A stretch of DNA of 64,000 nt, from NCBI RefSeq assembly GCF_019797745.1, contig NZ_VOSI01000003.1, positions 248,001 to 312,000 on the forward strand, given 5' to 3'. The notes under the pieces are model-generated. The model did no database searches and was not told the origin of the DNA. It worked only from the letters and a program-made list of their open reading frames with translations. This document shows positions 1-64,000 of the stretch, in pieces. How positions within the stretch are numbered: the stretch's first letter is position 1; each line of letters opens with the position of its first letter. The translations under genes and the position numbers were made by a program. This DNA comes from Edaphocola aurantiacus. GTDB lineage: Bacteria; Bacteroidota; Bacteroidia; Chitinophagales; Chitinophagaceae.

Positions 1-1
1 T

Positions 2-565
2 GGCATAGCATCAACTATATTGCTCTATATAACTTTGAATAGACAAAGAGAAGCAAACCTACTCTCATCAGAGAAGAATGAAATTGAAACATTTTTTGTT
101 CTATTTGAGGATTTGAAGAGCACCTATAACACTTTTTTATTTCAGTACGCCGACCAAAGTAAACAGAATGAATATGGAATCGTAGCATTTAGTTGCTTTA
201 TTAAACAGTTGAAGGATTTTGAAACAAGTATATCACAAGATGATGGATTAAGGTTACAAAACTTTAAATCAACATATTATGTTCTATCTATTATTAGAAC
301 TTATGAAAACTTATATGATTACGTTAATACTTTAAACAACGATAAAACAAAGAAGTTGGCAGAGCAAAAATTATTTGATTTTTACGAATTATACTTAGAT
401 AGGCAGTTGAATAGTATTGTTGTGGTATATGAAAGCAAATTTTCAGGCAAAGACACTGTGCTTGAGACTATTAGTGCATTTATTGAAAAAATTAAAGGCC
501 CAAGTCCAATTTTTAATTGGCTATTTGATAATCATGAACCTTTAGCTGATCAATTTATTCAATAA
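2..565 (+). CDS. putAbiC-like protein, 5' end outside window
   Basis: The frame is open to the left edge, so the true start lies outside; the first possible start inside the window is a TTG at 20. The visible N-terminus looks like the end of a membrane helix (ASTILLYITL) followed by a short charged helix with NRQREANLL, then ETFFVLFEDL and, later, GIVAFSCFIKQL. This order (helix, K/RQ..E, FF.L, then a G..AF block) resembles the putative phage abortive infection family (putAbiC, PF16872), remembered and not searched. The rest is helical, charged and AT-rich. If correct, it would be a membrane-anchored phage-defence protein. Function is inferred from family resemblance only. Confidence 0.5.
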   Translation, partial: GIASTILLYITLNRQREANLLSSEKNEIETFFVLFEDLKSTYNTFLFQYADQSKQNEYGIVAFSCFIKQLKDFETSISQDDGLRLQNFKSTYYVLSIIRTYENLYDYVNTLNNDKTKKLAEQKLFDFYELYLDRQLNSIVVVYESKFSGKDTVLETISAFIEKIKGPSPIFNWLFDNHEPLADQFIQ

Positions 566-597
566 TATACAGTGATATTAAATCTACTATATAGTAT

Positions 598-777
598 ATG
601 AAGTATTTAGAGACATTTAATGATTATAACCATATATGTCCGCCAGTGGATTATAATAAAAAGGCTAGGGATAAAAAGGCTATGGCCGAATTTGAGCGAG
701 AAAGAGAAGAGGCTGAAAAGGAAATGGAAAAAGAATTGAAGCAAGAGGAAGAACATAGAAAATCAATGGGATATTGA
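598..777 (+). CDS. 59-aa charged mini-protein (MKY..TFN start)
   Basis: A short frame with ATG start and TGA stop, 32 bases after the preceding gene. The protein begins MKYLETFNDY, followed by a Lys/Glu-rich helix (residues about 20-55) expected to form a coiled coil. The first eight residues match the start of the neighbouring convergent 73-aa gene (MKYIKTFNE), which is the main reason to accept both as real. No domain is recognised. Such MKxIKTF starts are common in small phage and plasmid proteins, so a mobile-element origin is plausible. Confidence 0.5.
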   Translation: MKYLETFNDYNHICPPVDYNKKARDKKAMAEFEREREEAEKEMEKELKQEEEHRKSMGY

Positions 778-831
778 GAATATAGAAATAGCAGTCAATT
801 GTCTGCTATTCTAGTTTAACGAATTTCATGC

Positions 832-1053
832 TTAATCAAACATATGTTTCCTTATTTGCTTTTGATCTTGTTTCTGCATGATCTGACCTATGTTCTTCAT
901 TACAGCAATATGCTTTAATGAATTTTCATTTTCTTCCTTTTCCTCTTCTCTCACTTCTTTATGTCTAGTTTCCGGCATAGCAACCCTATAAGTAGTACCT
1001 ACAAGTGGTATTTCGTCCCAATAATGCTCATTGAATGTCTTAATGTATTTCAT
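832..1053 (-). CDS. 73-aa charged mini-protein (MKY..TFN start)
   Basis: Convergent with the 59-aa mini-gene and sharing its opening (MKYIKTFNEHYWDEIP). The middle is a run of Glu/Lys (VREEEKEENEN) and the C-terminus is a basic helix ending in RKHMFD. There is no signal peptide and no recognised domain. The two genes may be diverged paralogues or may share only an N-terminal recognition or start signal. AT-rich like the rest of the island. Confidence 0.5.
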   Translation of the reverse strand: MKYIKTFNEHYWDEIPLVGTTYRVAMPETRHKEVREEEKEENENSLKHIAVMKNIGQIMQKQDQKQIRKHMFD

Positions 1054-1676
1054 GATCTATATATTAAATAGAAAAAAGCACCTTTACAGTGTTTTGGTTT
1101 AGACATACAAAAAAGGAGTAGCTTCATTAATTACAAATCACAGGTATATCCAGAAACCGTATGTAAATAGACATTAAAGTATTATGTATCATTTACAATG
1201 TTCATATTTATAAGATCTTTATAGTAAAATATAGGTCATAAAACTGCGACAAATTGTATGTACAATTTCTTTAATATACTTAAATTACCTTAGAATAAAT
1301 ATTATTTTTTATCATTTAAAAACGTTTAATTTTGTACTAGAAAAACAAAAGTTCTATGGCATAACTCACAAAAGTATCCAATACCTACTTAGCCTTATTC
1401 TTTGAGCTGGGTAAGACTATATCAGGTATTGTTAATTACGCTATCACGTCTAACTATATGCACCTCCTCTCATATATCATTCATCTTAGTGTAACATTAT
1501 GGTTGTAATTCCATCTTGTCGCTATATCACGATTCCATAAAATCACCTTGAGCTAAGGTATTTTATGATAATCCGAAATTCAAAGTATCCGAACTCTATT
1601 ATTAGAATTTGACCTCACTTTAAAGCCCAACGAAGGGAATTTCAATCATATTGATCAGTTTTTAAATTGACTGTAT
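1054..1676. other. AT-rich intergenic region with two imperfect hairpins
   Basis: No convincing gene is seen in these 620 bases. Two inverted repeats stand out: CAATACCT at 1379-1386 with AGGTATTG at 1424-1431, and a 13-bp stem with one bulged C between 1536-1549 and 1555-1567. The second lies about 110 bases ahead of the large secreted-protein gene and could sit in its 5' leader. Function unknown. Confidence 0.4.
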
Positions 1677-4577
1677 ATGAAGAGAGATCCTACCCTCCGC
1701 TGGGTTGTGGCACTTAGTGCCCTGCTGTCAAGTCATGCACTGACAGCCCAAACCCCTTTAACAGATGTGACCACAGCGTCAACACCTGTTTCTTTAAGTT
1801 CTGGAAGCGGTGCTTCCAACATTTTAGACAATGCTTCTGACAACTATGGCAGCATCTCTGCTAGTGCTACATTTCGAATTGATTTGGGTACTGCGAAGGT
1901 GATTAATGGCTATAGCCTGACCAACCAGGACAACAACACCAATCTCCCAACCAATTGGCGTATTGAAGGTTCTAACAGCGCAACTACTGGTTATGTAACA
2001 CTTGATACACGTGCGGGAAACACATGGGAAAAAACAACAGCATCCCGTAAGTTTTTTGCGATCAACAACAACACTGCATATCGTTATTACAGGATAGTAA
2101 ATTTATCCGTAGTTAGTATGCGTGTGAGTGAAATGGAACTATTTGACAACTTCTATATTAGTGGTAAAGTATTCAAAGATTATAATCTGAACAATATAAA
2201 AAGTGGCGATGAACCAGCAATTCCCGGTGTTAAAGTATGGATTAAAAAGCTATCTACAGTAGCACCAGTAGCCATGACGACATCAGGAGAAGACGGCACG
2301 TATCTGTTTGATGCTTCTGTACTGAACGGCTTAGAAATCTTTGCTGTAGCTGCTGCTCCTACAGGTAGTTTGCAACCAAGAACTGAACCAATGCCCCAGT
2401 CAGGACTAAACTTTCCTTCATTGACGGCTGATGGCAGCTTCTTATTTTCTAACATCAACGCTAATCAGTATAGCCAATCAGGAGAAATCAACTTCGGATT
2501 CTTAGACCCAAAAGTAACCACTGATGGCCCGGTATTAGAAAATCCCAATCTTGTAACCAATGCCTTTAATGGTACATTTGGTTCATCCGATTCAACCGGA
2601 AACAATTTTGTACTGAACCATCCAAATGCGAAGTATTTTTCTTTGACTTCCACACACCCGGAATTATATTCTAATGTAACCGGGTATACAACAGGAAGTA
2701 ACTATGGCTATCAAGGTGGAAGTAACTATGGTAGTAATGGTTTTCTTTGGGATGAAGGTAAGTACTTAGTTACTGACTTTTTAGGAACCGTGTTTCTTGA
2801 AGCTGGTGGTACAGATATGGAGTTAAAAGGAATCCTTAATAACGCTACATTCGGATGGAGAATATCAACAGGTGCTACAAGTGGTGCATGGAATGACCGA
2901 TTCCTAGCTATTAATGGTAGTTCTTTGACTGATGCTAGTTTAAATGCACGCATATTCGCGGATACAGTTACACTTGATGCAGGAAATACCTATTCTATGG
3001 GATTCTACGGTAAATCAGCCAATAAATGGCAGCAAGGTGCAGCAGTCGCCAAACCTACGGTAGTAAAATATTTTGTAAAAAGGATATCTACTGGTGATAC
3101 TGCGGCTTTAGGTTCTATTTCGGTAGTACCAACCACCAGTAATGCTACTGATAGTGTGAACATAGGATGGAATAAGGCATTCACAGACTTTATTGCCAAT
3201 AACAGTGGTGCTTATGGAGTATATTTCTTGGTGACCTCTTCTGATGTTGCCGGTAATGATGCGTATTTTGACAATTTCTTCCTGCGTAAATCATCCTATA
3301 AAATATCAGGACGGGTATACAATGATGCCAATGGTCTTGAAAACGCTATTGTTGATGGGGCCACAATCGGAACATTCTCCGGTTCACCAATATATGCATA
3401 TCTCATTGATCCTGATGACAATCATATTTTGGGAAGTACAACTGTGGCTGCTGATGGTTCATTCAACCTATTCGCTCCAGCATATTCAACCTATAAAGTT
3501 TCCATTAGTAGTACGAGTATGTTAAATGGTTCTATATTCTCCGGTACATTACCTGCAAACTGGGTTCTTACTGGAAGTAATTCAGGGGTTAATAACAATT
3601 CAGGAAGTAATATTATTGCAGTAAATGCGATGATTATCGTCTCTCCTGTTAATACGACTACTGATATTACGCAGATCGCTTTCGGATATGATCGCTTACC
3701 GGAAAGTTATAACCGGAGTAAAAACGTTACTGGCGCACCTGTTTACAATATTTATGTGTCATTAAGTGATGTTGCTATGCAAGGTTCAGATATGGAAGAT
3801 AATGCGGGCGTTCAGGTAAACTGGAACAGCAAAAAACTGAAAATAGTTACATTGCCAACAAATGGCTTTAACTTGAAATATAACGGTTCAGTGCTGGTTG
3901 CAGGAAGCATCATTACAAGCTATGATCCTTCATTATTATCTATTGCACCATCATTATCCACTCCGGGTGGTACACTAAGTACATCATTTACATATGTAAC
4001 ATATGATGCTGCTAACCTGCCTGATCCAACCCCGGCAACTTATACTGTTACCTATACTCAACCATTACCCATTGAATTGACTTACTTTGGATTAGTAGTC
4101 GAAGATTGTAATGTAGTTTTAGCCTGGTCTTCAAGCAGGGAAATACAATTCCGTCATTTTATCGTAGAAAGAAGTAATGATGGTAAGGTATATCAATCTA
4201 TCGCAACAGTTCTTCCTACTGGCTCAAATAGTAAATATATGTTCCGGGATGTAACAGCAGAAGGTAAATTGTTCTATCGCCTTAAACTGGTCGATAATGA
4301 TAACAGCTATACATTCAGTAATGTACTTAATGCAATGGTTAATTGTGATAAGGATGTTATGGTATTACCAACAGTAACCAATAATTCAATTTACATCCAA
4401 AATGCTACGCTAAATAGCCGTGTAAGAATTATAAATATTAATGGTAGTGTTGTTTTGGAATCAAAAATTAGTTCTAACTTAGAGCAAGTAAATCTTGGTG
4501 ATCTTCCAGCGGCGAATTACATTGTCATTATAGAAGATAATGGAAAAATGACATATGTAAAAATCGTCAAAAAATAA
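1677..4577 (+). CDS. Large T9SS-secreted surface protein with SdrD-B-like modules
   Basis: 966 aa. An N-terminal signal peptide (about 1-25, cleaved near LTAQ) is followed by a discoidin/galactose-binding-like domain (about 35-155, with the typical RYYRIVNL...VSEMELFD ending), an SdrD-B/carboxypeptidase-regulatory-like module (ISGKVFKDYNLN..., about 158-275), a second such module (SYKISGRVYNDANGLENAIV, about 545-690), a Fn3-like stretch (about 800-890) and a type A T9SS sorting domain (about 895-966, ending ANYIVIIEDNGKMTYVKIVKK in part). Known of such domains: export through the type IX system and attachment to or release from the cell surface. The ligand is unknown; adhesion or carbohydrate binding is an inference. 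It stands alone and ends at a strong terminator. Confidence 0.85.
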   Translation: MKRDPTLRWVVALSALLSSHALTAQTPLTDVTTASTPVSLSSGSGASNILDNASDNYGSISASATFRIDLGTAKVINGYSLTNQDNNTNLPTNWRIEGSNSATTGYVTLDTRAGNTWEKTTASRKFFAINNNTAYRYYRIVNLSVVSMRVSEMELFDNFYISGKVFKDYNLNNIKSGDEPAIPGVKVWIKKLSTVAPVAMTTSGEDGTYLFDASVLNGLEIFAVAAAPTGSLQPRTEPMPQSGLNFPSLTADGSFLFSNINANQYSQSGEINFGFLDPKVTTDGPVLENPNLVTNAFNGTFGSSDSTGNNFVLNHPNAKYFSLTSTHPELYSNVTGYTTGSNYGYQGGSNYGSNGFLWDEGKYLVTDFLGTVFLEAGGTDMELKGILNNATFGWRISTGATSGAWNDRFLAINGSSLTDASLNARIFADTVTLDAGNTYSMGFYGKSANKWQQGAAVAKPTVVKYFVKRISTGDTAALGSISVVPTTSNATDSVNIGWNKAFTDFIANNSGAYGVYFLVTSSDVAGNDAYFDNFFLRKSSYKISGRVYNDANGLENAIVDGATIGTFSGSPIYAYLIDPDDNHILGSTTVAADGSFNLFAPAYSTYKVSISSTSMLNGSIFSGTLPANWVLTGSNSGVNNNSGSNIIAVNAMIIVSPVNTTTDITQIAFGYDRLPESYNRSKNVTGAPVYNIYVSLSDVAMQGSDMEDNAGVQVNWNSKKLKIVTLPTNGFNLKYNGSVLVAGSIITSYDPSLLSIAPSLSTPGGTLSTSFTYVTYDAANLPDPTPATYTVTYTQPLPIELTYFGLVVEDCNVVLAWSSSREIQFRHFIVERSNDGKVYQSIATVLPTGSNSKYMFRDVTAEGKLFYRLKLVDNDNSYTFSNVLNAMVNCDKDVMVLPTVTNNSIYIQNATLNSRVRIININGSVVLESKISSNLEQVNLGDLPAANYIVIIEDNGKMTYVKIVKK

Positions 4578-4604
4578 TGTTGTAAATAGTTCATTTTTTG
4601 GACT

Positions 4605-4640
4605 AAGGCACGCTGAATTTTCAGAGTGCCTTTTTATTTT
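4605..4640 (+). terminator. Rho-independent terminator of the T9SS gene
   Basis: Stem AAGGCAC (4605-4611) with GTGCCTT (4626-4632), extended by CTGA/TCAG across one mismatch, loop ATTT, followed by a T-rich run. Confidence 0.85.
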
Positions 4641-4692
4641 CTCATCTTAAATATATTTAATATATTTGTATTGCATTACCCCCCAATGTAAG

Positions 4693-4735
4693 AAAGGGAT
4701 ACCATTTAACTCGTTTGAATGACATCCCTTTTTAT
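4693..4735. terminator. Possible bidirectional terminator
   Basis: AAAGGGAT (4693-4700) pairs with ATCCCTTT (4724-4731), with T-runs on both strands. It can end the leftward response-regulator transcript, which stops at 4805. Confidence 0.6.
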
Positions 4736-4804
4736 CATTTATAGCTATTTATATCATGCTAAATGTCATTAGTTAAATAGACAAAACAGAACAAAAGGAT
4801 ATAC

Positions 4805-5431
4805 TTACCCGAAGTATTTATTGATAGCTTCTATTCTATTCTTGACCTTCATTTTAAAGAATATATTGTAAATATGCCATTTTAGAGTTGTTATCTTAAT
4901 AACTATTGTATCTGCAATATCTTGATTTGTATAACCTTTTGCTAGTAATCCCAATATATTAGCTTCCTGTTTGGTAATTGTATAATCCTTTTCTTCTGGT
5001 TTTTCTTCATCTTCTTGAGGTAAATAGTTCAGTAATTTAGTAGCAATACAGCTACTAATTGGCATATCTCCATTATGCATTTCTAGTAAAGCATCCGTTA
5101 TTTGATAGGATTTACTTCGCTTTACCATATAAGAACTAGCTCCAGCCTTTAGTGCTTCGAATATATTGTCATCATCTTCAAATACAGTACAGACCATAAA
5201 TTTTACATCTTCGACTAATGGTTTTAAGGTTCTGATACATTCCACCCCAGATATGTCGGGCAATCCAATGTCCATTATAACTAGATCAGGTTTGTAATTT
5301 AGAATACCTTCCATTGCATCTGTTCCATTCCCATAAATACCAATACAGTTAAATTATTGGCTGCTATTTATAATGGTTTTAAAGTGATGTTGATGCTCTG
5401 GCTGATCTTCTACTATTATTACTGTTATCAT
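4805..5431 (-). pseudogene. NarL/LuxR-type response regulator with in-frame TAA
   Basis: Read through one stop, the frame gives a normal response regulator: receiver domain from MITVIIVEDQPEHQ (acidic pair E8-D9), phospho-acceptor Asp in PDLVIMDIGLPD, switch Thr in MVCTVFEDDD, Lys in YMVKRS, then a LuxR/GerE helix-turn-helix (TKQEANILGLLAKGYTNQDIA...). The frame is interrupted by TAA at 5354-5356, codon 26 of the receiver, with no frameshift. Restart at the ATG at 5312-5314 would give a 169-aa protein lacking the first beta strand, first helix and acidic pocket, so it could not be phosphorylated normally. A sense codon such as GAA changed by one base would explain it. No histidine kinase lies nearby. 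The rest of the sequence looks undecayed, so the mutation may be recent, or it may be a sequencing error. Confidence 0.85.
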
Positions 5432-5479
5432 ACAGTAAAGGTCTAGCTATTGATTTGGATAGAGAAGGGGCAAATACTA

Positions 5480-5538
5480 ACTTTTGTACTGTTTTTAGTG
5501 CCTGATCTTTAAATTGGCCCATACTTTTGTACTGTTTT
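5480..5538. repeat. Two direct copies of ACTTTTGTACTGTTTT
   Basis: A 16-base word occurs at 5480-5495 and 5523-5538, start-to-start 43 bases, about four helical turns. They lie between the divergent response-regulator remnant and the lipoprotein gene, so they could be regulator binding sites. The gap from 5432 to 5777 otherwise holds only the palindrome described next. Confidence 0.6.
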
Positions 5539-5723
5539 CAATAAGAGAAAGCATTTTGTGTCACTAATTAATAGTAATGAAGCCACTGTCTAGGCGTTTT
5601 TAAAATTTCATTTTTTCCTCAATATATGTTTTATAAGTTACGATTTAAAATATCTCTAAGTTGTGACTTTTTATTCAAAATATAATTGTTACTTGCAGAC
5701 GCTTTAATCGATTAATAGCAATT

Positions 5724-5749
5724 AAATCTATAGTGCGCACTATAGATTT
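5724..5749. promoter_or_regulatory. Perfect 26-bp palindrome upstream of lipoprotein gene
   Basis: The half site AAATCTATAGTGC is followed directly by its exact reverse complement, with no spacer. It ends 28 bases before the lipoprotein ATG. A palindrome without a loop is more typical of a dimeric repressor operator than of a terminator, though a short T-rich stretch follows. Confidence 0.65.
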
Positions 5750-5777
5750 CTTTAATTATTAATTATCTATTTAAAAA

Positions 5778-6596
5778 ATGAAAAAAGTATTTTTAGTATT
5801 AGGTGTATCCTTAATTGGATTTTCAAGTTTCTTTACATCATGCTCTAAGCCAAAAGTTGAGACTACGCAATCTAAACCGGCTGCTTCAACAATGAATGGT
5901 AATGTGTCTGTTAATATGACCAATAGTGAATATATTGCTGCAATGGAAAATCTTGGTATTGTTCATAATGCCTGCATGGACTACATGAAAGAACAAGTAC
6001 AGCACTTGGTTAACTTAAACATGACACCAACGACAAAGGCCGAATTTGATCAAATGTTGTTATTACCAATGCAGCATTTCATGCAGGTTAATGGTTATGA
6101 TGTAAACAACTTATCATCTTTCCAGTTGGCGAATGATTATGATCAATCTCAACTGAGTCCCGAAGCAGCAGAAATTATGTCTGATTTCAAATCAGTAATG
6201 GAGAAATATGGAGAAGATGAAATCGGTCAAGATCAATTTGTTGACGCGATTTCAGCTTTACAACAAAGAAGTTATAATCTGATGGGTGATGAGAAATTTA
6301 TCATTGGTGCTGCTGTAACAGTTGGTAAGCACTCTACTTTATATTGGGAGCAAAATCTTAGTACATATGGAACTCTCGATATTAATAATGCACAAAAAAT
6401 GTCTCCATCACAAAAAGCTGTTGGATATGCAGATGTTGTTGGAGCAGTGAAAGGTGGTTGGACTGGTGCAGGTGGTGGCCCGGTTGGGTTAATACTGGGT
6501 GCTGCTGGTGGTGCAGTTTGTAATTCGTTCGCTACTGCAATCCTTATCGGGCCATTAAAAGATAAATTTGGTTGGATTTCTGACTTCTTTGGTTAA
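5778..6596 (+). CDS. Lipoprotein with glycine-rich, bacteriocin-like C-terminus
   Basis: 272 aa. A lipoprotein signal peptide with lipobox FTSC (Cys about 22) is followed by a Ser/Thr linker, a helical region containing NLGIVHNACMDYM (about 57-70) and ITVGKHSTLYWEQ-like residues (about 182-195), and a hydrophobic, glycine-rich end (GAVKGGWTGAGGG..., GLILGAAGGA, about 217-255). I recall similar uncharacterised Bacteroidota lipoproteins with a GI.HN motif and glycine-zipper tails resembling class II bacteriocins; this was not searched. The tail could insert into a membrane. A short membrane protein follows after 12 bases, which fits a toxin/immunity pair, but a structural or self-assembly role is also possible. 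A perfect palindrome precedes the gene. Confidence 0.75.
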   Translation: MKKVFLVLGVSLIGFSSFFTSCSKPKVETTQSKPAASTMNGNVSVNMTNSEYIAAMENLGIVHNACMDYMKEQVQHLVNLNMTPTTKAEFDQMLLLPMQHFMQVNGYDVNNLSSFQLANDYDQSQLSPEAAEIMSDFKSVMEKYGEDEIGQDQFVDAISALQQRSYNLMGDEKFIIGAAVTVGKHSTLYWEQNLSTYGTLDINNAQKMSPSQKAVGYADVVGAVKGGWTGAGGGPVGLILGAAGGAVCNSFATAILIGPLKDKFGWISDFFG

Positions 6597-6608
6597 AAAC
6601 AAACGATT

Positions 6609-6809
6609 ATGAAAAAGAATAAAATATCAATGTCAAAGTGGGTAGGATACTCACTATTTCTATACTTCGCATTTCTTGGCTATCAGAAATTTATTCAACA
6701 TAAGAATATATTTACAATAAACTACCTTTTAGCTGGGATCGCTATAGTTCTGATTCTAAGTATTGTATTCTATGGCTTGGATTATTTATTGTTGAAGACA
6801 AAAAAATAA
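6609..6809 (+). CDS. 66-aa two-helix membrane protein, candidate immunity protein
   Basis: Starts 12 bases after the lipoprotein gene, so it is almost surely co-transcribed with it. It has a basic N-terminus, a first membrane helix (about 11-27, WVGYSLFLYFAFLGY), a short loop, a second helix (about 37-60, YLLAGIAIVLILSIVFYGL) and a basic tail KTKK. Small two- or three-helix membrane proteins next to bacteriocin-like genes often serve as immunity proteins. That role is inferred here from position and topology only. A terminator follows. Confidence 0.65.
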   Translation: MKKNKISMSKWVGYSLFLYFAFLGYQKFIQHKNIFTINYLLAGIAIVLILSIVFYGLDYLLLKTKK

Positions 6810-6870
6810 TCGATATTTTGTTTTATTACATACTGGTTTTATCAACTAATATTGAATAGGAATTTATTTA

Positions 6871-6902
6871 AAAAGGAGCAGTTATAAGCTGCTCCTTTTC
6901 TA
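6871..6902 (+). terminator. Terminator of the lipoprotein operon
   Basis: Stem of 11 bp (AAAAGGAGCAG at 6871-6881 with CTGCTCCTTTT at 6889-6899), loop of seven bases, T-rich tail. Confidence 0.85.
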
Positions 6903-7007
6903 TTTCATTTACTTCTGTTTAGGTTCTTAATTGGTTATTGCAATTGTACACTCTTCATATAAACCTGTAAAGAAACCCACCTCACTATTTGGTATAACAA
7001 AGCTAAA

Positions 7008-7065
7008 AATAATTCCCATTTAACATTTAGGATTATGGTTAATCCGGGGTTAAATGGGAATTATT
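7008..7065. repeat. 17-bp inverted repeat with nested inner stem
   Basis: AATAATTCCCATTTAAC (7008-7024) pairs perfectly with its complement at 7049-7065. Inside the loop GGATTA (7030-7035) pairs with TAATCC (7040-7045). There is no T-run, so it does not look like a terminator. It lies 65 bases before the next gene. Confidence 0.6.
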
Positions 7066-7129
7066 AGGTACTAACTATTAGTATAACGAAAGGAATAAAT
7101 GTTTACTATATAAAAGAAAATATTTTGCT

Positions 7130-7366
7130 ATGGAAAGACAAATTGAAGTATTACTAGAGTCAATACACTACATTTATGAGATATGTAATGAGAACAAGAA
7201 GAGTGAAACTTTTGTATCAGTAGATGACATATTTGAGATTGCCTCAGGCCGATATGGTAAAGAAGAGATTACAAAAGCTTTTGAAAGCCTTATTCATTTT
7301 CCTCAGTTTATAACAAGCTATAAAATAGTAAATGGTGAATACTGTGACATAGAATATTCAGCTTAA
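7130..7366 (+). CDS. Hypothetical 78-aa protein
   Basis: A short acidic protein (MERQIEVLLESIHYIYEIC...). A helix-rich layout with DDIFEIASGRYGKEEITKAFESL suggests a small winged-helix or helical bundle, but no family is recognised. ATG start, TAA stop sharing bases with the stop of the convergent gene. AT-rich codon use as elsewhere in the island. Confidence 0.55.
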   Translation: MERQIEVLLESIHYIYEICNENKKSETFVSVDDIFEIASGRYGKEEITKAFESLIHFPQFITSYKIVNGEYCDIEYSA

Positions 7367-7731
7367 TTAATGATCTCTACTTTATACTCTAAATATACGT
7401 CTTCATTTCCATTAATTTCGAAAGTTGGGTTGACATGTCTACATATTTTTAGTGTATCACCAGCAGAAAGGGTATACACTACATTATTACCTCTGAAAGG
7501 GTTAAATGTAGTACGATTATTCGATCTTCTTGTGGTCCAAACTTGTTCACAAAGACGATTATTTGCGTTTCTATATCTGATAATTATTCTTTTTTCTTGT
7601 TGCCCATTTCCTTGCCTTAAGGTCATATTATAAATCGTAAGCATGCAAGTATTTGTAGCGGTATATATATCTGAACCTTTTGCAATATAAGTTGAAGGCA
7701 ATGCTAAATCATCACTTATTATTTCATCCAT
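7363..7731 (-). CDS. Hypothetical beta-rich 122-aa protein
   Basis: I place the start at the ATG of MDEIISDDLALPSTYIAKG, preceded by the purine-rich AAGAGAAAT; an upstream extension of 35 residues in the same frame is Phe/Lys-rich and looks like promoter DNA. The protein is predicted to be mostly beta strands (YTATNTCMLTIYNMTLRQ, KRIIIRYRNANN, EDVYLEYKVEIIN). There is no signal peptide. The fold recalls small jelly-roll or virion-like proteins, but nothing is recognised. It overlaps the stop of the preceding rightward gene by four bases. Confidence 0.6.
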   Translation of the reverse strand: MDEIISDDLALPSTYIAKGSDIYTATNTCMLTIYNMTLRQGNGQQEKRIIIRYRNANNRLCEQVWTTRRSNNRTTFNPFRGNNVVYTLSAGDTLKICRHVNPTFEINGNEDVYLEYKVEIIN

Positions 7732-7875
7732 ATTTCTCTTTTTTGTGTAAAAATACAATTCAAAAAATTGGAACGCAAATATTTTCATAACTTTGTGTTC
7801 TAAAAATTTGAATATAGAAGAAGTAAAATAGTACAAACATATAGAGATAGGTAATTTCTAATTCCATTCTGATAA

Positions 7876-8091
7876 ATCACCACACAATATCGAATACAAC
7901 GGGAATGATGAAATATTACCACACCTTCTGGGGTGTGGAATTTTCGTTTTGTTCATCTTGTTGTATAGGGTTGTGGTGATCCTTTCAGATTAGATCGAAG
8001 AAATGGAGTTCCTGCCCCTTTCTTTTTTTCATCCAGTCATTGGAACTCCTGACACAGTTAATACAACGTATAATCTGTGAAATCACCACAA
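7876..8091. ncRNA. Structured non-coding segment with nested and alternative stems
   Basis: Four stems nest exactly: ATCACCACA (7876-7884) with TGTGGTGAT (7972-7980); ATACAAC (7894-7900) with GTTGTAT (7960-7966); GATGAA (7907-7912) with TTCATC (7952-7957); CCACACC (7919-7925) with GGTGTGG (7932-7938). A second domain follows: CAGATTA (7986-7992) with TAATCTG (8071-8077), enclosing GGAGTTCC (8005-8012) with GGAACTCC (8042-8049). The words AATACAAC and ATCACCACA recur at 8060-8067 and 8082-8090, so TGTGGTGAT can pair either upstream or downstream. No frame is conserved across it. The strand cannot be decided. The function is unknown: RNA switch, leader of the following zinc-ribbon gene, or ends of a mobile element. 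Confidence 0.6.
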
Positions 8092-8188
8092 TCACAAATG
8101 GTTCTCATACCGTTTAAATTCCCACCTTAATGATTGATCCTAACAATCATTCTTTTAATTATTTCCGAACTATTAAAAATTCAAAATC

Positions 8189-8320
8189 ATGTCAAAGTAT
8201 CAATGTACCAAGTGTGGTCACATTTCAACATCTGCATATACCCGTACATGTAAAGACGGCGGTAAATGTATCTGGAATAAACTATCAAGGTTTATTAAAT
8301 CCTTAATTACTGGTTTATAA
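8189..8320 (+). CDS. 43-aa zinc-ribbon-like mini-protein
   Basis: The frame runs from ATG to TAA and begins MSKYQCTKCGHISTSAYTR, with CxxC followed by C..GGKC about 15 residues later: four cysteines in a rubredoxin or zinc-ribbon arrangement. The tail (WNKLSRFIKSLITGL) is amphipathic. It directly follows the structured segment at 7876-8091 and is closed by a hairpin. A metal-binding role is inferred from the cysteines; nothing else is known. Confidence 0.6.
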   Translation: MSKYQCTKCGHISTSAYTRTCKDGGKCIWNKLSRFIKSLITGL

Positions 8321-8325
8321 AAATT

Positions 8326-8347
8326 GAGCAGGTATTTATACCTGCTC
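8326..8347 (+). terminator. Hairpin after the zinc-ribbon gene
   Basis: GAGCAGGTA (8326-8334) pairs with TACCTGCTC (8339-8347), loop TTTA. The T-tail is weak, so termination may be partial. Confidence 0.55.
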
Positions 8348-8383
8348 TTAACCTATCATTTAATCAATTTTAATATACCAAAA

Positions 8384-9028
8384 ATGAAACATAAATACAT
8401 ATTGGCCTTATCCCTCATGTCATTTGGAATAGGCTGCAAAAACGCCCCTAACGATCAAGTAACAACGAATGAAGAAATACCCAAACCACCGAAGACAATA
8501 GATGAGAGAATGAATGAAATAAGCACTGAGTATTTAAGAAGTAACTTAAATGACTTTGCCAGATATGAAAGTATAGGATGGTCAAAAGTTGACACTATAT
8601 ATCAGGACTATAAAGACACTGATGCATCTAAGATCGCACAAGGAAAAGCAGATAGTTTAAGATCGGTATGGTCTGATGCTTATCATAAATATCAATATGC
8701 TGGAGACGTAACTGAACAAGAATCAAAACGACTAGAAAAATATAGTGACTCTTTATTTGATATACATGAGAATATGGAAAAACAAATAAAGTATAACAAT
8801 GAGCATATGAAAACTGGTCTCATATTGGGCTATAGAATAGATCATAAATTCAGAGCACCTAACAGATATGGGGCAATGAATGTATCTCGTTTGAGATTCT
8901 TTTCGGATACTTCCTTAACTAATGTCACTAATGTAATTGATCTTGATAATTTAGATAGACAAGTACAGCAAACATTAAATGACATGGAGAACTTAACTAA
9001 TGATATAAGAGAGTTTAACCGCAATTAA
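8384..9028 (+). CDS. Hypothetical lipoprotein, 214 aa
   Basis: The start is set at MKHKYILALSLMSFGIGC, giving a proper lipoprotein signal (lipobox FGIGC); an upstream TTG start in the same frame would run through a hairpin. The mature part is polar and largely helical, with DERMNEISTEYLRSNLNDFARYESIGWSKVDTIYQDYKD and a C-terminal helix (LDNLDRQVQQTLNDMENLTNDIREF) that may form a coiled coil. No domain is recognised. It should be anchored in the outer or inner membrane facing the periplasm. Confidence 0.7.
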   Translation: MKHKYILALSLMSFGIGCKNAPNDQVTTNEEIPKPPKTIDERMNEISTEYLRSNLNDFARYESIGWSKVDTIYQDYKDTDASKIAQGKADSLRSVWSDAYHKYQYAGDVTEQESKRLEKYSDSLFDIHENMEKQIKYNNEHMKTGLILGYRIDHKFRAPNRYGAMNVSRLRFFSDTSLTNVTNVIDLDNLDRQVQQTLNDMENLTNDIREFNRN

Positions 9029-9159
9029 AATTTAGTGAGAATAGCCTTTTAGAAAGAATTGTTTCACCTATTTATATATTGTAATATTTTGTTAAATGTG
9101 CTTAAAATGATGCTTTTTTCATTGGGATAGAAATATATAAAAGTAAAGTACAGCTGCCA

Positions 9160-9315
9160 ATGAAAAACCAAATTAAAGAGCAAATTAAAAAAGAGAAAGC
9201 TGCTATTCAGGAAATGAGAAATAGCAAAGCACAGAAAGACCAGGATTTTGAAAAACGTATTCTCGCATCAAAAGAGAAGATTACAAGTCTGGAGAGGCAA
9301 CTATTGCGTTTATAA
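9160..9315 (+). CDS. 51-aa coiled-coil mini-protein
   Basis: Runs from ATG to TAA. The protein (MKNQIKEQIKKEKAAIQEM...LERQLLRL) is one continuous Lys/Glu-rich helix with heptad spacing, likely a small coiled coil. The stop codon lies inside the left arm of a 17-bp terminator shared with the convergent gene, which supports it as a real transcription unit. Function unknown. Confidence 0.5.
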   Translation: MKNQIKEQIKKEKAAIQEMRNSKAQKDQDFEKRILASKEKITSLERQLLRL

Positions 9316-9350
9316 TAAGAGGCAGGATTTTAGTCCTGCCTCTTATTATA
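9311..9350. terminator. Bidirectional terminator, 17-bp perfect stem
   Basis: TATAATAAGAGGCAGGA (9311-9327) pairs with 9334-9350, loop TTTTAG. It contains the stop codons of both convergent genes. Confidence 0.85.
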
Positions 9351-9561
9351 AACCTATAAATTCAGCTATTTTACTTCGATTGCCACCCATAAAGACAGCA
9401 CTTTCTCCAGCAAAATGAAATCTCACAAACATTCCTAATTGGATTTTTGCAAGATGAAAAATATCCTTTAATTCTGATTCACTGATGCCAAGTTGAGCAT
9501 TTATCTCACTAAATGTAACCATTCTTTTGTTTTGATACAGATATGATAATACTTGTTTCAT
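9346..9561 (-). CDS. Small HTH-like protein, 71 aa
   Basis: The sequence MKQVLSYLYQNKRMVTFSEINAQLGISESELKDIF reads as a helix-turn-helix: helix, FSEINAQLGIS turn, SESELKDIFHLA recognition helix, then a possible wing (MFVRFHFAGESAVFMGG). This suggests a small winged-helix DNA-binding protein. No family name can be given. It lies 140 bases ahead of, and divergent from, the TIR operon, so it could regulate it; that is inference. Confidence 0.6.
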   Translation of the reverse strand: MKQVLSYLYQNKRMVTFSEINAQLGISESELKDIFHLAKIQLGMFVRFHFAGESAVFMGGNRSKIAEFIGL

Positions 9562-9701
9562 GTCTTATTGATTTGTTTGCGAAAAGTATAAGGGTATAAA
9601 TTTTACTGACCAAATAATATGCTTAAATAATTTATCCCAATGTTGTGCCAAGTCGCTTCTAATTGTTAAATTTGATTGTATTTATATAAATATTTGCAAA
9701 T

Positions 9702-10625
9702 ATGAATTTGAGTAGTTATTATGACAGAGTAAGCAGACTTGAGAAGGAAATTTCCGATCTACAACACAAAATTGCAGGAGAAACAAAAAAGGAAGTGGAT
9801 AAACAAAAACAAATTGAAAGTATAAATCGCTCAATTAATAAATCTACGTCCATATCTAGTTTGCAAAGTAAGAATAGGCAGATACAAGGTTACCAGAATG
9901 ACATAATTAAGGTTCAGACTAACAAAGCTAGCATTCATAAGCAAATAGCTGATAAAACAAGTCAATTAGCAAGAGCAAAGCAAGATTTACAGAAAGAAGA
10001 AATAAAGGAAAGTGATAAATTAAGAAAGGAGCAAGAGCAGTTTAGAAGAGAACAAATGAATTTTCAACAAGATCAACAACGATTTCAACGGGAGCAAGAA
10101 AATCTCCAAAGGAAGCTACAGTCTGATATTTCCATTCAAAAGGAAGCACTTAATACTCTTGTCCATCAAATCCATAATGCTAATTCTACAACAAGTGACC
10201 AAGTAATGACATCTAAACAATATGACTTCTTTATATCCCATGCTTCAGAGGATAAAGATAGCTTTGTTAGGCCACTAGCTGATATATTGAAGGCAAAAGG
10301 ATTAAGTATATGGTACGATGAATTTGAACTCAAAATAGGAGACAGCTTAAGAAAGAAGATTGATGAAGGCTTAAAATTGTCTAAGTATGGTATTGTTGTT
10401 CTTTCTCGTGACTTCTTTAAGAAAAATTGGACTGAATATGAATTGAATGGTATGGTAGCAAAAGAAATGTACGGCATTAAGGTAATACTTCCAATATGGC
10501 ATAATGTGACAAGAGATGAAGTATTTTCCTTTAGTCCTACATTAGCTGATAAAGTAGCTTTAAATACCGCCCTATATGGCATTGAAGAAATTTCATCTGA
10601 ATTAGCGAAACTAATAGAAAATTAA
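9702..10625 (+). CDS. Coiled-coil TIR-domain protein (probable NAD-cleaving defence effector)
   Basis: 307 aa. An N-terminal helical/coiled-coil module (about 1-155; SSYYDRVSRLEKEISDLQ, then a basic KKEVDKQKQIESINRSI block) leads into a TIR domain (about 173-305). TIR hallmarks are YDFFISHASEDKD (box 1), GLSIWYDEFELKIGD, the SRDFF strand and NWTEYEL, where Glu247 is in the position of the catalytic Glu of NAD-hydrolysing TIRs. Bacterial TIRs usually sense phage infection and deplete NAD or make signalling nucleotides; the coiled coil probably drives oligomerisation. There is no signal peptide. One base separates its stop from the next gene, so the two form an operon. I recall this N-terminal module in front of other TIR domains in databases, unverified. 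Confidence 0.85.
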   Translation: MNLSSYYDRVSRLEKEISDLQHKIAGETKKEVDKQKQIESINRSINKSTSISSLQSKNRQIQGYQNDIIKVQTNKASIHKQIADKTSQLARAKQDLQKEEIKESDKLRKEQEQFRREQMNFQQDQQRFQREQENLQRKLQSDISIQKEALNTLVHQIHNANSTTSDQVMTSKQYDFFISHASEDKDSFVRPLADILKAKGLSIWYDEFELKIGDSLRKKIDEGLKLSKYGIVVLSRDFFKKNWTEYELNGMVAKEMYGIKVILPIWHNVTRDEVFSFSPTLADKVALNTALYGIEEISSELAKLIEN

Positions 10626-10626
10626 T

Positions 10627-11199
10627 ATGGGTTTAAAAGTTAGTACTATAGCATCAATTCCAGAGAATGTAGAGCGAAGTTATTACTTATATATTCTTGA
10701 TTATTACAACTGGGATGAGCCAATAAGTAAAACATTACGCAATAGCTTCGATAAGATAGCAGAATTTGCCGCCGAAAATGATTCAGTTGCTATTCAGGGT
10801 ATTCCTGAAAGCCATTTTTATTCGGAGTTGATGTCTTGGAAAGCTGTCAATGGAATAAATCCCGAAGATTTATTGCCAGCCCTAATGATTACAACAATTC
10901 ATCCAAGATATTTTTTAGATAGACATAATGTACCGGATGAGAACGAGAATATTCCTGAAGATAAACTTGTATTTATTGAATTAAGGAAAACTTGTAAAGA
11001 ACCACAGGATGTTATAAAGATTATTGAAAAGATCTTTAAGGATATTAAAGAGCGTAAAGAGATTAAAGATTTCAAAGTGAAGAAAGAACTTAAGGCAGGA
11101 GTTGGCAAGATTCTAAATGACACAATAATTTTAGAACCAAACATTGCAGGTTTGGGGATAAATTTCAATAATATATTTAGATTCTTATCAAGAAAATGA
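10627..11199 (+). CDS. Partner protein of the TIR effector, unknown family
   Basis: 190 aa, starting one base after the TIR gene, so co-translated with it. The first half (KVSTIASIPENVERSYYLYILDYYNWDEP, then HFYSELMSWKAVNGINPEDLLPALMITTIHPRYF) looks like a compact alpha/beta fold; then comes a Lys/Glu-rich helix (about 128-152, DVIKIIEKIFKDIKERKEIKDF) and a hydrophobic tail (NIAGLGINFNNIFRFL). There is no signal peptide or known catalytic motif. Given the tight linkage it may be the sensor, inhibitor or scaffold of the TIR enzyme. No Pfam family is recognised. Confidence 0.75.
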   Translation: MGLKVSTIASIPENVERSYYLYILDYYNWDEPISKTLRNSFDKIAEFAAENDSVAIQGIPESHFYSELMSWKAVNGINPEDLLPALMITTIHPRYFLDRHNVPDENENIPEDKLVFIELRKTCKEPQDVIKIIEKIFKDIKERKEIKDFKVKKELKAGVGKILNDTIILEPNIAGLGINFNNIFRFLSRK

Positions 11200-11254
11200 T
11201 ACACATTCTTAGCTATGCAATCAAATTAATATATAAATAAAAAATTGTATAGTT

Positions 11255-11428
11255 ATGAGTAAAAGTAATTTGCCAAAAAAAGATGAAAAAGTCATCGAGA
11301 AAATACCAGTTGGAGATAAACTCCCTGAAAAGTTTAGAAGAGAGCCACTAATTTTTAATAAAATTTGTACTCATATAGTGCATTCTAATATGATAATTGA
11401 TTTATTAGGACTTGATTTTAAGTATTAA
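11255..11428 (+). CDS. 57-aa companion of the retropepsin-like protease
   Basis: A frame from ATG to TAA lying 29 bases before the protease gene. The N-terminal half is polar and basic (MSKSNLPKKDEKVIEKIPVGDKLPEKFRREP); the C-terminal half is hydrophobic with HIVHSNMIIDLLGLDFKY. No domain is recognised. Its position suggests it is a substrate, inhibitor or subunit of the protease, which is inference. The polar/hydrophobic halves and the tight spacing speak for a real gene. Confidence 0.55.
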   Translation: MSKSNLPKKDEKVIEKIPVGDKLPEKFRREPLIFNKICTHIVHSNMIIDLLGLDFKY

Positions 11429-11457
11429 TAATTATTTCTTATTTTTGTTAAAAAAAT

Positions 11458-11865
11458 ATGCCAATACAAACTAATACAATTAATGAAGATAGAAAAATAA
11501 TTAGTCAAGTATACATTACTAACCCAAATAAGGAAGAAAATTCTTTTGAAATATCTGCATTATGGGATACGGGCGCTGTTGAATCAACAATAAGCCAAAG
11601 GGCAATTAATAGTTTAGAACTTGAGATTTCAGCTGATTTGCCACCTGTTATTCAAGTTAATGCACACGGTGATGAAGTTCAAGCTAATCGACATAGTACT
11701 TGTGTAATAGGTATTACTCAGAACGGGCAATTCTCAATGGAGGGATTAACAACAATGGGTAGTGAGAGAAATGGATGCGATATTATAATTGGAATGGATA
11801 TAATATCACAATTAAATTCATTTACGATTAGTGGTAATGAAGTTACTATTGATTATAACGAGTAA
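11458..11865 (+). CDS. Retropepsin-like aspartic protease, 135 aa
   Basis: The catalytic signature ALWDTGAVESTIS (Asp-Thr-Gly at about residue 38) and the downstream CDIIIGMDII (about 110-119, the hydrophobic-hydrophobic-Gly motif) are those of single-domain retropepsin-like proteases, which work as dimers. The whole protein is beta-rich and soluble. The neighbour upstream is a 57-aa unknown; downstream is an IS1595-type transposase. It lies within a run of defence-like genes, so a role in immunity is possible, but bacterial retropepsins also have housekeeping roles. Substrate unknown. Confidence 0.8.
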   Translation: MPIQTNTINEDRKIISQVYITNPNKEENSFEISALWDTGAVESTISQRAINSLELEISADLPPVIQVNAHGDEVQANRHSTCVIGITQNGQFSMEGLTTMGSERNGCDIIIGMDIISQLNSFTISGNEVTIDYNE

Positions 11866-11896
11866 AGAAGTCGTGAAGATAAAAGAAGTATAAAAC

Positions 11897-11943
11897 CTGA
11901 TTAAAGCGAAAGTAGTTCATTTAACTGCTTTTGCTTTAATCAG
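11897..11943. terminator. Bidirectional terminator between protease and transposase
   Basis: CTGATTAAAGC (11897-11907) pairs with GCTTTAATCAG (11933-11943), with further imperfect pairing inside. It abuts the transposase stop codon. Confidence 0.7.
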
Positions 11944-12903
11944 TTAATACCAAGTAGTAGCGACCGCAGCAGTAATCAAACCATCAAAATTATCCCTGAA
12001 AGTAAAATTCCTACGATTCAACTTATATACAAACTCATTCAAATAACCCTGTAGATACTTAAGCCTAATTGAATGATGAGTACCCAAAAATTGTCTCTTG
12101 GCATTAGCAATAACAGTATGTACCCAAGGCAGTTTCTTCATCGCATCCTTACCTTTTACCTCTTGTGCATTATGGATCATTCCTAATTCACCCAAAGAAT
12201 TATATCCAGCCCATTTATCAGTATTAATAATAGTTCCTTTCGCTACTCCCTTTACAACCTCATAATTAATACTATTACTACTCGCATCATTTATAACTGT
12301 CATCTTAGCAAAACCCATAACTCTATTCTTATCATGGGGCTTCTCCTGCATAGTAGAACGGCTTTCAACCTGAACTAATACCTTTGCTTGTCTTTGACTA
12401 CCTCGGCCCCGCTTTAACGTCTTTTCAACTGTATAGTCATTGTTATTTATCATTTCAGTTTGAACAGAATCACTTAAAGTAACAGCCTCAAAGAATCCCT
12501 CATCCATTTCAATTTCACCCTCTAACATATATTTTCCATCACGTTTACCCATAGAGTTTCTAATCTTCATCATCATATTCCATACAGTTTCATAACGATT
12601 ACATCCTATTTGACGTTGCATTTCCAAAGTAGAAAATGGCTTTTTAGATGTAGTCATCAAATGAATAACGGTATACCATGTATGAAAAGGCATATGTGTG
12701 TTTTGTAACATTGTACCAGACTTAAGATTCGTACGGGAACGACATCTTGAGCACTGGAATTTTTCTACTGAGGCTAACCAATAATGTTTGGTTTTTACTC
12801 TGCACCTTCCACATGTAATTCCTTGTTTTAATCTTTCGTCTCTAAAGTGATCTCTACATGCAAACTCATCTTTAAATCGTCTAATAAATTCTAATATTTT
12901 CAT
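11944..12903 (-). CDS. IS1595-family transposase (ISXO2-like)
   Basis: 319 aa, full length. An N-terminal zinc ribbon (CGRCRVKTKHYWLASVEKFQCSRC, Cys at about 31, 34, 51, 54) is followed by a helical DNA-binding part (TLEMQRQIGCNRYETVWNMMMKIR) and the ISXO2-type catalytic domain (EIEMDEGFFEAV, INTDKWAGYNSLG, HSIRLKYLQGYLNEFVYKLNRR). All catalytic blocks look intact. I compared both flanks by eye and found no terminal inverted repeats or target duplication, so it may be an immobile solitary copy. It marks the distal part of the island. Confidence 0.9.
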   Translation of the reverse strand: MKILEFIRRFKDEFACRDHFRDERLKQGITCGRCRVKTKHYWLASVEKFQCSRCRSRTNLKSGTMLQNTHMPFHTWYTVIHLMTTSKKPFSTLEMQRQIGCNRYETVWNMMMKIRNSMGKRDGKYMLEGEIEMDEGFFEAVTLSDSVQTEMINNNDYTVEKTLKRGRGSQRQAKVLVQVESRSTMQEKPHDKNRVMGFAKMTVINDASSNSINYEVVKGVAKGTIINTDKWAGYNSLGELGMIHNAQEVKGKDAMKKLPWVHTVIANAKRQFLGTHHSIRLKYLQGYLNEFVYKLNRRNFTFRDNFDGLITAAVATTWY

Positions 12904-12921
12904 ATCCTTTTCTTATGGATA

Positions 12922-12946
12922 CAAAAGTAGGTAGGTCATACGCCAA
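12922..12946 (-). promoter_or_regulatory. Promoter of the transposase
   Basis: On the minus strand TACTTTTG (12922-12929) fits the Bacteroidota -7 consensus TAnnTTTG exactly; a TTG lies 14 bases upstream. The ATG is 19 bases downstream. Confidence 0.55.
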
Positions 12947-13002
12947 TTTATGTCGTACTGATTGACTGACAATAAAATACTTTACTTTTATTAGCTCCTA
13001 AA

Positions 13003-13035
13003 TAGAAAAAAGAGGCACAAGGTGTACCTCTTTTT
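13003..13035. terminator. Isolated bidirectional hairpin
   Basis: AAAAAGAGG and CCTCTTTTT flank a short loop with an inner AC/GT pair. There are T-runs on both strands and no gene directly before it on the plus strand. Confidence 0.5.
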
Positions 13036-13059
13036 CTTTGTTTCCTAAAAGCGGAGACT

Positions 13060-13545
13060 CAGTTAATTGATTATCCGCTTACAGGAAACAAAGATTTGCC
13101 TTTTTCCTCGCGTTAATTTCTATGGCTACCTTTTGCCTTGATGCAAAAGGTAGTGCCAAAAAATCAAGGCTGTATAAATCCCTGGCTAAAAATCAATGTG
13201 TCGATCGGTCGCAAACCAGACTCACTGCGTTCAGACAGTGGTTTCCGACTTTAGCGACCGAGCCAATGATTTTCTTGACGCCGGATTTATAAGGCCTTTC
13301 GAGCGATCTGTTCTGTACGGATCGCTTATTGTTTTCATCACAGCGATAGCCATTTTGGAGTGGAGCTGCGATCGTTGAGCACCGAACGAATCACACGTTA
13401 AGCTCAGACGATCAATGCACGCAACGATACAAAATGACGGTGCATTGCAATCGCCTTGATGAAAACAAAGGCACTTTTGGTCCTTTTGTTGCCGGACAAA
13501 AGGACAAGTAAAATAGTTGACTAAATGTGGATAGTCAGTTTTATT
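13060..13545. repeat. Palindromic repeat family, copy 1 (longest)
   Basis: This segment carries many inverted repeats: AGCGATC/GATCGCT; GTTTTCATCA...GCGAT against ATCG...TGATGAAAAC, about 17 bp with two mismatches; CATTTTG/CAAAATG; GATCGTTGAGC against GCTCAGACGATC. Together they could fold into one large cruciform. Part 13240-13505 matches copy 2 (20356-20619); the outer parts 13060-13143 and 13453-13545 match copy 3 (54880-55034, opposite strand). The sequence between 13144 and 13461 is flanked by GCCTTGATG repeats and is missing from copy 3. No protein is encoded. It resembles a MITE or REP-like element without its own transposase. Confidence 0.8.
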
Positions 13546-13926
13546 TTAAATAGCAGTAGTCTTAGCGGCTATTTAAATACATCATTGCTTTTAAAAGAAT
13601 ATTGGAGCGAAAGTTCAACAGTACAATCCCTCAAACACATTCAGCTTTTGCCCTCCTATGACATTTACCCTCCTATGACATTTACATAGCCTCGGCACAC
13701 CTGCACAAGCCTAAAAGCAGAATTGGGTAGGCGGCTTAAAAGGCCTATTGTGCTTTCGTATCGGATGGGCATGGGACCTGCTAACCAGGCCATGCAGCAG
13801 CTGATCAAAGAGTCAGCCAGTATCATGAAGGCCTGCACCCTATAATAATTTGACAACAGAGGCCTATGCTGAGTTAGAACGGAGCAAAATCCCTGATCTG
13901 TTAATGCTCCCAAGCCAGTTTTTTCA
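13546..13926. other. Gene-remnant region between island and mnmE
   Basis: No intact gene is seen. On the plus strand, short open stretches read like protein (LKAELGRRLKRPIVLSYRMG..., then in another frame TTEAYAELERSKIPDLLML), suggesting a frameshifted remnant that I cannot identify. Base composition is closer to the core genome than to the island. Confidence 0.35.
13651..13684. repeat. 17-bp perfect tandem duplication
   Basis: CCCTCCTATGACATTTA occurs twice back to back (13651-13667, 13668-13684). It could be a slippage product or a junction scar of the island. Confidence 0.8.
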
Positions 13927-15288
13927 CTACTTTCCAATACAAAACTTTCCAAAGATCGTACCCAGGATGTCACGGTCAATATCAATTTTACCCGTAATAG
14001 AGCCTAAGTGCAGTAACGCATCTTTCAGATGAAAAGCCAGCAGATCACCGCTCAGCCCTATCTCCAGGCCATGGGTCACCGCTTCTAAGGCTTCCTGCGC
14101 CCGCATTAGGGCCTCTTTGTGACGGGTATTGGTAATGATCACCGAAGAGTCCGCAAATCCGCCGCGTACCGATTCTAATAATTGTTGCTTCAGCAACTCA
14201 AGATGGTAGCCGGTTTTGGCGGAAATATCCATGAGATACATATTACCTTCCTCTTGCATGGCATTCGTCTCTTCGGTAACCGGAGTATCTACCTTATTGC
14301 GCAGGCTGAACACGATCTTGCCCTGCAGGCTATCGGCCAGTTCCTGTAATAATCCGGTATCATTATCTTCATACAAATGCAGGATAATCTGTGCCTGTGC
14401 AATTTTCTCTTTAGCCTTACTCACACCGATCGCCTCTACCACGTCTTCTGTTTCACGCAGGCCAGCGGTGTCGATAAAACGGAAAGGAATGCCTTCAATA
14501 TTCATTACCTCTTCGATGGTATCACGGGTAGTTCCGGCAATATTGCTTACAATCGCTCTTTCTTCTTTCAGCAAAGCGTTCAGCAGGCTGGATTTACCGG
14601 CATTGGGCTTACCGATGATGGCTACCGGTACACCATTTTTGATCGCATTACCATAGGCAAATGAATCGATGAGCTGTCCGGTATGGCGCTGTATATCAGC
14701 AATCAATTGCTTGAATGCTGTGCGATCTGCAAACTCCACGTCTTCATCAGAGAAGTCCAGTTCGAGTTCGATCAATGCGGTAAATTGTATGAGTTTATCT
14801 CTCAGGCCCTGTAATTCGGTACTGATACCCCCGCGCATCTGGCTGAGGGCAACCTGATGAGAGGCCTTATTTTCTGCTGCAATCAGGTCGGCAACAGCTT
14901 CTGCCTGCGCCAGGTCCAGTTTGCCATTCAGGAAAGCCCTTTGGGTAAACTCTCCCGGTGCGGCCAGACGAGCGCCTTTCGCTACGCATAATTCGATGAT
15001 CTGGTTGAGGACGAATAAAGATCCATGTCCGCTGATCTCTACCGTATCTTCCCCGGTATAGCTCTTACCACCCAGGAACAGGCCGATCACGACTTCATCC
15101 ACGATCTCACCATCCGGACGTATAATCGTACCGAAATGCAGGGTATGCGTAGCCTGTTTGCTGAGGTCCTTGCCTTTAAATAAGGCATTGGCCACAGGCA
15201 CAGCCTGGTCTCCGGAAAGACGGATGACGCCGATGGCCCCGGCGGCTGGGGCAGTAGCCAGGGCTACTATGGTATCCTGATACATCAT
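13927..15288 (-). CDS. mnmE: tRNA uridine-5-carboxymethylaminomethyl GTPase MnmE
   Basis: MnmE works with MnmG to modify U34 in the anticodon wobble position of several tRNAs. The N-terminal formyl-THF-binding domain (DTIVALATAPAAGAIGVIRLSG) is followed by a helical domain and an inserted G domain with GKPNAGKSS (P-loop), DTAGLRET (G3) and NKVD (G4). The C-terminal FCIGK supplies the conserved Cys. Start set at the ATG ahead of MYQDTIV; a longer start would overlap the receptor gene upstream. It is the last gene of a leftward DedA-receptor-mnmE operon. Its 3' end borders the AT-rich island. Confidence 0.95.
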   Translation of the reverse strand: MMYQDTIVALATAPAAGAIGVIRLSGDQAVPVANALFKGKDLSKQATHTLHFGTIIRPDGEIVDEVVIGLFLGGKSYTGEDTVEISGHGSLFVLNQIIELCVAKGARLAAPGEFTQRAFLNGKLDLAQAEAVADLIAAENKASHQVALSQMRGGISTELQGLRDKLIQFTALIELELDFSDEDVEFADRTAFKQLIADIQRHTGQLIDSFAYGNAIKNGVPVAIIGKPNAGKSSLLNALLKEERAIVSNIAGTTRDTIEEVMNIEGIPFRFIDTAGLRETEDVVEAIGVSKAKEKIAQAQIILHLYEDNDTGLLQELADSLQGKIVFSLRNKVDTPVTEETNAMQEEGNMYLMDISAKTGYHLELLKQQLLESVRGGFADSSVIITNTRHKEALMRAQEALEAVTHGLEIGLSGDLLAFHLKDALLHLGSITGKIDIDRDILGTIFGKFCIGK

Positions 15289-15298
15289 GTGTTTATCT

Positions 15299-17257
15299 TT
15301 AAAGTTCAAACTGCAGTCCGGCAACCCAATAGCGCTGTGGCATAGGTCTTTGTGCGATGACTACATAAGCCGTATTCCACAGGTTCTGTACCTGCAGGCT
15401 GGCCTGCATTTTTACAGAACCTGCCGTAAAGGTATATAAAGCCTGTACATTGCCCAGGTTATAGGGCAGGGTATACAGTGATTCATCCGTAGTAATAAAG
15501 CGGTAACCGGTATACGTGTGGTTGTAATTTACAAACAATTGCTTCCAGTGCAAGCCTATATTGATCTGTCCGTTATATCGTGGGGTATAAGGGATCTGTT
15601 TGCCAATACTGTTATCATTAGGCATATCACTCTTTTCGGTAGTAGAGAGTACATAAGCCGTACGTAAACCCAGTTGCAGCTGCAGCGGTTTACTCAGTTG
15701 CAGGCGCAGGGTATTATGCGTTTCGATACCGCGGTTATGCACCTCAGCAATATTATGCGGAGTCCAGATGGCGCCACCCAGCCAGTATATCCAGTCCTTG
15801 ATATGGCGGTTGAAATAGTTGACCTGCTGATCGAACTGAATCGTCCCTTTGGTATTGTTCCAGTGTAAAGTATAGGCCAGCTCGCGGTTCCAGCCCTGTT
15901 CCGGTTTCAATTGTTCATTGCCTCCCGGGAAGTTATAGAGTTCGTTCAGGGTAGGCAAGCGGTATGTCTTTTGCAGGGTAGCATCCCATGACCATTGCCA
16001 GCGTGCATTTCGCACCAGTGCATAATGTACTCCTATACCCGGTAGTATGGGGAAGGCTGTACCCATATTCCATTCCTGGCGCAGATTGGCCTGTAAACCA
16101 AGACGCTCATTGCCACTCAGGTACTTGTACGCAGCTGCCAGTGCCGGTCTTTGTTGCTGTTGCCGTTCATTGCCCGGCAGTTGTATGGTCGCATATTGAA
16201 AGGGTGACATAACGAGGATCGTATGCATGGCCTTTGTGCCGCCGATATGAAAATTATTTTTCCAGCCCAGTTCCTGGTAATACTGATATACTGTATTACG
16301 GTTATCCATCAGGAAAGAGGAGTCCGTGTAGTGAAGGTCCTCTTTATTCAGGGAGAATTTAGCGTAAAAGGTGTTCTGGCGATGCAGTTTTTCCCAGTGC
16401 AGTAAAGTGCGCAAAGAAGCATCCCTTTGCACTTTAGCCGAAAAGTCTTCGAACATTGCTTTGGGTATCTCGCGGTAATAACGCTGGTACCATACATCAG
16501 CACTGATGTGCTGTGTCGGATCTATCTTATATGTTGCAGAGAGGATACTGCCAAAGGCTTTTAACCCGGCATTGCTGGTGTGTACCACCGCTCCGTCAAG
16601 ATCAGTATAGGGGAAATTGTTATTGGCCAGCTGACCGAATGCATTCCATTTGATCAGCCATTTTTTAGGCTGCAGAATGACCTGAGTATTGACTTCTTTA
16701 CGGCCATAGCTACCGGCACCCAGGCCGATACGGTAGTGATTGCCTTTTGCATATTCCGATTGCTGCTCCAGGAGCAATGCCCCGCCTACGTTTCCGCTGC
16801 CCAGCATAGCGGCATTACTGCCATATTGCAGGCTTACTTTATCAAACAATCCGGTTTGGAGCATCGATACATCCGATACACCCAGTGCCGGATTCAGGAT
16901 GGGTATACCTTTCCAGAGTACCGCCGACTGGGCCGAAGAGGCGCCGCGGAAGGATAGGGTAGCCATGCTGTTGATGCCATAAGACTTGACAAATACAGTG
17001 CTTTGCTGTGCCAGCAGTGTGGCCAGGGAGAGCTGCTGGTATTGCAGCAGGGTTATGCTGTCTATGCTGATGCGGGTCTGTCCGGTTTGGAAAGTACTTT
17101 TCACATCCTGCTGGTATACCTTACGTTGTTCGGTAACAGACACGTCTTTCAGGGTGTCTTTAAATACTTGACCCATCGCTTGCGGGGCGATGGGCAGCAG
17201 GCAACAGAGTGCCAAAAGGTATGTATATATTTTTCTCAGACTAAGCAGTTTTGCCAT
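15299..17257 (-). CDS. TonB-dependent outer-membrane receptor (BtuB/siderophore type)
   Basis: 652 aa, short for the family. Signal peptide (about 1-29, ending AMGQ), then a plug domain (about 60-165; LSLATLLAQQSTVFVKSYG, TLSFRGASSAQSAVLWKGIPI, GSNAAMLGSGNVGGALLLE) and a 22-strand barrel ending in an aromatic residue context (YWVAGLQFEL). No carboxypeptidase-like N-terminal extension and no SusD partner, so it is not a SusC glycan importer; small TBDRs of this type carry cobalamin or siderophores. The substrate cannot be told from sequence. It overlaps the DedA gene by 17 bases and lies 10 bases ahead of mnmE. Confidence 0.88.
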   Translation of the reverse strand: MAKLLSLRKIYTYLLALCCLLPIAPQAMGQVFKDTLKDVSVTEQRKVYQQDVKSTFQTGQTRISIDSITLLQYQQLSLATLLAQQSTVFVKSYGINSMATLSFRGASSAQSAVLWKGIPILNPALGVSDVSMLQTGLFDKVSLQYGSNAAMLGSGNVGGALLLEQQSEYAKGNHYRIGLGAGSYGRKEVNTQVILQPKKWLIKWNAFGQLANNNFPYTDLDGAVVHTSNAGLKAFGSILSATYKIDPTQHISADVWYQRYYREIPKAMFEDFSAKVQRDASLRTLLHWEKLHRQNTFYAKFSLNKEDLHYTDSSFLMDNRNTVYQYYQELGWKNNFHIGGTKAMHTILVMSPFQYATIQLPGNERQQQQRPALAAAYKYLSGNERLGLQANLRQEWNMGTAFPILPGIGVHYALVRNARWQWSWDATLQKTYRLPTLNELYNFPGGNEQLKPEQGWNRELAYTLHWNNTKGTIQFDQQVNYFNRHIKDWIYWLGGAIWTPHNIAEVHNRGIETHNTLRLQLSKPLQLQLGLRTAYVLSTTEKSDMPNDNSIGKQIPYTPRYNGQINIGLHWKQLFVNYNHTYTGYRFITTDESLYTLPYNLGNVQALYTFTAGSVKMQASLQVQNLWNTAYVVIAQRPMPQRYWVAGLQFEL

Positions 17258-17918
17258 TGGCCGGGAGCTGATCGCCGGCTTTCGATTTGCCGAAGATCAT
17301 TTTGACGAGCACCGGTACCGTAGTGACCAGAACCATACCCAATACAATGTACTCGAGATTGCGTTCTACCCATGGATTACGACCCAGAAAGTAACCTACA
17401 GTTACCAGCAGGCCCACCCAGATCACGGCACCGATCACATTGTACAGCATGAATTTTTTGTAATTCATACCTACAACACCGGCTACAATTGGCGCAAAGG
17501 TACGAACAATAGGGAGGAAACGGGCAAGGATAATTGCACCGCCGCCCTTACGCTCATAAAAGTCTTTTGCCTGTATAATATGTTTCTTTTTGAAGTACCA
17601 GGTGTCCTTTCTTTCGAAGAGATATTTACCCGATTTGCGGCCGAACCAGTATCCGACCATATTGCCCAGTACGGCTGCAAGTATGATCATCAGTTCCCAG
17701 AAAACCATATTCTGCATATGGTTGTCGAATGGCGTCAGGGCTTCCGGTTTTGCAATAATCGTACCGGTAATAAACAGGAGAAAATCGCCGGGAAGAATAA
17801 AACCCAGTAACAGTCCCGTCTCGGCAAATACAATTGCTAAAACAATATAGTATCCACCGTGGTCAATAATCCAGTTGGGGTCGGTAAGATTATGCAGAAA
17901 ATCGAGAATTGCGTCCAT
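17241..17918 (-). CDS. DedA-family (VTT domain) membrane protein
   Basis: 225 aa. Hallmarks are the acidic re-entrant motif ETGLLLGFILPGDFLLF (about 32-48) and the basic motif ARFLPIVRTFAPIVAG (about 124-139), with several membrane helices. DedA proteins act as lipid carriers or scramblases (for example undecaprenyl phosphate or phospholipid turnover) and affect envelope stability and proton-motive force. It is the first gene of the leftward operon, with its 3' end overlapping the receptor gene start. Confidence 0.9.
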   Translation of the reverse strand: MDAILDFLHNLTDPNWIIDHGGYYIVLAIVFAETGLLLGFILPGDFLLFITGTIIAKPEALTPFDNHMQNMVFWELMIILAAVLGNMVGYWFGRKSGKYLFERKDTWYFKKKHIIQAKDFYERKGGGAIILARFLPIVRTFAPIVAGVVGMNYKKFMLYNVIGAVIWVGLLVTVGYFLGRNPWVERNLEYIVLGMVLVTTVPVLVKMIFGKSKAGDQLPANGKTA

Positions 17919-18000
17919 GAGCCTTATGAGTAGGGTTTATCCGGCGCAAAAGTAACGAAATATAATGGCCTAATTGCTTAAGGAAACCTTAAATCATAAA

Positions 18001-18231
18001 TCAGGCACGGAGTGGATTGCGTCGGCGAAGCCAGATGTATTGACGCATATTGATGATGAAGGCCATTATCATGTAGATAATCAGCGGAGAACCCAGTGTT
18101 AAAAAAGAGATGTAAATAAACCATAAACGGATCTTCCCGGAGGCGATACCCATTTTTTCACCCAGCTTGGTGCATACACCGAAAGCCTGATACTCTACAA
18201 AACTTCTTAACCTGAGAATCGGATTGTTCAT
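18001..18231 (-). CDS. PspC-domain membrane protein, 76 aa
   Basis: The PspC signature is clear: FGVCTKLGEKMGIASGKIRLWFIYISFLTLGSPLIIYMIMAFII, giving two membrane helices with a basic C-terminus (RQYIWLRRRNPLRA). PspC proteins belong to the phage-shock/envelope-stress response in other bacteria. There are no other psp genes here. Length fits the stand-alone small PspC form common in Bacteroidota. Confidence 0.85.
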   Translation of the reverse strand: MNNPILRLRSFVEYQAFGVCTKLGEKMGIASGKIRLWFIYISFLTLGSPLIIYMIMAFIINMRQYIWLRRRNPLRA

Positions 18232-18301
18232 GACGGTACTGATTAAAACTAAAAAATCTTCCCTAAAATTAATATTTATTCAGGAAAGATTTTTATGGAA
18301 A

Positions 18302-18409
18302 TTAAGCTTTAGCTTTTGCTTTAGCATTTCTAGCTTTTTTCGGACGGTTAACTCCAAATGTACCATTTGAAATTTTACCTCTTTTAGAACGGTTGTCACC
18401 TCTGCCCAT
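18302..18409 (-). CDS. thx: 30S ribosomal protein Thx (bTHX)
   Basis: 35 aa, too short for usual gene calling. The sequence MGRGDNRSKRGKISNGTFGV followed by an Arg/Lys/Ala-rich tail matches the Thx family, a tiny basic protein lodged in the head of the 30S subunit, first described in Thermus and present in Bacteroidota. ATG start, TAA stop. It stands between pspC and the HU gene. Confidence 0.9.
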   Translation of the reverse strand: MGRGDNRSKRGKISNGTFGVNRPKKARNAKAKAKA

Positions 18410-18522
18410 GGTAATAAATTTTAATCGTTAATGAAATTTGTGCAAATGTATAAAAAAAAGGTGATACAGAAAAAGTATGTTGGCATTCTTCTTCAGCCTA
18501 CGATATACTTGCTATGAAATGC

Positions 18523-18559
18523 AACATGCGAAAAACTCCTGAAAAGCTTTTCGCATGTT
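18523..18559 (-). terminator. Hairpin after the HU gene
   Basis: AACATGCGAAAA (18523-18534) pairs with TTTTCGCATGTT (18548-18559), 12 bp. The T-rich part is inside the stem, so termination is likely but not certain. Confidence 0.6.
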
Positions 18560-18579
18560 ACGTATGTAAATGGGTAAAA

Positions 18580-18864
18580 TTATTTCTTCTTACCACCGAT
18601 TTTTGTTGCGAATTCTTTACCCGCCTTGAACTTAGGAACTTTGCGAGCTTTGATTTTGATAACTGCACCGGTTTGTGGGTTACGGCCGTTACGAGCAGAA
18701 CGTTCTGATACAGAGAAAGTACCGAAACCTACTAAAGTAACTTTATCGCCACCTTTTAACGCACTGATTACGCTGCTTGTAAAAGAATCTAAAGCTTCGT
18801 TGGCTTGCACTTTAGTGATTCCAGCGTCTTTGGAGATTTTGTCGATTAATTCTGCTTTGTTCAT
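18580..18864 (-). CDS. hup: HU-type DNA-binding protein
   Basis: 94 aa, standard HU length. [18 protein letters not shown] opens the dimerisation helices; [21 protein letters not shown] is the beta arm that inserts in the minor groove (RNPQTG is diagnostic); [11 protein letters not shown] ends the family core, with a basic tail GGKKK. It shapes the nucleoid. A textbook Bacteroidota promoter precedes it. Confidence 0.95.
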
Positions 18865-18911
18865 AATCTTTTATGTTTTTTAAATGATGAAAATTTTGTT
18901 GTTGTTAATAG

Positions 18912-18942
18912 CAAATATAGACTATATTTCTTCATAACCAAA
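18912..18942 (-). promoter_or_regulatory. Promoter of the HU gene
   Basis: On the minus strand TTGG is followed after about 18 bases by TATATTTG (18912-18919), matching TTTG-N19-TAnnTTTG. Predicted leader about 40-50 bases. Confidence 0.7.
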
Positions 18943-19030
18943 TTTATTTTATATTTTTTTGTTAATTAAAACCCTTGCTAGGATTGATTATGCTGGCATA
19001 GTTTATTTTTAGATATGTAAAATTGGCCTC

Positions 19031-19060
19031 TTTTTGTCATCACGGAAAAACCTATCTTTG
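19031..19060 (+). promoter_or_regulatory. Promoter of ispH, implying a leaderless mRNA
   Basis: TTTTTG (19031-19036) and TATCTTTG (19053-19060) fit the Bacteroidota consensus. The -7 box ends only five bases before the ispH ATG, so transcription would begin at or next to the start codon. Confidence 0.6.
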
Positions 19061-19065
19061 CAGCA

Positions 19066-20292
19066 ATGAAATCATTTGAAGTACCCCTGCATTACAGAAG
19101 TCCGATCATCACTTCCATTAAAGCACATCGCAAAGGCCTGGATAAATTAAAGAAAGATTTTGCACCCAGTATACTCAAGCTGAATAAACTGGAGATCATC
19201 CTGGCCCGACACTTTGGCTTTTGTTATGGGGTGGAGAATGCGATTGAGATTGCGTTTAAGGCGATTCACGATAACGTGGGTAAGCGTATCTTCCTGCTCA
19301 GCGAAATGATTCATAACCCGCAGGTGAATGCTGATCTGCTTGCAGAAGGACTGCAGTTTATCATGGATACCAAGGGCAACCAGCTGATTTCCTGGGATGA
19401 ATTGCATAAAGATGATATCGTGATTGTACCGGCATTCGGCACCACGCTTGAAATAGAGGCGATTCTGAAAGAAAAAGGAATCGAACCAACCCTTTATAAT
19501 ACGACCTGCCCTTTTGTAGAAAAGGTATGGAATCGCTCCGAAAAAATTGGTAATGAGGGCTACACTATTGTGGTGCATGGTAAGCCGAATCATGAAGAGA
19601 CCAGGGCAACCTTCTCGCATAGTAAAGCCAATACACCAACCATAGTGGTGAAGGATATGAACCAGACAAAGCGACTGGCGCAATATATAACCGGAGCATT
19701 ACCGGAGGAGCAGTTTTATGAAGAATTTAAAGGACAATATTCAAACGGCTTTGAAGTGGCAAAAGATCTGAGCCGCATCGGAGTGGTGAACCAGACTACC
19801 ATGCTGGCCAGCGATACACAAGGTATTGCAGAATACCTGAAGCAAACCATTAAAACGCATTATCAGCTGGATGACGATCAGCTGAAAAATCATTTTGCCG
19901 ATACACGGGATACCCTGTGCTATGCTACCAATGACAATCAGAATGCGGTTACGGAAATGCTGCAGCATGAGGCTGATATTGCACTGGTAATCGGTGGATA
20001 TAACTCCAGCAATACCTCTCATCTGGTAGAGCTTTGCCAGGAGGTACTACCGACCTATTTTATCAATAATGAAACCTGTCTGATCGACGAGGAGCATATC
20101 CGTCACTTCGTATTGTCAGATAAGCAGGAGCATACAACTGCAGATTATACGATGGGCAAAAATCCGTTGCGGGTAATGATTACCTCAGGAGCGAGTTGCC
20201 CGGATGCACAGGTAGAAAATGTAATCCGCAGGCTGGTCTCTTTATTTGACCAGGAAAGTGCACTGGAAGCAGCCATGCAGGAATATGCTTAA
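19066..20292 (+). CDS. ispH: 4-hydroxy-3-methylbut-2-enyl diphosphate reductase IspH (long form)
   Basis: Last enzyme of the MEP pathway, making IPP and DMAPP from HMBPP with a [4Fe-4S] cluster. Cluster cysteines sit in FGFCYGVENA, NTTCPFV and SGASCPDAQVE; substrate-binding HNPQVN and GKPNHEET are present. At 408 aa it is the long form with an N-terminal extension (about 45 residues before LEIILARHFGFC) and an internal insertion (DTRDTLCYATNDNQNAV), as in plant, cyanobacterial and many Bacteroidota enzymes rather than the 310-aa E. coli type. Stands alone. Confidence 0.95.
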   Translation: MKSFEVPLHYRSPIITSIKAHRKGLDKLKKDFAPSILKLNKLEIILARHFGFCYGVENAIEIAFKAIHDNVGKRIFLLSEMIHNPQVNADLLAEGLQFIMDTKGNQLISWDELHKDDIVIVPAFGTTLEIEAILKEKGIEPTLYNTTCPFVEKVWNRSEKIGNEGYTIVVHGKPNHEETRATFSHSKANTPTIVVKDMNQTKRLAQYITGALPEEQFYEEFKGQYSNGFEVAKDLSRIGVVNQTTMLASDTQGIAEYLKQTIKTHYQLDDDQLKNHFADTRDTLCYATNDNQNAVTEMLQHEADIALVIGGYNSSNTSHLVELCQEVLPTYFINNETCLIDEEHIRHFVLSDKQEHTTADYTMGKNPLRVMITSGASCPDAQVENVIRRLVSLFDQESALEAAMQEYA

Positions 20293-20355
20293 TTGTACAG
20301 AATTAATGGAATTGATTACCTGCATTTAGCAAGTAATACCCAATATTACTCTTTT

Positions 20356-20619
20356 GGTTTCCGACTTTGTCGACCGAGCCAATGATTTTCTTGACGCCGG
20401 ATTTATAAGGCCATTCTAAGCGATCTGTTCTGTACGGATCGCTTGTTGTTTTCATCACAGCGATAGTCATTTTGGTTGGAGATGCGATCGCTGAGCAGCG
20501 AACGGACCATACGTTAAGCTCAGACGATCAAAGCACGCAACGGTACAAAATGCCGGTGCCTAGCAATCGCCTTGATGAAAACAGGCACTTTTGGTCCTTT
20601 TGTTGCCGGACAAAAGGAC
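20356..20619. repeat. Palindromic repeat family, copy 2
   Basis: Matches 13240-13505 of copy 1 along its whole length with scattered substitutions and few small indels. The main stems are kept (GCGATC/GATCGC, GTTTTCATCA/TGATGAAAAC, CATTTTG/CAAAATG), and changes such as GTTGAGC to GCTGAGC fall in stem arms. The left part of copy 1 (before GGTTTCCGAC) is absent. Intergenic; no coding potential. Confidence 0.8.
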
Positions 20620-20663
20620 GGACATATGGTTACCAAGATCAGTAGATAAACATAGATGATTTT

Positions 20664-20698
20664 ATAAAAGATCGGGACTATTAGTCCCGATCTTTTAT
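20664..20698. terminator. Bidirectional terminator, 16-bp perfect stem
   Basis: ATAAAAGATCGGGACT (20664-20679) pairs with 20683-20698, loop ATT. It ends the leftward thioesterase gene and contains its stop codon. Confidence 0.85.
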
Positions 20699-21126
20699 GG
20701 AGCAATTTTACGGATCACCGCAATCGTAAGCCTGCTAACACAGATCAGTTTATCCTGTTCGTCCAGTATCCTGATATCCCATACCTGCGTACTGCCCCCG
20801 ATGTGCAGCGGCCTTGCTGTTGCATACACGGTACCTTCTCTTTTGCCTTTTACGTGGTTGCAGTTCAGTTCCAGGCCTACACAGTTTTGCTTTTCTTTAT
20901 TGATACAGAGCCAGCCGGCTACACTGCCTACAGTCTCTGCCAGGGCCGCAGAAGCGCCGCCATGCAGTAATCCCATAGGTTGGTGCGTCGTATGATTAAC
21001 CGGCATACTGGCCGTTATGTAATCAGCTCCGATATCGGTAAAAATCATGTTGAGGTGAGCGCCCAAAGTGTTTCGGGACATCTCGTTTACAGCCTCGAGA
21101 GTAGGGATGCCATCATGCCAGATCAT
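20695..21126 (-). CDS. Hotdog-fold acyl-CoA thioesterase (MenI/YdiI/PaaI type)
   Basis: 143 aa. The layout closely follows E. coli YdiI/MenI: MIWHDG start, SRNTLGAHLNMIFTDIG, THQPMGLLHGGASAALAETVGSVAGWL (HGG motif and catalytic Glu in AETVGS), and NHVKGKREGTV. This family hydrolyses acyl-CoAs, with 1,4-dihydroxy-2-naphthoyl-CoA in menaquinone synthesis as the E. coli substrate. Whether the organism uses that pathway is not shown; a UbiA-type enzyme elsewhere in the window would also fit the futalosine route, so the substrate stays open. Confidence 0.85.
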   Translation of the reverse strand: MIWHDGIPTLEAVNEMSRNTLGAHLNMIFTDIGADYITASMPVNHTTHQPMGLLHGGASAALAETVGSVAGWLCINKEKQNCVGLELNCNHVKGKREGTVYATARPLHIGGSTQVWDIRILDEQDKLICVSRLTIAVIRKIAP

Positions 21127-21262
21127 ATTGCGATTATTTGAATTTTAGACTTTTTTGAAATAAAGTGCCCTTTTTTGGATACTTTTTGGGAAATTGCAGC
21201 AAATTTACAAATGAGTTTCATTTCCTATCAATAAAGATTCTTTAAAACAGACCATAAAAATA

Positions 21263-22594
21263 ATGAAAACGATTCTAGTAGCCGGTGCAGGAAAATCATC
21301 ATCCTATCTGATAGATTATTTGTTGAAGAATGCACGGCAGGAATGGAGAGTAGTGGTAATGGACGCTTCTGCTGAGGCTATCGCGGAAAAACTCAACAAT
21401 CACCCAAAAGGTGTTGCAGCGGCAATAGATGTACACAATAATGAGCAGAGAGAGGCATTGGTAGCCGGTTCCGACCTGGTGATATCCATGCTGCCCCCGA
21501 GTCTGCATTTTCTTCTCGCACAGGATTGCCTTAAATATAAAAAACACCTCATTACCTCTTCATACGTTTCTCCGGAAATTAAAGCCATGAATGAGGCCGT
21601 AAAAGAAGCCGGTCTGCTGTTTATGTGTGAGATGGGACTGGACCCGGGTATTGACCATATGTCTGCCATGCAGATCATTCACAGCATTCAGAAAATTGCA
21701 GGAGATATCAAAAGTTTTAAAAGTTTCTGCGGTGGATTAGTTGCTCCGGAAAGCGATGATAATCCTTGGCATTACAAGATCAGCTGGAACCCGCGTAATG
21801 TAGTACTGGCAGGTAAAGCCGGTGCCGAATGGATGGAAAATGGCAAGGTGCAGAAGATGGACTATGATCAGTTGTATGTCAATAATAAAAAGATTAAAGT
21901 AGAAGGGTTGGGTACCTTAAGTTACTATCCAAACCGCGATTCTCTCAAATATGTAGATTTGTATGACCTGAGTGAGGTCAGTACTTTTATGAGAGCAACT
22001 TTACGTCACCCTGCATTCTCTAAAGCCTGGAGCTTTGTGATCAAGATGGGACTGACTACAGAAGAAGATGCTTTCGATACGTCAGGAAAGTCTTATGCAG
22101 ACTGGATCTCCTTCAAAACAGATCTCCCGATTACAGACAATTTCAGAATAGCTGTTGCTGAAAAATACGGTATCGATGATAAGGTATTGAAAGCGCTGGA
22201 ATGGCTGGATATGTTTGATACCAAAAAGCAGATTAAACGCCAGGGCCTGTTCAGCTCTGCCGATATCATACAGGATGTACTGGAAGATAAATGGAACCTG
22301 CATGTGCTGGATAAGGACATGGTTGTAATGCAGCACCAGGTTGCATATGAGCGTAAAGGTGTTCCGGTATTGCTGACGTCTAACCTTGTGGTTAAGGGCG
22401 AAAACCGTTTGTTCAGTGCGATGGCGAAGACCGTTGGTCTGCCGATGGCTATACTGGCTAAACGCATTATCCAGGATGGATTACCTTCAAAATACCTTAC
22501 TGGTGTGCATATACCGGTTATGCCGGAAGTATATGTGCCTATACTGAAGGAACTGAAGAAGTGTGGTGTAGAGTTTATGGAAATTGTTGATTAA
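21263..22594 (+). CDS. Saccharopine dehydrogenase-family protein (LYS9-like)
   Basis: 443 aa. The N-terminal NAD(P)-binding Rossmann fold begins MKTILVAGAGKSSSYLIDYLL (GAGKSS in place of GxGxxG), followed by DLVISMLPPSLH and the conserved EMGLDPGIDHMSAM block of saccharopine dehydrogenase/reductase. The C-terminal domain includes FCGGLVAPESDDNPWHYKISWNP, typical of the glutamate-forming enzyme. The expected reaction is interconversion of saccharopine and aminoadipate semialdehyde plus glutamate in lysine metabolism; carboxynorspermidine synthase is a related alternative. A strong terminator follows. Confidence 0.85.
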   Translation: MKTILVAGAGKSSSYLIDYLLKNARQEWRVVVMDASAEAIAEKLNNHPKGVAAAIDVHNNEQREALVAGSDLVISMLPPSLHFLLAQDCLKYKKHLITSSYVSPEIKAMNEAVKEAGLLFMCEMGLDPGIDHMSAMQIIHSIQKIAGDIKSFKSFCGGLVAPESDDNPWHYKISWNPRNVVLAGKAGAEWMENGKVQKMDYDQLYVNNKKIKVEGLGTLSYYPNRDSLKYVDLYDLSEVSTFMRATLRHPAFSKAWSFVIKMGLTTEEDAFDTSGKSYADWISFKTDLPITDNFRIAVAEKYGIDDKVLKALEWLDMFDTKKQIKRQGLFSSADIIQDVLEDKWNLHVLDKDMVVMQHQVAYERKGVPVLLTSNLVVKGENRLFSAMAKTVGLPMAILAKRIIQDGLPSKYLTGVHIPVMPEVYVPILKELKKCGVEFMEIVD

Positions 22595-22610
22595 GAAATA
22601 CCGATTATAG

Positions 22611-22640
22611 AAAAGGCCTGTACACTGTACAGGCCTTTTT
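22611..22640. terminator. Bidirectional terminator, 13-bp perfect stem
   Basis: AAAAGGCCTGTAC (22611-22623) pairs with GTACAGGCCTTTT (22627-22639), loop ACT. Lies between convergent genes. Confidence 0.85.
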
Positions 22641-22663
22641 CATGTCCATAAGAACGAGTAATA

Positions 22664-23311
22664 TTATAATTGCTTCAGCGCTGCAATAGTCGCAATCGGG
22701 TCTGCGGCATTAAATACAGTGTTGCCTGCAACCAGTACATCTGCACCGGCATCAATAATTGTCTTAGCATTGTTCAGCGTTACTCCACCGTCGATTTCGA
22801 TCAGGGCATTGCTGTTGCTTTCATTGATCAGCTGGCGTAATTGCTGGATTTTTTTCAGGGTCTGAGGAATAAACTGCTGACCGCCGAATCCCGGATTTAC
22901 GCTCATCAGGCATACCAGGTCCAGTTCTTCAATAACATCATTCAGCAGGTGAATAGGGGTGTGCGGATTTACAGCAACACCGGCTTTCATACCTTCTGCT
23001 TTAATGGTTTGAATGGTTCTGTGTAAATGTGTACTGGCTTCGATATGTACCGTCAGGTTGTGTGCACCGGCAGCAGCAAATGCTTGTACATATTTTTCCG
23101 GTTCCACGATCATCAGGTGTACGTCCAGGGTCTTTTTAGCCTGTCTGCTGATCGCGCTGATTACGGGCAGTCCAAAGCTGATATTAGGTACAAAACGGCC
23201 GTCCATAACGTCCAGGTGGAACCAGTCTGCTGCAGAGCTGTTCACCATATCTACGTCTTTGCCTAACTGAAGGAAATCTGCCGATAAGATCGAAGGTGCT
23301 ATTAAAGCCAT
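22664..23311 (-). CDS. rpe: Ribulose-phosphate 3-epimerase
   Basis: 215 aa from the ATG of MALIAPSILSADF; an upstream in-frame extension of 23 residues does not belong to the family. Interconverts ribulose 5-phosphate and xylulose 5-phosphate in the pentose phosphate pathway. Seen: SILSADF, HLDVMDGRFVPNISFG (metal-binding His and Asp), VHLMIVEP, VNPGFGGQQF and EIDGGV (second catalytic Asp) with VAGNTVF phosphate loop. Length is normal. Confidence 0.95.
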   Translation of the reverse strand: MALIAPSILSADFLQLGKDVDMVNSSAADWFHLDVMDGRFVPNISFGLPVISAISRQAKKTLDVHLMIVEPEKYVQAFAAAGAHNLTVHIEASTHLHRTIQTIKAEGMKAGVAVNPHTPIHLLNDVIEELDLVCLMSVNPGFGGQQFIPQTLKKIQQLRQLINESNSNALIEIDGGVTLNNAKTIIDAGADVLVAGNTVFNAADPIATIAALKQL

Positions 23312-23655
23312 TGTGTATGTTGGATTTGATGGTTTGTAATAGCCTGTAAAGGTACAGCTTATTTCGGGGAATGAAATCAAAATTCAATAAGTACTTTCTA
23401 TACCCTGAGCGATTTTAATATGGTGGATAACTATGTTGATATAATGTTTATTTCATGTGTATAATGGTATAAATATGTTAAAAAGAGCGGTAGTGCGGTT
23501 GATAACCTTACTTTTATGTGCATAAGATGAACACCTACGATTGGAAAATTAAACTTCCTTTAAAGCGGTTTTATTAGCGATTTTGAACTTACCTTCGCTA
23601 TCCCAAAAATGAAAGGTACTCCTCTTAGTATACCTGAAAAAAACACTTAGGCCAT

Positions 23656-25296
23656 ATGGATGTGAACGTTAAAAAGAATCTGAATCCCGGAAGAAAGTCA
23701 AAAACCACAACAGATCCGTCTGCTATTTACGGTAAGGTCCCGCCACAGGCGCGCGAGATCGAAGAAGCCGTACTAGGAGCCATTCTGCTGGAGAAAGACA
23801 AGCTTTCGGATGTGATGGAGATCCTGCCTAAACCGGATTGCTTCTATGTAAATGCCCACCAGATTATCTATGCCTCTATACAGCGATTACAGGATAAAAA
23901 ATCCGAGATCGACCTGCTGACGGTAATGGAAGAATTGCGCCGTACCGGCGAACTGGAACTGATTGGTGGTGCATACCAGCTGACGAAAATCACACAGTCG
24001 GTTGTAACCAGCTCTCACGTGATATCGCATGCCCGTATTGTAATGCAGAAATACATTCAGCGTGAGCTGATCCGCATTGCAGGCGATATTGTTGCGGATT
24101 CATACGAAGATAAGACGGATGTGTTTGAACTGCTGGATAAAGCAGAGCAGGACCTGTTCGATATTGGGAACAGCTACCTGAAAAAAGATTCAGAATCGAT
24201 CAAAGATATCCTGGTGCGTACCCTGGATGAGATCGAAGAAGCCCGTAAAAAGAAAGATGACCTTACCGGTGTGCCAACCGGCTTCCCTTCACTGGATGAA
24301 ATTACCGGTGGCTGGCAGAAAACGGATCTTATCATTCTTGCCGCCCGTCCCGCTGTGGGTAAAACGGCATTTGCCCTCAATCTGGCGGTAAATGCGGCCC
24401 TAAGTGCCGAGCCCAAGGGTGTTGCTGTATTCTCGCTGGAGATGGGTAATACGCAGCTCGTAAAACGTTTGCTGAGTATGGTAACGGAAGTAAAGCTGGA
24501 GAGCATCAGTCGGGGTAAAATGGAAGACTATGAAATGGTGCAGCTGACCGAGCGTATGGATCGCCTGGTAAAAGCACCTTTATTCCTTGATGACCAGGCA
24601 GGTCTGAATATCTTTGAGTTGAGGGCAAAATGCCGTCGTCTTAAAGTGAAGCATGACATTCAGTTAGTTATCATTGACTATTTACAATTGATGCATGGTA
24701 CCGGTGATGGTGGTAACCGTGAGCAGGAGATCTCCAAAATATCGCGAGAGCTGAAAGGGCTGGCCAAAGAGCTGAGTATCCCGATCATTGCCCTGTCACA
24801 GTTGAGTCGTGCGGTAGAAACGCGTTCCGGTGATAAAGGTAAGATCCCGCAGCTGAGTGACCTTAGGGAATCCGGTGCGATTGAGCAGGATGCCGATATG
24901 GTAATGTTCATCTATCGTCCGGAATACCACGGTATCAGCAATGATGAGCATGGCGAAACCGTAAAAGGAGAAACACATATCAATATAGCCAAGCATCGTA
25001 ATGGTCGCCTGGATAGTGTAAAACTGGTTGCCCAGCTGGAATACCAGAAATTCGTGGAATTACAGGGTGAGCAGGAATGGGGAGGCAATAGTGGCTCTTC
25101 GTTCACTGGCATACAAAATGCGGACGATTTCGGCAACAGTGGTGTATATACACAGGGCGGTGCAGATACCGGCGGATTTAAGACCTTACAGTCCAAAGCC
25201 AATAACTTTGTAGACTTTGACGATGAGGATCAAATGGGAGGAAACCAGTTTAAAGGTTTCAAACCACCTCCGGACGACGGTGACGTTCCTTTCTAA
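23656..25296 (+). CDS. dnaB: Replicative DNA helicase DnaB
   Basis: 546 aa. The N-terminal primase-interacting helical domain (PPQAREIEEAVLGAILLEK) is joined by a linker to the RecA-like motor: ARPAVGKTAFALN (Walker A), FSLEMGNTQLVKRLLS, LVIIDYLQLM (Walker B), SQLSRAVETR and RESGAIEQDAD (arginine finger region). The C-terminal extension (about 475-546) is Gly/Asp-rich and ends in a hydrophobic-acidic tip (GDVPF), reminiscent of the SSB tail. It unwinds DNA at the replication fork as a hexamer. No intein is present. It is divergent from rpe across a 344-base gap in which I see no other gene. Confidence 0.95.
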   Translation: MDVNVKKNLNPGRKSKTTTDPSAIYGKVPPQAREIEEAVLGAILLEKDKLSDVMEILPKPDCFYVNAHQIIYASIQRLQDKKSEIDLLTVMEELRRTGELELIGGAYQLTKITQSVVTSSHVISHARIVMQKYIQRELIRIAGDIVADSYEDKTDVFELLDKAEQDLFDIGNSYLKKDSESIKDILVRTLDEIEEARKKKDDLTGVPTGFPSLDEITGGWQKTDLIILAARPAVGKTAFALNLAVNAALSAEPKGVAVFSLEMGNTQLVKRLLSMVTEVKLESISRGKMEDYEMVQLTERMDRLVKAPLFLDDQAGLNIFELRAKCRRLKVKHDIQLVIIDYLQLMHGTGDGGNREQEISKISRELKGLAKELSIPIIALSQLSRAVETRSGDKGKIPQLSDLRESGAIEQDADMVMFIYRPEYHGISNDEHGETVKGETHINIAKHRNGRLDSVKLVAQLEYQKFVELQGEQEWGGNSGSSFTGIQNADDFGNSGVYTQGGADTGGFKTLQSKANNFVDFDDEDQMGGNQFKGFKPPPDDGDVPF

Positions 25297-25310
25297 ATAT
25301 ACTTTTAATA

Positions 25311-25345
25311 AATAAAGCAGGACTATAAGTCCTGCTTTATTTATT
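25311..25345. terminator. Terminator of dnaB, 14-bp perfect stem
   Basis: AATAAAGCAGGACT (25311-25324) pairs with 25328-25341, loop ATA, T-rich on both sides. Confidence 0.85.
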
Positions 25346-25356
25346 AATGGGGTATA

Positions 25357-25524
25357 CTATCTCTTCGGGCAACTTTTGCACCGTTTACCCCTTTTGTATT
25401 TCTTGCAACATTTTTTCAGTTCGCATTGTCGGATACAGGAGCAGAAAAACCTTTCCGGCTTTTGCGCTTCCTGGGCTAATAAGAATGCTTCTTTTCCTTG
25501 CACAGCAGATCGTTCGGGCAGCAT
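25357..25524 (-). CDS. 55-aa cysteine-rich mini-protein
   Basis: The proposed start is the ATG of MLPERSAVQGKEAFLLAQEAQ; an upstream extension in the same frame is hydrophobic and probably non-coding. The C-terminal half has seven cysteines among Lys/Arg (FFCSCIRQCELKKCCKKYK, then KRCKSCPKR), suggesting a metal-binding basic knob. I recall similar small proteins from other Chitinophagaceae but know no function. It lies where tsf would be expected after rpsB. Confidence 0.5.
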   Translation of the reverse strand: MLPERSAVQGKEAFLLAQEAQKPERFFCSCIRQCELKKCCKKYKRGKRCKSCPKR

Positions 25525-25569
25525 AATAATGATAAAATAATGCGTTAATAATATGATACAAAGATAACA

Positions 25570-25632
25570 AATAAAGGCGCTCATATATGAACGCCTTTAT
25601 TAATGTATCGATAAAATTGTTGACAATTTTAT
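25570..25632 (-). terminator. Two consecutive hairpins after rpsB
   Basis: ATAAAATTGT/ACAATTTTAT (25611-25632) and AATAAAGGCG/CGCCTTTATT (25570-25601) follow the rpsB stop in order on the minus strand. The second has the GC-rich stem and T-tail of an intrinsic terminator. Confidence 0.8.
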
Positions 25633-26513
25633 TATCTTTTGTTTGGACCACCAGGACCACGACGGTTGTTGTTAGCACCACCACCAGTGTTGCCACCACG
25701 ACGGTTACCCGCTGTAGCTTTTTTACCATCTTTGTTTGCTTCTTCTTCATCCAGATCCAGACCACGCAGACGCTCAGCAACTTCAACTTCTTGCTCTTGA
25801 TCGTCTACTTCTTTGTTTTGTGCTCTTTCTTCCAGACCTTCCATGATAGCAGCAGTCAGGTAGTTAGTGATGATCGCGATAGATTTAGTAGCATCATCGT
25901 TAGATGGAACTGCGAAATCTACTTTAGTAGGATCACTGTTAGTATCAACCATAGCGAAGGTAGTGATACCTAAACGCTTAGCTTCAGATAAAGCGATGTG
26001 CTCGTGACTGATGTCAACGATAAACAGAGCAGCAGGAGTACGACCCATTTGAGAGATACCACCCAGTACTTTTTCCATTTTATCTTTGCTACGAGTTAAA
26101 GTCAGACGCTCTTTTTTAGTTACGCTATCCAGCGTACCGTCGTTTAACATTTTCTCGATAGATTGCATTTTCTTAACGCTCTTACGAATAGTTTGGAAGT
26201 TGGTCAGCATACCACCTAACCATCTTTCTGTAACGAAAGGCATGTTTACTTTAGCAGCTGCTTCAGAAACGATTTCTTTAGCTTGCTTTTTAGTAGCTAC
26301 GAACATGATTTTCTTACCGCTTTTCGCGATTTGTTTCAGTGCTGCAGCTGACTCTTGTAAACCTTCAATTGTTCTGTTCAGGTCAATGATATGGATACCA
26401 TTCTTCTCGTTGAAGATGTATGGTAACATTTTCGGGTTCCATTTCTTTCTTTGGTGACCAAAGTGAACGCCCGCTTCCAATAACTGCTGATGTAATGATT
26501 TATTTTCTTCCAT
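25632..26513 (-). CDS. rpsB: 30S ribosomal protein S2
   Basis: 293 aa. The core (about 1-230) has the S2 signatures LLEAGVHFGHQRKKWNPKMLPYIF, ERWLGGMLTNFQTIRKS and ALFIVDISHEHIALSEA, and PTKVDFAVPSNDDA. It binds the 30S back, near S1. Unusual is a C-terminal tail of about 60 residues, first acidic then Gly/Asn/Arg-rich (RRGGNTGGGANNNRRGPGG), absent from E. coli S2. Last gene of the L13-S9-S2 operon. Confidence 0.95.
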   Translation of the reverse strand: MEENKSLHQQLLEAGVHFGHQRKKWNPKMLPYIFNEKNGIHIIDLNRTIEGLQESAAALKQIAKSGKKIMFVATKKQAKEIVSEAAAKVNMPFVTERWLGGMLTNFQTIRKSVKKMQSIEKMLNDGTLDSVTKKERLTLTRSKDKMEKVLGGISQMGRTPAALFIVDISHEHIALSEAKRLGITTFAMVDTNSDPTKVDFAVPSNDDATKSIAIITNYLTAAIMEGLEERAQNKEVDDQEQEVEVAERLRGLDLDEEEANKDGKKATAGNRRGGNTGGGANNNRRGPGGPNKR

Positions 26514-26591
26514 TGTTGGAATATATTAAGTATTGTTTTGAAAAAAATTTTACTATGCACACTCCATAAGTAATGAAGTGTAATATGCGAA

Positions 26592-26981
26592 TTAACGTTT
26601 AGAGAACTGGAAGCTACGGCGTGCTTTACGTTTACCGAATTTCTTACGCTCAACAGCACGTGGATCGCGGTGTAATAAACCTTCTTTCTTCAGGGAAGGA
26701 CGATATTCAGCATTGATTTCGCACAGAGCGCGGGCAATAGCTAATTTAATCGCTTCAGCCTGACCTTTTGGACCACCGCCTTTAACGTTTACTACAACGT
26801 CAAATTTGTCAGCACCTTCAATAGTTTTGAATGGCAGTTCTACTTGATTTTGTAAGTAGATTAATGGGAAATAGTTAGTATATTCCTTGTCGTTTACTTT
26901 GATAGCACCTGAACCCTTGCTGATATATACGCGGGCTACAGCTTCTTTACGACGACCAATTGCATTTGTTTGCTTTTCCAT
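26592..26981 (-). CDS. rpsI: 30S ribosomal protein S9
   Basis: 129 aa, normal length. NAIGRRKEAVARVYISKGSG, KGGGPKGQAEAIKLAIARAL and the C-terminal basic tail KFGKRKARRSFQFSKR, whose last residues reach the P-site tRNA anticodon. It follows rplM after 38 bases and precedes rpsB. Confidence 0.95.
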   Translation of the reverse strand: MEKQTNAIGRRKEAVARVYISKGSGAIKVNDKEYTNYFPLIYLQNQVELPFKTIEGADKFDVVVNVKGGGPKGQAEAIKLAIARALCEINAEYRPSLKKEGLLHRDPRAVERKKFGKRKARRSFQFSKR

Positions 26982-27019
26982 TTATATTATAATATTTTGA
27001 ATTCTCAGAGAGAAATATA

Positions 27020-27469
27020 TTAGTATTTGAATTCTTTTGGTTGTTGTGCCGTGTGCGGATGTTGTGCACCTTCGTAAACAAACAATTTCTTGATCATAGC
27101 ACGACCTAATTTGTTTTTAGGTAACATACCTTTTACACCGCGCTCGATAACAGCGTTAGGACGACGGGATAATAAGTTTTTAGCTAATTCGTGTTTCTGA
27201 CCATTAGGGTAACCAGAATAAGTTTGATAATCTTTCTGATCCAGTTTTTTACCGGTCATAACGATTTTAGAAGAGTTTGTAACGATTACATAATCGCCAC
27301 AGTCGAAGTGTGGAGTAAAATACGCTTTGTTTTTACCGCGTAATACAGCAGCTACTTTAGAGCAAAAACGGCCTAATGTTTGATTAGTTGCATCAGCAAC
27401 GAACCAATCGCGTTTTACGATTTTCTCATTTGCAGACTGTGTTCTGTAGCTCAATTGATTTAGAGACAT
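27020..27469 (-). CDS. rplM: 50S ribosomal protein L13
   Basis: 149 aa, normal length. WFVADATNQTLGRFCSKVAAVLRGK, DCGDYVIVTNSSKIVMTGKK and RGVKGMLPKNKLG are family signatures. It is an early 50S assembly protein. It is the first gene of the operon and has a consensus promoter with a leader of about 60 bases. Confidence 0.95.
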   Translation of the reverse strand: MSLNQLSYRTQSANEKIVKRDWFVADATNQTLGRFCSKVAAVLRGKNKAYFTPHFDCGDYVIVTNSSKIVMTGKKLDQKDYQTYSGYPNGQKHELAKNLLSRRPNAVIERGVKGMLPKNKLGRAMIKKLFVYEGAQHPHTAQQPKEFKY

Positions 27470-27540
27470 TTGTTTCTGTTTTAAAATTATAATTGATACT
27501 TAAGCAAGCTATGCCGGAGCATTTACTTGCAAACGGAGCG

Positions 27541-27571
27541 CAAAGGTACATCGACTATATTATTTTACCAA
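27541..27571 (-). promoter_or_regulatory. Promoter of the rplM-rpsI-rpsB operon
   Basis: On the minus strand TTGG (27571-27568) is followed after 19 bases by TACCTTTG (27548-27541), an exact TAnnTTTG box. The leader between it and the rplM ATG includes the small inverted repeat GCTCC...GGAGC-like around 27510-27525. Confidence 0.75.
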
Positions 27572-27954
27572 TATTTTTATTACTTATTTTTAAGATACTG
27601 TTGTAACTTATTGATTGTCAATTATAAAAATGAATTTATTTTTTAGAACCACGATGATTTTCAGTGTTTGCAAGGCTTTGCGGGCACACAATCCGGCATA
27701 TGCAGTATCCATAAAGGGACAGCCATGTGGCTGTCCCGTGCAAAACTACAATACATAAACATAGAGCGTTGCGCAAAGCTACTATAGATGCCAAATGGGC
27801 AATATTCCATAAAGGAATATAAATTACCGGTAAGGGAATACTGATCTAATGGATACCTGCTTTCAGAAAATGAGCATAGATCTGTTCGGTTCTGGTGATA
27901 TCCCTTTTGGCTACCAGGGATAAGGAAGATGTTTTACCTGCATCCGGAACGTTA
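27572..27954. other. Intergenic region between rplM and recN
   Basis: No gene is supported. It contains a near-perfect hairpin GGGACAGCCA (27716-27725) / TGGCTGTCCC (27728-27737) without T-tail and a shorter ATATTCC/GGAATAT pair near 27810-27830. Confidence 0.4.
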
Positions 27955-28004
27955 TATATATAATAATAGCGGTGACCAAAAGATCACCGCTATTATTATA
28001 TATA
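27955..28004 (-). terminator. Terminator of recN, 21-bp perfect stem
   Basis: The arm at 27955-27975 (AT-rich outside, AGCGGTGA inside) pairs perfectly with 27984-28004, loop of eight bases. It lies 18 bases after the recN stop. Confidence 0.85.
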
Positions 28005-28021
28005 AGTTTATAAATGCTTAT

Positions 28022-29683
28022 TTAAGAAACCGTAACCAATTCCCTGGCATTACTCAGTGCTGCTTCCGAAGGCTCTTCTCCTCCGATCATTTGCGCGATC
28101 AGGCGTATGCGTTCTTCGGTGTTCAGTGCACGTACACGGGTTTTGATCTTGCCTTCTTCCATTTGTTTGTAAACATAGAAGTGCAGGTGTCCTTTGCCCG
28201 CTACCTGTGGCTGATGGGTAATACACATTACCTGGTGATAAGCCCCCAGAGAACGTAATAGTACGCCCACCTGTTTGGCCGCCTCGCCGGAAATACCGGT
28301 ATCCACCTCATCAAAGATCAGGGTAGGGAGCTGAAGTGCTTTTGCCGTAAGGGTTTTGATGCTGAGCATAATACGGCTCAGCTCCCCGCCGGATGCAGCT
28401 TTCTGCACCGGGGCAAATTTGCCGCTCTTATTGGCATCCAGTAAATACTGGATACGATCCTTACCGTGTGGGGTAAAATGATCTGCCGGCTCCAGTACAA
28501 TCTGCAATACTGCATTAGGCATGCCAATGAGTTGCAATAACTGGTTAATGTCTGCAGCAAAACTGCCCGCTTTAGCCATTCTTTGTTCCAGCAATTGTGA
28601 AGCCTGCTCATTTAAGGTTGTTTCTGCCTGTTCCAGTTCAACTTTCAATTGCGACAGGGTACTATCGGCATTCTGTTGCTGTGCAATGGTCATGGCCAGT
28701 TGCTGGTGTATATCGCGTAAGGCATTGGTCTCACTAACACCATGCTTTTTCAGCAGGCGGTTACCCAGGTCCGAACGGGTCTGCATTTCCGTCAGTTGTT
28801 CCGGATCCAGGTCTACACTCTCTTGCAGGTGCGACAGTTCCTGTGCAATATCCTTTAATTCTTCGTAAGCGCTGTTCAGCCTTCCTGCAAGCGATTCTGC
28901 AGCAGGAAATACCGCACTTAACTGCTGTATCTGTTGTGCAACACGACGCAATTCTGTATTGACCGGTTGCTCCCCTTCAGAAAGGATGATGCAGCCTTCG
29001 GTCAGCGTATTGCGGATCAGTTCCGCATTACTCAGTTGTTTCAGTTGTACTTCCAGGTCTTCCAGTTCATTTTCCTGAAAGTTTGCCGCTTCCAGTTCCT
29101 CAAAGAGAAATTGGTTGTAATCGGCTTCTTTCTGCCAGGATACCTGTTCCAGTTCTATTTGCTGTACCCTGCGCTGTAATGCTTTAAATGTATTATAGGC
29201 ATTGCGGTAAGCATCGGCTAATTCCTGTGTTTCGGCTACTGCATCCAGCGCCTCGTACATAAACTGGCTGTCATCCAGAGAACGGTTGTCGAACTGGCGA
29301 TGCAGGTCTACCAGGGTAGAAGTCAGTTCATTCAGCACGGAAAGCGTAACCGGCGTGTCGTTTACAAAAGCACGCGATTTGCCGGAGGTACTGATTTCAC
29401 GGCGAATGATGGTCTGTGCTTCTGCATCCAGTTCATGTTCCTGTAATAACTGGTTGAAGGTTTTCAGCTTTGCCGTATCGAAATGGGCTTCTACTACACA
29501 CTTCTCCGATGCGTTGATCAGCACAGAAGTGTCAGCACGCTCACCCAGTATGAGCGAGAGGGCACCCAGTATGATAGACTTACCGGCGCCGGTCTCTCCC
29601 GTGATCACGTTCAGGTGTTCATCAAACGTAATCGTGAGTTCATCTATAATCGCATAATTCCTGATCAGTAATTTCTGTAACAC
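28022..29683 (-). CDS. recN: DNA repair ATPase RecN
   Basis: 553 aa. SMC-like ATPase: MLQKLLIRNYAIIDELTITF, Walker A GETGAGKSIILGALSLILGER, two coiled-coil stretches (about 155-360), signature ASGGELSRIMLSIK and Walker B PTLIFDEVDTGISGEAA, with H-loop THQPQVA. It acts in double-strand-break repair. It is the last gene of the arcA-ctlX-recN leftward run, 14 bases after ctlX. Confidence 0.95.
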   Translation of the reverse strand: MLQKLLIRNYAIIDELTITFDEHLNVITGETGAGKSIILGALSLILGERADTSVLINASEKCVVEAHFDTAKLKTFNQLLQEHELDAEAQTIIRREISTSGKSRAFVNDTPVTLSVLNELTSTLVDLHRQFDNRSLDDSQFMYEALDAVAETQELADAYRNAYNTFKALQRRVQQIELEQVSWQKEADYNQFLFEELEAANFQENELEDLEVQLKQLSNAELIRNTLTEGCIILSEGEQPVNTELRRVAQQIQQLSAVFPAAESLAGRLNSAYEELKDIAQELSHLQESVDLDPEQLTEMQTRSDLGNRLLKKHGVSETNALRDIHQQLAMTIAQQQNADSTLSQLKVELEQAETTLNEQASQLLEQRMAKAGSFAADINQLLQLIGMPNAVLQIVLEPADHFTPHGKDRIQYLLDANKSGKFAPVQKAASGGELSRIMLSIKTLTAKALQLPTLIFDEVDTGISGEAAKQVGVLLRSLGAYHQVMCITHQPQVAGKGHLHFYVYKQMEEGKIKTRVRALNTEERIRLIAQMIGGEEPSEAALSNARELVTVS

Positions 29684-29697
29684 GGCTTGCTGCTGAA

Positions 29698-30603
29698 TTA
29701 TTTTTTAGGTAATAAGATTTCTGCCATCATACATCTTGCGCTGCCACCGCCGTTTTGCTCGATGGTATACAGGGGTACATGTATAATAGGGTTAAAGTTT
29801 TCGATTGCACTAACCTGCTCCGGGCTCAGCGATTCATATGCCTGGGTAGACATTACCAGGAATTTCTCACCGGCAGTATTCTCTACCTGCAGCATATTAC
29901 CCGCAAAGTGATTCATCTGGTCGTAGCTGATGGTGATAATCGTTTTGCCACTGTTTTCCAGGGCTTCACGCACACCTTCACGCTGCGCTTCAGGGATACA
30001 GTCGAGGCAGATAACCGCATAGCGATCACCCACGCACATCATTACATTGGTATGATAAATGTCTTTTCCATGCTCGTCCTTCGCTTCAAAGATCACCGGT
30101 TCATAGCCCATCTCTTCGCAGAATTCCTTAAACAGGTTTTTATCTGTACGCGGAGAGATATTGGCATAGGCAATCTTCTGTTTGCGATCCAGTATAATAC
30201 TGCCTGTACCTTCCAGGAAGATGTCCTGTGCTTCGTTTTTGGTCAGGTCTATAGTATTGTCGATATTATAACGGGAACGGATCGCATCCATTACCGTTTC
30301 TTTGCGCTCCAGTCTGCGGTTTTCGGCAAACATAGGGTAGAGTACAATGGTACTGTTTTTATGAAAACTGATCCAGTTATTCGGGAATATACTGTCTGGT
30401 GTATGAGGCTCTTCTGTGTCCTGAATCACCAATACATCAATATGATTATCGCGCAGGGTCTGCACGAAATGGTCAAATTCCTGCAATGCTTTTTCCTGTA
30501 CATTGCTTTGGTCGCCCGCTACCTGGAAGGCATTATTCACCGCCGTCTCGGCATTAAAACCAAAGCGGGAAGGGCGTACCATCAATAAAGCATAATTACT
30601 CAT
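29698..30603 (-). CDS. ctlX: Citrulline utilisation hydrolase CtlX (amidinotransferase fold)
   Basis: 301 aa. A beta-propeller guanidine-group-modifying fold with substrate motifs SIFPNNWISFH, FLEGTGSIILDR, YHTNVMMCVGDRYAV (His) and NGGGSARCMMAE, whose Cys is the nucleophile. The family, related to DDAH, includes citrulline hydrolases that yield ornithine. The gene directly follows an arginine deiminase, which makes citrulline, so the two can form an arginine-to-ornithine route. The exact activity is inferred from family and context. Confidence 0.85.
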   Translation of the reverse strand: MSNYALLMVRPSRFGFNAETAVNNAFQVAGDQSNVQEKALQEFDHFVQTLRDNHIDVLVIQDTEEPHTPDSIFPNNWISFHKNSTIVLYPMFAENRRLERKETVMDAIRSRYNIDNTIDLTKNEAQDIFLEGTGSIILDRKQKIAYANISPRTDKNLFKEFCEEMGYEPVIFEAKDEHGKDIYHTNVMMCVGDRYAVICLDCIPEAQREGVREALENSGKTIITISYDQMNHFAGNMLQVENTAGEKFLVMSTQAYESLSPEQVSAIENFNPIIHVPLYTIEQNGGGSARCMMAEILLPKK

Positions 30604-30621
30604 GATCTATGTGGTTTATGT

Positions 30622-32079
30622 TTAGTCGTTATCTCTTAATAAAGGCATGCTCATACAGTGGAATCCACCGCGGGCTCTGGACAGCTCGGCAGATGGCATC
30701 AGTACCAGTGTATCTGTAATATCTTTAGTCTCGATTTTACCCGCTTCCAGTTCATGGATCAGGTCCTCTACTTTTACAGTTTTAAATCCTGCAGCTTCAA
30801 ATGCCTCTACTGTTTTGTCATTGCGGTCGTAACCCAGTACCACCCCTTCTTTGATGGCTAACAGGTTACAGCTGTCTGTCCATTGCTCACGCACATCGTA
30901 CGGGAACTCATCATTACCGGATAAGATGATTTTTACTTCTTTTTCTTTACAACCCAGATCTTTGGTACTGATGTCGATCAGTAACTCTTCCAGGCTTTCA
31001 AAATAAACCGGTTTATCAACGTTTTTACTGTTGAACTGGATGATTTTAAGTTTATCATCTTTGGATTTCTGAACAATACCCAAAGTCTTCTGAATGCTGT
31101 CTCCGTCCAGGTGTTTCACCGATTTGTCGGAGAAGATACCCAGCATTACCCATACATTCTTTTTAACCTGTGTAAATACAGTATCGATATGCATATAATC
31201 GCGCTTGCGCGGGATTTTTACAATCGTGATTTTCTTAACCACTTTACGGTCAAACAATACTTTGATTGTCTGATATGCCGCATCCCAGCTGGTACGCTCA
31301 CTTACGCCAACCAGGAGGTGATCTTTGCTCACCACCATAACGTCACCACCTTCCAGGGTTACTTTATGGTCTTCTGCCTCTTTAGGTAACAGGAAGTGAT
31401 GCTGCAGATCGGGCAGTTCAATGATGTTATTTTTGTATGCTGCAAAAAACGGGTGGTTGAAGAAGATGTATTTAGACAATAATGCTTCTCTGGTACGCGC
31501 TTTCTTTGCCGGCTTATTCAGCAGGATAAATTCATTTATCGTGATACCGATATCACGGGTAAAGATGAAGTTTGGAATCGGCGGGAAGATCATTTCATTT
31601 TCGTTGTGTGTACCGCTGATGAAGATCTTAGCCAGTTGATCCGGCTCATAGCCCAATAATCTCTGCTGCGTTTCGTAACTGCAGTTTTCGATTGCACAAA
31701 CCGATGCGATCAGTTTGATACGGATATGTTCCTGCTCCAGGATCTGGCTCAGTAATAATTGTAATTCTATTACTTTGTCCGATGCGTGGAAGTCTTTATG
31801 ACCTGGCTTGTAGAAATTGCGTTTATTTTTAGGATCGTCAATTTTGCTCAGTCTGCCTTTGATTTTCTCAGGATCCAGGAAGTATAAAAGTAACTTGGTA
31901 TAGTAATCGTATTCTTTTCTGCGAATAGTGTCTAAGTGCACAATGTCTTCGAACAACCAATCCTGTGCTTTTGATGGAACAACTTTTCCGAGACCACTGT
32001 CAGGGCTGTGTACCAGCAGGCGTTTTAAAGTTCCGGTTTCTGAAGATACATTGATTTCTTTCTGTTTAATTTTCGACAT
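30622..32079 (-). CDS. arcA: Arginine deiminase-family protein
   Basis: 485 aa, longer than the classical 410-aa ArcA. Catalytic motifs are all seen: NFIFTRDIGI, EGGDVMVV, DYMHIDTVFTQV (His and Asp) and ARGGFHCMSMPL with the nucleophilic Cys. It hydrolyses arginine to citrulline and ammonia. The excess length lies in an inserted segment (about 55-110 and 300-380). First gene of a leftward operon with ctlX and recN; no carbamate kinase or ornithine carbamoyltransferase is present, so this is not the ATP-yielding ADI pathway. Confidence 0.88.
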   Translation of the reverse strand: MSKIKQKEINVSSETGTLKRLLVHSPDSGLGKVVPSKAQDWLFEDIVHLDTIRRKEYDYYTKLLLYFLDPEKIKGRLSKIDDPKNKRNFYKPGHKDFHASDKVIELQLLLSQILEQEHIRIKLIASVCAIENCSYETQQRLLGYEPDQLAKIFISGTHNENEMIFPPIPNFIFTRDIGITINEFILLNKPAKKARTREALLSKYIFFNHPFFAAYKNNIIELPDLQHHFLLPKEAEDHKVTLEGGDVMVVSKDHLLVGVSERTSWDAAYQTIKVLFDRKVVKKITIVKIPRKRDYMHIDTVFTQVKKNVWVMLGIFSDKSVKHLDGDSIQKTLGIVQKSKDDKLKIIQFNSKNVDKPVYFESLEELLIDISTKDLGCKEKEVKIILSGNDEFPYDVREQWTDSCNLLAIKEGVVLGYDRNDKTVEAFEAAGFKTVKVEDLIHELEAGKIETKDITDTLVLMPSAELSRARGGFHCMSMPLLRDND

Positions 32080-32206
32080 AAAATGTTTAGATTGCTGAAT
32101 CCCCGCAAGTTAATCAATTTTTGTGAATGCCCGAAAGGCTTCGGATTTATGCTGAAATTCCCTTGTATAATCCCGGTTTTTGTGCCTCAGATTTGATTTT
32201 AAATGT

Positions 32207-32214
32207 TACATTTG
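32207..32214 (+). promoter_or_regulatory. -7 box ahead of the TPM gene
   Basis: TACATTTG fits TAnnTTTG and lies 25 bases before the TTG start codon. Confidence 0.5.
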
Positions 32215-32239
32215 AGATCAGATTAAAAAAAATAACACC

Positions 32240-32701
32240 TTGTCTATATTTTCCAAACCGAATAAGCCATTGCTGGCGGCCGAAGAGGCCGAAAGTGTGG
32301 TGCAGGCCATAAGGGATACTGAAAAGCGTACCTCAGGAGAGTTACGTGTATATATTGAGTCGTTTTGCAGCTTTGTAGATGCTGCAGACCGTGCCTGGGA
32401 AGTCTTTTCTGAATTGCAGATGCACCAGACCCAGGAGCGCAATGCCGTACTGGTATACCTGGCCTTGAAAGACCGGCAGGCGGCTATTGTAGGTGATGAA
32501 GGTATACACCAGAAAGTAGGTAAAGAGGAATACTGGAAAGCTGAACTGGATACACTGCGCAGGTTTTGTGCAGAGGGTAGAGTGGCAGAGGGACTGGTCA
32601 CCGTAGTCAAAGAAATCGGATCAGCGTTGGTGCAGCATTTTCCTGCTGTTCCGGGAGATGATAAAAATGAAATTCCGGACGATATCGTATTCGGACATTA
32701 A
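32240..32701 (+). CDS. TPM-domain protein, cytoplasmic (TLP18.3/Psb32/MOLO-1 fold)
   Basis: 153 aa with a TTG start (MSIFSKPNKPLLAAEEAESVV). The TPM core is seen in IRDTEKRTSGELRVYIESFC, RNAVLVYLALKDRQAAIVGDEGIHQKVG and AEGLVTVVKEIGSAL. No signal peptide or membrane helix, unlike its neighbour. Often found next to a membrane-anchored TPM protein, as here; LemA, the usual third partner, is absent. Function in envelope maintenance is suspected for the family but not established. Confidence 0.82.
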   Translation: MSIFSKPNKPLLAAEEAESVVQAIRDTEKRTSGELRVYIESFCSFVDAADRAWEVFSELQMHQTQERNAVLVYLALKDRQAAIVGDEGIHQKVGKEEYWKAELDTLRRFCAEGRVAEGLVTVVKEIGSALVQHFPAVPGDDKNEIPDDIVFGH

Positions 32702-32720
32702 AACTGAAGCAAGAAGCATA

Positions 32721-33551
32721 ATGAATTATTTACCTATACTGAAACGCAGCCTCCTCAGGATCTGTATTGTTTTACTCTGCTGGCTGCCGCTTTTCGCTCA
32801 GGCACAGTCAGACAAGGATTTTCCGGCCAAACCTAATCCCCCGAGATTGGTGAATGATCTGGCAGGTGTTCTGAGTACTGAAGACCTCAATAAGCTGGAA
32901 GCCAAGCTGGACAGCTTTGATAAGGCAACCTCTACACAAATCGCGATCGTGCTGATCCGGAGTACCGGTCAGTATGATATTTCTCAATACGCTATAGAAC
33001 TGGGCAATCGCTGGGGCATTGGCCGTAAGGGAAAAGATAATGGAGCATTGATACTGGCAGCAATCAGTGACCGTAAACTTAATATCTCTACGGGCTACGG
33101 GCTGGAAGGCGTATTGCCGGACGGGCTTGCCGGACGCATTATCCGGAATGAGATTACCCCCTTCTTTAAATCCGGGAATTACTACCAGGGATTACTGAAT
33201 GGGGCAGAGGCGATCATTAAAGTCTCTCAGGGAGAATATAAAGCAGAACCTGAAGCCTCAAAAGAAGGATTGCCTTCAATCGCAATAGTGGCCATTATAA
33301 TCTTCATTGTGCTGTTTATCATTATCGCTTCTCGCGGCGGTGGTGGCGGTGGCGGCGGAAGATACATCAGCCGCAGAGGCACCGATATCTTTATGGGTTC
33401 TATCCTGAGTGAAATGATGCGTGGCGGTAGTAGCCGTGGCTCAGGCTGGGGTGGCGGATCCGGCTGGGGCGGAGGAAGTAGCGGAGGTGGAGGATTCGGC
33501 GGATTCGGTGGTGGAAGCTTCGGTGGCGGAGGGGCCAGCGGAAGCTGGTAA
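32721..33551 (+). CDS. TPM-domain membrane protein with glycine-rich tail (YgcG family)
   Basis: 276 aa from the ATG of MNYLPILKRSLLRICIVLLCWL; a longer frame start overlaps the previous gene. Signal peptide (cleavage near AQAQS), TPM domain (about 40-170; PPRLVNDLAGVLSTEDLNKLEAKL, STQIAIVLI, GALILAAISDRKLNISTGYGLEGVLPD), a membrane helix (about 190-208, IAIVAIIIFIVLFIIIA) and a Gly/Ser-rich tail ending GGGGASGSW, typical of YgcG. It lies 19 bases after the soluble TPM gene. Confidence 0.88.
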   Translation: MNYLPILKRSLLRICIVLLCWLPLFAQAQSDKDFPAKPNPPRLVNDLAGVLSTEDLNKLEAKLDSFDKATSTQIAIVLIRSTGQYDISQYAIELGNRWGIGRKGKDNGALILAAISDRKLNISTGYGLEGVLPDGLAGRIIRNEITPFFKSGNYYQGLLNGAEAIIKVSQGEYKAEPEASKEGLPSIAIVAIIIFIVLFIIIASRGGGGGGGGRYISRRGTDIFMGSILSEMMRGGSSRGSGWGGGSGWGGGSSGGGGFGGFGGGSFGGGGASGSW

Positions 33552-33600
33552 TAGTGATGCTAAACCCTTATAATTCACTGGTATTGTACCTTAAAAGTGG

Positions 33601-33608
33601 TATATTTG
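33601..33608 (+). promoter_or_regulatory. -7 box ahead of the DUF1573 gene
   Basis: TATATTTG matches TAnnTTTG; the ATG follows 28 bases later. A TTG lies about 14 bases upstream, a shorter spacing than ideal. Confidence 0.5.
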
Positions 33609-33636
33609 CACAGGAAAATACGAAATTACAATTCTT

Positions 33637-34137
33637 ATGAATGCTAACCTGAAAACTGCGCTGCTGACAATACTGACCTTATCTGCATTCACTATAGCAC
33701 TTATCGAACTTTCCGGTGTGAGCAGAACGGCTTTATTCAATAAGCTTAATTTACGGGAAAACAGTGCCAATGCGGCTACGGTAACCACGGTGCCGGAATC
33801 GTCTAAAACGATCATCAAAGATCGTCCGAAGACATCCGTAAAATTTGATAAAGATACTTTTGATTTCGGCGTCATAAAAGACGGCGATCTGGTAGAACAT
33901 ACCTATAAATTCAGAAATACAGGAGCAAACCCGCTGATGATTGACGATGTCATTGCAACATGCGGCTGTACTATTCCTTCTTATACCAAAACACCAATTC
34001 CCCCGGGGCAGAACGGAGAGATCAAAATCTCCTTTAACTCCAAAGGGAAAGCCGGTAATGTAAGCAAAAGCATTACGGTGATCTCTAATGCAGACCAGGA
34101 CCGTATTCCGCTGCACTTTAAAGCTACTGTAAAATAA
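33637..34137 (+). CDS. DUF1573 exported protein
   Basis: 166 aa. An N-terminal signal anchor (LKTALLTILTLSAFTIALIEL), a Ser/Thr/Lys linker and a DUF1573 beta-sandwich (about 75-166): FDFGVIKDGDLVEHTYKFRNTG, LMIDDVIATCGCTIPSY, PIPPGQNGEIKISFNSKGKAG. The CGC motif is a hallmark of the family. Function unknown; common in Bacteroidota envelopes. The next gene starts 14 bases later. Confidence 0.9.
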   Translation: MNANLKTALLTILTLSAFTIALIELSGVSRTALFNKLNLRENSANAATVTTVPESSKTIIKDRPKTSVKFDKDTFDFGVIKDGDLVEHTYKFRNTGANPLMIDDVIATCGCTIPSYTKTPIPPGQNGEIKISFNSKGKAGNVSKSITVISNADQDRIPLHFKATVK

Positions 34138-34151
34138 TAGAAATACCCATT

Positions 34152-35006
34152 TTGAAGAAGTACCTTTCCCTGGTAAAGTTCAGTCATACCATCTTTGCTT
34201 TACCGTTTGCACTTATCGGATTCGCACTGGCAGTTTTATATAGCGGGCAGTATACATTTGACTGGAGAACATTGCTGCTGATGCTGGCCTGTATGGTTAC
34301 AGCACGTAATGCCGCAATGGCTTTTAACCGTTACCTTGACCGCAGGTTTGATGCAAAAAATCCGAGAACGGCTATGCGTGAAGTGCCAGCAGGTGTGATT
34401 AGCCCGAAGAGTGCACTTACTTTTACCATCATTAATGCACTGCTGTTTGTAACGGCTACCTATTTCATCAATCCGCTGTGTTTTTACTTGTCTCCGATTG
34501 CCATCTTTGTAGTATTATTCTATAGCTATACCAAGCGTTTTACGGCATTGTGCCATATTGTGCTGGGGGTAGGACTGGCTTTGGCACCTATCGGCGCTTA
34601 TCTGACAATTACCGGCAAGTTTGACCCCGTACCTTTATTTTTCTCCTTTATTGTACTCACCTGGGTATCCGGGTTTGATATTATCTATGCCCTGCAGGAC
34701 GAAGAGTTTGACCGTGATCATCAGCTGAACTCTATTCCGGCAGCGCTGGGTAAAAAGAATGCCCTGATGGTATCTAATGTATTGCATGTGATCTCCGCAG
34801 CACTGATTATCGGTGTAGGTTTCTATGCAGCATTTCACTGGATCTACTGGATCGGAGCAGCAATTGTACTGTCTCTGCTGGTATACCAGCATACCCTGGT
34901 TAAGCCCAATGATCTGAGTAAAGTTAACCTTGCATTTGGTACTACAAATGGTATTATCAGCATGGTTTTTGCCATATTTACTATTGCAGATCTTTTATTA
35001 AACTAA
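34152..35006 (+). CDS. UbiA-family prenyltransferase (4-hydroxybenzoate/MqnP type)
   Basis: 284 aa with a TTG start. Eight or nine membrane helices. The first Asp-rich motif is NRYLDRRFDAKNPRTA (N-x3-D-x3-D) and the second is DIIYALQDEEFDRDHQLNSIPAALG. These bind Mg2+ and prenyl diphosphate. It attaches a prenyl chain to an aromatic acid; in Bacteroidota this subfamily is usually annotated as 4-hydroxybenzoate polyprenyltransferase or MqnP of the futalosine menaquinone route. No other mqn gene is in the window. A strong terminator follows. Confidence 0.88.
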   Translation: MKKYLSLVKFSHTIFALPFALIGFALAVLYSGQYTFDWRTLLLMLACMVTARNAAMAFNRYLDRRFDAKNPRTAMREVPAGVISPKSALTFTIINALLFVTATYFINPLCFYLSPIAIFVVLFYSYTKRFTALCHIVLGVGLALAPIGAYLTITGKFDPVPLFFSFIVLTWVSGFDIIYALQDEEFDRDHQLNSIPAALGKKNALMVSNVLHVISAALIIGVGFYAAFHWIYWIGAAIVLSLLVYQHTLVKPNDLSKVNLAFGTTNGIISMVFAIFTIADLLLN

Positions 35007-35020
35007 TTATCCTTTACATC

Positions 35021-35056
35021 AAAAGACACTGTATCATTGATACAGTGTCTTTTTTA
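35021..35056 (+). terminator. Terminator, 15-bp perfect stem
   Basis: AAAAGACACTGTATC (35021-35035) pairs with 35039-35053, loop ATT, followed by Ts. Confidence 0.85.
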
Positions 35057-35082
35057 TGATCACCTATCGAAATCCTTAGTCT

Positions 35083-36576
35083 ATGAATCCCGGATTTGGA
35101 CACTTTCAGCCACAAGGTAAATTATATCGCTGGCTTGTATTATTACTGGCTATTGTTGTAGGTATTCCCTTATTTGCCTGCCTGGATGCTGTGACAATCC
35201 GTAAGTGGGACGAAGGCAGGCTGGTGGCCAATGCCCTGGAGATGTACGCGAACCGCAACTTCTGGGTCACGTACTGTTTCGGAGTACCGGATATGTGGAA
35301 TACCAAACCACCATTACTTATATGGATACAGGTATTGAGCCTGCAGACTTTTGGTCTGACAGAATGGGCCCTAAGGCTTCCTTCAGCAGTTGCGTCGATG
35401 CTCACCTGCATATTGATATTCCGATTTGTGGAACGGCAGGGTAAATCGTTTTTATGGGCTGCGCTTACGGTGCTGATACTGGTGACCACAAGAGGTTATG
35501 CTGGTATGCATGTGGCCCGTACAGCAGATTATGATGCCTTACTGGTGCTCTGGACCACCATTGCCGGAATCAGTTTATGGAAGTACTGTGAGCATAATTC
35601 AGCCCGGAATCTGTATATTACCTTTATCAGTATGGGTCTGGCGGTACTGACCAAGAGTGCAGCGGGACTTATGTTTGGTCCCTGTATGCTCTTATATATT
35701 GTATTCAGGAAACAATTGCCGGCACTGTTGAAGAGCAAGCATTTTTATATTGGTATTATCCTGTTTCTGTTGATTGCTGTACCATTTTACCTCATACGGG
35801 AGCATTATAATCCCGGATACATCAAAGCGGTTAATGAGAACGAGTGGGGCGGACGATACCTGGTAGCGAATGAGGATAATGGACAGCCCTGGTACTATTA
35901 CCTAAAACATGTTGTGGAGCGCATGTTTGTGCCCTGGTTTGTATTTGTACCCATAGGCTTGTGGTTTACGCGTAAGATGCCTGCCACTGCCGAATCCAGG
36001 GTACTGCAATACAGTGCTTTAATGGGATTAGGATTTTTTATAGTAGCCTCTGTAGCCAAGACCAAACTGTTCTGGTACATAGCACCGGCATATCCTTTTC
36101 TTGCAGTATTATGTGCTTATGGTATTCTGAAATTAATACAGGCGTTATATCATCCGGTCATAAAGCCTGTCTTCCGTAAAGCGGGTTTTGTGCTTGTTGC
36201 ATTACTTTTCCTGATTACTTATGTGACGATACTGGTCGATAATGGCTGGAGAAAAGAAGATGCCACTTTTCTGAATATTTATAACACCAGTAATTATGTC
36301 CGGGATCGGTTCCTGCAACAGGATACGCTAAAGCAGATCGTACTGCATGATGAGAAGTGCTATCCGCAGATGATTCTTTATATGCGTATGGCAGAAAGAA
36401 AGGGATATAAGGTCTGGGATAGCCGTGATAAAAAGATTGCACCCGGAGATTATGTACTTACAGAAGATCCGGAAATGGAAAAGGAATTGCATCAGCAATA
36501 TGCACTACAGAAAATAAAGGAAGAGCTGGGCGCGAGGGTATGGTTGTGTACGGCTGTGCTTAAGCCGGCTGAATGA
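35083..36576 (+). CDS. GT39-type membrane glycosyltransferase (ArnT/PMT-like)
   Basis: 497 aa with about ten to twelve membrane helices. After the first helix, the periplasmic loop holds the family motif WDEGRLVANALEMYANRNFWVTY, where the Asp-Glu pair is catalytic, followed by KPPLLIWIQVLSLQTFGLTEWALRLPSAV. It transfers a sugar from a polyprenyl-phosphate donor to lipid or protein outside the inner membrane. Substrate unknown. Single gene between terminators. Confidence 0.85.
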   Translation: MNPGFGHFQPQGKLYRWLVLLLAIVVGIPLFACLDAVTIRKWDEGRLVANALEMYANRNFWVTYCFGVPDMWNTKPPLLIWIQVLSLQTFGLTEWALRLPSAVASMLTCILIFRFVERQGKSFLWAALTVLILVTTRGYAGMHVARTADYDALLVLWTTIAGISLWKYCEHNSARNLYITFISMGLAVLTKSAAGLMFGPCMLLYIVFRKQLPALLKSKHFYIGIILFLLIAVPFYLIREHYNPGYIKAVNENEWGGRYLVANEDNGQPWYYYLKHVVERMFVPWFVFVPIGLWFTRKMPATAESRVLQYSALMGLGFFIVASVAKTKLFWYIAPAYPFLAVLCAYGILKLIQALYHPVIKPVFRKAGFVLVALLFLITYVTILVDNGWRKEDATFLNIYNTSNYVRDRFLQQDTLKQIVLHDEKCYPQMILYMRMAERKGYKVWDSRDKKIAPGDYVLTEDPEMEKELHQQYALQKIKEELGARVWLCTAVLKPAE

Positions 36577-36579
36577 TAA

Positions 36580-36616
36580 TATAAAAGGCCTCCGGGGATT
36601 CCAGAGGCCTTTTATA
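36580..36616. terminator. Bidirectional terminator, 13-bp stem
   Basis: TATAAAAGGCCTC (36580-36592) pairs with 36604-36616. Separates the glycosyltransferase from the convergent T9SS gene. Confidence 0.85.
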
Positions 36617-36617
36617 T

Positions 36618-38063
36618 TTATTTCTTGATCACTTTTCTCCTGGTGTACTGTGTGTCGGATTGTAATTGCAGGATATAGGTTCCTGCCGGTAATGATTCAG
36701 TATTGATGGTATATCCTTGCTGTAGGGCATTAGCTTTGAAATCAGCACTCCATACTATTTGTCCCAATACATTAAGCAACTTGGCTTTCAGTGGATCATG
36801 GCTTGCAGAAAGAGATAAAGACAGAGACTGCTGTACCGGGTTAGGGTAAGTATTCAACCCTTCTATTTCGCTGAGATTCCGTAGAGAGGATGGGTCTGCA
36901 GGTGCTAAGATAAATTTACCCACCTTGGTTATCTGGCCTGAAAAGACCTGTGTGTACTCAGGAAACAGAATTGTGTCAGATGAGCTTGCCGAAAGCTGAT
37001 CATAGCAACCCTGATTGTTCACGGAATACATTTTTATACCACTTTGATTGGGATTAAACCCTGATAATACATCTTCCGCTATAGGTCTTCTGTTGAAGGC
37101 CAGCATGATCTGCGCCGGTGCGGTAAGAGTGGTAGCCAGGGTATCGGCCAGTGCAAAGACATCATATACATTCTGTACTGCCTCGTTATTATCAAAGGTA
37201 TTATTGGTACAGGTTTCGGGCAGGCCTCTGCTACTGGAAATGATCCAGGGATAATCTCCCTCAAAGTACTGCAGCGCTATGGAATTGAACGATTTGTCAC
37301 TTGGACTTAGCGGTATTTGTACTGTACCTTGCAGGCCATTGTCATTAACAACATCGTAAATGAGAATGGTGCCGTACGGGTCAATTCCTGCCTCGATATT
37401 TCGGGAGGTAATAATATGTGGTTGTGTAAACGGACCGTTCGACGAGTTGAGCATCGTGTATGTTACCTGAGGACACACGATCAGGAGGCTGTTGGTATCG
37501 ATGATAAGATTACCTTTAGCCGGACTGCCAAAAGGCACCGGGGGCTTTGAAAACAGGATTTCTGTATAGATACTAAGATTCGATTGTTTCAGATCCAGGT
37601 TGTCACAATCAATATTAATTTTGCCGGCTTCTAAGTATATGTTATTTATTGTAACGGCCTGAGCGCTGGTGAAATTAACTTTTGTAGACAGGGCATACTG
37701 TCCGCTGGCTGATTCCACCGAGCTGATATAGCCATATTCACTGCCTGCAGGCCTGTTTAAGGAGGTTCCGTGGATGTTCAATATACCATTGCCTTCCAGG
37801 TTAAGCTCGCCGATCAGTAACATGTTTTTACAATGAACGGAATCTTGTCCGGCAATACTCGGGATATTAACTACACCTGAATCAATAATAACATCAGTCG
37901 TAGCATCAGGAACCGCATTGGCTCCGTTAGACCAGGTCCAGTTAGCGGCATTATTCCAGTTGTTGTTCTGTGAGCCGTTCCAGGTGGCGGTTTGAGCAAA
38001 AAGTGCAGGTGCAGCAACCAGTGTAGCACCTAAGAGGGTTAAGCATTTAGAGATGCGATTCAT
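36618..38063 (-). CDS. T9SS-secreted beta-helix-like protein
   Basis: 481 aa. Signal peptide (cleavage near LFAQ), then TATWNGSQNNNWNNAANWTWSNG...VPDATTDVIID, an opening typical of autotransporter-like beta-helix passenger domains, with strand-rich sequence to about 390. The C-terminal type A sorting domain (about 400-481) has NTYPNPVQQSLSLSLSA, LLNVLGQIVWSAD and ESLPAGTYILQLQSD. It should be secreted by the type IX system and kept at the surface. No enzymatic motif is seen. Confidence 0.85.
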   Translation of the reverse strand: MNRISKCLTLLGATLVAAPALFAQTATWNGSQNNNWNNAANWTWSNGANAVPDATTDVIIDSGVVNIPSIAGQDSVHCKNMLLIGELNLEGNGILNIHGTSLNRPAGSEYGYISSVESASGQYALSTKVNFTSAQAVTINNIYLEAGKINIDCDNLDLKQSNLSIYTEILFSKPPVPFGSPAKGNLIIDTNSLLIVCPQVTYTMLNSSNGPFTQPHIITSRNIEAGIDPYGTILIYDVVNDNGLQGTVQIPLSPSDKSFNSIALQYFEGDYPWIISSSRGLPETCTNNTFDNNEAVQNVYDVFALADTLATTLTAPAQIMLAFNRRPIAEDVLSGFNPNQSGIKMYSVNNQGCYDQLSASSSDTILFPEYTQVFSGQITKVGKFILAPADPSSLRNLSEIEGLNTYPNPVQQSLSLSLSASHDPLKAKLLNVLGQIVWSADFKANALQQGYTINTESLPAGTYILQLQSDTQYTRRKVIKK

Positions 38064-38133
38064 ATTTATGGGTTTGATGTATATTTATAACGCACTTGTT
38101 GGTGATATAATATTGACGGACTATATATTTTAA

Positions 38134-38173
38134 AAAAATAAAGCGCCTTCCATAAGGAAGACGCTTTATTTTT
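38134..38173. terminator. Terminator of thrS
   Basis: AAATAAAGCG then CTTCC pairs with GGAAG then CGCTTTATTT across one mismatch, loop ATAA, with T-runs on both strands. Confidence 0.85.
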
Positions 38174-38186
38174 GATTATTCTTTGT

Positions 38187-40121
38187 TTATCCGATCTTTT
38201 CTTCTACTTCTTTCTGGATCAGTGTAGCAAACTCTTCAACGGACTGGCTACCCAGATCGCCTACAGATTGCTTACGTACGCCAATGGTCTGGCTTTCCAT
38301 TTCTTTCTCACCAACGATCAGCATGTACGGGATTTTATCCAGTTCCGTATCGCGGATCTTACGGCCGATTTTCTCCTGGCGGTCGTCGATCTCCACACGG
38401 ATGTCTTTCTTCTGCAGGTCCTTTTTGATCTGCTCTGCATACTCCATGAATTTATCAGAGATCGGCAGGATTTTTACTTGAGTCGGTACTAACCATAATG
38501 GCAGTTTACCGCCACAGTGCTCCAGCAATACTGCTACGAAACGCTCCATACTACCAAATGGTGCACGGTGGATCATAACCGGACGCTTACGGCTGTTGTC
38601 ACTGTCTACATATTCCAGTTCAAAACGCTCAGGCAGGTTGTAGTCTACCTGGATGGTACCTAACTGCCAGCTGCGGCCGATTGCATCTTTCACCATAAAG
38701 TCCAGTTTAGGACCATAGAATGCGGCTTCACCGTACTCTTCAATAGTGTTCAGACCTTTTTCTGCTGCAGCTTCACGGATAGCGTTTTCAGCAATATCCC
38801 AGTTCGCTTCTTCACCAATATATTTAGCTCTGTTCACCTTATCTCTCAGAGATACCTGTGCGGTATAGTCAGAGAAGCCCAGTGAATTGAATACATATAA
38901 TACAAGATCAATTACTTTTTTGAACTCATCCTTTACCTGGTCCGGACGGCAGAATAAATGCGCATCATCCTGAGTAAAGCCACGTACACGGGTCAGGCCA
39001 TGTAACTCACCAGCCTGCTCGTAACGGTATACCGTACCGAATTCTGCAAAACGTACCGGAAGGTCTTTGTAAGACTTAGGTGATGTTTTGTAGATTTCAC
39101 AGTGGTGCGGACAGTTCATTGGTTTCAGTAAAAACTCCTCACCTTCGTGTGGGGTTTTAATAGACTGAAAACTATCTGCTCCGTATTTTTCATAGTGACC
39201 GGAAGTCTTGTACAGGTTAATGTTCCCGATATGCGGGGTGATAACCGGCAGGTAACCGCTTTCGATCTGTGCTTTCTGCAGGAACTGCTGTAAGCGCTCA
39301 CGTAGCATAGCACCTTTAGGTAACCATAATGGTAAACCGGCACCTACTTTTTCACTGAAGGCAAATAATTCCAGTTCTTTACCCAGCTTACGGTGGTCAC
39401 GCTTACGCGCTTCTTCCATAAGGATAGTATATTCTTCCAGTTCTTTATTGGAAGGGAAGGTAACACCGTAAATACGGGTCAGCATTTTATTTTTCTCATC
39501 GCCGCGCCAGTATGCACCTGCGATATTAGTCAGTTTTACCGCTTTAATGAATCCGGTGTTAGGGATGTGTGGTCCGCGACACAGATCGGTAAAGCTACCT
39601 TGTGTATAGAAAGTGATGCTGCCATCTTCCAGACCGTCGATCAGTTCCAGTTTATATGGATCCTGCTTCTCGGTGAAGTAAGTAATCGCATCTGCTTTTG
39701 AAACTTCTTTACGGCTGTAACGGTTTTTCTCACCAGCCAGCTCTTTCATTTTCTTTTCGATCTTTTGCAGGTCTTCATCAGAGATTTTCTGATCGCCCAG
39801 ATCGATATCGTAATAGAAACCTCTTTCGATCGGCGGGCCGATAGCGAATTTTGTATCCGGGTAGAAAGATTGTAATGCCTCTGCCAGCAAGTGAGCAGAA
39901 GAGTGCCAGAATGTAGATTTACCACCTGCATCGTCCCAGGTCAGGAATTTGATTGCACCATCCGTCGTAATCGGTCCAAAAGCATCTATTGTTTTACCAT
40001 CAAGTTCTACGGCTAATACTTTACGCATCAGCCCTTCACTAATTGTCTTGGCTACGTCCAGGCCCGATATGCCGCTTTCATAACTGCGCACTACACCATC
40101 GGGAAAAGTCAGGTTAATCAT
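38187..40121 (-). CDS. thrS: Threonyl-tRNA synthetase
   Basis: 644 aa from the ATG of [14 protein letters not shown]. An earlier ATG in frame lies upstream of the predicted transcription start, so it is excluded. TGS domain (1-60), editing domain with [12 protein letters not shown] (about 72-83) and a Cys/His zinc region, class II catalytic core with motif 2 ([17 protein letters not shown]), [11 protein letters not shown] (zinc Cys), motif 3 ([17 protein letters not shown]) and the anticodon-binding domain ([17 protein letters not shown]). Charges tRNA-Thr and edits serine. Confidence 0.96.
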
Positions 40122-40142
40122 CGTTCTGTTTTTTATGGGTAG

Positions 40143-40150
40143 CAAAGTTA
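40143..40150 (-). promoter_or_regulatory. -7 box of thrS
   Basis: Minus-strand TAACTTTG fits TAnnTTTG exactly; the ATG used for thrS lies 21 bases downstream. Confidence 0.65.
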
Positions 40151-40262
40151 ATTGATTCTGCGTAAGAATAAAAAAATGTATTGGCTTGTTGAATTTAACG
40201 TTTGTGTTGACTGTAAAAGATTCAAAATCATTATTTTAGCTATAGAACAAACACCAGATTTT

Positions 40263-41354
40263 ATGGAATATAACCGAAAGATAATAACGTTTAAAGGGAT
40301 ATGGACCGTATTGAAAAATGCCTTTTCCGGTTTTGGTGATGATAAAGTGACCAAGCTGAGTGGTTCTCTGGCCTATGCCACCATGTTTTCCCTGGCTCCC
40401 TTTTTTGTAGTACTTCTGGCCATTTTAACTTTTGTATTGGGCAATGATGCAGTAGAAGGGCATCTCTTTGGCTACCTGCAAAACTATATGGGCAACGATG
40501 CGGCCAGCCAGGTACAGAGTGTTGTGAGCAGTGCATCGCTTTCCGGAAAGTCTACGCTGGCTGCGGTAATCGGCGGTGCAACTTTATTGTTTGGTGCAAC
40601 GACTGTATTTGCCGAAATCCAGGATTCTATTAACATCATCTGGGGCATTAAACCCAAGCCTAAAAAGGGCTGGATCAAAGTTATCCTGAACCGGCTGCTT
40701 TCTTTCTCCTTAATCATTAGTATCGGTTTCCTGATGATCGTATCCTTGGGTGTGAATACACTGGTTGATGCTTTAAGCGACCGGCTGATGAACATTTATC
40801 CTGATGTGGGCGTCGTATTCTTCTATATCCTGAATGTGCTATTGACCTTCATAATTATTACCGTATTATTTGCGGTCATTTTTAAAGTATTGCCCGATGC
40901 GCGTATTAAGCTGAGAGATGTAATGTCCGGTGCAGTTGCAACAGCCGTGCTGTTCCTGATTGGTCGCTTCCTGATTTCTTTCTATATCAGCAAAAGTAAC
41001 TACAGTAGTACTTACGGACCTGCAGCAGCGATCATTATCCTGATGGCCTGGGTATACTATTCTTCTCTGATTCTTTATTTCGGAGCAGAATTTACCAAAG
41101 CCTGGGCAGTGTATTATGGTAATAATATTTACCCTAACCAGTATGCCGTAACGACCAAGATCATTGAGGTACAGATGGAAAATGCACCTATAGAAGCGCT
41201 GAATAAAACAGAGATGCCTGAAGAGCATCTGAAGAATACCAATGCGGATCTCAGCGCATTAGCCAGTAAGAATACGGAGGAGTTAAAGGCCGAAATAGAG
41301 GAGTGTAAAAAGAGGGCCGACTGTGATCCTGATGACATAATACCAAAATCCTAA
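40263..41354 (+). CDS. YihY/BrkB-family membrane protein
   Basis: 363 aa from the ATG of MEYNRKIITFKGIWTVLKNAF; the upstream in-frame extension is unlike the family. Six membrane helices, with KLSGSLAYATMFSLAPFFVVLLAI, FAEIQDSINIIWGIKPKPKKGW and YGPAAAIIILMAWVYYSSLILYFGAEFTKAWA as signatures. Formerly called virulence factor BrkB or (wrongly) RNase BN; the true function is unknown. The cytoplasmic C-terminal tail (about 295-363) is charged and variable. Confidence 0.9.
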   Translation: MEYNRKIITFKGIWTVLKNAFSGFGDDKVTKLSGSLAYATMFSLAPFFVVLLAILTFVLGNDAVEGHLFGYLQNYMGNDAASQVQSVVSSASLSGKSTLAAVIGGATLLFGATTVFAEIQDSINIIWGIKPKPKKGWIKVILNRLLSFSLIISIGFLMIVSLGVNTLVDALSDRLMNIYPDVGVVFFYILNVLLTFIIITVLFAVIFKVLPDARIKLRDVMSGAVATAVLFLIGRFLISFYISKSNYSSTYGPAAAIIILMAWVYYSSLILYFGAEFTKAWAVYYGNNIYPNQYAVTTKIIEVQMENAPIEALNKTEMPEEHLKNTNADLSALASKNTEELKAEIEECKKRADCDPDDIIPKS

Positions 41355-41405
41355 CATACTAAAAAAGGCTGCCATAAGGCAGCCTTTTTTAGTATGTTAG
41401 GATTT
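41346..41405. terminator. Bidirectional terminator, 28-bp perfect stem
   Basis: The arm 41346-41373 pairs without mismatch with 41378-41405; loop ATAA. It includes the stop codon of the YihY gene and ends two bases before the purC stop. A T6 run lies inside each arm. Confidence 0.9.
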
Positions 41406-41407
41406 AC

Positions 41408-42334
41408 CTATGCAGGTAAAGTACTGATAATTTCATTGATTTTCGCAACGGTTTCTGCTTCAGTCAGTATTTGCTTCTCGAATGCATTGCCCGTCAGCTT
41501 TTCATATAACTCGATATAGCGGTCAGAGATTTCCTGCACTTTATCATCAGTCATTTCCGGTACCTGTTGTCCGTCTTTACCCTGGAATCCGTTTTCCATC
41601 AGCCATTCTCTTACAAATTCTTTGGACAGCTGGCGTTGTGGTTGTCCCTCATTTTGTAAAGCATCGTAAGTGTCGGCATAGAAATAACGGGAAGAATCCG
41701 GTGTATGGATCTCATCAATCAGGTAAATGGTATCACCGATCTTACCGAACTCATATTTGGTATCTACCAGGATCAGGCCCTGTTCTTTTGCCAGTTCACG
41801 GCCTCTTTCAAAAAGAGCTTTGGTAATGCGTTCCAGTTCTGCATAATCTGCTTCAGAAACGATACCTCTGCTGATGATTTCTGCTCTTGAAATATCTTCA
41901 TCATGACCTTCATGTGCCTTTGTAGATGGGGTAATGATTGGCGCAGGAAAGAAATCATTTTCTTTTAATCCTTCAGGAAGGGTAACACCACATAAAGTGC
42001 GGTCACCGCTTTTATACGTTCTCCAGGCATGACCAGCCAGGTTGCCACGGATAACCATTTCTACGGCAAACGGGGTACATTTTTTACCGATGGTTACATT
42101 TGGTAAAGAACGGCTGTCAATAACCCAGTTTGGTACGATATCTTTTGTTGCGTCAAGATTGGCTGCAGCAATCTGGTTCAGCACCTGTCCTTTGAATGGG
42201 ATAGGGCGGGGCAGTACTACGTCAAATGCAGAAATACGATCACTCACTACCATAGCCAGGTATTGATCTGCTATAGTATATACGTCTCTTACTTTTCCTT
42301 TATAAAAATGCGTCTGATTATTTAATGCAAACAT
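41408..42334 (-). CDS. purC: SAICAR synthetase PurC
   Basis: 308 aa, the long form found in yeast and Bacteroidota. Start chosen at [19 protein letters not shown]; a Met seven codons upstream falls inside the -7 promoter box. Seen: GKVRDVY nucleotide loop, [50 protein letters not shown] and [14 protein letters not shown]. Joins aspartate to CAIR in purine synthesis. Single gene. Confidence 0.95.
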
Positions 42335-42352
42335 AAATGTGTTTTGAGAGGG

Positions 42353-42360
42353 CAAAGGTA
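42353..42360 (-). promoter_or_regulatory. -7 box of purC
   Basis: Minus-strand TACCTTTG fits TAnnTTTG. It decides the purC start, since the longer reading would begin upstream of the transcript. Confidence 0.65.
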
Positions 42361-42411
42361 CTATTAATCATACAATTTGTATAGCGTATTTTTAGGATAT
42401 AGCCGCTCATG

Positions 42412-42450
42412 AAAAAGGGGCCCGGACACCAAAGCCGGAACCCCCTTAAT
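42412..42450. terminator. Terminator of the beta-propeller T9SS gene
   Basis: AAAAAGGGG then CCCGG pairs with CCGG then CCCCCTT around a nine-base loop. T-run on the minus strand. Confidence 0.7.
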
Positions 42451-42468
42451 TTGAAGTATGAAGCGTCT

Positions 42469-44127
42469 TTATTGTTTAGAGAATGCCTTTATACCGGTAC
42501 CTTTTGCAGTAACGATTTTCAGGAAGTACTGTCCGGCAGCAAGGTTACTTACCTCAATACCGGTCTGGTTGGTATAGCTTGGTTGTGTATATACCACTTT
42601 GCCGCTCAGGTCAGTAATGGTAATTGTTGCTGCATCATTATCCGAACGGGAAACCTGTAACAGGTTGCTGCATGGATTAGGGTATAAGCTGTATTGAATA
42701 GCATTATTCAGGTCGCGTGTTGATACTGAATTACCCAGGTTATATTTTGCACTGAACGGAGTAGCCATACCTGGTGAGGTAACTGCAAGAGTACCGATAT
42801 TCAGGTTGGTTTTGTACACACCACCGATCAGGTAGAAGCTTTTGTTCGGCGCCAGCAGAAGGTCTTGCGCGTTTGCGCTAAAGCCTGTATTGCCCAATGA
42901 GGTAGCAGAAGTTACAGAACCGTCGCTGCTATTCATACGCAGAATCATTCCCTTACGGGCGATGTCTGATGGTAAGCTGATGGAACCCGCATTGAAACTG
43001 CCCAGGTATTCTCCCGCACAGATCAGGTTATTATTTGAATCTATAGCCATGCTGTTGATTGCATTTTCTACCGCGCTGGAGAAATTAACAGTCCATAGTT
43101 TAGTGCCGTTAGAGGCATTGTATTTAGATACAAAAGGTTTCTGCAGCATATTCTGCGCACTGCCTGCAGCATCCTGATAAGAGCCGCCGACAAATACGTT
43201 ACCATTGGCATCACAAGCCAGTGCATTGGCATTATTGCCTTCTTCGCCTGTAGTGACATAGTTTGCCGGGCCACCTTCTTCTTTACCCCATTGAGGCGTA
43301 CCGTTTGACGCATCAAATTTAAACAGGAAAATACGTTCTCCACCTGGAGTAAAACCAGGATTAGTCACATTATGTACTCCGAATTTAATCACGTTCTGGA
43401 ACTTTCCGGTAGCATAAACATAAGAGCCGTCTGTTACAATGCGGGTGATGAATACCATAGCGTTATTCTCGCTGATTTGTAACCATTGCGATGCACCGCT
43501 TGGGTTTACCCGCATGAGGAATGCTTTATTGGCTTGGGTTGAGGCAAAGTTTTCACCCAGGAAAGCACATGAACCGTAATAGTCACCGCCAATAAGTATA
43601 TCACCACCGATGTTGGTAATACTGCGTGCGTTGGCATACAGCTGAGGAGACTCGGCAGTTTTAGCCCAGATCAAAGTACCGTTACTGCTGTATTTAGCCA
43701 GGAACATTTTGTTCGTAGAGCCACTGCTAGGTTGTGTAAAGGTAACACTGTAGGTGCTGCTCAGGTGCAGCTGCGAGCCGGAGCAGGTACCGAATACATA
43801 CACATTGGCCTGATCGTCAGTTTTGACCACTGCTGTGTAAATGCCTTCATCGGACCATATTCTCTGGGCAAACTGGTATACACCGCTGGCACTCTGTTTC
43901 GTTAAGTAAAGGCTGAAATAGTTGCCCGGACTGTTAATAGTAGTACTACCGAAAGTAGCGTCCTGGTACAGATTACCTACGGTGTATATATTACCGTTGT
44001 TATCCATATCCATTTTCTTAAAAGTACTGTTGCCGTTTACAGTTGGAGACTGTAACCATTGCCAGGATTGGGCATTGGTCTGCAGGTAACTGCCCGCAGC
44101 GAGGAGAATGCATAAAAGTCGTTTCAT
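42469..44127 (-). CDS. T9SS-secreted protein with SBBP-like beta-propeller repeats
   Basis: 552 aa. Signal peptide (cleavage near QTNAQ), then about seven repeats of roughly 55-60 residues containing D..GN.Y..G.F or similar (MDNNGNIYTVGNLYQDATFG, CDANGNVFVGGSYQDAAGS, IDSNNNLICAGEYLGSFNAG), the pattern of SBBP beta-propellers. The C-terminal type A sorting domain (about 478-552) reads SLYPNPCSNLLQVSRSD, ITDLSGKVVYTQ, VSNLAAGQYFLKIVT. Secreted surface protein of unknown binding partner. Confidence 0.87.
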   Translation of the reverse strand: MKRLLCILLAAGSYLQTNAQSWQWLQSPTVNGNSTFKKMDMDNNGNIYTVGNLYQDATFGSTTINSPGNYFSLYLTKQSASGVYQFAQRIWSDEGIYTAVVKTDDQANVYVFGTCSGSQLHLSSTYSVTFTQPSSGSTNKMFLAKYSSNGTLIWAKTAESPQLYANARSITNIGGDILIGGDYYGSCAFLGENFASTQANKAFLMRVNPSGASQWLQISENNAMVFITRIVTDGSYVYATGKFQNVIKFGVHNVTNPGFTPGGERIFLFKFDASNGTPQWGKEEGGPANYVTTGEEGNNANALACDANGNVFVGGSYQDAAGSAQNMLQKPFVSKYNASNGTKLWTVNFSSAVENAINSMAIDSNNNLICAGEYLGSFNAGSISLPSDIARKGMILRMNSSDGSVTSATSLGNTGFSANAQDLLLAPNKSFYLIGGVYKTNLNIGTLAVTSPGMATPFSAKYNLGNSVSTRDLNNAIQYSLYPNPCSNLLQVSRSDNDAATITITDLSGKVVYTQPSYTNQTGIEVSNLAAGQYFLKIVTAKGTGIKAFSKQ

Positions 44128-44238
44128 GATAATAAGGTTGATGTTATTATGAAAGACCTTTAATTTTTCCTTAAGGTTGGAATTTTTTTATACACATCTG
44201 ATATTGAGTTTACTATAATTTAGCTTGCGCTTATGTGT

Positions 44239-44286
44239 GTACAGAAAGAGGATGGTTGCAGTATTGCAGCCATCCTCTTTCTGTAC
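44239..44286. terminator. Terminator, 22-bp stem with one G-T pair
   Basis: The arm 44239-44260 pairs with 44265-44286, loop GTAT. It ends the leftward TonB-domain gene cluster. Confidence 0.85.
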
Positions 44287-44302
44287 TTTTGAAATGAAAT
44301 AT

Positions 44303-44707
44303 TTATTCCAGCATAAAGATTACCGGCACCGTATAATAGCAGGGAGCAGGCTGGTCGCCTTTCTTGGCGGCCTTCCATTTACCTGGGATGGACTGTACCA
44401 CGCGCAATGCTTCTTCCGGAAGTCCGTGTCCGAGCTCCTTTCCTTTAGCAATAGTGAAGCTATGCATCATACCGGCGGTGTCTACGATGAACGAGATATA
44501 TACTTTGCCCTGTATGTCTTCTTTTACAGCCTGTTCCGGATATCGAAGATGTTCTTTGATATATTGTTTAAGGTCAACCGGAGGTATGGCTATATCATCA
44601 CCACAATTAAACACCGTTTTTTGCTGCCGGGCTGCCACATCAAATGGCCCTGCTGTTATGGACAACAGGCCCAACACCGCGGTCAGTATATATTTCCGGG
44701 CAGGCAT
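44303..44707 (-). CDS. Exported TonB C-terminal-domain protein, 134 aa
   Basis: Signal peptide (about 1-26), then a single TonB_C domain (about 45-134): LKQYIKEHLRYPEQAVKEDIQGKVYISFIVDTAGMMHSFTIAKGKELGHGLPEEALRVVQSIPGKWKAA. It lacks the long Pro-rich spacer of a true TonB, so it cannot bridge the periplasm from the inner membrane. It follows the next paralogue upstream by one base. Role unknown: accessory partner of TonB-dependent receptors or a periplasmic adaptor. Confidence 0.85.
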   Translation of the reverse strand: MPARKYILTAVLGLLSITAGPFDVAARQQKTVFNCGDDIAIPPVDLKQYIKEHLRYPEQAVKEDIQGKVYISFIVDTAGMMHSFTIAKGKELGHGLPEEALRVVQSIPGKWKAAKKGDQPAPCYYTVPVIFMLE

Positions 44708-44708
44708 A

Positions 44709-45119
44709 TTATTTAAGTTTGAACGTTAAGGGCATTGTGAAATATACATTTACAGCCTGGCCGTTTTGTTTACCTGGTTTCCATTTAGGTAAACTCATAA
44801 TCACTCTTTTCGCTTCTTCCGGCAGACCATGGCCCAGTTCTTTGCCCTTAACCACTTCTGCATCACTGATCGATCCGTCATTATTTACAACAAAGCTGAC
44901 ATATATACGACCCTCAATACCTGCTTTCTTCGCTTCAGCAGGGTACTGCATTTTCTCGTTAATGTAGGCCATGAGATCATAAGCTGGTTCCGGGTTTTGC
45001 TCTACGGTACGGAATATTTCTCTTTTAGGTTCTGCCTGTTGAGGAGCAGCCTCCTGTGCAAATGCACCAGTAGCCAGCACAGAACACAGTAAAGCAGGGA
45101 TTAATTTTTTCATGATCAT
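44709..45119 (-). CDS. Exported TonB C-terminal-domain protein, 136 aa
   Basis: Signal peptide (cleavage near AFAQE), short Ala/Gln/Pro linker and one TonB_C domain: AYDLMAYINEKMQYPAEAKKAGIEGRIYVSFVVNNDGSISDAEVVKGKELGHGLPEEAKRVIMSLPKWKPGKQNGQAVNVYFTMPL in segments. It shares the string VKGKELGHGLPEEA-type block with its downstream neighbour, so the two are recent paralogues. Same operon. Confidence 0.87.
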   Translation of the reverse strand: MIMKKLIPALLCSVLATGAFAQEAAPQQAEPKREIFRTVEQNPEPAYDLMAYINEKMQYPAEAKKAGIEGRIYVSFVVNNDGSISDAEVVKGKELGHGLPEEAKRVIMSLPKWKPGKQNGQAVNVYFTMPLTFKLK

Positions 45120-45176
45120 ATTTTTGAAAGGTAAATATATTAAATTTTACGTTTCGTTATTACAATTGAATATTTA

Positions 45177-45944
45177 CTATTGGAGTCTGAAGACAATAGG
45201 AACAGTGAAATACGTACGTACCGGTTTGTCTTCCATCATGCCTGGAGTCCAGTTAGGCATTTGCCGTATTACCCTTTCCGCTTCCTCTGGCAATCCATAT
45301 TGTATCTGCGCTTCAGGCATAACCGGCTTTATGGCTATTTTTTTTGTGGCTGCTACATTAGTAATACTGCCATCTTTTTCTACTACAAATTTGATATATA
45401 TTTTGGCTTGTATATCATTTTGTCTTGCTTCAACCGGGTATTTCAAATTATTAGCGAGATAGGAGTTCCAGTCATATGGAGCTCGTGGCTGAAAAGTTAC
45501 GGAACGATAGATCGTATCTTCAACAGGAGCTTCCAGTTTAAAATTAACCGGCATGGTAAAGTAAACCCTTACCGGCACGCCCTTTTGTGTACCCGGCGCC
45601 CATTTCGGCATTTCACGTACCAACCTTTCTGCTTCTGCAGGTAAGCCTCCGCCCAGCTCTGCTCCTCGGGTAGCTTTTACATTGGAGATACTGCTGTCTG
45701 TTTCTACAATAAACTGAACATATACCTTGCCTTGTATACCGCTGTCGATTGCGGCCTGCGGGTATTGCACGTGGTTACTCAGGTATGCCCCCATATTGTA
45801 GGGTGCTTTGGGCATACTGTCAACTACTTTGTAGACTTCTTTATTATTTTGTGCCGGAGCTGTTTGTGCAAGAGTGTCAGTGAAAGGGAAAAAGGTCAAT
45901 GCAGCTATGCACATCTGCTTGAAATTGATGTTCAGTAAAGACAT
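45177..45944 (-). CDS. Exported protein with two tandem TonB C-terminal domains
   Basis: 255 aa. Signal peptide (about 1-27) followed by two TonB_C domains (about 48-137 and 152-255), each with the YPxxA...GKVYVQF/AKIYIKF core and a GGGLPAEAERLVREMPKW / YGLPEEAERVIRQMPNW ending. The inner duplication suggests a dimer-like arrangement in one chain, as TonB_C domains often pair. First gene of a three-gene cluster. Confidence 0.87.
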   Translation of the reverse strand: MSLLNINFKQMCIAALTFFPFTDTLAQTAPAQNNKEVYKVVDSMPKAPYNMGAYLSNHVQYPQAAIDSGIQGKVYVQFIVETDSSISNVKATRGAELGGGLPAEAERLVREMPKWAPGTQKGVPVRVYFTMPVNFKLEAPVEDTIYRSVTFQPRAPYDWNSYLANNLKYPVEARQNDIQAKIYIKFVVEKDGSITNVAATKKIAIKPVMPEAQIQYGLPEEAERVIRQMPNWTPGMMEDKPVRTYFTVPIVFRLQ

Positions 45945-46058
45945 GGTGTTTTTGTATGCGTATCGTTAAACTCTGCCAAAAAATCGCAGAATTGCGCAAA
46001 GTTAGCTAATTTGCAGCGTTTTTTGAGCGCAGCAGTGCCTGCTAATCCTTGTGAGATT

Positions 46059-47030
46059 ATGATAACTAATTTAAGAGAACAGGTATTACTATTATCACAA
46101 ATACCGCTATATGCGATCGTGATCGGGGCAGAATTAATTCTGTCCAATGTTCGTAAGCAGAAGTTCTATACAGTAAAGGAGACCATTCAGAGCGCTTACC
46201 TTTCTTTCCTTTGTTTCCTGATCGATGCTGCTTTCCGGCTGGTTGCCCTCTGGGCTTATAACTGGTGTTTCCAGCATGCCTTTTTCGGGTTTGAGCATAA
46301 GGGCTGGATGTATTGGGTTAGTCTTATACTCCTGCAGGACTTTATGTTCTACTGGTTGCACCGCAATGACCATTTTATACGATTCTTCTGGGCGACACAT
46401 GTGACCCATCACAGTGCCGAGCATTATAATATTTCTGTAGGTTTCCGTTCTTCTGTATTCGAACCTTTGTATCGCTTTGTGTATTTCCTGCCAATCGCTT
46501 TCCTGGGTTATGAGCCTTTAGATATCTTATTTATCTTTTCGGCCACACAGATCTGGGGTACCTTGGTACATACCAAAGCAATTGGTAAACTGGGCCCGCT
46601 GGAATATATTTTTGTAACACCTTCACACCACCGTGTGCACCATGCCTCTAATGCCAAGTACCTGGATCGAAATATGGGTATGTTCCTGATTATCTGGGAT
46701 CGCATGTTCGGTACTTTCCAGAAAGAGCTGACCAAAGAAGAGTATGAACCGATCCGTTACGGACTTACCGAGAACCTTGTGAAGCCAAATGCGGTAACAA
46801 TAGTGTTTCATGAATTTATACAGATGTATAAAGATGTTACCCAACCGGGTCTGAGCTGGAAAGAGCGCTGGGGTTATCTCTTCGACAAACCGGGCTATAG
46901 TCATGACGGTAGCAGAATGAACAGTGATAAATATCGTATATACGAAGAAGAGCAGCTGAAGCTGAAAGCGATGCAGGAGCAGGAGATCGTTAGTGAAGCG
47001 CATATCAATGAAGAAGTTGCTGTATCCTGA
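46059..47030 (+). CDS. Fatty-acid hydroxylase/sterol desaturase-family protein
   Basis: 323 aa from the ATG of MITNLREQVLLL; an upstream frame extension is not family-like. Four membrane helices and the three His boxes of the di-iron family: HRNDH (HxxxH), HVTHHSAEH and HHRVHHASN. Such proteins oxygenate lipids; this subtype (with the FRSSVFEPLYRF segment after box 2) resembles alkylglycerol monooxygenase. The charged C-terminus (about 285-323) is variable. Substrate unknown. Confidence 0.88.
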   Translation: MITNLREQVLLLSQIPLYAIVIGAELILSNVRKQKFYTVKETIQSAYLSFLCFLIDAAFRLVALWAYNWCFQHAFFGFEHKGWMYWVSLILLQDFMFYWLHRNDHFIRFFWATHVTHHSAEHYNISVGFRSSVFEPLYRFVYFLPIAFLGYEPLDILFIFSATQIWGTLVHTKAIGKLGPLEYIFVTPSHHRVHHASNAKYLDRNMGMFLIIWDRMFGTFQKELTKEEYEPIRYGLTENLVKPNAVTIVFHEFIQMYKDVTQPGLSWKERWGYLFDKPGYSHDGSRMNSDKYRIYEEEQLKLKAMQEQEIVSEAHINEEVAVS

Positions 47031-47041
47031 TACCAATAAAC

Positions 47042-47085
47042 ATAAAACAAAAGCGACCGGAATTATCCGGTCGCTTTTGTTTTAT
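47042..47085. terminator. Bidirectional terminator, 20-bp perfect stem
   Basis: ATAAAACAAAAGCGACCGGA (47042-47061) pairs with 47066-47085, loop ATTA. It overlaps the stop of the convergent Crp-like gene. Confidence 0.88.
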
Positions 47086-47660
47086 ACTTGTGCCAGTTGT
47101 TTTCGAATGCGGCTCAGGCTCTCCGGGGTTATGCCCAGGTAAGATGCTATATGAATTAATGGTACGCGCAGGCCAATGGCCGGATTGCGTTCGATCAGTT
47201 GCCGGTAGCGCTCTATTGCGGGTACATGCAGTGAGGCATTTAATCTCTGTTGCGTATGGATGTAGGCATTCTGAAACAGGATGCGGAAATAGCGCTCCAG
47301 CTGCGGATATTCAGTATATAGCTGCTCTAAATCATGGCCGTTGACTGCCAGTATTTCGGTGTCTTCCAGTGCTTCAATATACTGTCGCGCCGGTTCAGAT
47401 TTCAGAAAGGCATACAGGTCGCCGATCCAGTGTTGCTCCAGGGCCAGCTGGTTTACCTGTTCGATACCGTCATCGCTCAGATAATAGGCGCGTACCGTTC
47501 CTTTCAGGATAAACGCAATGGTGGTTGTGGTCATACCTTCCCGCAGGAACAACGTTTTCTTTTTAATCGTCCTGGGATGAAAGTGCCGGAGGATATGCTG
47601 GAAATCCTCTTCCGATAAGGAAATATGTTGCAGAAAACTTTGATAGAGTAACCGGGACAT
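47082..47660 (-). CDS. Crp/Fnr-family transcription regulator
   Basis: 192 aa. Cyclic-nucleotide-binding beta-barrel (about 25-115; LFLREGMTTTTIAFILKGTVRAYYLSDDG) and a C-terminal helix-turn-helix (VPLIHIASYLGITPESLSRIRKQL). The barrel lacks the RxS pocket for cAMP, and there are no Fnr-type cysteines, so the ligand is unknown. It is divergent from yceI, and an 8-bp inverted repeat lies between them, a likely operator. Confidence 0.87.
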   Translation of the reverse strand: MSRLLYQSFLQHISLSEEDFQHILRHFHPRTIKKKTLFLREGMTTTTIAFILKGTVRAYYLSDDGIEQVNQLALEQHWIGDLYAFLKSEPARQYIEALEDTEILAVNGHDLEQLYTEYPQLERYFRILFQNAYIHTQQRLNASLHVPAIERYRQLIERNPAIGLRVPLIHIASYLGITPESLSRIRKQLAQV

Positions 47661-47707
47661 GCAGCAAATTACAGCTTAATCATTTGGAATAGAAATAAAA
47701 AAGGTCT

Positions 47708-47733
47708 AAAAACTTATCATACATCAAGTTTTT
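47708..47733. promoter_or_regulatory. Inverted repeat AAAAACTT-N10-AAGTTTTT, likely operator
   Basis: A perfect 8-bp dyad with ten-base spacer, suited to a dimeric Crp/Fnr protein, about 47 bases upstream of the regulator start and 56 before yceI. The TACTTTG-like -7 box of yceI follows at about 47750. Confidence 0.55.
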
Positions 47734-47788
47734 ACCCGTTCAGACGTCCGTACTTTGCACTATTAAAAAAACAAAAAAGAAAAATAAT

Positions 47789-48379
47789 ATGAAAAAAGGA
47801 TTTCAATTACTGGCCGCTGCCCTGATGATGGCAGGTACTACTTTCGCACAGGTTAAATGGTCTGCTGATCCGGCACATACCAATGCACGCTTTTCTGTGG
47901 AGCATTTAGGCATAAGCTTCGTTGATGGTGAGTTCACTAAAGTAAACGGTGCAGTAGATGCAAAAACAGATAAAGATTTTAATGGTGCAGCGATCAACTT
48001 TTCTATTGATGTAAACAGCATTGATACCCGTATCGAAGCCCGTGATGGTCACCTGAAATCCCCTGATTTCTTTGATGCTGCCAAATACGGTACCATGTCT
48101 CTGAAATCGGTTTCTTTTACAAAAGTAAAAGGCAACCAGTATAAGCTGGTAGCTGATCTGACTATCAAAGATGTAACGAAGAGAGTAACTTTTGATGTGG
48201 TGCAAAACGGTGGTATCATCGCCGATCCATGGGGTAAAACCAGAGCTGGATTTACAGCAAAAGCAAAGATAAATCGTATGGACTTTAACTTGTCTTACAA
48301 CGATAAATTACCAAGCGGTATCTCTGCTGTAGGTAATACCGTTGAAATCGTAATCAATACAGAGCTGGTGAAGGGTTAA
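47789..48379 (+). CDS. YceI-family periplasmic lipid-binding protein
   Basis: 196 aa. Signal peptide (cleavage near TTFAQ) and a YceI lipocalin-like barrel: KWSADPAHTNARFSVEHLGISFVDGEF, DFNGAAINFSIDVNSIDTRIEARDGHLKSPDFFDAAKYGTM in parts, GNTVEIVINTEL end. YceI proteins bind polyisoprenoid or fatty-acyl lipids in the periplasm and respond to stress. Divergent from a Crp-like regulator, which may control it. Confidence 0.93.
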   Translation: MKKGFQLLAAALMMAGTTFAQVKWSADPAHTNARFSVEHLGISFVDGEFTKVNGAVDAKTDKDFNGAAINFSIDVNSIDTRIEARDGHLKSPDFFDAAKYGTMSLKSVSFTKVKGNQYKLVADLTIKDVTKRVTFDVVQNGGIIADPWGKTRAGFTAKAKINRMDFNLSYNDKLPSGISAVGNTVEIVINTELVKG

Positions 48380-48404
48380 TACTATCTGATTGATGATGGA
48401 AATG

Positions 48405-48433
48405 AAAAGGGGTAACGTAATGTTACCCCTTTT
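48405..48433. terminator. Terminator of yceI, 12-bp perfect stem
   Basis: AAAAGGGGTAAC (48405-48416) pairs with GTTACCCCTTTT (48422-48433), loop GTAAT. Confidence 0.85.
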
Positions 48434-48438
48434 GTATT

Positions 48439-48942
48439 TTACTTGGATTTTAATAATTGTTTTACCCTGTTTGTTGCATCCGATTCTGTGGATTCAGCCT
48501 CTTTCAGTTGTGGTGCAGTGGTGTTCTTCAGGCCTTCTTTACCGATTACGATGTAAAAGGTTTGTCCGGATAAGAGGTATCTGCTTGCCATGAAACTATT
48601 GTCCGATGGGCTTACAGAGATCATAATCTGGTTACTGTTCAGTGCAACTACCGTTCTGACCTTGTACTTTTTAAGGGCTTCCTGAGAAGGGTCTTCCATA
48701 CGTTTGTCGAAAGTGTTTAAACCCTCTGGCCAGGTCTCTTCGCGCCCGTACTTGACCATTTCAGCGGCTTTGGAAACGCCGAACTGCTGTTCCAGCTGTG
48801 CCTTATAATCTTTCAGGTTAAAGGTAGAATACAGCTTTCCCGGATCTGAAATCTGTGTTACTACTGATTGTTGCGCATTGCCCGGAACGTGCAGGCAGAG
48901 TAGCAGCAATAATGTGCTTAAAAAAGTAATACATTGTTTCAT
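48439..48942 (-). CDS. Exported unknown protein, 167 aa (paralogue A)
   Basis: Signal peptide (cleavage near GNAQQ) followed by a domain shared with the next gene upstream: QQSVVTQISDPGKLYSTFNLKDYKAQLEQQFGVSKAAEMV, then WPEGLNTFDKRMEDPSQEALKKYKVRTVVALNSNQIMISVSPSDN, then YLLSGQTFYIVIGKEGLKN. A Lys-rich tail ends it. No known domain. Either periplasmic or surface; no lipobox. Confidence 0.8.
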   Translation of the reverse strand: MKQCITFLSTLLLLLCLHVPGNAQQSVVTQISDPGKLYSTFNLKDYKAQLEQQFGVSKAAEMVKYGREETWPEGLNTFDKRMEDPSQEALKKYKVRTVVALNSNQIMISVSPSDNSFMASRYLLSGQTFYIVIGKEGLKNTTAPQLKEAESTESDATNRVKQLLKSK

Positions 48943-49037
48943 ATGTTTTCAGGATTGATATTAGTACTAAAGTATATATTAAAATCAGCTTTTCCTAGCG
49001 ATCATCATAAAATAATATGCCGGTAGCGTCCGCGTAT

Positions 49038-49080
49038 AAATAGCAGAAAGAGCAACCCAGGGTTGCTCTTTCTGCTATTT
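49038..49080. terminator. Terminator, 20-bp perfect stem
   Basis: The arm 49038-49057 pairs with 49061-49080, loop CAG. It separates the two paralogous genes, so they are transcribed separately. Confidence 0.85.
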
Positions 49081-49581
49081 TGATTTTTGTGTTTTGGCAC
49101 TTTTCGCCGGAGTGGCGCCGGCAGGTTTTGCTTTTGCCAGCGGCGGGGCAACCGGATTTTTTATACCGTCCTTACCTACTAACATATAAAATGGCTCGCC
49201 GGAGGATAAATAATATGTATCATCCAGACCAGGATTATCTGCAGGACTCACCGATACAAGGCAATAATTGCTATTGATCATGGCAACGGTTCTTACCTTG
49301 AATTTCTTTATAGTATTCTGTGCAGGATCTCCCAGGCGCTCGTCCATGGTATTGATCGCTTCCGGCCATCCTTCCTGGGTTACTGTATGGAGGATTTTTG
49401 TGGCTTTCTCAACACCAAATTGCTGCTCCAGCTGTGGCTTATATGACTCCAGATCTGCACTGGGAAATACTCTTCCCGGATTTGATATCTGCGTCAGTAC
49501 TGATTTTTGCTGTGCATAACCGGTTAGAGACAGGCCCAGGCAGAGCATACCAGTAGCCATAATGCTCATGTATTTGTTCAT
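49075..49581 (-). CDS. Exported unknown protein, 168 aa (paralogue B)
   Basis: Signal peptide (cleavage near GYAQQ) and the same domain as paralogue A: VLTQISNPGRVFPSADLESYKPQLEQQFGVEKATKIL, WPEAINTMDERLGDPAQNTIKKFKVRTVAMINSNYCLVSVSPADN, YYLSSGEPFYMLVGKDGIKNP. It ends in an Ala/Lys/Pro-rich tail. The shared block QLEQQFGV and the KVRTV strand mark a local duplication. Function unknown. Confidence 0.8.
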   Translation of the reverse strand: MNKYMSIMATGMLCLGLSLTGYAQQKSVLTQISNPGRVFPSADLESYKPQLEQQFGVEKATKILHTVTQEGWPEAINTMDERLGDPAQNTIKKFKVRTVAMINSNYCLVSVSPADNPGLDDTYYLSSGEPFYMLVGKDGIKNPVAPPLAKAKPAGATPAKSAKTQKSK

Positions 49582-49625
49582 TTGTTTCGGGGTTTATAAT
49601 AAACCGCTAAACTATTCTTTTTTGA

Positions 49626-50816
49626 TTATTTTTTTTCAATAATCTGTGTGAAATAATCTTCAAGTTTTTTACTGACTACATCCCAGTCAAACTGTGTGTC
49701 AATAACTCTTTTGCCCGCTGTACCTACTTTTTCACGATACGAACGGTCTTTCAGCAACTGATCACAAGCTTCAATAAATGCAGTCGTATCGGTCGCCAGG
49801 ATGACCCCTTCTCCAGAGTCAATATTTAATCCCTGGAATCCCACATTCATGCTCACTACGGGTACGGCCATAGCCATAGCCTCCAGCACCTTATTCTGCG
49901 TACCGGCACCGAAGCGCAGCGGGGCAGTTACGATAGCTGCAGTTTTGTATACCTCTTTCAGATCTTTCACAAAACCGGTCACGCTGATATATTCGCTTTC
50001 CAGTGCTTTTACGGCATCGACCGGTCTTTGTCCGGCGATGATGAAACGCAGTCCCGGATGGCGTTCCTGCAGGGTAGGGAAGATGTCTTTCGCAAAATAC
50101 TGTACCGCATCTACATTCGGAGCATAATCCATATTGCCGGTAAAAAGCACGATCTTATCCTGAGCATAATCATGCGCCTCATTGTAGAATGTAGAGGTAT
50201 CTACGCCATTAGGCAGGATGTGTACATTTCCGATATGCTGCTCATTGATCAGCCAGGACTGGTCTTCACGGGAACAAACCAGCGTAAGTTCAAAGCGGTT
50301 CAGTACCGGTTCGTAGCGGCGCACACGGTTATATTCTATGCGGTTAAAAATTTTCTTAATACCGGAAGTGGCTTCTATCCTGCGTTTCCAGTACAGAGAG
50401 TAGGCATCCGGAAGGTCCAGTATACGGGGTACATTCGGATACGCTGCAAAGTACTGTGCCATTCTCAGGTGCTGCACATGTATGGCATCAAACTGGTGCT
50501 GTTGCAACAGTTCGGCTATTTTGCCGTGCATGGCTGCCGATTCGAAATAGGCTACCTGAAAAGGCGTACTGCCTGCAATCGCCTTCAGCACATTACCATA
50601 ACTTTTCGCTTTGGGAAGGCGTACCAGGTGTACTGTTTTAAATATCTTTTCCAGTTCCGGAAGGTATTGCAGATCGCTTTCATCTTCCAGGAACGTAAGC
50701 AGGTGTATCTCATGCTGCCGGCCGATTCTTTTGGCCAGGTTATATATTTTCAGCTTATCACCCCGGTAAGGAGGGTAGGGAAAACGGTTCGCAGCAAATA
50801 ATAATTTCATGTTCAA
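49626..50816 (-). CDS. GT4-family glycosyltransferase (GT-B fold)
   Basis: 396 aa. N-terminal Rossmann half: MKLLFAANRFPYPPYRGDKLKIYNLAKRIG (the Met three residues into the frame is an equal start). C-terminal donor-binding half: NVHILPNGVDTSTFY, VLFTGNMDYAPNVDAVQYFAKDIFP and APLRFGAGTQNKVLEAMAMAVPVVS with the E-x7-E type motif. Resembles the TIGR03087 subgroup of exopolysaccharide transferases. Sugar and acceptor unknown; no other polysaccharide genes nearby. Confidence 0.87.
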   Translation of the reverse strand: MNMKLLFAANRFPYPPYRGDKLKIYNLAKRIGRQHEIHLLTFLEDESDLQYLPELEKIFKTVHLVRLPKAKSYGNVLKAIAGSTPFQVAYFESAAMHGKIAELLQQHQFDAIHVQHLRMAQYFAAYPNVPRILDLPDAYSLYWKRRIEATSGIKKIFNRIEYNRVRRYEPVLNRFELTLVCSREDQSWLINEQHIGNVHILPNGVDTSTFYNEAHDYAQDKIVLFTGNMDYAPNVDAVQYFAKDIFPTLQERHPGLRFIIAGQRPVDAVKALESEYISVTGFVKDLKEVYKTAAIVTAPLRFGAGTQNKVLEAMAMAVPVVSMNVGFQGLNIDSGEGVILATDTTAFIEACDQLLKDRSYREKVGTAGKRVIDTQFDWDVVSKKLEDYFTQIIEKK

Positions 50817-50826
50817 TTACAATAAA

Positions 50827-50851
50827 AAAGCCATTATACAATAATGGCTTT
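50827..50851 (-). terminator. Terminator of guaA, 11-bp stem
   Basis: AAAGCCATTAT (50827-50837) pairs with ATAATGGCTTT (50841-50851), loop ACA, with a T6 run on the minus strand. Confidence 0.8.
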
Positions 50852-50875
50852 CAAAAATATGATTTAATAATCGGA

Positions 50876-52408
50876 TTATTCCCATTCAATGGTAGCCGGT
50901 GGCTTGGAGCTGATGTCGTATACCACACGGTTGATACCTCTTACATTGTTGATGATATCGTTCGATACCTTAGCCAGGAAATCGTAAGGAAGGTGTGCCC
51001 AGTCAGCAGTCATACCATCTACAGAAGTCACTGCACGCAGGGCAACTGTAAATTCGTAAGTACGCTCATCGCCCATAACACCTACACTCTGTACTGGTAA
51101 CAGGATGGTACCTGCCTGCCATACATTATTATATTCGCCGGTCGATTTCAGCAGTTTTACATAGATGTCATCAGCATCCTGCAGCATCTGTACTTTTTCA
51201 GGAGTTACAGCACCCAGGATACGGATACCCAGACCCGGACCAGGGAAAGGATGACGCTCCAGGAAAGAAGCCTGGATACCCAGTTCTTTACCTACGCGGC
51301 GTACTTCATCTTTAAACAGGAAACGCAGTGGTTCAACCAGTTTCAGGTTCATTTTTTCCGGTAAGCCACCCACATTATGATGTGATTTGATGGTTACAGA
51401 AGGACCGTTAACAGATACTGATTCAATAACATCAGGGTAGATCGTACCCTGACCAAGGAAGGATACATCTTCTAAATGATGTGCTTCTTCCTGGAAGATG
51501 TCGATGAATAAACCACCGATGATCTTACGCTTGCCTTCCGGATCGCTTACGCCATCCAGTTTGCTGTAAAAGCGGTCTTTAGCGTCAATACCTTTAACAT
51601 TCAGGCCTAATACCTTGTAGCTTTCCAGTACATCTTCATATTCATTCTTTCTCAGCAGACCATTGTCTACGAAAATACAATACAGTTTATCGCCAATCGC
51701 TCTGTGGATCAGGGTAGCTGCAACGGTAGAATCTACACCACCGCTCAGTGCCATAACCACTTTGCTGTCGCCCAGTTGGGCTTTCAGGTTAGCAATTGTT
51801 TCTTCAACATAAGCTGCAGAAGTCCAGGACTGGCTGCATTTACATACATCAACCACAAAGTTTTTGATCATTTTGCGGCCTTCAGTACTGTGTGTCACTT
51901 CCGGGTGGAACTGGATACCATACACCGGTTGTGCATATTTATCTACGCGGTAAGCCGCTACAGGAATACTGTTTGTTTTTGCCAAGAGGGTAAAACCTTC
52001 CGGCAGTTCTTTGATACTGTCGCTATGGCTCATCCAAACCTGAGAACCTTCACTGATATTACTCAGGAAACATTCCTGGTTTTCCATCACCAGATGCGCT
52101 CTTCCGTACTCACGACTGTTTGATTTCGCAACCAGGCCACCGTTTTGCTGTGCAATAAGCTGTGCGCCGTAACATACACCCAATACCGGTACCTGATTAC
52201 TCCACTGGCTGATATCCGGTTTAGGAGCATTCGGGTCATTAACAGAGAAAGGGCTGCCGGAAAGGATAATTCCTTTAATATCCGGAGTGATCTCTATTGG
52301 TTTTAAGCATGGAACGATCTCACAATACACATTCAGTTCACGAATGGCACGGGCAATCAGTTGAGTGTACTGAGAGCCGAAATCAAGAATTAAAATTTTT
52401 TCCGTCAT
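50876..52408 (-). CDS. guaA: GMP synthase (glutamine-hydrolysing)
   Basis: 510 aa. Class I glutamine amidotransferase domain (1-190; [25 protein letters not shown] with nucleophile Cys, and [11 protein letters not shown]) fused to the ATP-pyrophosphatase domain ([19 protein letters not shown]) and the C-terminal dimerisation domain ending KPPATIEWE. Converts XMP to GMP. Its promoter overlaps a perfect 14-bp palindrome. Confidence 0.96.
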
Positions 52409-52453
52409 TGTCGAAGAAAAGGCTTGGCCTAAATGGAATGATTAAATGTTGTG

Positions 52454-52487
52454 CAAAATTACGATTTATTTTACGTTTCGCGAAACG
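52454..52487 (-). promoter_or_regulatory. guaA promoter with overlapping palindromic operator
   Basis: Minus-strand TAATTTTG (52454-52461) fits TAnnTTTG. About 12 bases upstream lies the perfect palindrome CGTTTCGCGAAACG (52474-52487), which covers the -33 box (TTTC at 21 bases from TA). A repressor bound there would block transcription. Confidence 0.6.
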
Positions 52488-52501
52488 CGGCCGGGAATAA
52501 A

Positions 52502-52530
52502 AAAGAGCCACTGTAAAACAGCAGCTCTTT
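52502..52530 (-). terminator. Terminator of the DUF3467 gene
   Basis: AAAGAGC and GCTCTTT pair, with inner CTG/CAG and loop TAAAA; T-run on the minus strand. Confidence 0.75.
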
Positions 52531-52552
52531 GATATACATGTTAATGTTGAAA

Positions 52553-52867
52553 TTAAGCTTCACCAGTTGTTCCACCCAGGTTCATTGGCACACCACCATC
52601 TTGTTCGTCTTTGATCAGACCATTTTGGGTTTCGTAACGTTTAATGTTATCGATCAGCGCTCTCATCAGACGTTTCGCGTTGTGCGGAGTCATAACAATA
52701 CGAGAGTTAACTTTAGCTTTAGGCATACCCGGCATTACGCTGATAAAGTCCATTACGAACTCAGAGTAAGAGTGAGTGATGATAGCTAAGTTAGAGTAAG
52801 TACCGTTCGCTTGCTCGTCTGTCAGTTCAATATTGATTCCCTGGTCTTGATTTTGTTGTTCAGACAT
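52553..52867 (-). CDS. DUF3467 protein, 104 aa
   Basis: Start set at MSEQQNQDQGINIELTDEQANGTYSN; a longer in-frame start would add a non-family segment. The DUF3467 core is YSNLAIITHSYSEFVMDFISVMPGMPKAKVNSRIVMTPHNAKRLMRALIDNI. A small cytosolic protein, widely conserved in Bacteroidota and other phyla, function unknown. Monocistronic. Confidence 0.9.
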   Translation of the reverse strand: MSEQQNQDQGINIELTDEQANGTYSNLAIITHSYSEFVMDFISVMPGMPKAKVNSRIVMTPHNAKRLMRALIDNIKRYETQNGLIKDEQDGGVPMNLGGTTGEA

Positions 52868-53008
52868 TGTAATTATATTTTGATGATTAAGTAATATAGA
52901 AGCAAATATAGGTTTTTGGTTGAATTTTTGAAATTTTGTCTTTAAATTTTGCAGAGAAATAATTTTCATTATCTTTGCAATCCTTTAGTACAGCTCTTGT
53001 AGCTGTCT

Positions 53009-53082
53009 GGTCCTATAGCTCAGTTGGTTAGAGCATCTGACTCATAATCAGAGGGTCCTTGGTTCAAGCCCGAGTGGGACCA
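53009..53082 (+). tRNA. tRNA with CAT anticodon (Met elongator or Ile2)
   Basis: Full cloverleaf: acceptor GGTCCTA/TGGGACC, D arm with AGCTCAGTTGGTTAGAGC, anticodon stem TCTGA/TCAGA around CTCATAA, T arm CTTGG TTCAAGC CCGAG, discriminator A. No CCA is encoded. The acceptor pairs C4-G69 and C5-G68 recall those that favour TilS recognition of tRNA-Ile2 in E. coli, but elongator Met is equally possible; the initiator type is ruled out by the paired first base. Confidence 0.93.
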
Positions 53083-53095
53083 CGCTAATAGAGGC

Positions 53096-53131
53096 AAGCG
53101 TTTCAGCAGTTAATGCGGAAGCGCTTTTTTT
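53096..53131 (+). terminator. Terminator of the tRNA
   Basis: AAGCGTTTC pairs with GAAGCGCTT (one G-T pair), followed by T7. Confidence 0.75.
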
Positions 53132-53156
53132 ATGCTCGTTACACAAACGTAACCTG

Positions 53157-54038
53157 TTATTTTGGCCCTTTTACTTTTACATATCCTTTCCCATTCCACA
53201 GATAAGTCTCTTTCTTTTTCTTGATTTTGTACAGAATCTCCTTGCCTTCACCTTCTTCAATGGATACGCCTTCTTCTATCATTTTATAGATGGTATTGGC
53301 CGCCTTTTTATGCTCTGAAGGAAAAAGTATCTGCTCGCTATGGTAGAACACACCTGCATCGCTCACCCTATAGGCTCCCGGCAGAGGAATAAAAGTACTT
53401 CCGTTCCAGCCGAAGTAAAAGTAATCAGAAGATATGGCACATGCCTCGCCCAGGAAACCGATCCGTATAATATTGCGCAGGCCTTTTAATCCCATGCCAT
53501 TCAAGCCCTTTATTTCAGTAGCGCTTTGTTCGGTGTAGCCAAAGGAGAAGGGATGCCTGGCGAGGATCTGCTGCTGTGGATCGATCAGTTTTATCGCGCA
53601 GCTAAAGGCCGCATACCGATCTCCCCGTAGCGGAACATACCGGTCAAAACCATATAGGCAGATCTGTCCATTATCTATCGTAGTTTGACCTATAGCCAGA
53701 AGTCCCAGCCAGATATAGCCATGCCTTTCCTGTCCGTCTTTACGGTAGCGGATCTCCTGCCAGGGTGCCCGAAAACCCTTTATGGTACTACTGCTCAAAG
53801 CCTCACCTACAATTACCACCTTTGTGCCGGCCTGCAGAGAATCGCTTACCATAGAGCCTTCTAATCCCGGACTATTGCGGATATAGGCCATATCTGTAAA
53901 AATGACTGCGGTATCACCGGCAGACAATTGCCAGTATCCCGGATCAGGAGCTTCTGTATCCAAACCAGCTTGCTGGGCATGGATACAGAAAGGAAGAAAG
54001 CATACTAACAAGATATATTTTATGGACTTGATCAGCAT
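53157..54038 (-). CDS. Exported protein with SH3b-like domain
   Basis: 293 aa. Signal peptide (cleavage near HAQQ) followed by a bacterial SH3-like domain (about 40-115; TAVIFTDMAYIRNSPGLEGSMVSDSLQAGTKVVIVGEA and GYIWLGLLA, the usual ends of SH3_3). The rest (about 120-293) is a beta-rich unknown domain with LYGFDRY, FYFGWNGSTFIPLPGAYRVSD and a Lys/Glu-rich stretch near the end. SH3b domains commonly bind peptidoglycan or peptides. Function unknown. Confidence 0.8.
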   Translation of the reverse strand: MLIKSIKYILLVCFLPFCIHAQQAGLDTEAPDPGYWQLSAGDTAVIFTDMAYIRNSPGLEGSMVSDSLQAGTKVVIVGEALSSSTIKGFRAPWQEIRYRKDGQERHGYIWLGLLAIGQTTIDNGQICLYGFDRYVPLRGDRYAAFSCAIKLIDPQQQILARHPFSFGYTEQSATEIKGLNGMGLKGLRNIIRIGFLGEACAISSDYFYFGWNGSTFIPLPGAYRVSDAGVFYHSEQILFPSEHKKAANTIYKMIEEGVSIEEGEGKEILYKIKKKKETYLWNGKGYVKVKGPK

Positions 54039-54159
54039 ATAGATTAAGGTTTATTATATTGATTATCAGTATTTAAAGATCAAAATTACTCAATTTTAAT
54101 CCCCTGTTTTCGTTTTATTTATTCCTATATTTGAGTATTATTAACTCCTCAAATATTAA

Positions 54160-54531
54160 ATGATGAAAAAACTATTACTGGGAGCATGCATATTGCTCGG
54201 AACGACGGGAATAGCACAGGCTAATATCGTGACGGTAAACAACCTTACAGCTTGTACCTACGAAGCCACTATGACGGGCTACGGTGCTATCGCTACCATA
54301 CCGCCGGGTATTTCAACTTTTACTTCCCTGGCCGGTTTTGATATTAATTCAATCAAAATTATATATATGTCTGGCGGTACCGGGCTCGCTTCCTGTAGTG
54401 TCGGATTGGGTTACATGAGTTCCAACACAATGGGGCAACCCACACCGCCTTGCCTGCCACCAGGTGCTTACTTCTCAGCCGCCTGGGCCCAGGCTACGTC
54501 CACGGCAAATGCTACAGCCATTATCTTCTAA
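54160..54531 (+). CDS. Exported small unknown protein, 123 aa
   Basis: Signal peptide (about 1-21, AQANI) followed by about 100 residues rich in Gly, Ala, Thr and Ser: NIVTVNNLTACTYEATMTGYGAIATIPPGISTF, then CSVGLGYMSS and PPCLPPGAYF. Three cysteines in the mature part may form a disulphide. No domain recognised. It ends with a strong terminator, so it is a single-gene unit. Confidence 0.7.
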   Translation: MMKKLLLGACILLGTTGIAQANIVTVNNLTACTYEATMTGYGAIATIPPGISTFTSLAGFDINSIKIIYMSGGTGLASCSVGLGYMSSNTMGQPTPPCLPPGAYFSAAWAQATSTANATAIIF

Positions 54532-54549
54532 ACTAAAGACTATTTTACG

Positions 54550-54580
54550 AATAAAGCCCCTCAATGAGGGGCTTTATTGA
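54550..54580. terminator. Terminator, 13-bp perfect stem
   Basis: AATAAAGCCCCTC (54550-54562) pairs with GAGGGGCTTTATT (54566-54578), loop AAT. Confidence 0.88.
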
Positions 54581-54595
54581 TGCTATAAATAAGCG

Positions 54596-54733
54596 TTACT
54601 TCAATCCTGAGCTGAGGAGCAATGCTCCGGCTATGGCGATAATAACTGCTGATGCGATTAAAAGAGTTAATGTCTTCTCTTTACTCCTGGTTCTCACAAT
54701 GCGATTGTAAGACAAATAACGATTGTTTTCCAT
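54596..54733 (-). CDS. 45-aa single-helix membrane protein
   Basis: ATG start to TAA. MENNRYLSYNRIVRTRSKEK is a basic cytoplasmic head and TLTLLIASAVIIAIAGALLLSSG is one membrane helix with a small Gly/Ala/Ser patch. It resembles small single-pass proteins of unknown role found between larger genes in Bacteroidota. Convergent with the exported protein gene. Confidence 0.55.
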   Translation of the reverse strand: MENNRYLSYNRIVRTRSKEKTLTLLIASAVIIAIAGALLLSSGLK

Positions 54734-54879
54734 AATAGTGTTTTCGTGATGTTTCGATTTTTACAATTATAACGAAAAAATGTTGGAAAATGAAATAAAG
54801 TATAGGCCTTTTACATGTTTTTTACATTTAATCTGTCTGCGTAGGGAATAACCGGATGCAATTTTACGGACTTAAATAA

Positions 54880-55034
54880 GAAAACTAACTATCCGTAGTC
54901 AACTATTTTATTCGTCCTTTTGTCCGGGCAATAAAAGGACCAAAAATGCCTTTGTTTTCATCAAGGCAAAAGGTAGCCATAAAAAGGAACTTGAGGAAAA
55001 AGGTAAATCTTTGTTTCCTGTAAGCGGATACTCC
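54880..55034 (-). repeat. Palindromic repeat family, copy 3 (short form)
   Basis: On the minus strand this reads as copy 1 outer parts joined: the segment with ATCCGCTTACAGGAAACAAAG and the following bases up to GCCTTGATG, then directly the bases after the second GCCTTGATG of copy 1, up to GTTGACTA. The 318 bp present in copy 1 are missing. Intergenic. Confidence 0.8.
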
Positions 55035-55042
55035 ATAAATGC

Positions 55043-55077
55043 AAAAAGGCTGAGATCATCTCAGCCTTTTTTGCATT
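55043..55077 (-). terminator. Terminator of the CHU_C-domain gene
   Basis: AAAAAGGCTGAGA and TCTCAGCCTTTTT pair around TCA, with outer GCAAAA/TTTTGC pairing shifted by one base. Confidence 0.82.
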
Positions 55078-55088
55078 TTATAAAAGTA

Positions 55089-57224
55089 TTATCGAAGTAG
55101 GGTTACATTGCCCGTTTTCTGGAAACGCTTACCTTCCCTGGTTGTGGCATTGATCTGGTAGATGTACACACCATTCGGTTGTGCAGAACCATTGAAGAAG
55201 CCGTCCCATCCTTTATTGATATCATTGGTTTCAAAAATTTTCTGTCCCCATCTGTTATATATCTCAAAAGATTCTAAGGTAGCTATACCGCGGATGCTCG
55301 CTTTGAATCGGCTGTTGTTCGGGTTAAAGGCATTAGGCATATCCAGCACTGTTTCTTTTACCCGGAAGTCAACCGAATCGGTAATTGAACAGCCATACTC
55401 CGTGCGTGCAGTTACAAAGTAACGCGTATCAACTTCCGGACTCATTTGCGGGTTGCTGATGCTGTTGCTGTTCAATCCTGAGTTAGGGAACCACTGGAAA
55501 TATATAGCATTGGTGCCTGGTTGCATATTATATACCTCACCTGCATAAATATTGACAAAATCCGGTAATTCAAGTACCGCAGCAGGATGTACGGTGATAT
55601 AAACCGTTTGGGTATCCCGGCAGCCCTTGTCGCTTGTACCTATGAGGGTATATAAAGTAGAGGTTTCTGTTCTGGCTACCGGATTGGCAATATTTGCATT
55701 ACTTAAATAAGTACCCGGCGACCAATGATATGTGCTGGCACCGCTGGCGCTTAATTGTACAGTATCACCCGGACATATTCCCGAATCTATAATAGGCAAT
55801 TGAAGGAAATCTCCAGGATTGACAATCAGATCTATCGTATCGGAAATGCTGCAGGATACATTATTGACAGTATTGGTAACGGTCAGTACATATCTGCGGC
55901 TGGCATCAGCATTGAACCATATATTAGGATCTGTAGTATTGCTCAGGTTCGTAGCCGGAACCCAGTTGTATGTGTAATTACCACTGTAAGGCAGTGTGTT
56001 CGATTCGATGGCCACAGTATCATACTGGCAGGCAATAATCGTATCGGACATCATAATCTGGTCAGGGCTTTGGGCAACAGTAAGGTCAAGCGTAACCAGT
56101 GTATCGCAGGTCATACCGCCAGCCGGAATTATCGTATCATAAATACCACTTGTCGTCAGAATTCTGCCATAGAAATCCATAATCTGGCCCGAACAGATCG
56201 TCTCCACGAGGTTTACTTTCGGGATGGAGTCTACATAGATTTTTGAGGTATCACTGATTGCGATACAGTTCGTATTGCCGGTAGTACCGGTTGCTCCGGT
56301 CAGGTAGCGGATCAGGTATTGACCCAGTGCAAGACCGGTGGTATTAAAGGTGTAATCAGGACTGCCGGATGCGGCACCTGCATTAATCCAGGTGGCTCCT
56401 CCGTCAGAACTGTACTGCCATTGGTACTCCGCCGGATTATAAGGACTGTTGATCACATTGGCATGCATATCTACAGTAGTGTTGGAACAGGTCAGGGTAT
56501 CCCGTTTAGGTAATACCTGCGATATGGGTACGCAAGGCTGTACTGTAATATCATCCAGTGCCAGGTCATTACCACAGCCAGAACCTACAGAGTTATTGAT
56601 CAGCTGCAGTTTTACAGAAGTATTTGCAGCATTGTTGAACACGATAGAGTATTGATGCCAGGCCGTATCAAGTGGTACGTTTCCTGTATTGGATGTAGCA
56701 ATAACTGCATTGGTTACAGGATCTACAACCCTAAGTGTAATATTGGGGTATTGGGTACTGGCACCACAGGTACTGGTTAGTACCAGGCCGGAATTGACGT
56801 TTAATACCCACACGCCAAGCTTCAATGTCGTATTCGGACACAGGTTGTCCATAGTATATTCAAAGAATACGGTAGCTGCAGTCGAAGGAGCATTAACCAG
56901 AAGCATCAGACCATTAGGGTCTCCTGTGTGGTCTGTTTTGCTGACCCAGTTAGCACCCTGACCTGCTATGTTCGGATTTTTAGCCAAACCGGAATAGCCG
57001 TCAGTCAAAGTCCCGGTTGGAGGACCCGCTGCGCCTACAAAGATTGTGGAAGTACTGGCACCAGGAGCGAAAGTGGCCAGAGGGCCGTACCAGTTATTGG
57101 TTGCATTGCCTGCACCAAATGTTTGATTAACAAGATATTGCCCCCAGTAACCGTTACATACGGGCTGACAATAAGATAGAAAACTTGCTACAATAGCAAG
57201 AGTGGTAAAAATTAACCGCTTCAT
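55089..57224 (-). CDS. Large surface protein with gliding-motility (CHU_C, T9SS type B) C-terminus
   Basis: 711 aa from the ATG of MKRLIFTTLAIVASFLSYCQ. Signal peptide, then a carbohydrate-binding-like/jelly-roll domain (about 25-235), two Ig/PKD-like modules (about 240-330 and 405-565, ending in strings such as YTLIGTSDKGCRDTQTVYITV) and a C-terminal domain FNPNNSRFKASIRGIATLESFEIYNRWGQKIFETNDINKGWDGFFNGS with PNGVYIYQI, the type B sorting signature. Secreted by T9SS and surface attached. Adhesion or gliding role is inference. Confidence 0.87.
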   Translation of the reverse strand: MKRLIFTTLAIVASFLSYCQPVCNGYWGQYLVNQTFGAGNATNNWYGPLATFAPGASTSTIFVGAAGPPTGTLTDGYSGLAKNPNIAGQGANWVSKTDHTGDPNGLMLLVNAPSTAATVFFEYTMDNLCPNTTLKLGVWVLNVNSGLVLTSTCGASTQYPNITLRVVDPVTNAVIATSNTGNVPLDTAWHQYSIVFNNAANTSVKLQLINNSVGSGCGNDLALDDITVQPCVPISQVLPKRDTLTCSNTTVDMHANVINSPYNPAEYQWQYSSDGGATWINAGAASGSPDYTFNTTGLALGQYLIRYLTGATGTTGNTNCIAISDTSKIYVDSIPKVNLVETICSGQIMDFYGRILTTSGIYDTIIPAGGMTCDTLVTLDLTVAQSPDQIMMSDTIIACQYDTVAIESNTLPYSGNYTYNWVPATNLSNTTDPNIWFNADASRRYVLTVTNTVNNVSCSISDTIDLIVNPGDFLQLPIIDSGICPGDTVQLSASGASTYHWSPGTYLSNANIANPVARTETSTLYTLIGTSDKGCRDTQTVYITVHPAAVLELPDFVNIYAGEVYNMQPGTNAIYFQWFPNSGLNSNSISNPQMSPEVDTRYFVTARTEYGCSITDSVDFRVKETVLDMPNAFNPNNSRFKASIRGIATLESFEIYNRWGQKIFETNDINKGWDGFFNGSAQPNGVYIYQINATTREGKRFQKTGNVTLLR

Positions 57225-57507
57225 ACATGATATATAGGACAATAAAGGTAATTGTTTTTTTGCATATTTTTAACTTGTCCGTATAGAATATTACTTTTTA
57301 TGTAATTTATATGTAATATAAAGTGTACGATGATGCAGTGCCGGAAATTGCTTTGAGGAAGGGAATAAAAATCAATTATCAGATCAAAAACGATCTAATT
57401 TTACACTTTTTAGTGAAAAAAACACATTATTATAATTTTCGTTTTTGTTTAAATTGCGTGGTCTTAGGTGATTTACAATATTAAAAAACAATTATATGTT
57501 CAGAGAC
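57225..57507. other. AT-rich intergenic region
   Basis: No gene is supported on either strand in these 283 bases. A promoter for the small RNA follows. Confidence 0.5.
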
Positions 57508-57539
57508 TTGACAAAATAACTCTTCTTAGCTTATATTTG
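57508..57539 (+). promoter_or_regulatory. Promoter of the candidate small RNA
   Basis: TTGAC at 57508-57512 and TATATTTG at 57532-57539, spacing 21 bases, an excellent match to TTTG-N19-21-TAnnTTTG. No gene begins downstream; the next plus-strand gene is 700 bases away. Confidence 0.7.
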
Positions 57540-57544
57540 CAGTA

Positions 57545-57597
57545 GGTAAACACTCTTTTATACAACTCACCTCCTCCTTGTCTAAGGAGGTTTTTTC
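57545..57597 (+). ncRNA. Candidate ~50-nt small RNA with anti-SD-like stretch
   Basis: Downstream of a strong promoter, a 3' hairpin CCTCCTT (57573-57579) / AAGGAGG (57584-57590), loop GTCT, is followed by T6. The region before and in the hairpin reads TCACCTCCTCC, the anti-Shine-Dalgarno sequence of 16S rRNA (ATCACCTCCTTT). The other arm is a perfect Shine-Dalgarno. No open frame. It might titrate SD sequences or ribosomes, or be a plain terminator of a short leader. Confidence 0.5.
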
Positions 57598-57625
57598 TTT
57601 TAGGGAAGTCTGATCAAAGAAAGTG

Positions 57626-58063
57626 TTACCGGAAAGGGACATACTCCGGTGTATTTTTCATATACTTACCATCCATTTCCCGGCGACTGTTTCCGGAAGA
57701 AGGTTGGCTTGCAGGAGCAGGCTCAATATTATTCTTTATCTCATATGCCAGCTGATCTGTGCTGATGCAATCCCCGTTTACCACAATGTAATTCTGATTG
57801 GTGCCTACCGTTTCGATCGTAACAGAAGATTTCACAGTTTTCCCTTCTTTATTGATATACTGATATTCAATAAAGGATGTGTAAGCAGTATGCTTTTGAG
57901 ACTGGGTATTGATTCTTCGTATCTGAAAATCCATACCATTGCTGGTAGCGGCCTTAAAATACTTTTTGATCATCAGATCATGGTTTTTTTCACTTTCATT
58001 GGTACATGCGGCGAGGAAAGGCATACACATAGCCAGTATGATTAATTTACTCATACTCTTCAT
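57626..58063 (-). CDS. Hypothetical lipoprotein, 145 aa
   Basis: Start set at MKSMSKLIILAMCMPFLAAC, giving a lipobox LAAC. The mature protein (NESEKNHDLMIKKYFKAATSNGMDFQIRRINTQSQKHTAYTSFIEYQYINKEGKTVKSSVTIETVG...) is strand-rich with a Pro/Ser/Asn-rich C-terminus ending MKNTPEYVPFR. No known domain; a membrane-anchored periplasmic or surface protein is expected. Confidence 0.72.
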   Translation of the reverse strand: MKSMSKLIILAMCMPFLAACTNESEKNHDLMIKKYFKAATSNGMDFQIRRINTQSQKHTAYTSFIEYQYINKEGKTVKSSVTIETVGTNQNYIVVNGDCISTDQLAYEIKNNIEPAPASQPSSGNSRREMDGKYMKNTPEYVPFR

Positions 58064-58269
58064 ATTTGGTTTTATACAACTCGAACCGTATAGGTCGGAA
58101 GTGTAATATAAGATATTTATCATCTGTTAGTTCATTTGAACTGTGTAATAACTTTTTATTTGCATTTACAATGAACCTACGTTAAGTATCAGTCGTTACG
58201 GCTACGTATTTTTCGCAGAGAAGACATATTTGCGGAGAGAATGTTTTTAATTTGCAGAAAAAATACTGA

Positions 58270-58731
58270 GTGTATACAAGAGAAGAAGCAGCGGCGATAA
58301 AAGAGCAGTTCTGGCGCACTTTTGGTCAGTATATGGCAGTAGTGCCATCGGCAGAAGGCTTAAGGGTAAACTGGATCAATTACAAGACTGGCATCAAGCA
58401 ATTGCATTTCAAAACCGACGCGACGAGTAAGAAAGCGACCGTCAGTATTGAAATGTCTCACCCTGATGCAGGTATGCGTGCATTGATGTTTGAGCAATGG
58501 AAACAGCTGCGGGCTTTATTAATGATGAACCTGGAAGAGGAGTGGGAGTGGGAAGAAGATGTTGAGAATGATTACGGACGCATGGTAAGCCGCATTAGTT
58601 ATACCATCAATGATGTAAACATTTTTAAAAAGGAAGACTGGAGTAAATTGATCTCTTTTTTTAAACCAAGGCTTATTGCATTAGATGCCTTCTGGGCCGA
58701 TGCTCAATATGGTTTTGAATTATTCAAATAA
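58270..58731 (+). CDS. DUF4268 protein, 153 aa
   Basis: GTG start (MYTREEAAAIKEQFWRTFGQYMAVV). The DUF4268 pattern is clear: WINYKTGIKQLHFKTDATSKKATVSIEMSHPDAGMRALMFEQWKQLRAL and a C-terminal KKEDWSKLISFFKPRLIALDAFWADAQYGFELF. DUF4268 resembles nuclease-associated domains, often alone in Bacteroidota; function unknown. A terminator follows at once. Confidence 0.87.
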   Translation: MYTREEAAAIKEQFWRTFGQYMAVVPSAEGLRVNWINYKTGIKQLHFKTDATSKKATVSIEMSHPDAGMRALMFEQWKQLRALLMMNLEEEWEWEEDVENDYGRMVSRISYTINDVNIFKKEDWSKLISFFKPRLIALDAFWADAQYGFELFK

Positions 58732-58764
58732 TAAAAAAGAGCACCGAAAGGTGCTCTTTTTTAT
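58731..58764. terminator. Bidirectional terminator, 15-bp stem with GAAA loop
   Basis: ATAAAAAAGAGCACC (58731-58745) pairs with 58750-58764. It lies between DUF4268 and kdsC. Confidence 0.88.
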
Positions 58765-59258
58765 TCCCAGTGTTTATTTATTTTTAAAACCTTTTCAATG
58801 ACATCCCGTACACAGCCTGCGCCCCCTTTAATCGGAGAAATGTAATCGGCAATATTAGCTACCTCAACGGCCGCATCGTTAGGGCAGGTCGCGAGTCCGC
58901 AATACTCAAGTGCCGCAATGTCCGGCATGTCATCACCCATAAACAATACCTGTTCCGGGCCGATCTTAACTGCAGCCAGCTTTGCTTTTAGCAGGGCTAG
59001 TTTATCCTTCACACCTATATGTACCTCTTCGATACCCAGGTTGTTCAATCTGCGCATAGAAGCCGTAGAGAGCCCGCCGGAAATAACCCATACATGATAT
59101 CCTTTTTTAACCGCAAGCTGCAATGCGTAACCGTCCTTGATATTCATGCGGCGAAGCAATTCGCCATCCTCCTGTACATGCAGCATACCGTCCGTCAGTA
59201 CACCATCAATGTCAAAAACAAAAACCTTGATATGTTCGAATAGTGATAAAATATTCAT
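58761..59258 (-). CDS. kdsC: KDO 8-phosphate phosphatase KdsC (HAD family)
   Basis: 165 aa, C0-type HAD. Motif I FDIDGVLTDG (nucleophile Asp and acid Asp), VISGGLSTASMRRL (motif II), the Lys of IGVKDKLALL (motif III) and MGDDMPDIAAL (motif IV). It dephosphorylates 3-deoxy-D-manno-octulosonate 8-phosphate in LPS core synthesis; other KdsC-like HADs act on related sugars. Last gene of the plsC-DUF2520-HEAT-kdsC operon. Confidence 0.93.
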   Translation of the reverse strand: MNILSLFEHIKVFVFDIDGVLTDGMLHVQEDGELLRRMNIKDGYALQLAVKKGYHVWVISGGLSTASMRRLNNLGIEEVHIGVKDKLALLKAKLAAVKIGPEQVLFMGDDMPDIAALEYCGLATCPNDAAVEVANIADYISPIKGGAGCVRDVIEKVLKINKHWE

Positions 59259-59267
59259 GTCTTCTTT

Positions 59268-60032
59268 TTAATTACTAAAATATTGTTCAATGTATGCCCT
59301 GGCCTCGTCCTGTGTATAGCAGGTGAAATTACGGTATCGATAATGTACATCAATAATCTCTTCCAGGGCATCGTTTACCAGTTCCTTATTTTGCCAGTGC
59401 GTTTTCAGGTCTGCACAAACCGTCTCCAGGCATCCCTTTTTATAAGCAATCTGTCCCAGTACATGTACCAGCGTATTGCGTACACGGGGTTTCTGATCAT
59501 GCTCCAGTCTGCGTAGCAAGGGCAGGATATCCTGCGGATGTGTACGGCCCCGCAATTCAATACCATGCACGATCTCACGCCTGATCTCAAATTGCTCATG
59601 CTCCAGGAATCGTTCCGCGTAAGCCAGTACCGGCACCGGGTTCTTCTGTCCCATCTTTTTGATCGAACCGATTACGGCATTACGCACTTGGTGGTGCGGA
59701 TCAAATAGTCCTTTTTCAAAAAAAGGCATTACCGCTTCAAAGTCGAAACAGCCGATCTCGCCTGCAGCATTAATTACTGTCTGGCGTACCAACTGGTTTT
59801 CATCCTTAAACAGTTCTTCCAGTATCTGTATGACGCGGCTTTTGGATATCGTCCCGGCCTGCACCAGCCGGCCTGTAGCAAGATAGGCATTTTTGCGTAT
59901 GTACGTATCCGGGTCGGCGAAGTATGCGTAACCCAGCTTCCATTGCCCGGCATTTGTTTCCGTACAGACGACTTCTGTCATCTGACTGAATACTCCTGCA
60001 CGTTCCTCCTTGCTTAAATCATAATAAGCCAT
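59268..60032 (-). CDS. HEAT-repeat protein, 254 aa
   Basis: About six HEAT repeats of helix pairs: DPDTYIRKNAYLATGRLV, DENQLVRQTVINAAGEIG, DPHHQVRNAVIGSIKKMG, HEQFEIRREIVHGIELRG, DQKPRVRNTLVHVLGQIA. The repeats resemble DNA-alkylation-repair or phycobilisome-lyase-type scaffolds, but no active-site residues are recognised. Its start overlaps the stop of the DUF2520 gene, so the two are translationally coupled. Role unknown. Confidence 0.87.
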   Translation of the reverse strand: MAYYDLSKEERAGVFSQMTEVVCTETNAGQWKLGYAYFADPDTYIRKNAYLATGRLVQAGTISKSRVIQILEELFKDENQLVRQTVINAAGEIGCFDFEAVMPFFEKGLFDPHHQVRNAVIGSIKKMGQKNPVPVLAYAERFLEHEQFEIRREIVHGIELRGRTHPQDILPLLRRLEHDQKPRVRNTLVHVLGQIAYKKGCLETVCADLKTHWQNKELVNDALEEIIDVHYRYRNFTCYTQDEARAYIEQYFSN

Positions 60033-60802
60033 CAGGTGTGCATTTTTTCAATAGAATTACTGATCGCCCGGTACAGGCTTTCCCATTCCGGATGGGTCTG
60101 TAGCAGCTGAACATGTACATCCATAGTACGCACATCATTACGCACTGCCGGACCGGTCTGTAAGCTGGACGGGTCCTGTATCATAGCACTGGTAAAGGTT
60201 TGCGCAATAATCGGTTTTAACAGGTCATATGGCAGCGATTGTTCTGCGCAGATTTGCGCTCCTATAGCCAGTAAATGATTGGTGAAATTATTGACCATCA
60301 CCGCTGATAGATGCAGGTATTGTCTTTGTGCATAGCTTACAGGGGTGATATGGTTAGAAATCAGTGCGGCAAATGCTTCGGCCTGCTGCGCAGCAAAACT
60401 ATTTGATGCTTCCACAACCAGGGGCACAGTTCGCTCCTGTGGCAGCTTATTTTTATTGATCGAGTACAATGGCCATACCACAGCGGTATTAATGCCGGTA
60501 GCCGCCAGCAGATCCAGCGATTGAGATCCGGCGCAGTGTACAGCCGTTTGTGTTGGTTTGAGTTTGATACCTGCAGCGAGGCCTGTAATAGCCTGGTCTT
60601 TTATACAGAACAGATACAGGTCTGCATCAGGATTTATCGCATTTGTTTCGGTAACGAGTGGAATGCCATATTGAGTGCTCAGATCCTGGGCGCTTTCTGC
60701 CCGGTGATTATACAGTTGCACAACATCAACCTTTTGATCTGCAAGTTGCTGCAGAAAAAAACGGGCTACATTTCCCGTACCCAGGATAACAATCTTCATC
60801 AT
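60032..60802 (-). CDS. Rossmann-fold DUF2520 protein
   Basis: 256 aa. NAD(P)-binding start KIVILGTGNVARFF, followed by a two-domain layout as in pyrroline-5-carboxylate reductase or ketopantoate reductase: DADLYLFCIKDQAI, TAVHCAGSQSLDLL and a helical C-terminal DUF2520 domain (YLHLSAVMVNNFTNHLLAIGAQICAEQ). Substrate unknown. It overlaps the HEAT gene and lies two bases after plsC. Confidence 0.9.
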   Translation of the reverse strand: MMKIVILGTGNVARFFLQQLADQKVDVVQLYNHRAESAQDLSTQYGIPLVTETNAINPDADLYLFCIKDQAITGLAAGIKLKPTQTAVHCAGSQSLDLLAATGINTAVVWPLYSINKNKLPQERTVPLVVEASNSFAAQQAEAFAALISNHITPVSYAQRQYLHLSAVMVNNFTNHLLAIGAQICAEQSLPYDLLKPIIAQTFTSAMIQDPSSLQTGPAVRNDVRTMDVHVQLLQTHPEWESLYRAISNSIEKMHT

Positions 60803-60804
60803 AC

Positions 60805-61548
60805 TTAACGGTTATTGATGTAATACTGTTCCATTAAACGGAACACCTGCTCTTTCAGCTGTTTTTTATCTTTCAGTTCCATACCCTCTGTTTTAATCGG
60901 GGGTAAAAAGTCGAATCTTATGGTGTGGGGCCAGGCCCAGAATTTTATATTATGCGGCAATATTTCGCCGGTGCCGAAGATGAGGCCCGGCATGACCGGC
61001 TTCTGTGCTGCAATGGCATTCATAAATGCCCCTTCATAAAAAGGTTGCAGTGGTTTGTCGGTTTTGTTACGGGTACCTTCAGGGTATAAAGTCAGGTGCA
61101 GCCCCATTTTCAGGGTATCCTGCATCTGTGTAAGGCTCTCACTGCGGCTGCGCTCCTTTTTACGGTCTACCAGTATAGAACCTGCACGATAGATGATCCC
61201 GAACAGCGGAATGCGGGCCATTTCAATTTTGGCCAGAGTTTTATTTGGTCCGGGTACCCAGGGCATAGATACAGGGATGTCTACAAGCGAATTATGGTTA
61301 ACCACTACCACATAATTCTGGCCGGGTTCAAAATATTCTTTTCCTTTTCTTTTTACCCGGCAGCCAACCAGCGGCAGGAATATGCTCATCCATATTTTAT
61401 ATGTAGGATGTATGATCCGTGCGCGTTTCGGTTCGGAAAATAACAATGCAATGCCGACAGGGATCAGTATGATCACCATAGTGATCAGGAACAGGAGCAT
61501 GCCGTAAAAGAAATAGAGATGTCCCAGTATACGTTTGATCGGATTCAT
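60805..61548 (-). CDS. plsC: 1-acyl-sn-glycerol-3-phosphate acyltransferase PlsC
   Basis: 247 aa. Membrane helix (about 9-32), then the acyltransferase motifs NHNSLVDIPVSMPW (NHX4D), GSILVDRKKERSRSES (motif II), YPEGTRNKTDKPLQPF (EGTR) and MPGLIFGTGEILP (motif IV). Makes phosphatidic acid. First gene of a four-gene leftward operon for lipid and LPS supply. Confidence 0.93.
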   Translation of the reverse strand: MNPIKRILGHLYFFYGMLLFLITMVIILIPVGIALLFSEPKRARIIHPTYKIWMSIFLPLVGCRVKRKGKEYFEPGQNYVVVVNHNSLVDIPVSMPWVPGPNKTLAKIEMARIPLFGIIYRAGSILVDRKKERSRSESLTQMQDTLKMGLHLTLYPEGTRNKTDKPLQPFYEGAFMNAIAAQKPVMPGLIFGTGEILPHNIKFWAWPHTIRFDFLPPIKTEGMELKDKKQLKEQVFRLMEQYYINNR

Positions 61549-61656
61549 GAATACGGATCGGAATTTTTGTAAGCAAAGGTACGGCAGCCTGCCATATAAA
61601 GTATCTGCCGTTCATGTAAAATAAGCAGGGTAGGGTGCATTTTTCCATTATATGAT

Positions 61657-61664
61657 TATATTTG
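61657..61664 (+). promoter_or_regulatory. -7 box of the proline dehydrogenase gene
   Basis: TATATTTG matches TAnnTTTG; the ATG follows 35 bases later. Confidence 0.6.
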
Positions 61665-61698
61665 CGGATAAATTTTGATTACATAACTATTATTTTCA

Positions 61699-62865
61699 AT
61701 GTCTCTTTCTTTCGATAACACCGAGATCGCATTCCGCTACAAAAATGACAAACAACTGAAACAGGCTAATTTCTTGTTCAACTCAATGTCTTCTTCTACG
61801 CTTACCCGTATAGGAATCGCCTTTACCAGCGCGGCATTAAAGATGAACCTGCCTATTACCGGGTTGATTAAGCGTACCATTTTTGAACAATTCTGTGGTG
61901 GCGAGACCCTGCAGGAAGTGGCCAACACTGCCGAAATGCTGGCGAAGTACAATGTAGGCGTAGCACTGGATTATGGTGTGGAAGGAAAATCGGGAGAGGC
62001 TGAATTTGATAAAGCTGTTCCGGAATTTATTAAGGCCATACAATATGCGGCCTCTCAAAAGAATATCCCTTTTATTCCCATAAAAGTTACCGGTTTTGCC
62101 CGTTTCAGCCTGCTTGAAAAAGTGCATGCGCAGGTACCTCTGAATGCTGACGAAGAAAAAGAATATGCGAGAGTGCAGGATCGTATCGATGCGATCTGCA
62201 GCGTTGCCAATGATCATAATCTCATGATCCTGGTAGATGCAGAAGAATCCTGGATACAAAGACCGGTAGACGAACTGACTGACGCCATGATGGAGCGCTA
62301 TAACAAAGGGAAAGTTGTTGTATTCAATACCTTCCAGTTATATTGCCACGATCGCCTGGCTTTCCTGAAAGTTTCGCATGAGCGTGCAAAAGACAAAGGG
62401 TATATACTGGGTGCCAAGCTGGTACGCGGTGCTTATATGGAAAAAGAAAGAAGCCGTGCTATTGAAATGGGCTACCAGAGCCCCATTCAGCCAGATAAAG
62501 CATCTACTGATAAAGATTACAATGCAGCAGTATCGTATTGTCTGAATCATCATGAAGCAATCGCTACATTTATAGGAACACATAATGAAGACAGCTGCCT
62601 GATTGCGGCTGATATCATGAAACAAAAAGGATTGCCAAACGATACGCCTAAAGTGTATTTTGCGCAATTGTTCGGTATGAGTGATAATATGACCTTCAAC
62701 CTGGCCAATGAAGGATACCATGCCTCTAAATACCTTCCTTACGGTCCGGTAAAAGATGTAATCCCTTACCTGATGCGCCGTGCACAGGAAAATACTTCAG
62801 TAAAAGGACAAACCGGCCGGGAGTTGTCACTGATCAAAAAAGAAATTCAAAGAAGAAAATTGTAA
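61699..62865 (+). CDS. Proline dehydrogenase (monofunctional)
   Basis: 388 aa. Flavin-dependent TIM barrel: FCGGETLQEVANTAEMLAKYNVGVALDYGVEGK, PFIPIKVTGFARFSLLEKV, LMILVDAEESWIQRPVDELTD, KLVRGAYMEKER and GTHNEDSCLIAA, with YLPYGPVKDVIPYLMRRAQENTS at the end. Oxidises proline to pyrroline-5-carboxylate and passes electrons to quinone. No P5C dehydrogenase is fused, unlike PutA of proteobacteria. Upstream Bacteroidota promoter. Confidence 0.93.
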   Translation: MSLSFDNTEIAFRYKNDKQLKQANFLFNSMSSSTLTRIGIAFTSAALKMNLPITGLIKRTIFEQFCGGETLQEVANTAEMLAKYNVGVALDYGVEGKSGEAEFDKAVPEFIKAIQYAASQKNIPFIPIKVTGFARFSLLEKVHAQVPLNADEEKEYARVQDRIDAICSVANDHNLMILVDAEESWIQRPVDELTDAMMERYNKGKVVVFNTFQLYCHDRLAFLKVSHERAKDKGYILGAKLVRGAYMEKERSRAIEMGYQSPIQPDKASTDKDYNAAVSYCLNHHEAIATFIGTHNEDSCLIAADIMKQKGLPNDTPKVYFAQLFGMSDNMTFNLANEGYHASKYLPYGPVKDVIPYLMRRAQENTSVKGQTGRELSLIKKEIQRRKL

Positions 62866-62885
62866 CCCTTTTAACCCTCCAGATA

Positions 62886-64000
62886 TTGCTGCGGTATACC
62901 CTCATATTGCTGTTACTGTTGTTGCCTTTCCGCTACGGAATAGCACAGACAGGTGTATCGGCAGCTGATCGTTACCTTACCAGGGCAAACCTGTTTATGG
63001 GGGAAAAGAACCTGCGTAAAGCAGAACAGTTCTATAAAAAAGCACTCAATGCAGCACCGCATTCGCCGGAGGTGTACAGTATATTGGGTAAGTTTTATTT
63101 CGACCAGGGCCGGTACCAGGATGCCTCTTATGTATTCGAATCCGGCACCAAATCCTGTTCCGGTGGTACACAGATATTTGCTATTCCTCTTGCCAATGCA
63201 CTGATGCGGTCCGGTAATGCGGAGAAAGCAGGTATTGTGCTGCGTAGCTATCATGTATCTCCTCAGGCCAAACCACAACTGAAAGAAGAGGTAGCAGCCC
63301 TGCAACGCTCTATAGATTTTGGCCGCCTGATCGGGTATCATAAATACAATGTAAAAGTTACTTTGTTGGGTGATAGTGTGAATAGTGTCGATGACGATTA
63401 TTTTCCCTCATTTTCCGGGGTGCGTAAAGACCTTATTTTTACCCGCCGCAGCAATGGCCTGAATGAAGATTTTTTCATCAGCACGCTGGATAGTTGCGGA
63501 GACTGGACGCTGGCCCGGGATATGGGTTTCCCGCTCAATTCTCCTTTTCCTGAATGTGCACAGGTACGCTCCTTTAATGATAAGTACATGATCTATCAAA
63601 AGTGCGATAACCGTAGTCCCAATGGCTGGGAGATGGGTGGTTGTGATCTTTACCTGTCCTATGCTACAGCCTTTGGCTGGTCTGTACCACGTCCTTTTGG
63701 ATATACCATAAATACCACAGCATATGAAGGCATGCCGGCACTTGCTTCTGATGAGACGGCATTGTATTTTGTCAGCGACAGAGAAGGCGGGTATGGCGGC
63801 AAAGATATCTGGGTAAGCTATTTCAAAAAAGGATACTGGCAGGTGCCTGAGAATCTTGGCCCCGGTATCAATACAGATAAAGATGAGCTCACTCCGGTAA
63901 TCGCTGCCGATGGCAAGACACTATATTTCGCATCTAAAGGCCACAGTGGTTTCGGCGGTTTTGATATGTTTGTATCCCGCCAGCAACCCGATGGTAAATG
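62886..64000 (+). CDS. PD40/TPR (OmpA-type) exported protein, 3' end outside window
   Basis: The proposed start is a TTG (MLRYTLILLLLLLPFRYGIAQ), giving a fine signal peptide; no ATG or GTG lies upstream in frame before the previous gene. It continues with a TPR-like region (AADRYLTRANLFMGEKNLRKAEQFYKKALNAAPHSPEVYSILGKFY) and PD40/WD40-like beta-propeller repeats (FVSDREGGYGGKDIWVSYF, LYFASKGHSGFGGFDMFVS). This layout is typical of Bacteroidota OmpA-family PD40 proteins, including the PorE group of the T9SS. The gene runs off the right edge, so an OmpA domain may lie outside. It follows the proline dehydrogenase by 20 bases. Confidence 0.85.
   Translation, partial: MLRYTLILLLLLLPFRYGIAQTGVSAADRYLTRANLFMGEKNLRKAEQFYKKALNAAPHSPEVYSILGKFYFDQGRYQDASYVFESGTKSCSGGTQIFAIPLANALMRSGNAEKAGIVLRSYHVSPQAKPQLKEEVAALQRSIDFGRLIGYHKYNVKVTLLGDSVNSVDDDYFPSFSGVRKDLIFTRRSNGLNEDFFISTLDSCGDWTLARDMGFPLNSPFPECAQVRSFNDKYMIYQKCDNRSPNGWEMGGCDLYLSYATAFGWSVPRPFGYTINTTAYEGMPALASDETALYFVSDREGGYGGKDIWVSYFKKGYWQVPENLGPGINTDKDELTPVIAADGKTLYFASKGHSGFGGFDMFVSRQQPDGK

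Follow-up and report, generated by a model that had tools for sequence, protein, structure and literature searches.

A TIR-domain gene and a nameless mobile gene lying one base apart in Edaphocola aurantiacus are probably independent of each other

A stretch of 64,000 nucleotides from Edaphocola aurantiacus (NCBI RefSeq assembly GCF_019797745.1, contig NZ_VOSI01000003.1, positions 248,001 to 312,000 of the forward strand; referred to here as the window) carries a gene for a TIR-domain protein of 307 amino acids (9702-10625, forward strand) followed, one base further on and on the same strand, by a gene for a 190 amino acid orphan protein, P190 (10627-11199, forward strand). These are probably two autonomous, horizontally moving genes that have been joined in a strain-variable stretch beside an insertion sequence. 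This degree of confidence belongs to the reading of two independent genes as such, and that reading and its rivals are not fully exclusive of one another. The first-pass annotation of this DNA had reported the one-base spacing, which was confirmed, and had gone on to infer a fixed stoichiometry and a two-gene defence system not yet described. Neither of these proposals was supported. The order, strand and spacing of the two genes vary between genomes and each gene is often found without the other, while the TIR protein corresponds to a catalogued candidate, PDC-S66, with relatives that lack P190. A fixed two-gene unit was rejected on the same grounds, TIR_2 being wholly absent (at E 0.001) from eight of the 26 genomes that carry P190, one of which (L024) holds a P190 fragment only.

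The block that contains the two genes is strain-variable. From 13.5 to 34.6 kb, the right flank is collinear with that of the most closely related genome within the genus (mnmE is 98% identical), and to the left of 13.06 kb there was no match at E 1e-10 to roughly 75 kb of the same side of that genome. A transposase of the IS1595 type, identified by a family profile match, bounds the block (11944-12903, reverse strand). A repeat of about 490 bases (13063-13552) lies at the break in synteny, parts of which recur at 20355-20624 and about 54882-55031 and also at several places in the close genome. Upstream of the TIR gene, TAAATTTG (9667-9674, forward strand), which ends 27 bases before the TIR start, is a candidate for the Bacteroidota -7 element, the consensus of which is TANNTTTG. 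No -7-like element was seen in the 327 bases preceding P190, and this, together with the one-base gap, suggests that the two genes are co-transcribed; a single transcript is plausible on these sequence grounds. Further upstream on the opposite strand is a small ORF of 71 amino acids (9346-9561, reverse strand). It had been called a helix-turn-helix (HTH) protein, and its position and orientation are as described, but its matches to HTH profiles are all below cut-off (best E 0.014).

The TIR protein consists of an N-terminal part (residues 1-165) and a C-terminal TIR domain (about residues 173-274). A Pfam scan placed TIR_2 on residues 176-268 (E 1.9e-19) and TIR on residues 173-274, both well past the cut-offs. 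In the W..(E)L stretch the glutamate is E247 (codon 10440-10442, forward strand), which we take to be the catalytic residue of the domain. All 13 rows of a TIR alignment have it (the rows of L030 and L045 appear identical to each other), in agreement with the earlier claim that this residue is retained. A coiled coil had also been claimed for the N-terminus. Residues 1-165 contain no proline and two glycines, and out of 1000 shuffles the number that equalled or bettered the helix periodicity was 13 for residues 8-45, 5 for residues 106-160, 143 for residues 55-105 and 32 for residues 1-165 as a whole; the test is weak, the TIR domain itself giving 33 of 1000 at a period of 3.9. Weak matches to profiles of the SMC, JetC, OmpH and tape-measure types were also seen. 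With a proline-free N-terminus and periodicity in two of three stretches, set against the weakness of the test, the coiled coil is likely, not proven.

The PADLOC profile PDC-S66 matches residues 1-306 of the TIR protein over positions 1-281 of 282 (E 6.4e-104), with the N-terminal helices included, and PHROG 15646 matches the protein end to end (E 1.5e-87). By profile match, the TIR half is already catalogued as the single-gene phage-defence candidate PDC-S66, and this holds for the TIR half and not for P190. The window differs from PDC-S66 in having P190 directly after the TIR gene. PDC-S66 is among the candidates described as uncharacterized so far in PMC12482510, the sole paper retrieved by a search for its name.

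Further evidence for the independence of the TIR gene comes from its relatives. The TIR protein had a match at E 1e-20 or below in 15 of 296 genomes of the phylum (that of the window counted), and in two of these besides the window the match extends over the full protein (L030, 73% identity; L033, 41%). Matches were also found in six phage records, four of which (H11-H14) span 80% or more of the query, and in 337 plasmid records, three of which (H17-H19) reach the same coverage. Neighbourhoods were inspected for five full-length relatives (L030, L033, H12, H13 and H17), and P190 was beside none of them. The TIR gene of a Klebsiella phage record has an orientation opposite to that of all the neighbours listed, and that of phage phi OH2 comes after HTH and metallo-protease genes, close to an integrase. 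The occurrence of TIR relatives in phages, plasmids and chromosomes without P190 points to the habit of a one-gene device on mobile elements. A TIR relative in E. coli MS1657 (L027, 5538-7105) is followed by a different protein, of 218 amino acids and with a likely membrane helix as judged by eye, and an integrase adjoins.

The window TIR protein shares features with ThsB of the Thoeris system, in that it matches PDLC00417 (E 1.3e-49, residues 138-304) and that the TIRs found near P190 in a planctomycete (L015) and in Serratia (L020) match PDLC00424 near full length. Effectors of the ThsA type are of the SIR2/SLOG or macro kind. Unlike Thoeris, the window has no ThsA-like neighbour among the ORFs scanned, and P190 matches none of these either. 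SpbK, too, is encoded by one gene and has a non-TIR part at its N-terminus. The SpbK protein of Bacillus subtilis is described as a TIR NADase of abortive infection that is switched on when a phage portal protein clusters the TIR domains (PMC12847820). The match between its profile and the window TIR is weak and partial (E 0.00085, residues 33-198), and SpbK may serve as a working model by likeness, not by membership. Following this model, the TIR protein would be a one-gene abortive-infection device; its membership of the catalogue, its glutamate and its occurrence without P190 are observed, and its function in defence is inferred. The helical N-terminus would hold or perhaps sense, a phage component might bring TIR proteins into clusters as in SpbK, and the clustered TIR domains would then cleave NAD+ as SpbK does.

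P190 was claimed in the first-pass annotation to belong to no recognised family, and profile searches bore this out: nothing was found in Pfam or PADLOC even at E 1, and the best values in NCBIfam and PHROG (E 0.012 and 0.27) were far short of significance. A Pfam scan of 21 members of the P190 family gave a best E of 0.0069 (Pox_I3, in two members), which was taken as chance, and sequence searches of the PDB with P190 gave nothing useful. The family is nonetheless conserved. A scan of genome contigs identified 23 P190 loci at 48-88% identity, fragments among them; copies in other genomes are given as 48-79% identical, and those of other phyla as 48-64%. The scan depends on the retention of one of six peptides, and the family must therefore have more members than are given here. 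Among 147 relatives searched, the window copy alone was found; 395 genomes of the phylum yielded three carriers, two of them new (L025 and L026), and 398 genomes of the phylum to which L017 belongs yielded two, both already known. This brings the total to 25 loci besides the window, five of them broken or fragments, scattered across Bacteroidota, Proteobacteria, Planctomycetes and Campylobacterota. Conserved residues include Y20, L24, D25, W29, P32, S62-E67, N75-G76, P84-A85 and H92-P93. Of nine pairs compared, four gave a dN/dS ratio of 0.04-0.19 and the remaining five had saturated dS; by this measure P190 is a real gene under purifying selection. A frame shift (L018), an early stop (L020), an internal loss (L022) and two fragments (L023 and L024) are the remains to be expected of a mobile, dispensable gene. 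The C-terminal tail of P190 carries the motif PNxxGxGxN (11137-11169, forward strand), the sole match of this pattern in the window at up to one mismatch. The same tail is found at the end of two proteins (187 and 182 amino acids; L065, 1498-1593; L066, 1474-1572) that show no other relationship, one of which is near genes that appear phage-like by eye; beyond those known, a wider profile search with the tail gave weak matches only. It is perhaps a shared C-terminal tail.

Structure prediction of P190, which had been proposed earlier, gave two models with disagreeing folds. The first AlphaFold2 model (pLDDT 67.5, pTM 0.69) retrieved mostly thioredoxin-fold entries among the 50 matches listed from each of the PDB and BFVD, with best E values of 0.02 and 0.04 respectively and none under E 0.001 among the matches listed. 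At the positions of the thioredoxin motifs W-C-G-P-C and cis-proline, P190 has W-D-E-P-I and L-P-A. It differs from the thioredoxins in that the CxxC cysteine pair is missing at the corresponding place (alignment A1). When the homologue from L017 was modelled (pLDDT 64.1), the ranked matches were to EngB, alpha/beta hydrolases and type II dehydroquinases, thioredoxins being absent from the 50 PDB matches listed, and a profile comparison of P190 with 30 thioredoxins was negative (probability 0.2%). The thioredoxin assignment was thus reproduced neither by the second model nor by the profile comparison. The models indicate that P190 is probably an alpha/beta protein, and a thioredoxin-like fold minus the cysteines is a lead only.

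The mobility of P190 is seen most clearly in its association with integrons. A member of the Campylobacterota (L022) has P190 flanked on both sides by 69-nt repeats, 91% identical, which include a hairpin (fold z -5.9) and have GTTAT as their last bases. P190 of a Methylobacillus (L013) is situated between repeats of 43 nt (77%) and 27 nt (78%), and that of a Microbulbifer (L019) has one of two 78-nt repeats (82% identity) downstream and, by eye, only GTTATGC upstream. From their look, we take these repeats to be attC-like. Four attC-like strands were tested, and for those of L013, L019 and L015 the advantage in folding over shuffled sequences is only moderate, 11, 13 and 12 of 200 shuffles respectively folding as well. 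AttC-like flanks were also noted by eye in L014 and L015, and a repeat search of L015 gave no attC pair. An attC-like stretch (again by eye) between the TIR gene and P190 of L015 would place the two in separate cassettes. The integron integrase TIGR02249 is above cut-off in four of the 26 carrier genomes (L013, L015, L019 and L022), being 3.4 kb from P190 in L013 and on a different contig in L015. P190 resembles integron cassettes, therefore, in lying between attC-like repeats (L013 and L022) or before them (L019) in genomes with an integrase, and from these repeats it is a single-gene integron cassette in two lineages, with one-sided repeats in a third. The window genome has no TIGR02249 match above cut-off, and the window P190 is not in a recognised integron. 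Carriage of P190 by phages or plasmids was considered and rejected, with zero matches in 50,697 phage records and 72,556 plasmid records, and viral contigs gave no match.

A check of co-occurrence, counting TIR by the TIR_2 model only, gave a divided result. The 26 carrier genomes have 42 TIR_2 matches in all. A TIR gene is found within 3 kb of P190 in seven of them (window, L005, L011, L015, L018, L020 and L025), where uniform placement would give 0.056, and TIR_2 is absent from within 3 kb in the other 19, some of those loci ending at contig ends. Both findings that the first-pass annotation had named as grounds against its proposal were thus made in part, P190 standing mostly without a TIR gene nearby and the TIR half being catalogued. 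Two defence families, chosen as controls because defence genes cluster, were examined in the same genomes: a TIR lies within 3 kb of 1 of 52 N6_Mtase genes and of 1 of 21 Mrr_cat genes (107 bases apart), or 2 of 73 together, with another N6_Mtase barely beyond the limit at 3.7 kb. The difference (7/26 against 2/73) has a Fisher p of 0.001, or 0.013 when the two genomes with broken P190 are scored as misses (5/26). The proximity of TIR and P190 exceeds island clustering as measured by these two families, and is not predicted by chance co-location in islands. The arrangement itself is variable: order, strand and spacing differ among the seven genomes, with gaps of 1, 106, 176, 193, 377, about 670 and 1819 bases, and P190 is broken in two of them (L018 and L020). 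A ThsB-type TIR is common to L015 and L020, and the TIRs of the window, L005, L011 and L018 have different lengths and best PADLOC profiles.

The best reading of these data is that two autonomous mobile genes of the defence type have come together, P190 having a preference for TIR neighbourhoods. The excess of TIR proximity over the controls and the likely co-transcription in the window weigh against this reading. P190 would be a self-sufficient cassette gene in phage defence or its control, independent of the TIR gene; it is probably co-transcribed with the TIR gene of the window and would not need it. We tentatively suggest that its product acts by binding and not by catalysis, and that its alpha/beta core may be thioredoxin-like but redox-dead. 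A search of the literature for a thioredoxin-like or integron-borne TIR partner found no such pair named, a nameless family being unfindable by words.

P190 may alternatively be a cassette gene for stress, metabolism or counter-defence that rides in the same variable regions without any role in defence. Integron cassettes carry genes of all kinds, and the absence of P190 from the PADLOC and PHROG collections and the purifying selection upon it are compatible with such a role; the recurring TIR and nuclease neighbours argue against it, and we regard it as unlikely. To a similar extent it is unlikely that P190 represents a defence cassette not described before, autonomous and very mobile, whose product would work with different TIR enzymes, and possibly with other effectors, in the common role of sensor, brake or signal receptor; such a reading would explain why different TIRs recur beside P190 across phyla.

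Rather doubtful is the original proposal in the form that P190 is a regulator, inhibitor or sensor partner of the window TIR made from the same transcript. The one-base gap with likely co-transcription, the excess of TIR proximity over the controls and the presence of a ThsB-type TIR near P190 in two phyla (L015 and L020) would all fit this. However, P190 is missing beside the nearest full-length TIR relative (L030), beside L033 and beside the phage and plasmid relatives, it exists as a single-gene cassette and in genomes without TIR_2, and where the two genes are close their arrangement varies and P190 may be broken.

Conflict systems include, as a concept, constant components that associate with effectors, and P190 could be such a module, coupling with whichever effector adjoins it (TIR, FRG, Mrr/HNH nuclease or reverse transcriptase). 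Besides the TIRs in seven of 26 genomes, the neighbours of P190 include an FRG protein of PDC-S15 (L014), Mrr_cat (L016), DUF559 and HNH_2 (L026), RVT_1 (L004), N6_Mtase/HSDR_N (L012) and HipA_C (L021), these coming from neighbours that were chosen by eye, with several loci ending at contig ends. Against this, no effector-type neighbour was noticed by eye in L006, L010 or L019, distances and strands vary, and island clustering accounts for much of what is seen; a constant module is improbable. A common unnamed protein of about 350 amino acids comes after P190 in Flavobacterium and Chitinophaga (L002, 6626-7678; L003, 6613-7677), and in L002 it adjoins an integrase.

Downstream of P190 and on the same strand are a 57 amino acid ORF with no family (11255-11428) and a retropepsin-like aspartic protease of clan AA with a DTGA motif (11458-11865, 135 amino acids; RVP_2 at 23.4 bits against a cut-off of 20.3), so that the gaps along the four genes from TIR to protease are 1, 55 and 29 bases. 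Distant relatives of the protease (25-32%) are present in six viral contigs, and it has a weak match to PADLOC PDC-M08B (E 0.0038). A four-gene operon whose protease would mature or remove the TIR protein, for which the close spacing on one strand and a sub-cut-off Asp_protease_2 match upstream of P190 and TIR in L018 could be cited, is very improbable, given that TATTTTTG at 11440, an element of the TANNTTTG type that begins 18 bases ahead of the protease gene, suggests a promoter of its own, that tblastn of the protease and the 57 amino acid ORF against 23 P190 loci gave only one chance-level match (E 0.85, L007), and that the relatives of the protease in viral contigs are distant and plasmids have none.

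With two independent genes as the preferred reading, the TIR half is one more member of a catalogued and uncharacterised candidate. The interest of the locus lies in P190, a nameless family under purifying selection that is exchanged across phyla, partly as an integron cassette, and lies close to different TIR genes more often than two control defence families do. If P190 protects by itself it would be a new one-gene defence, and if it is a general accessory of TIR proteins it would represent a portable common partner for TIR defence.
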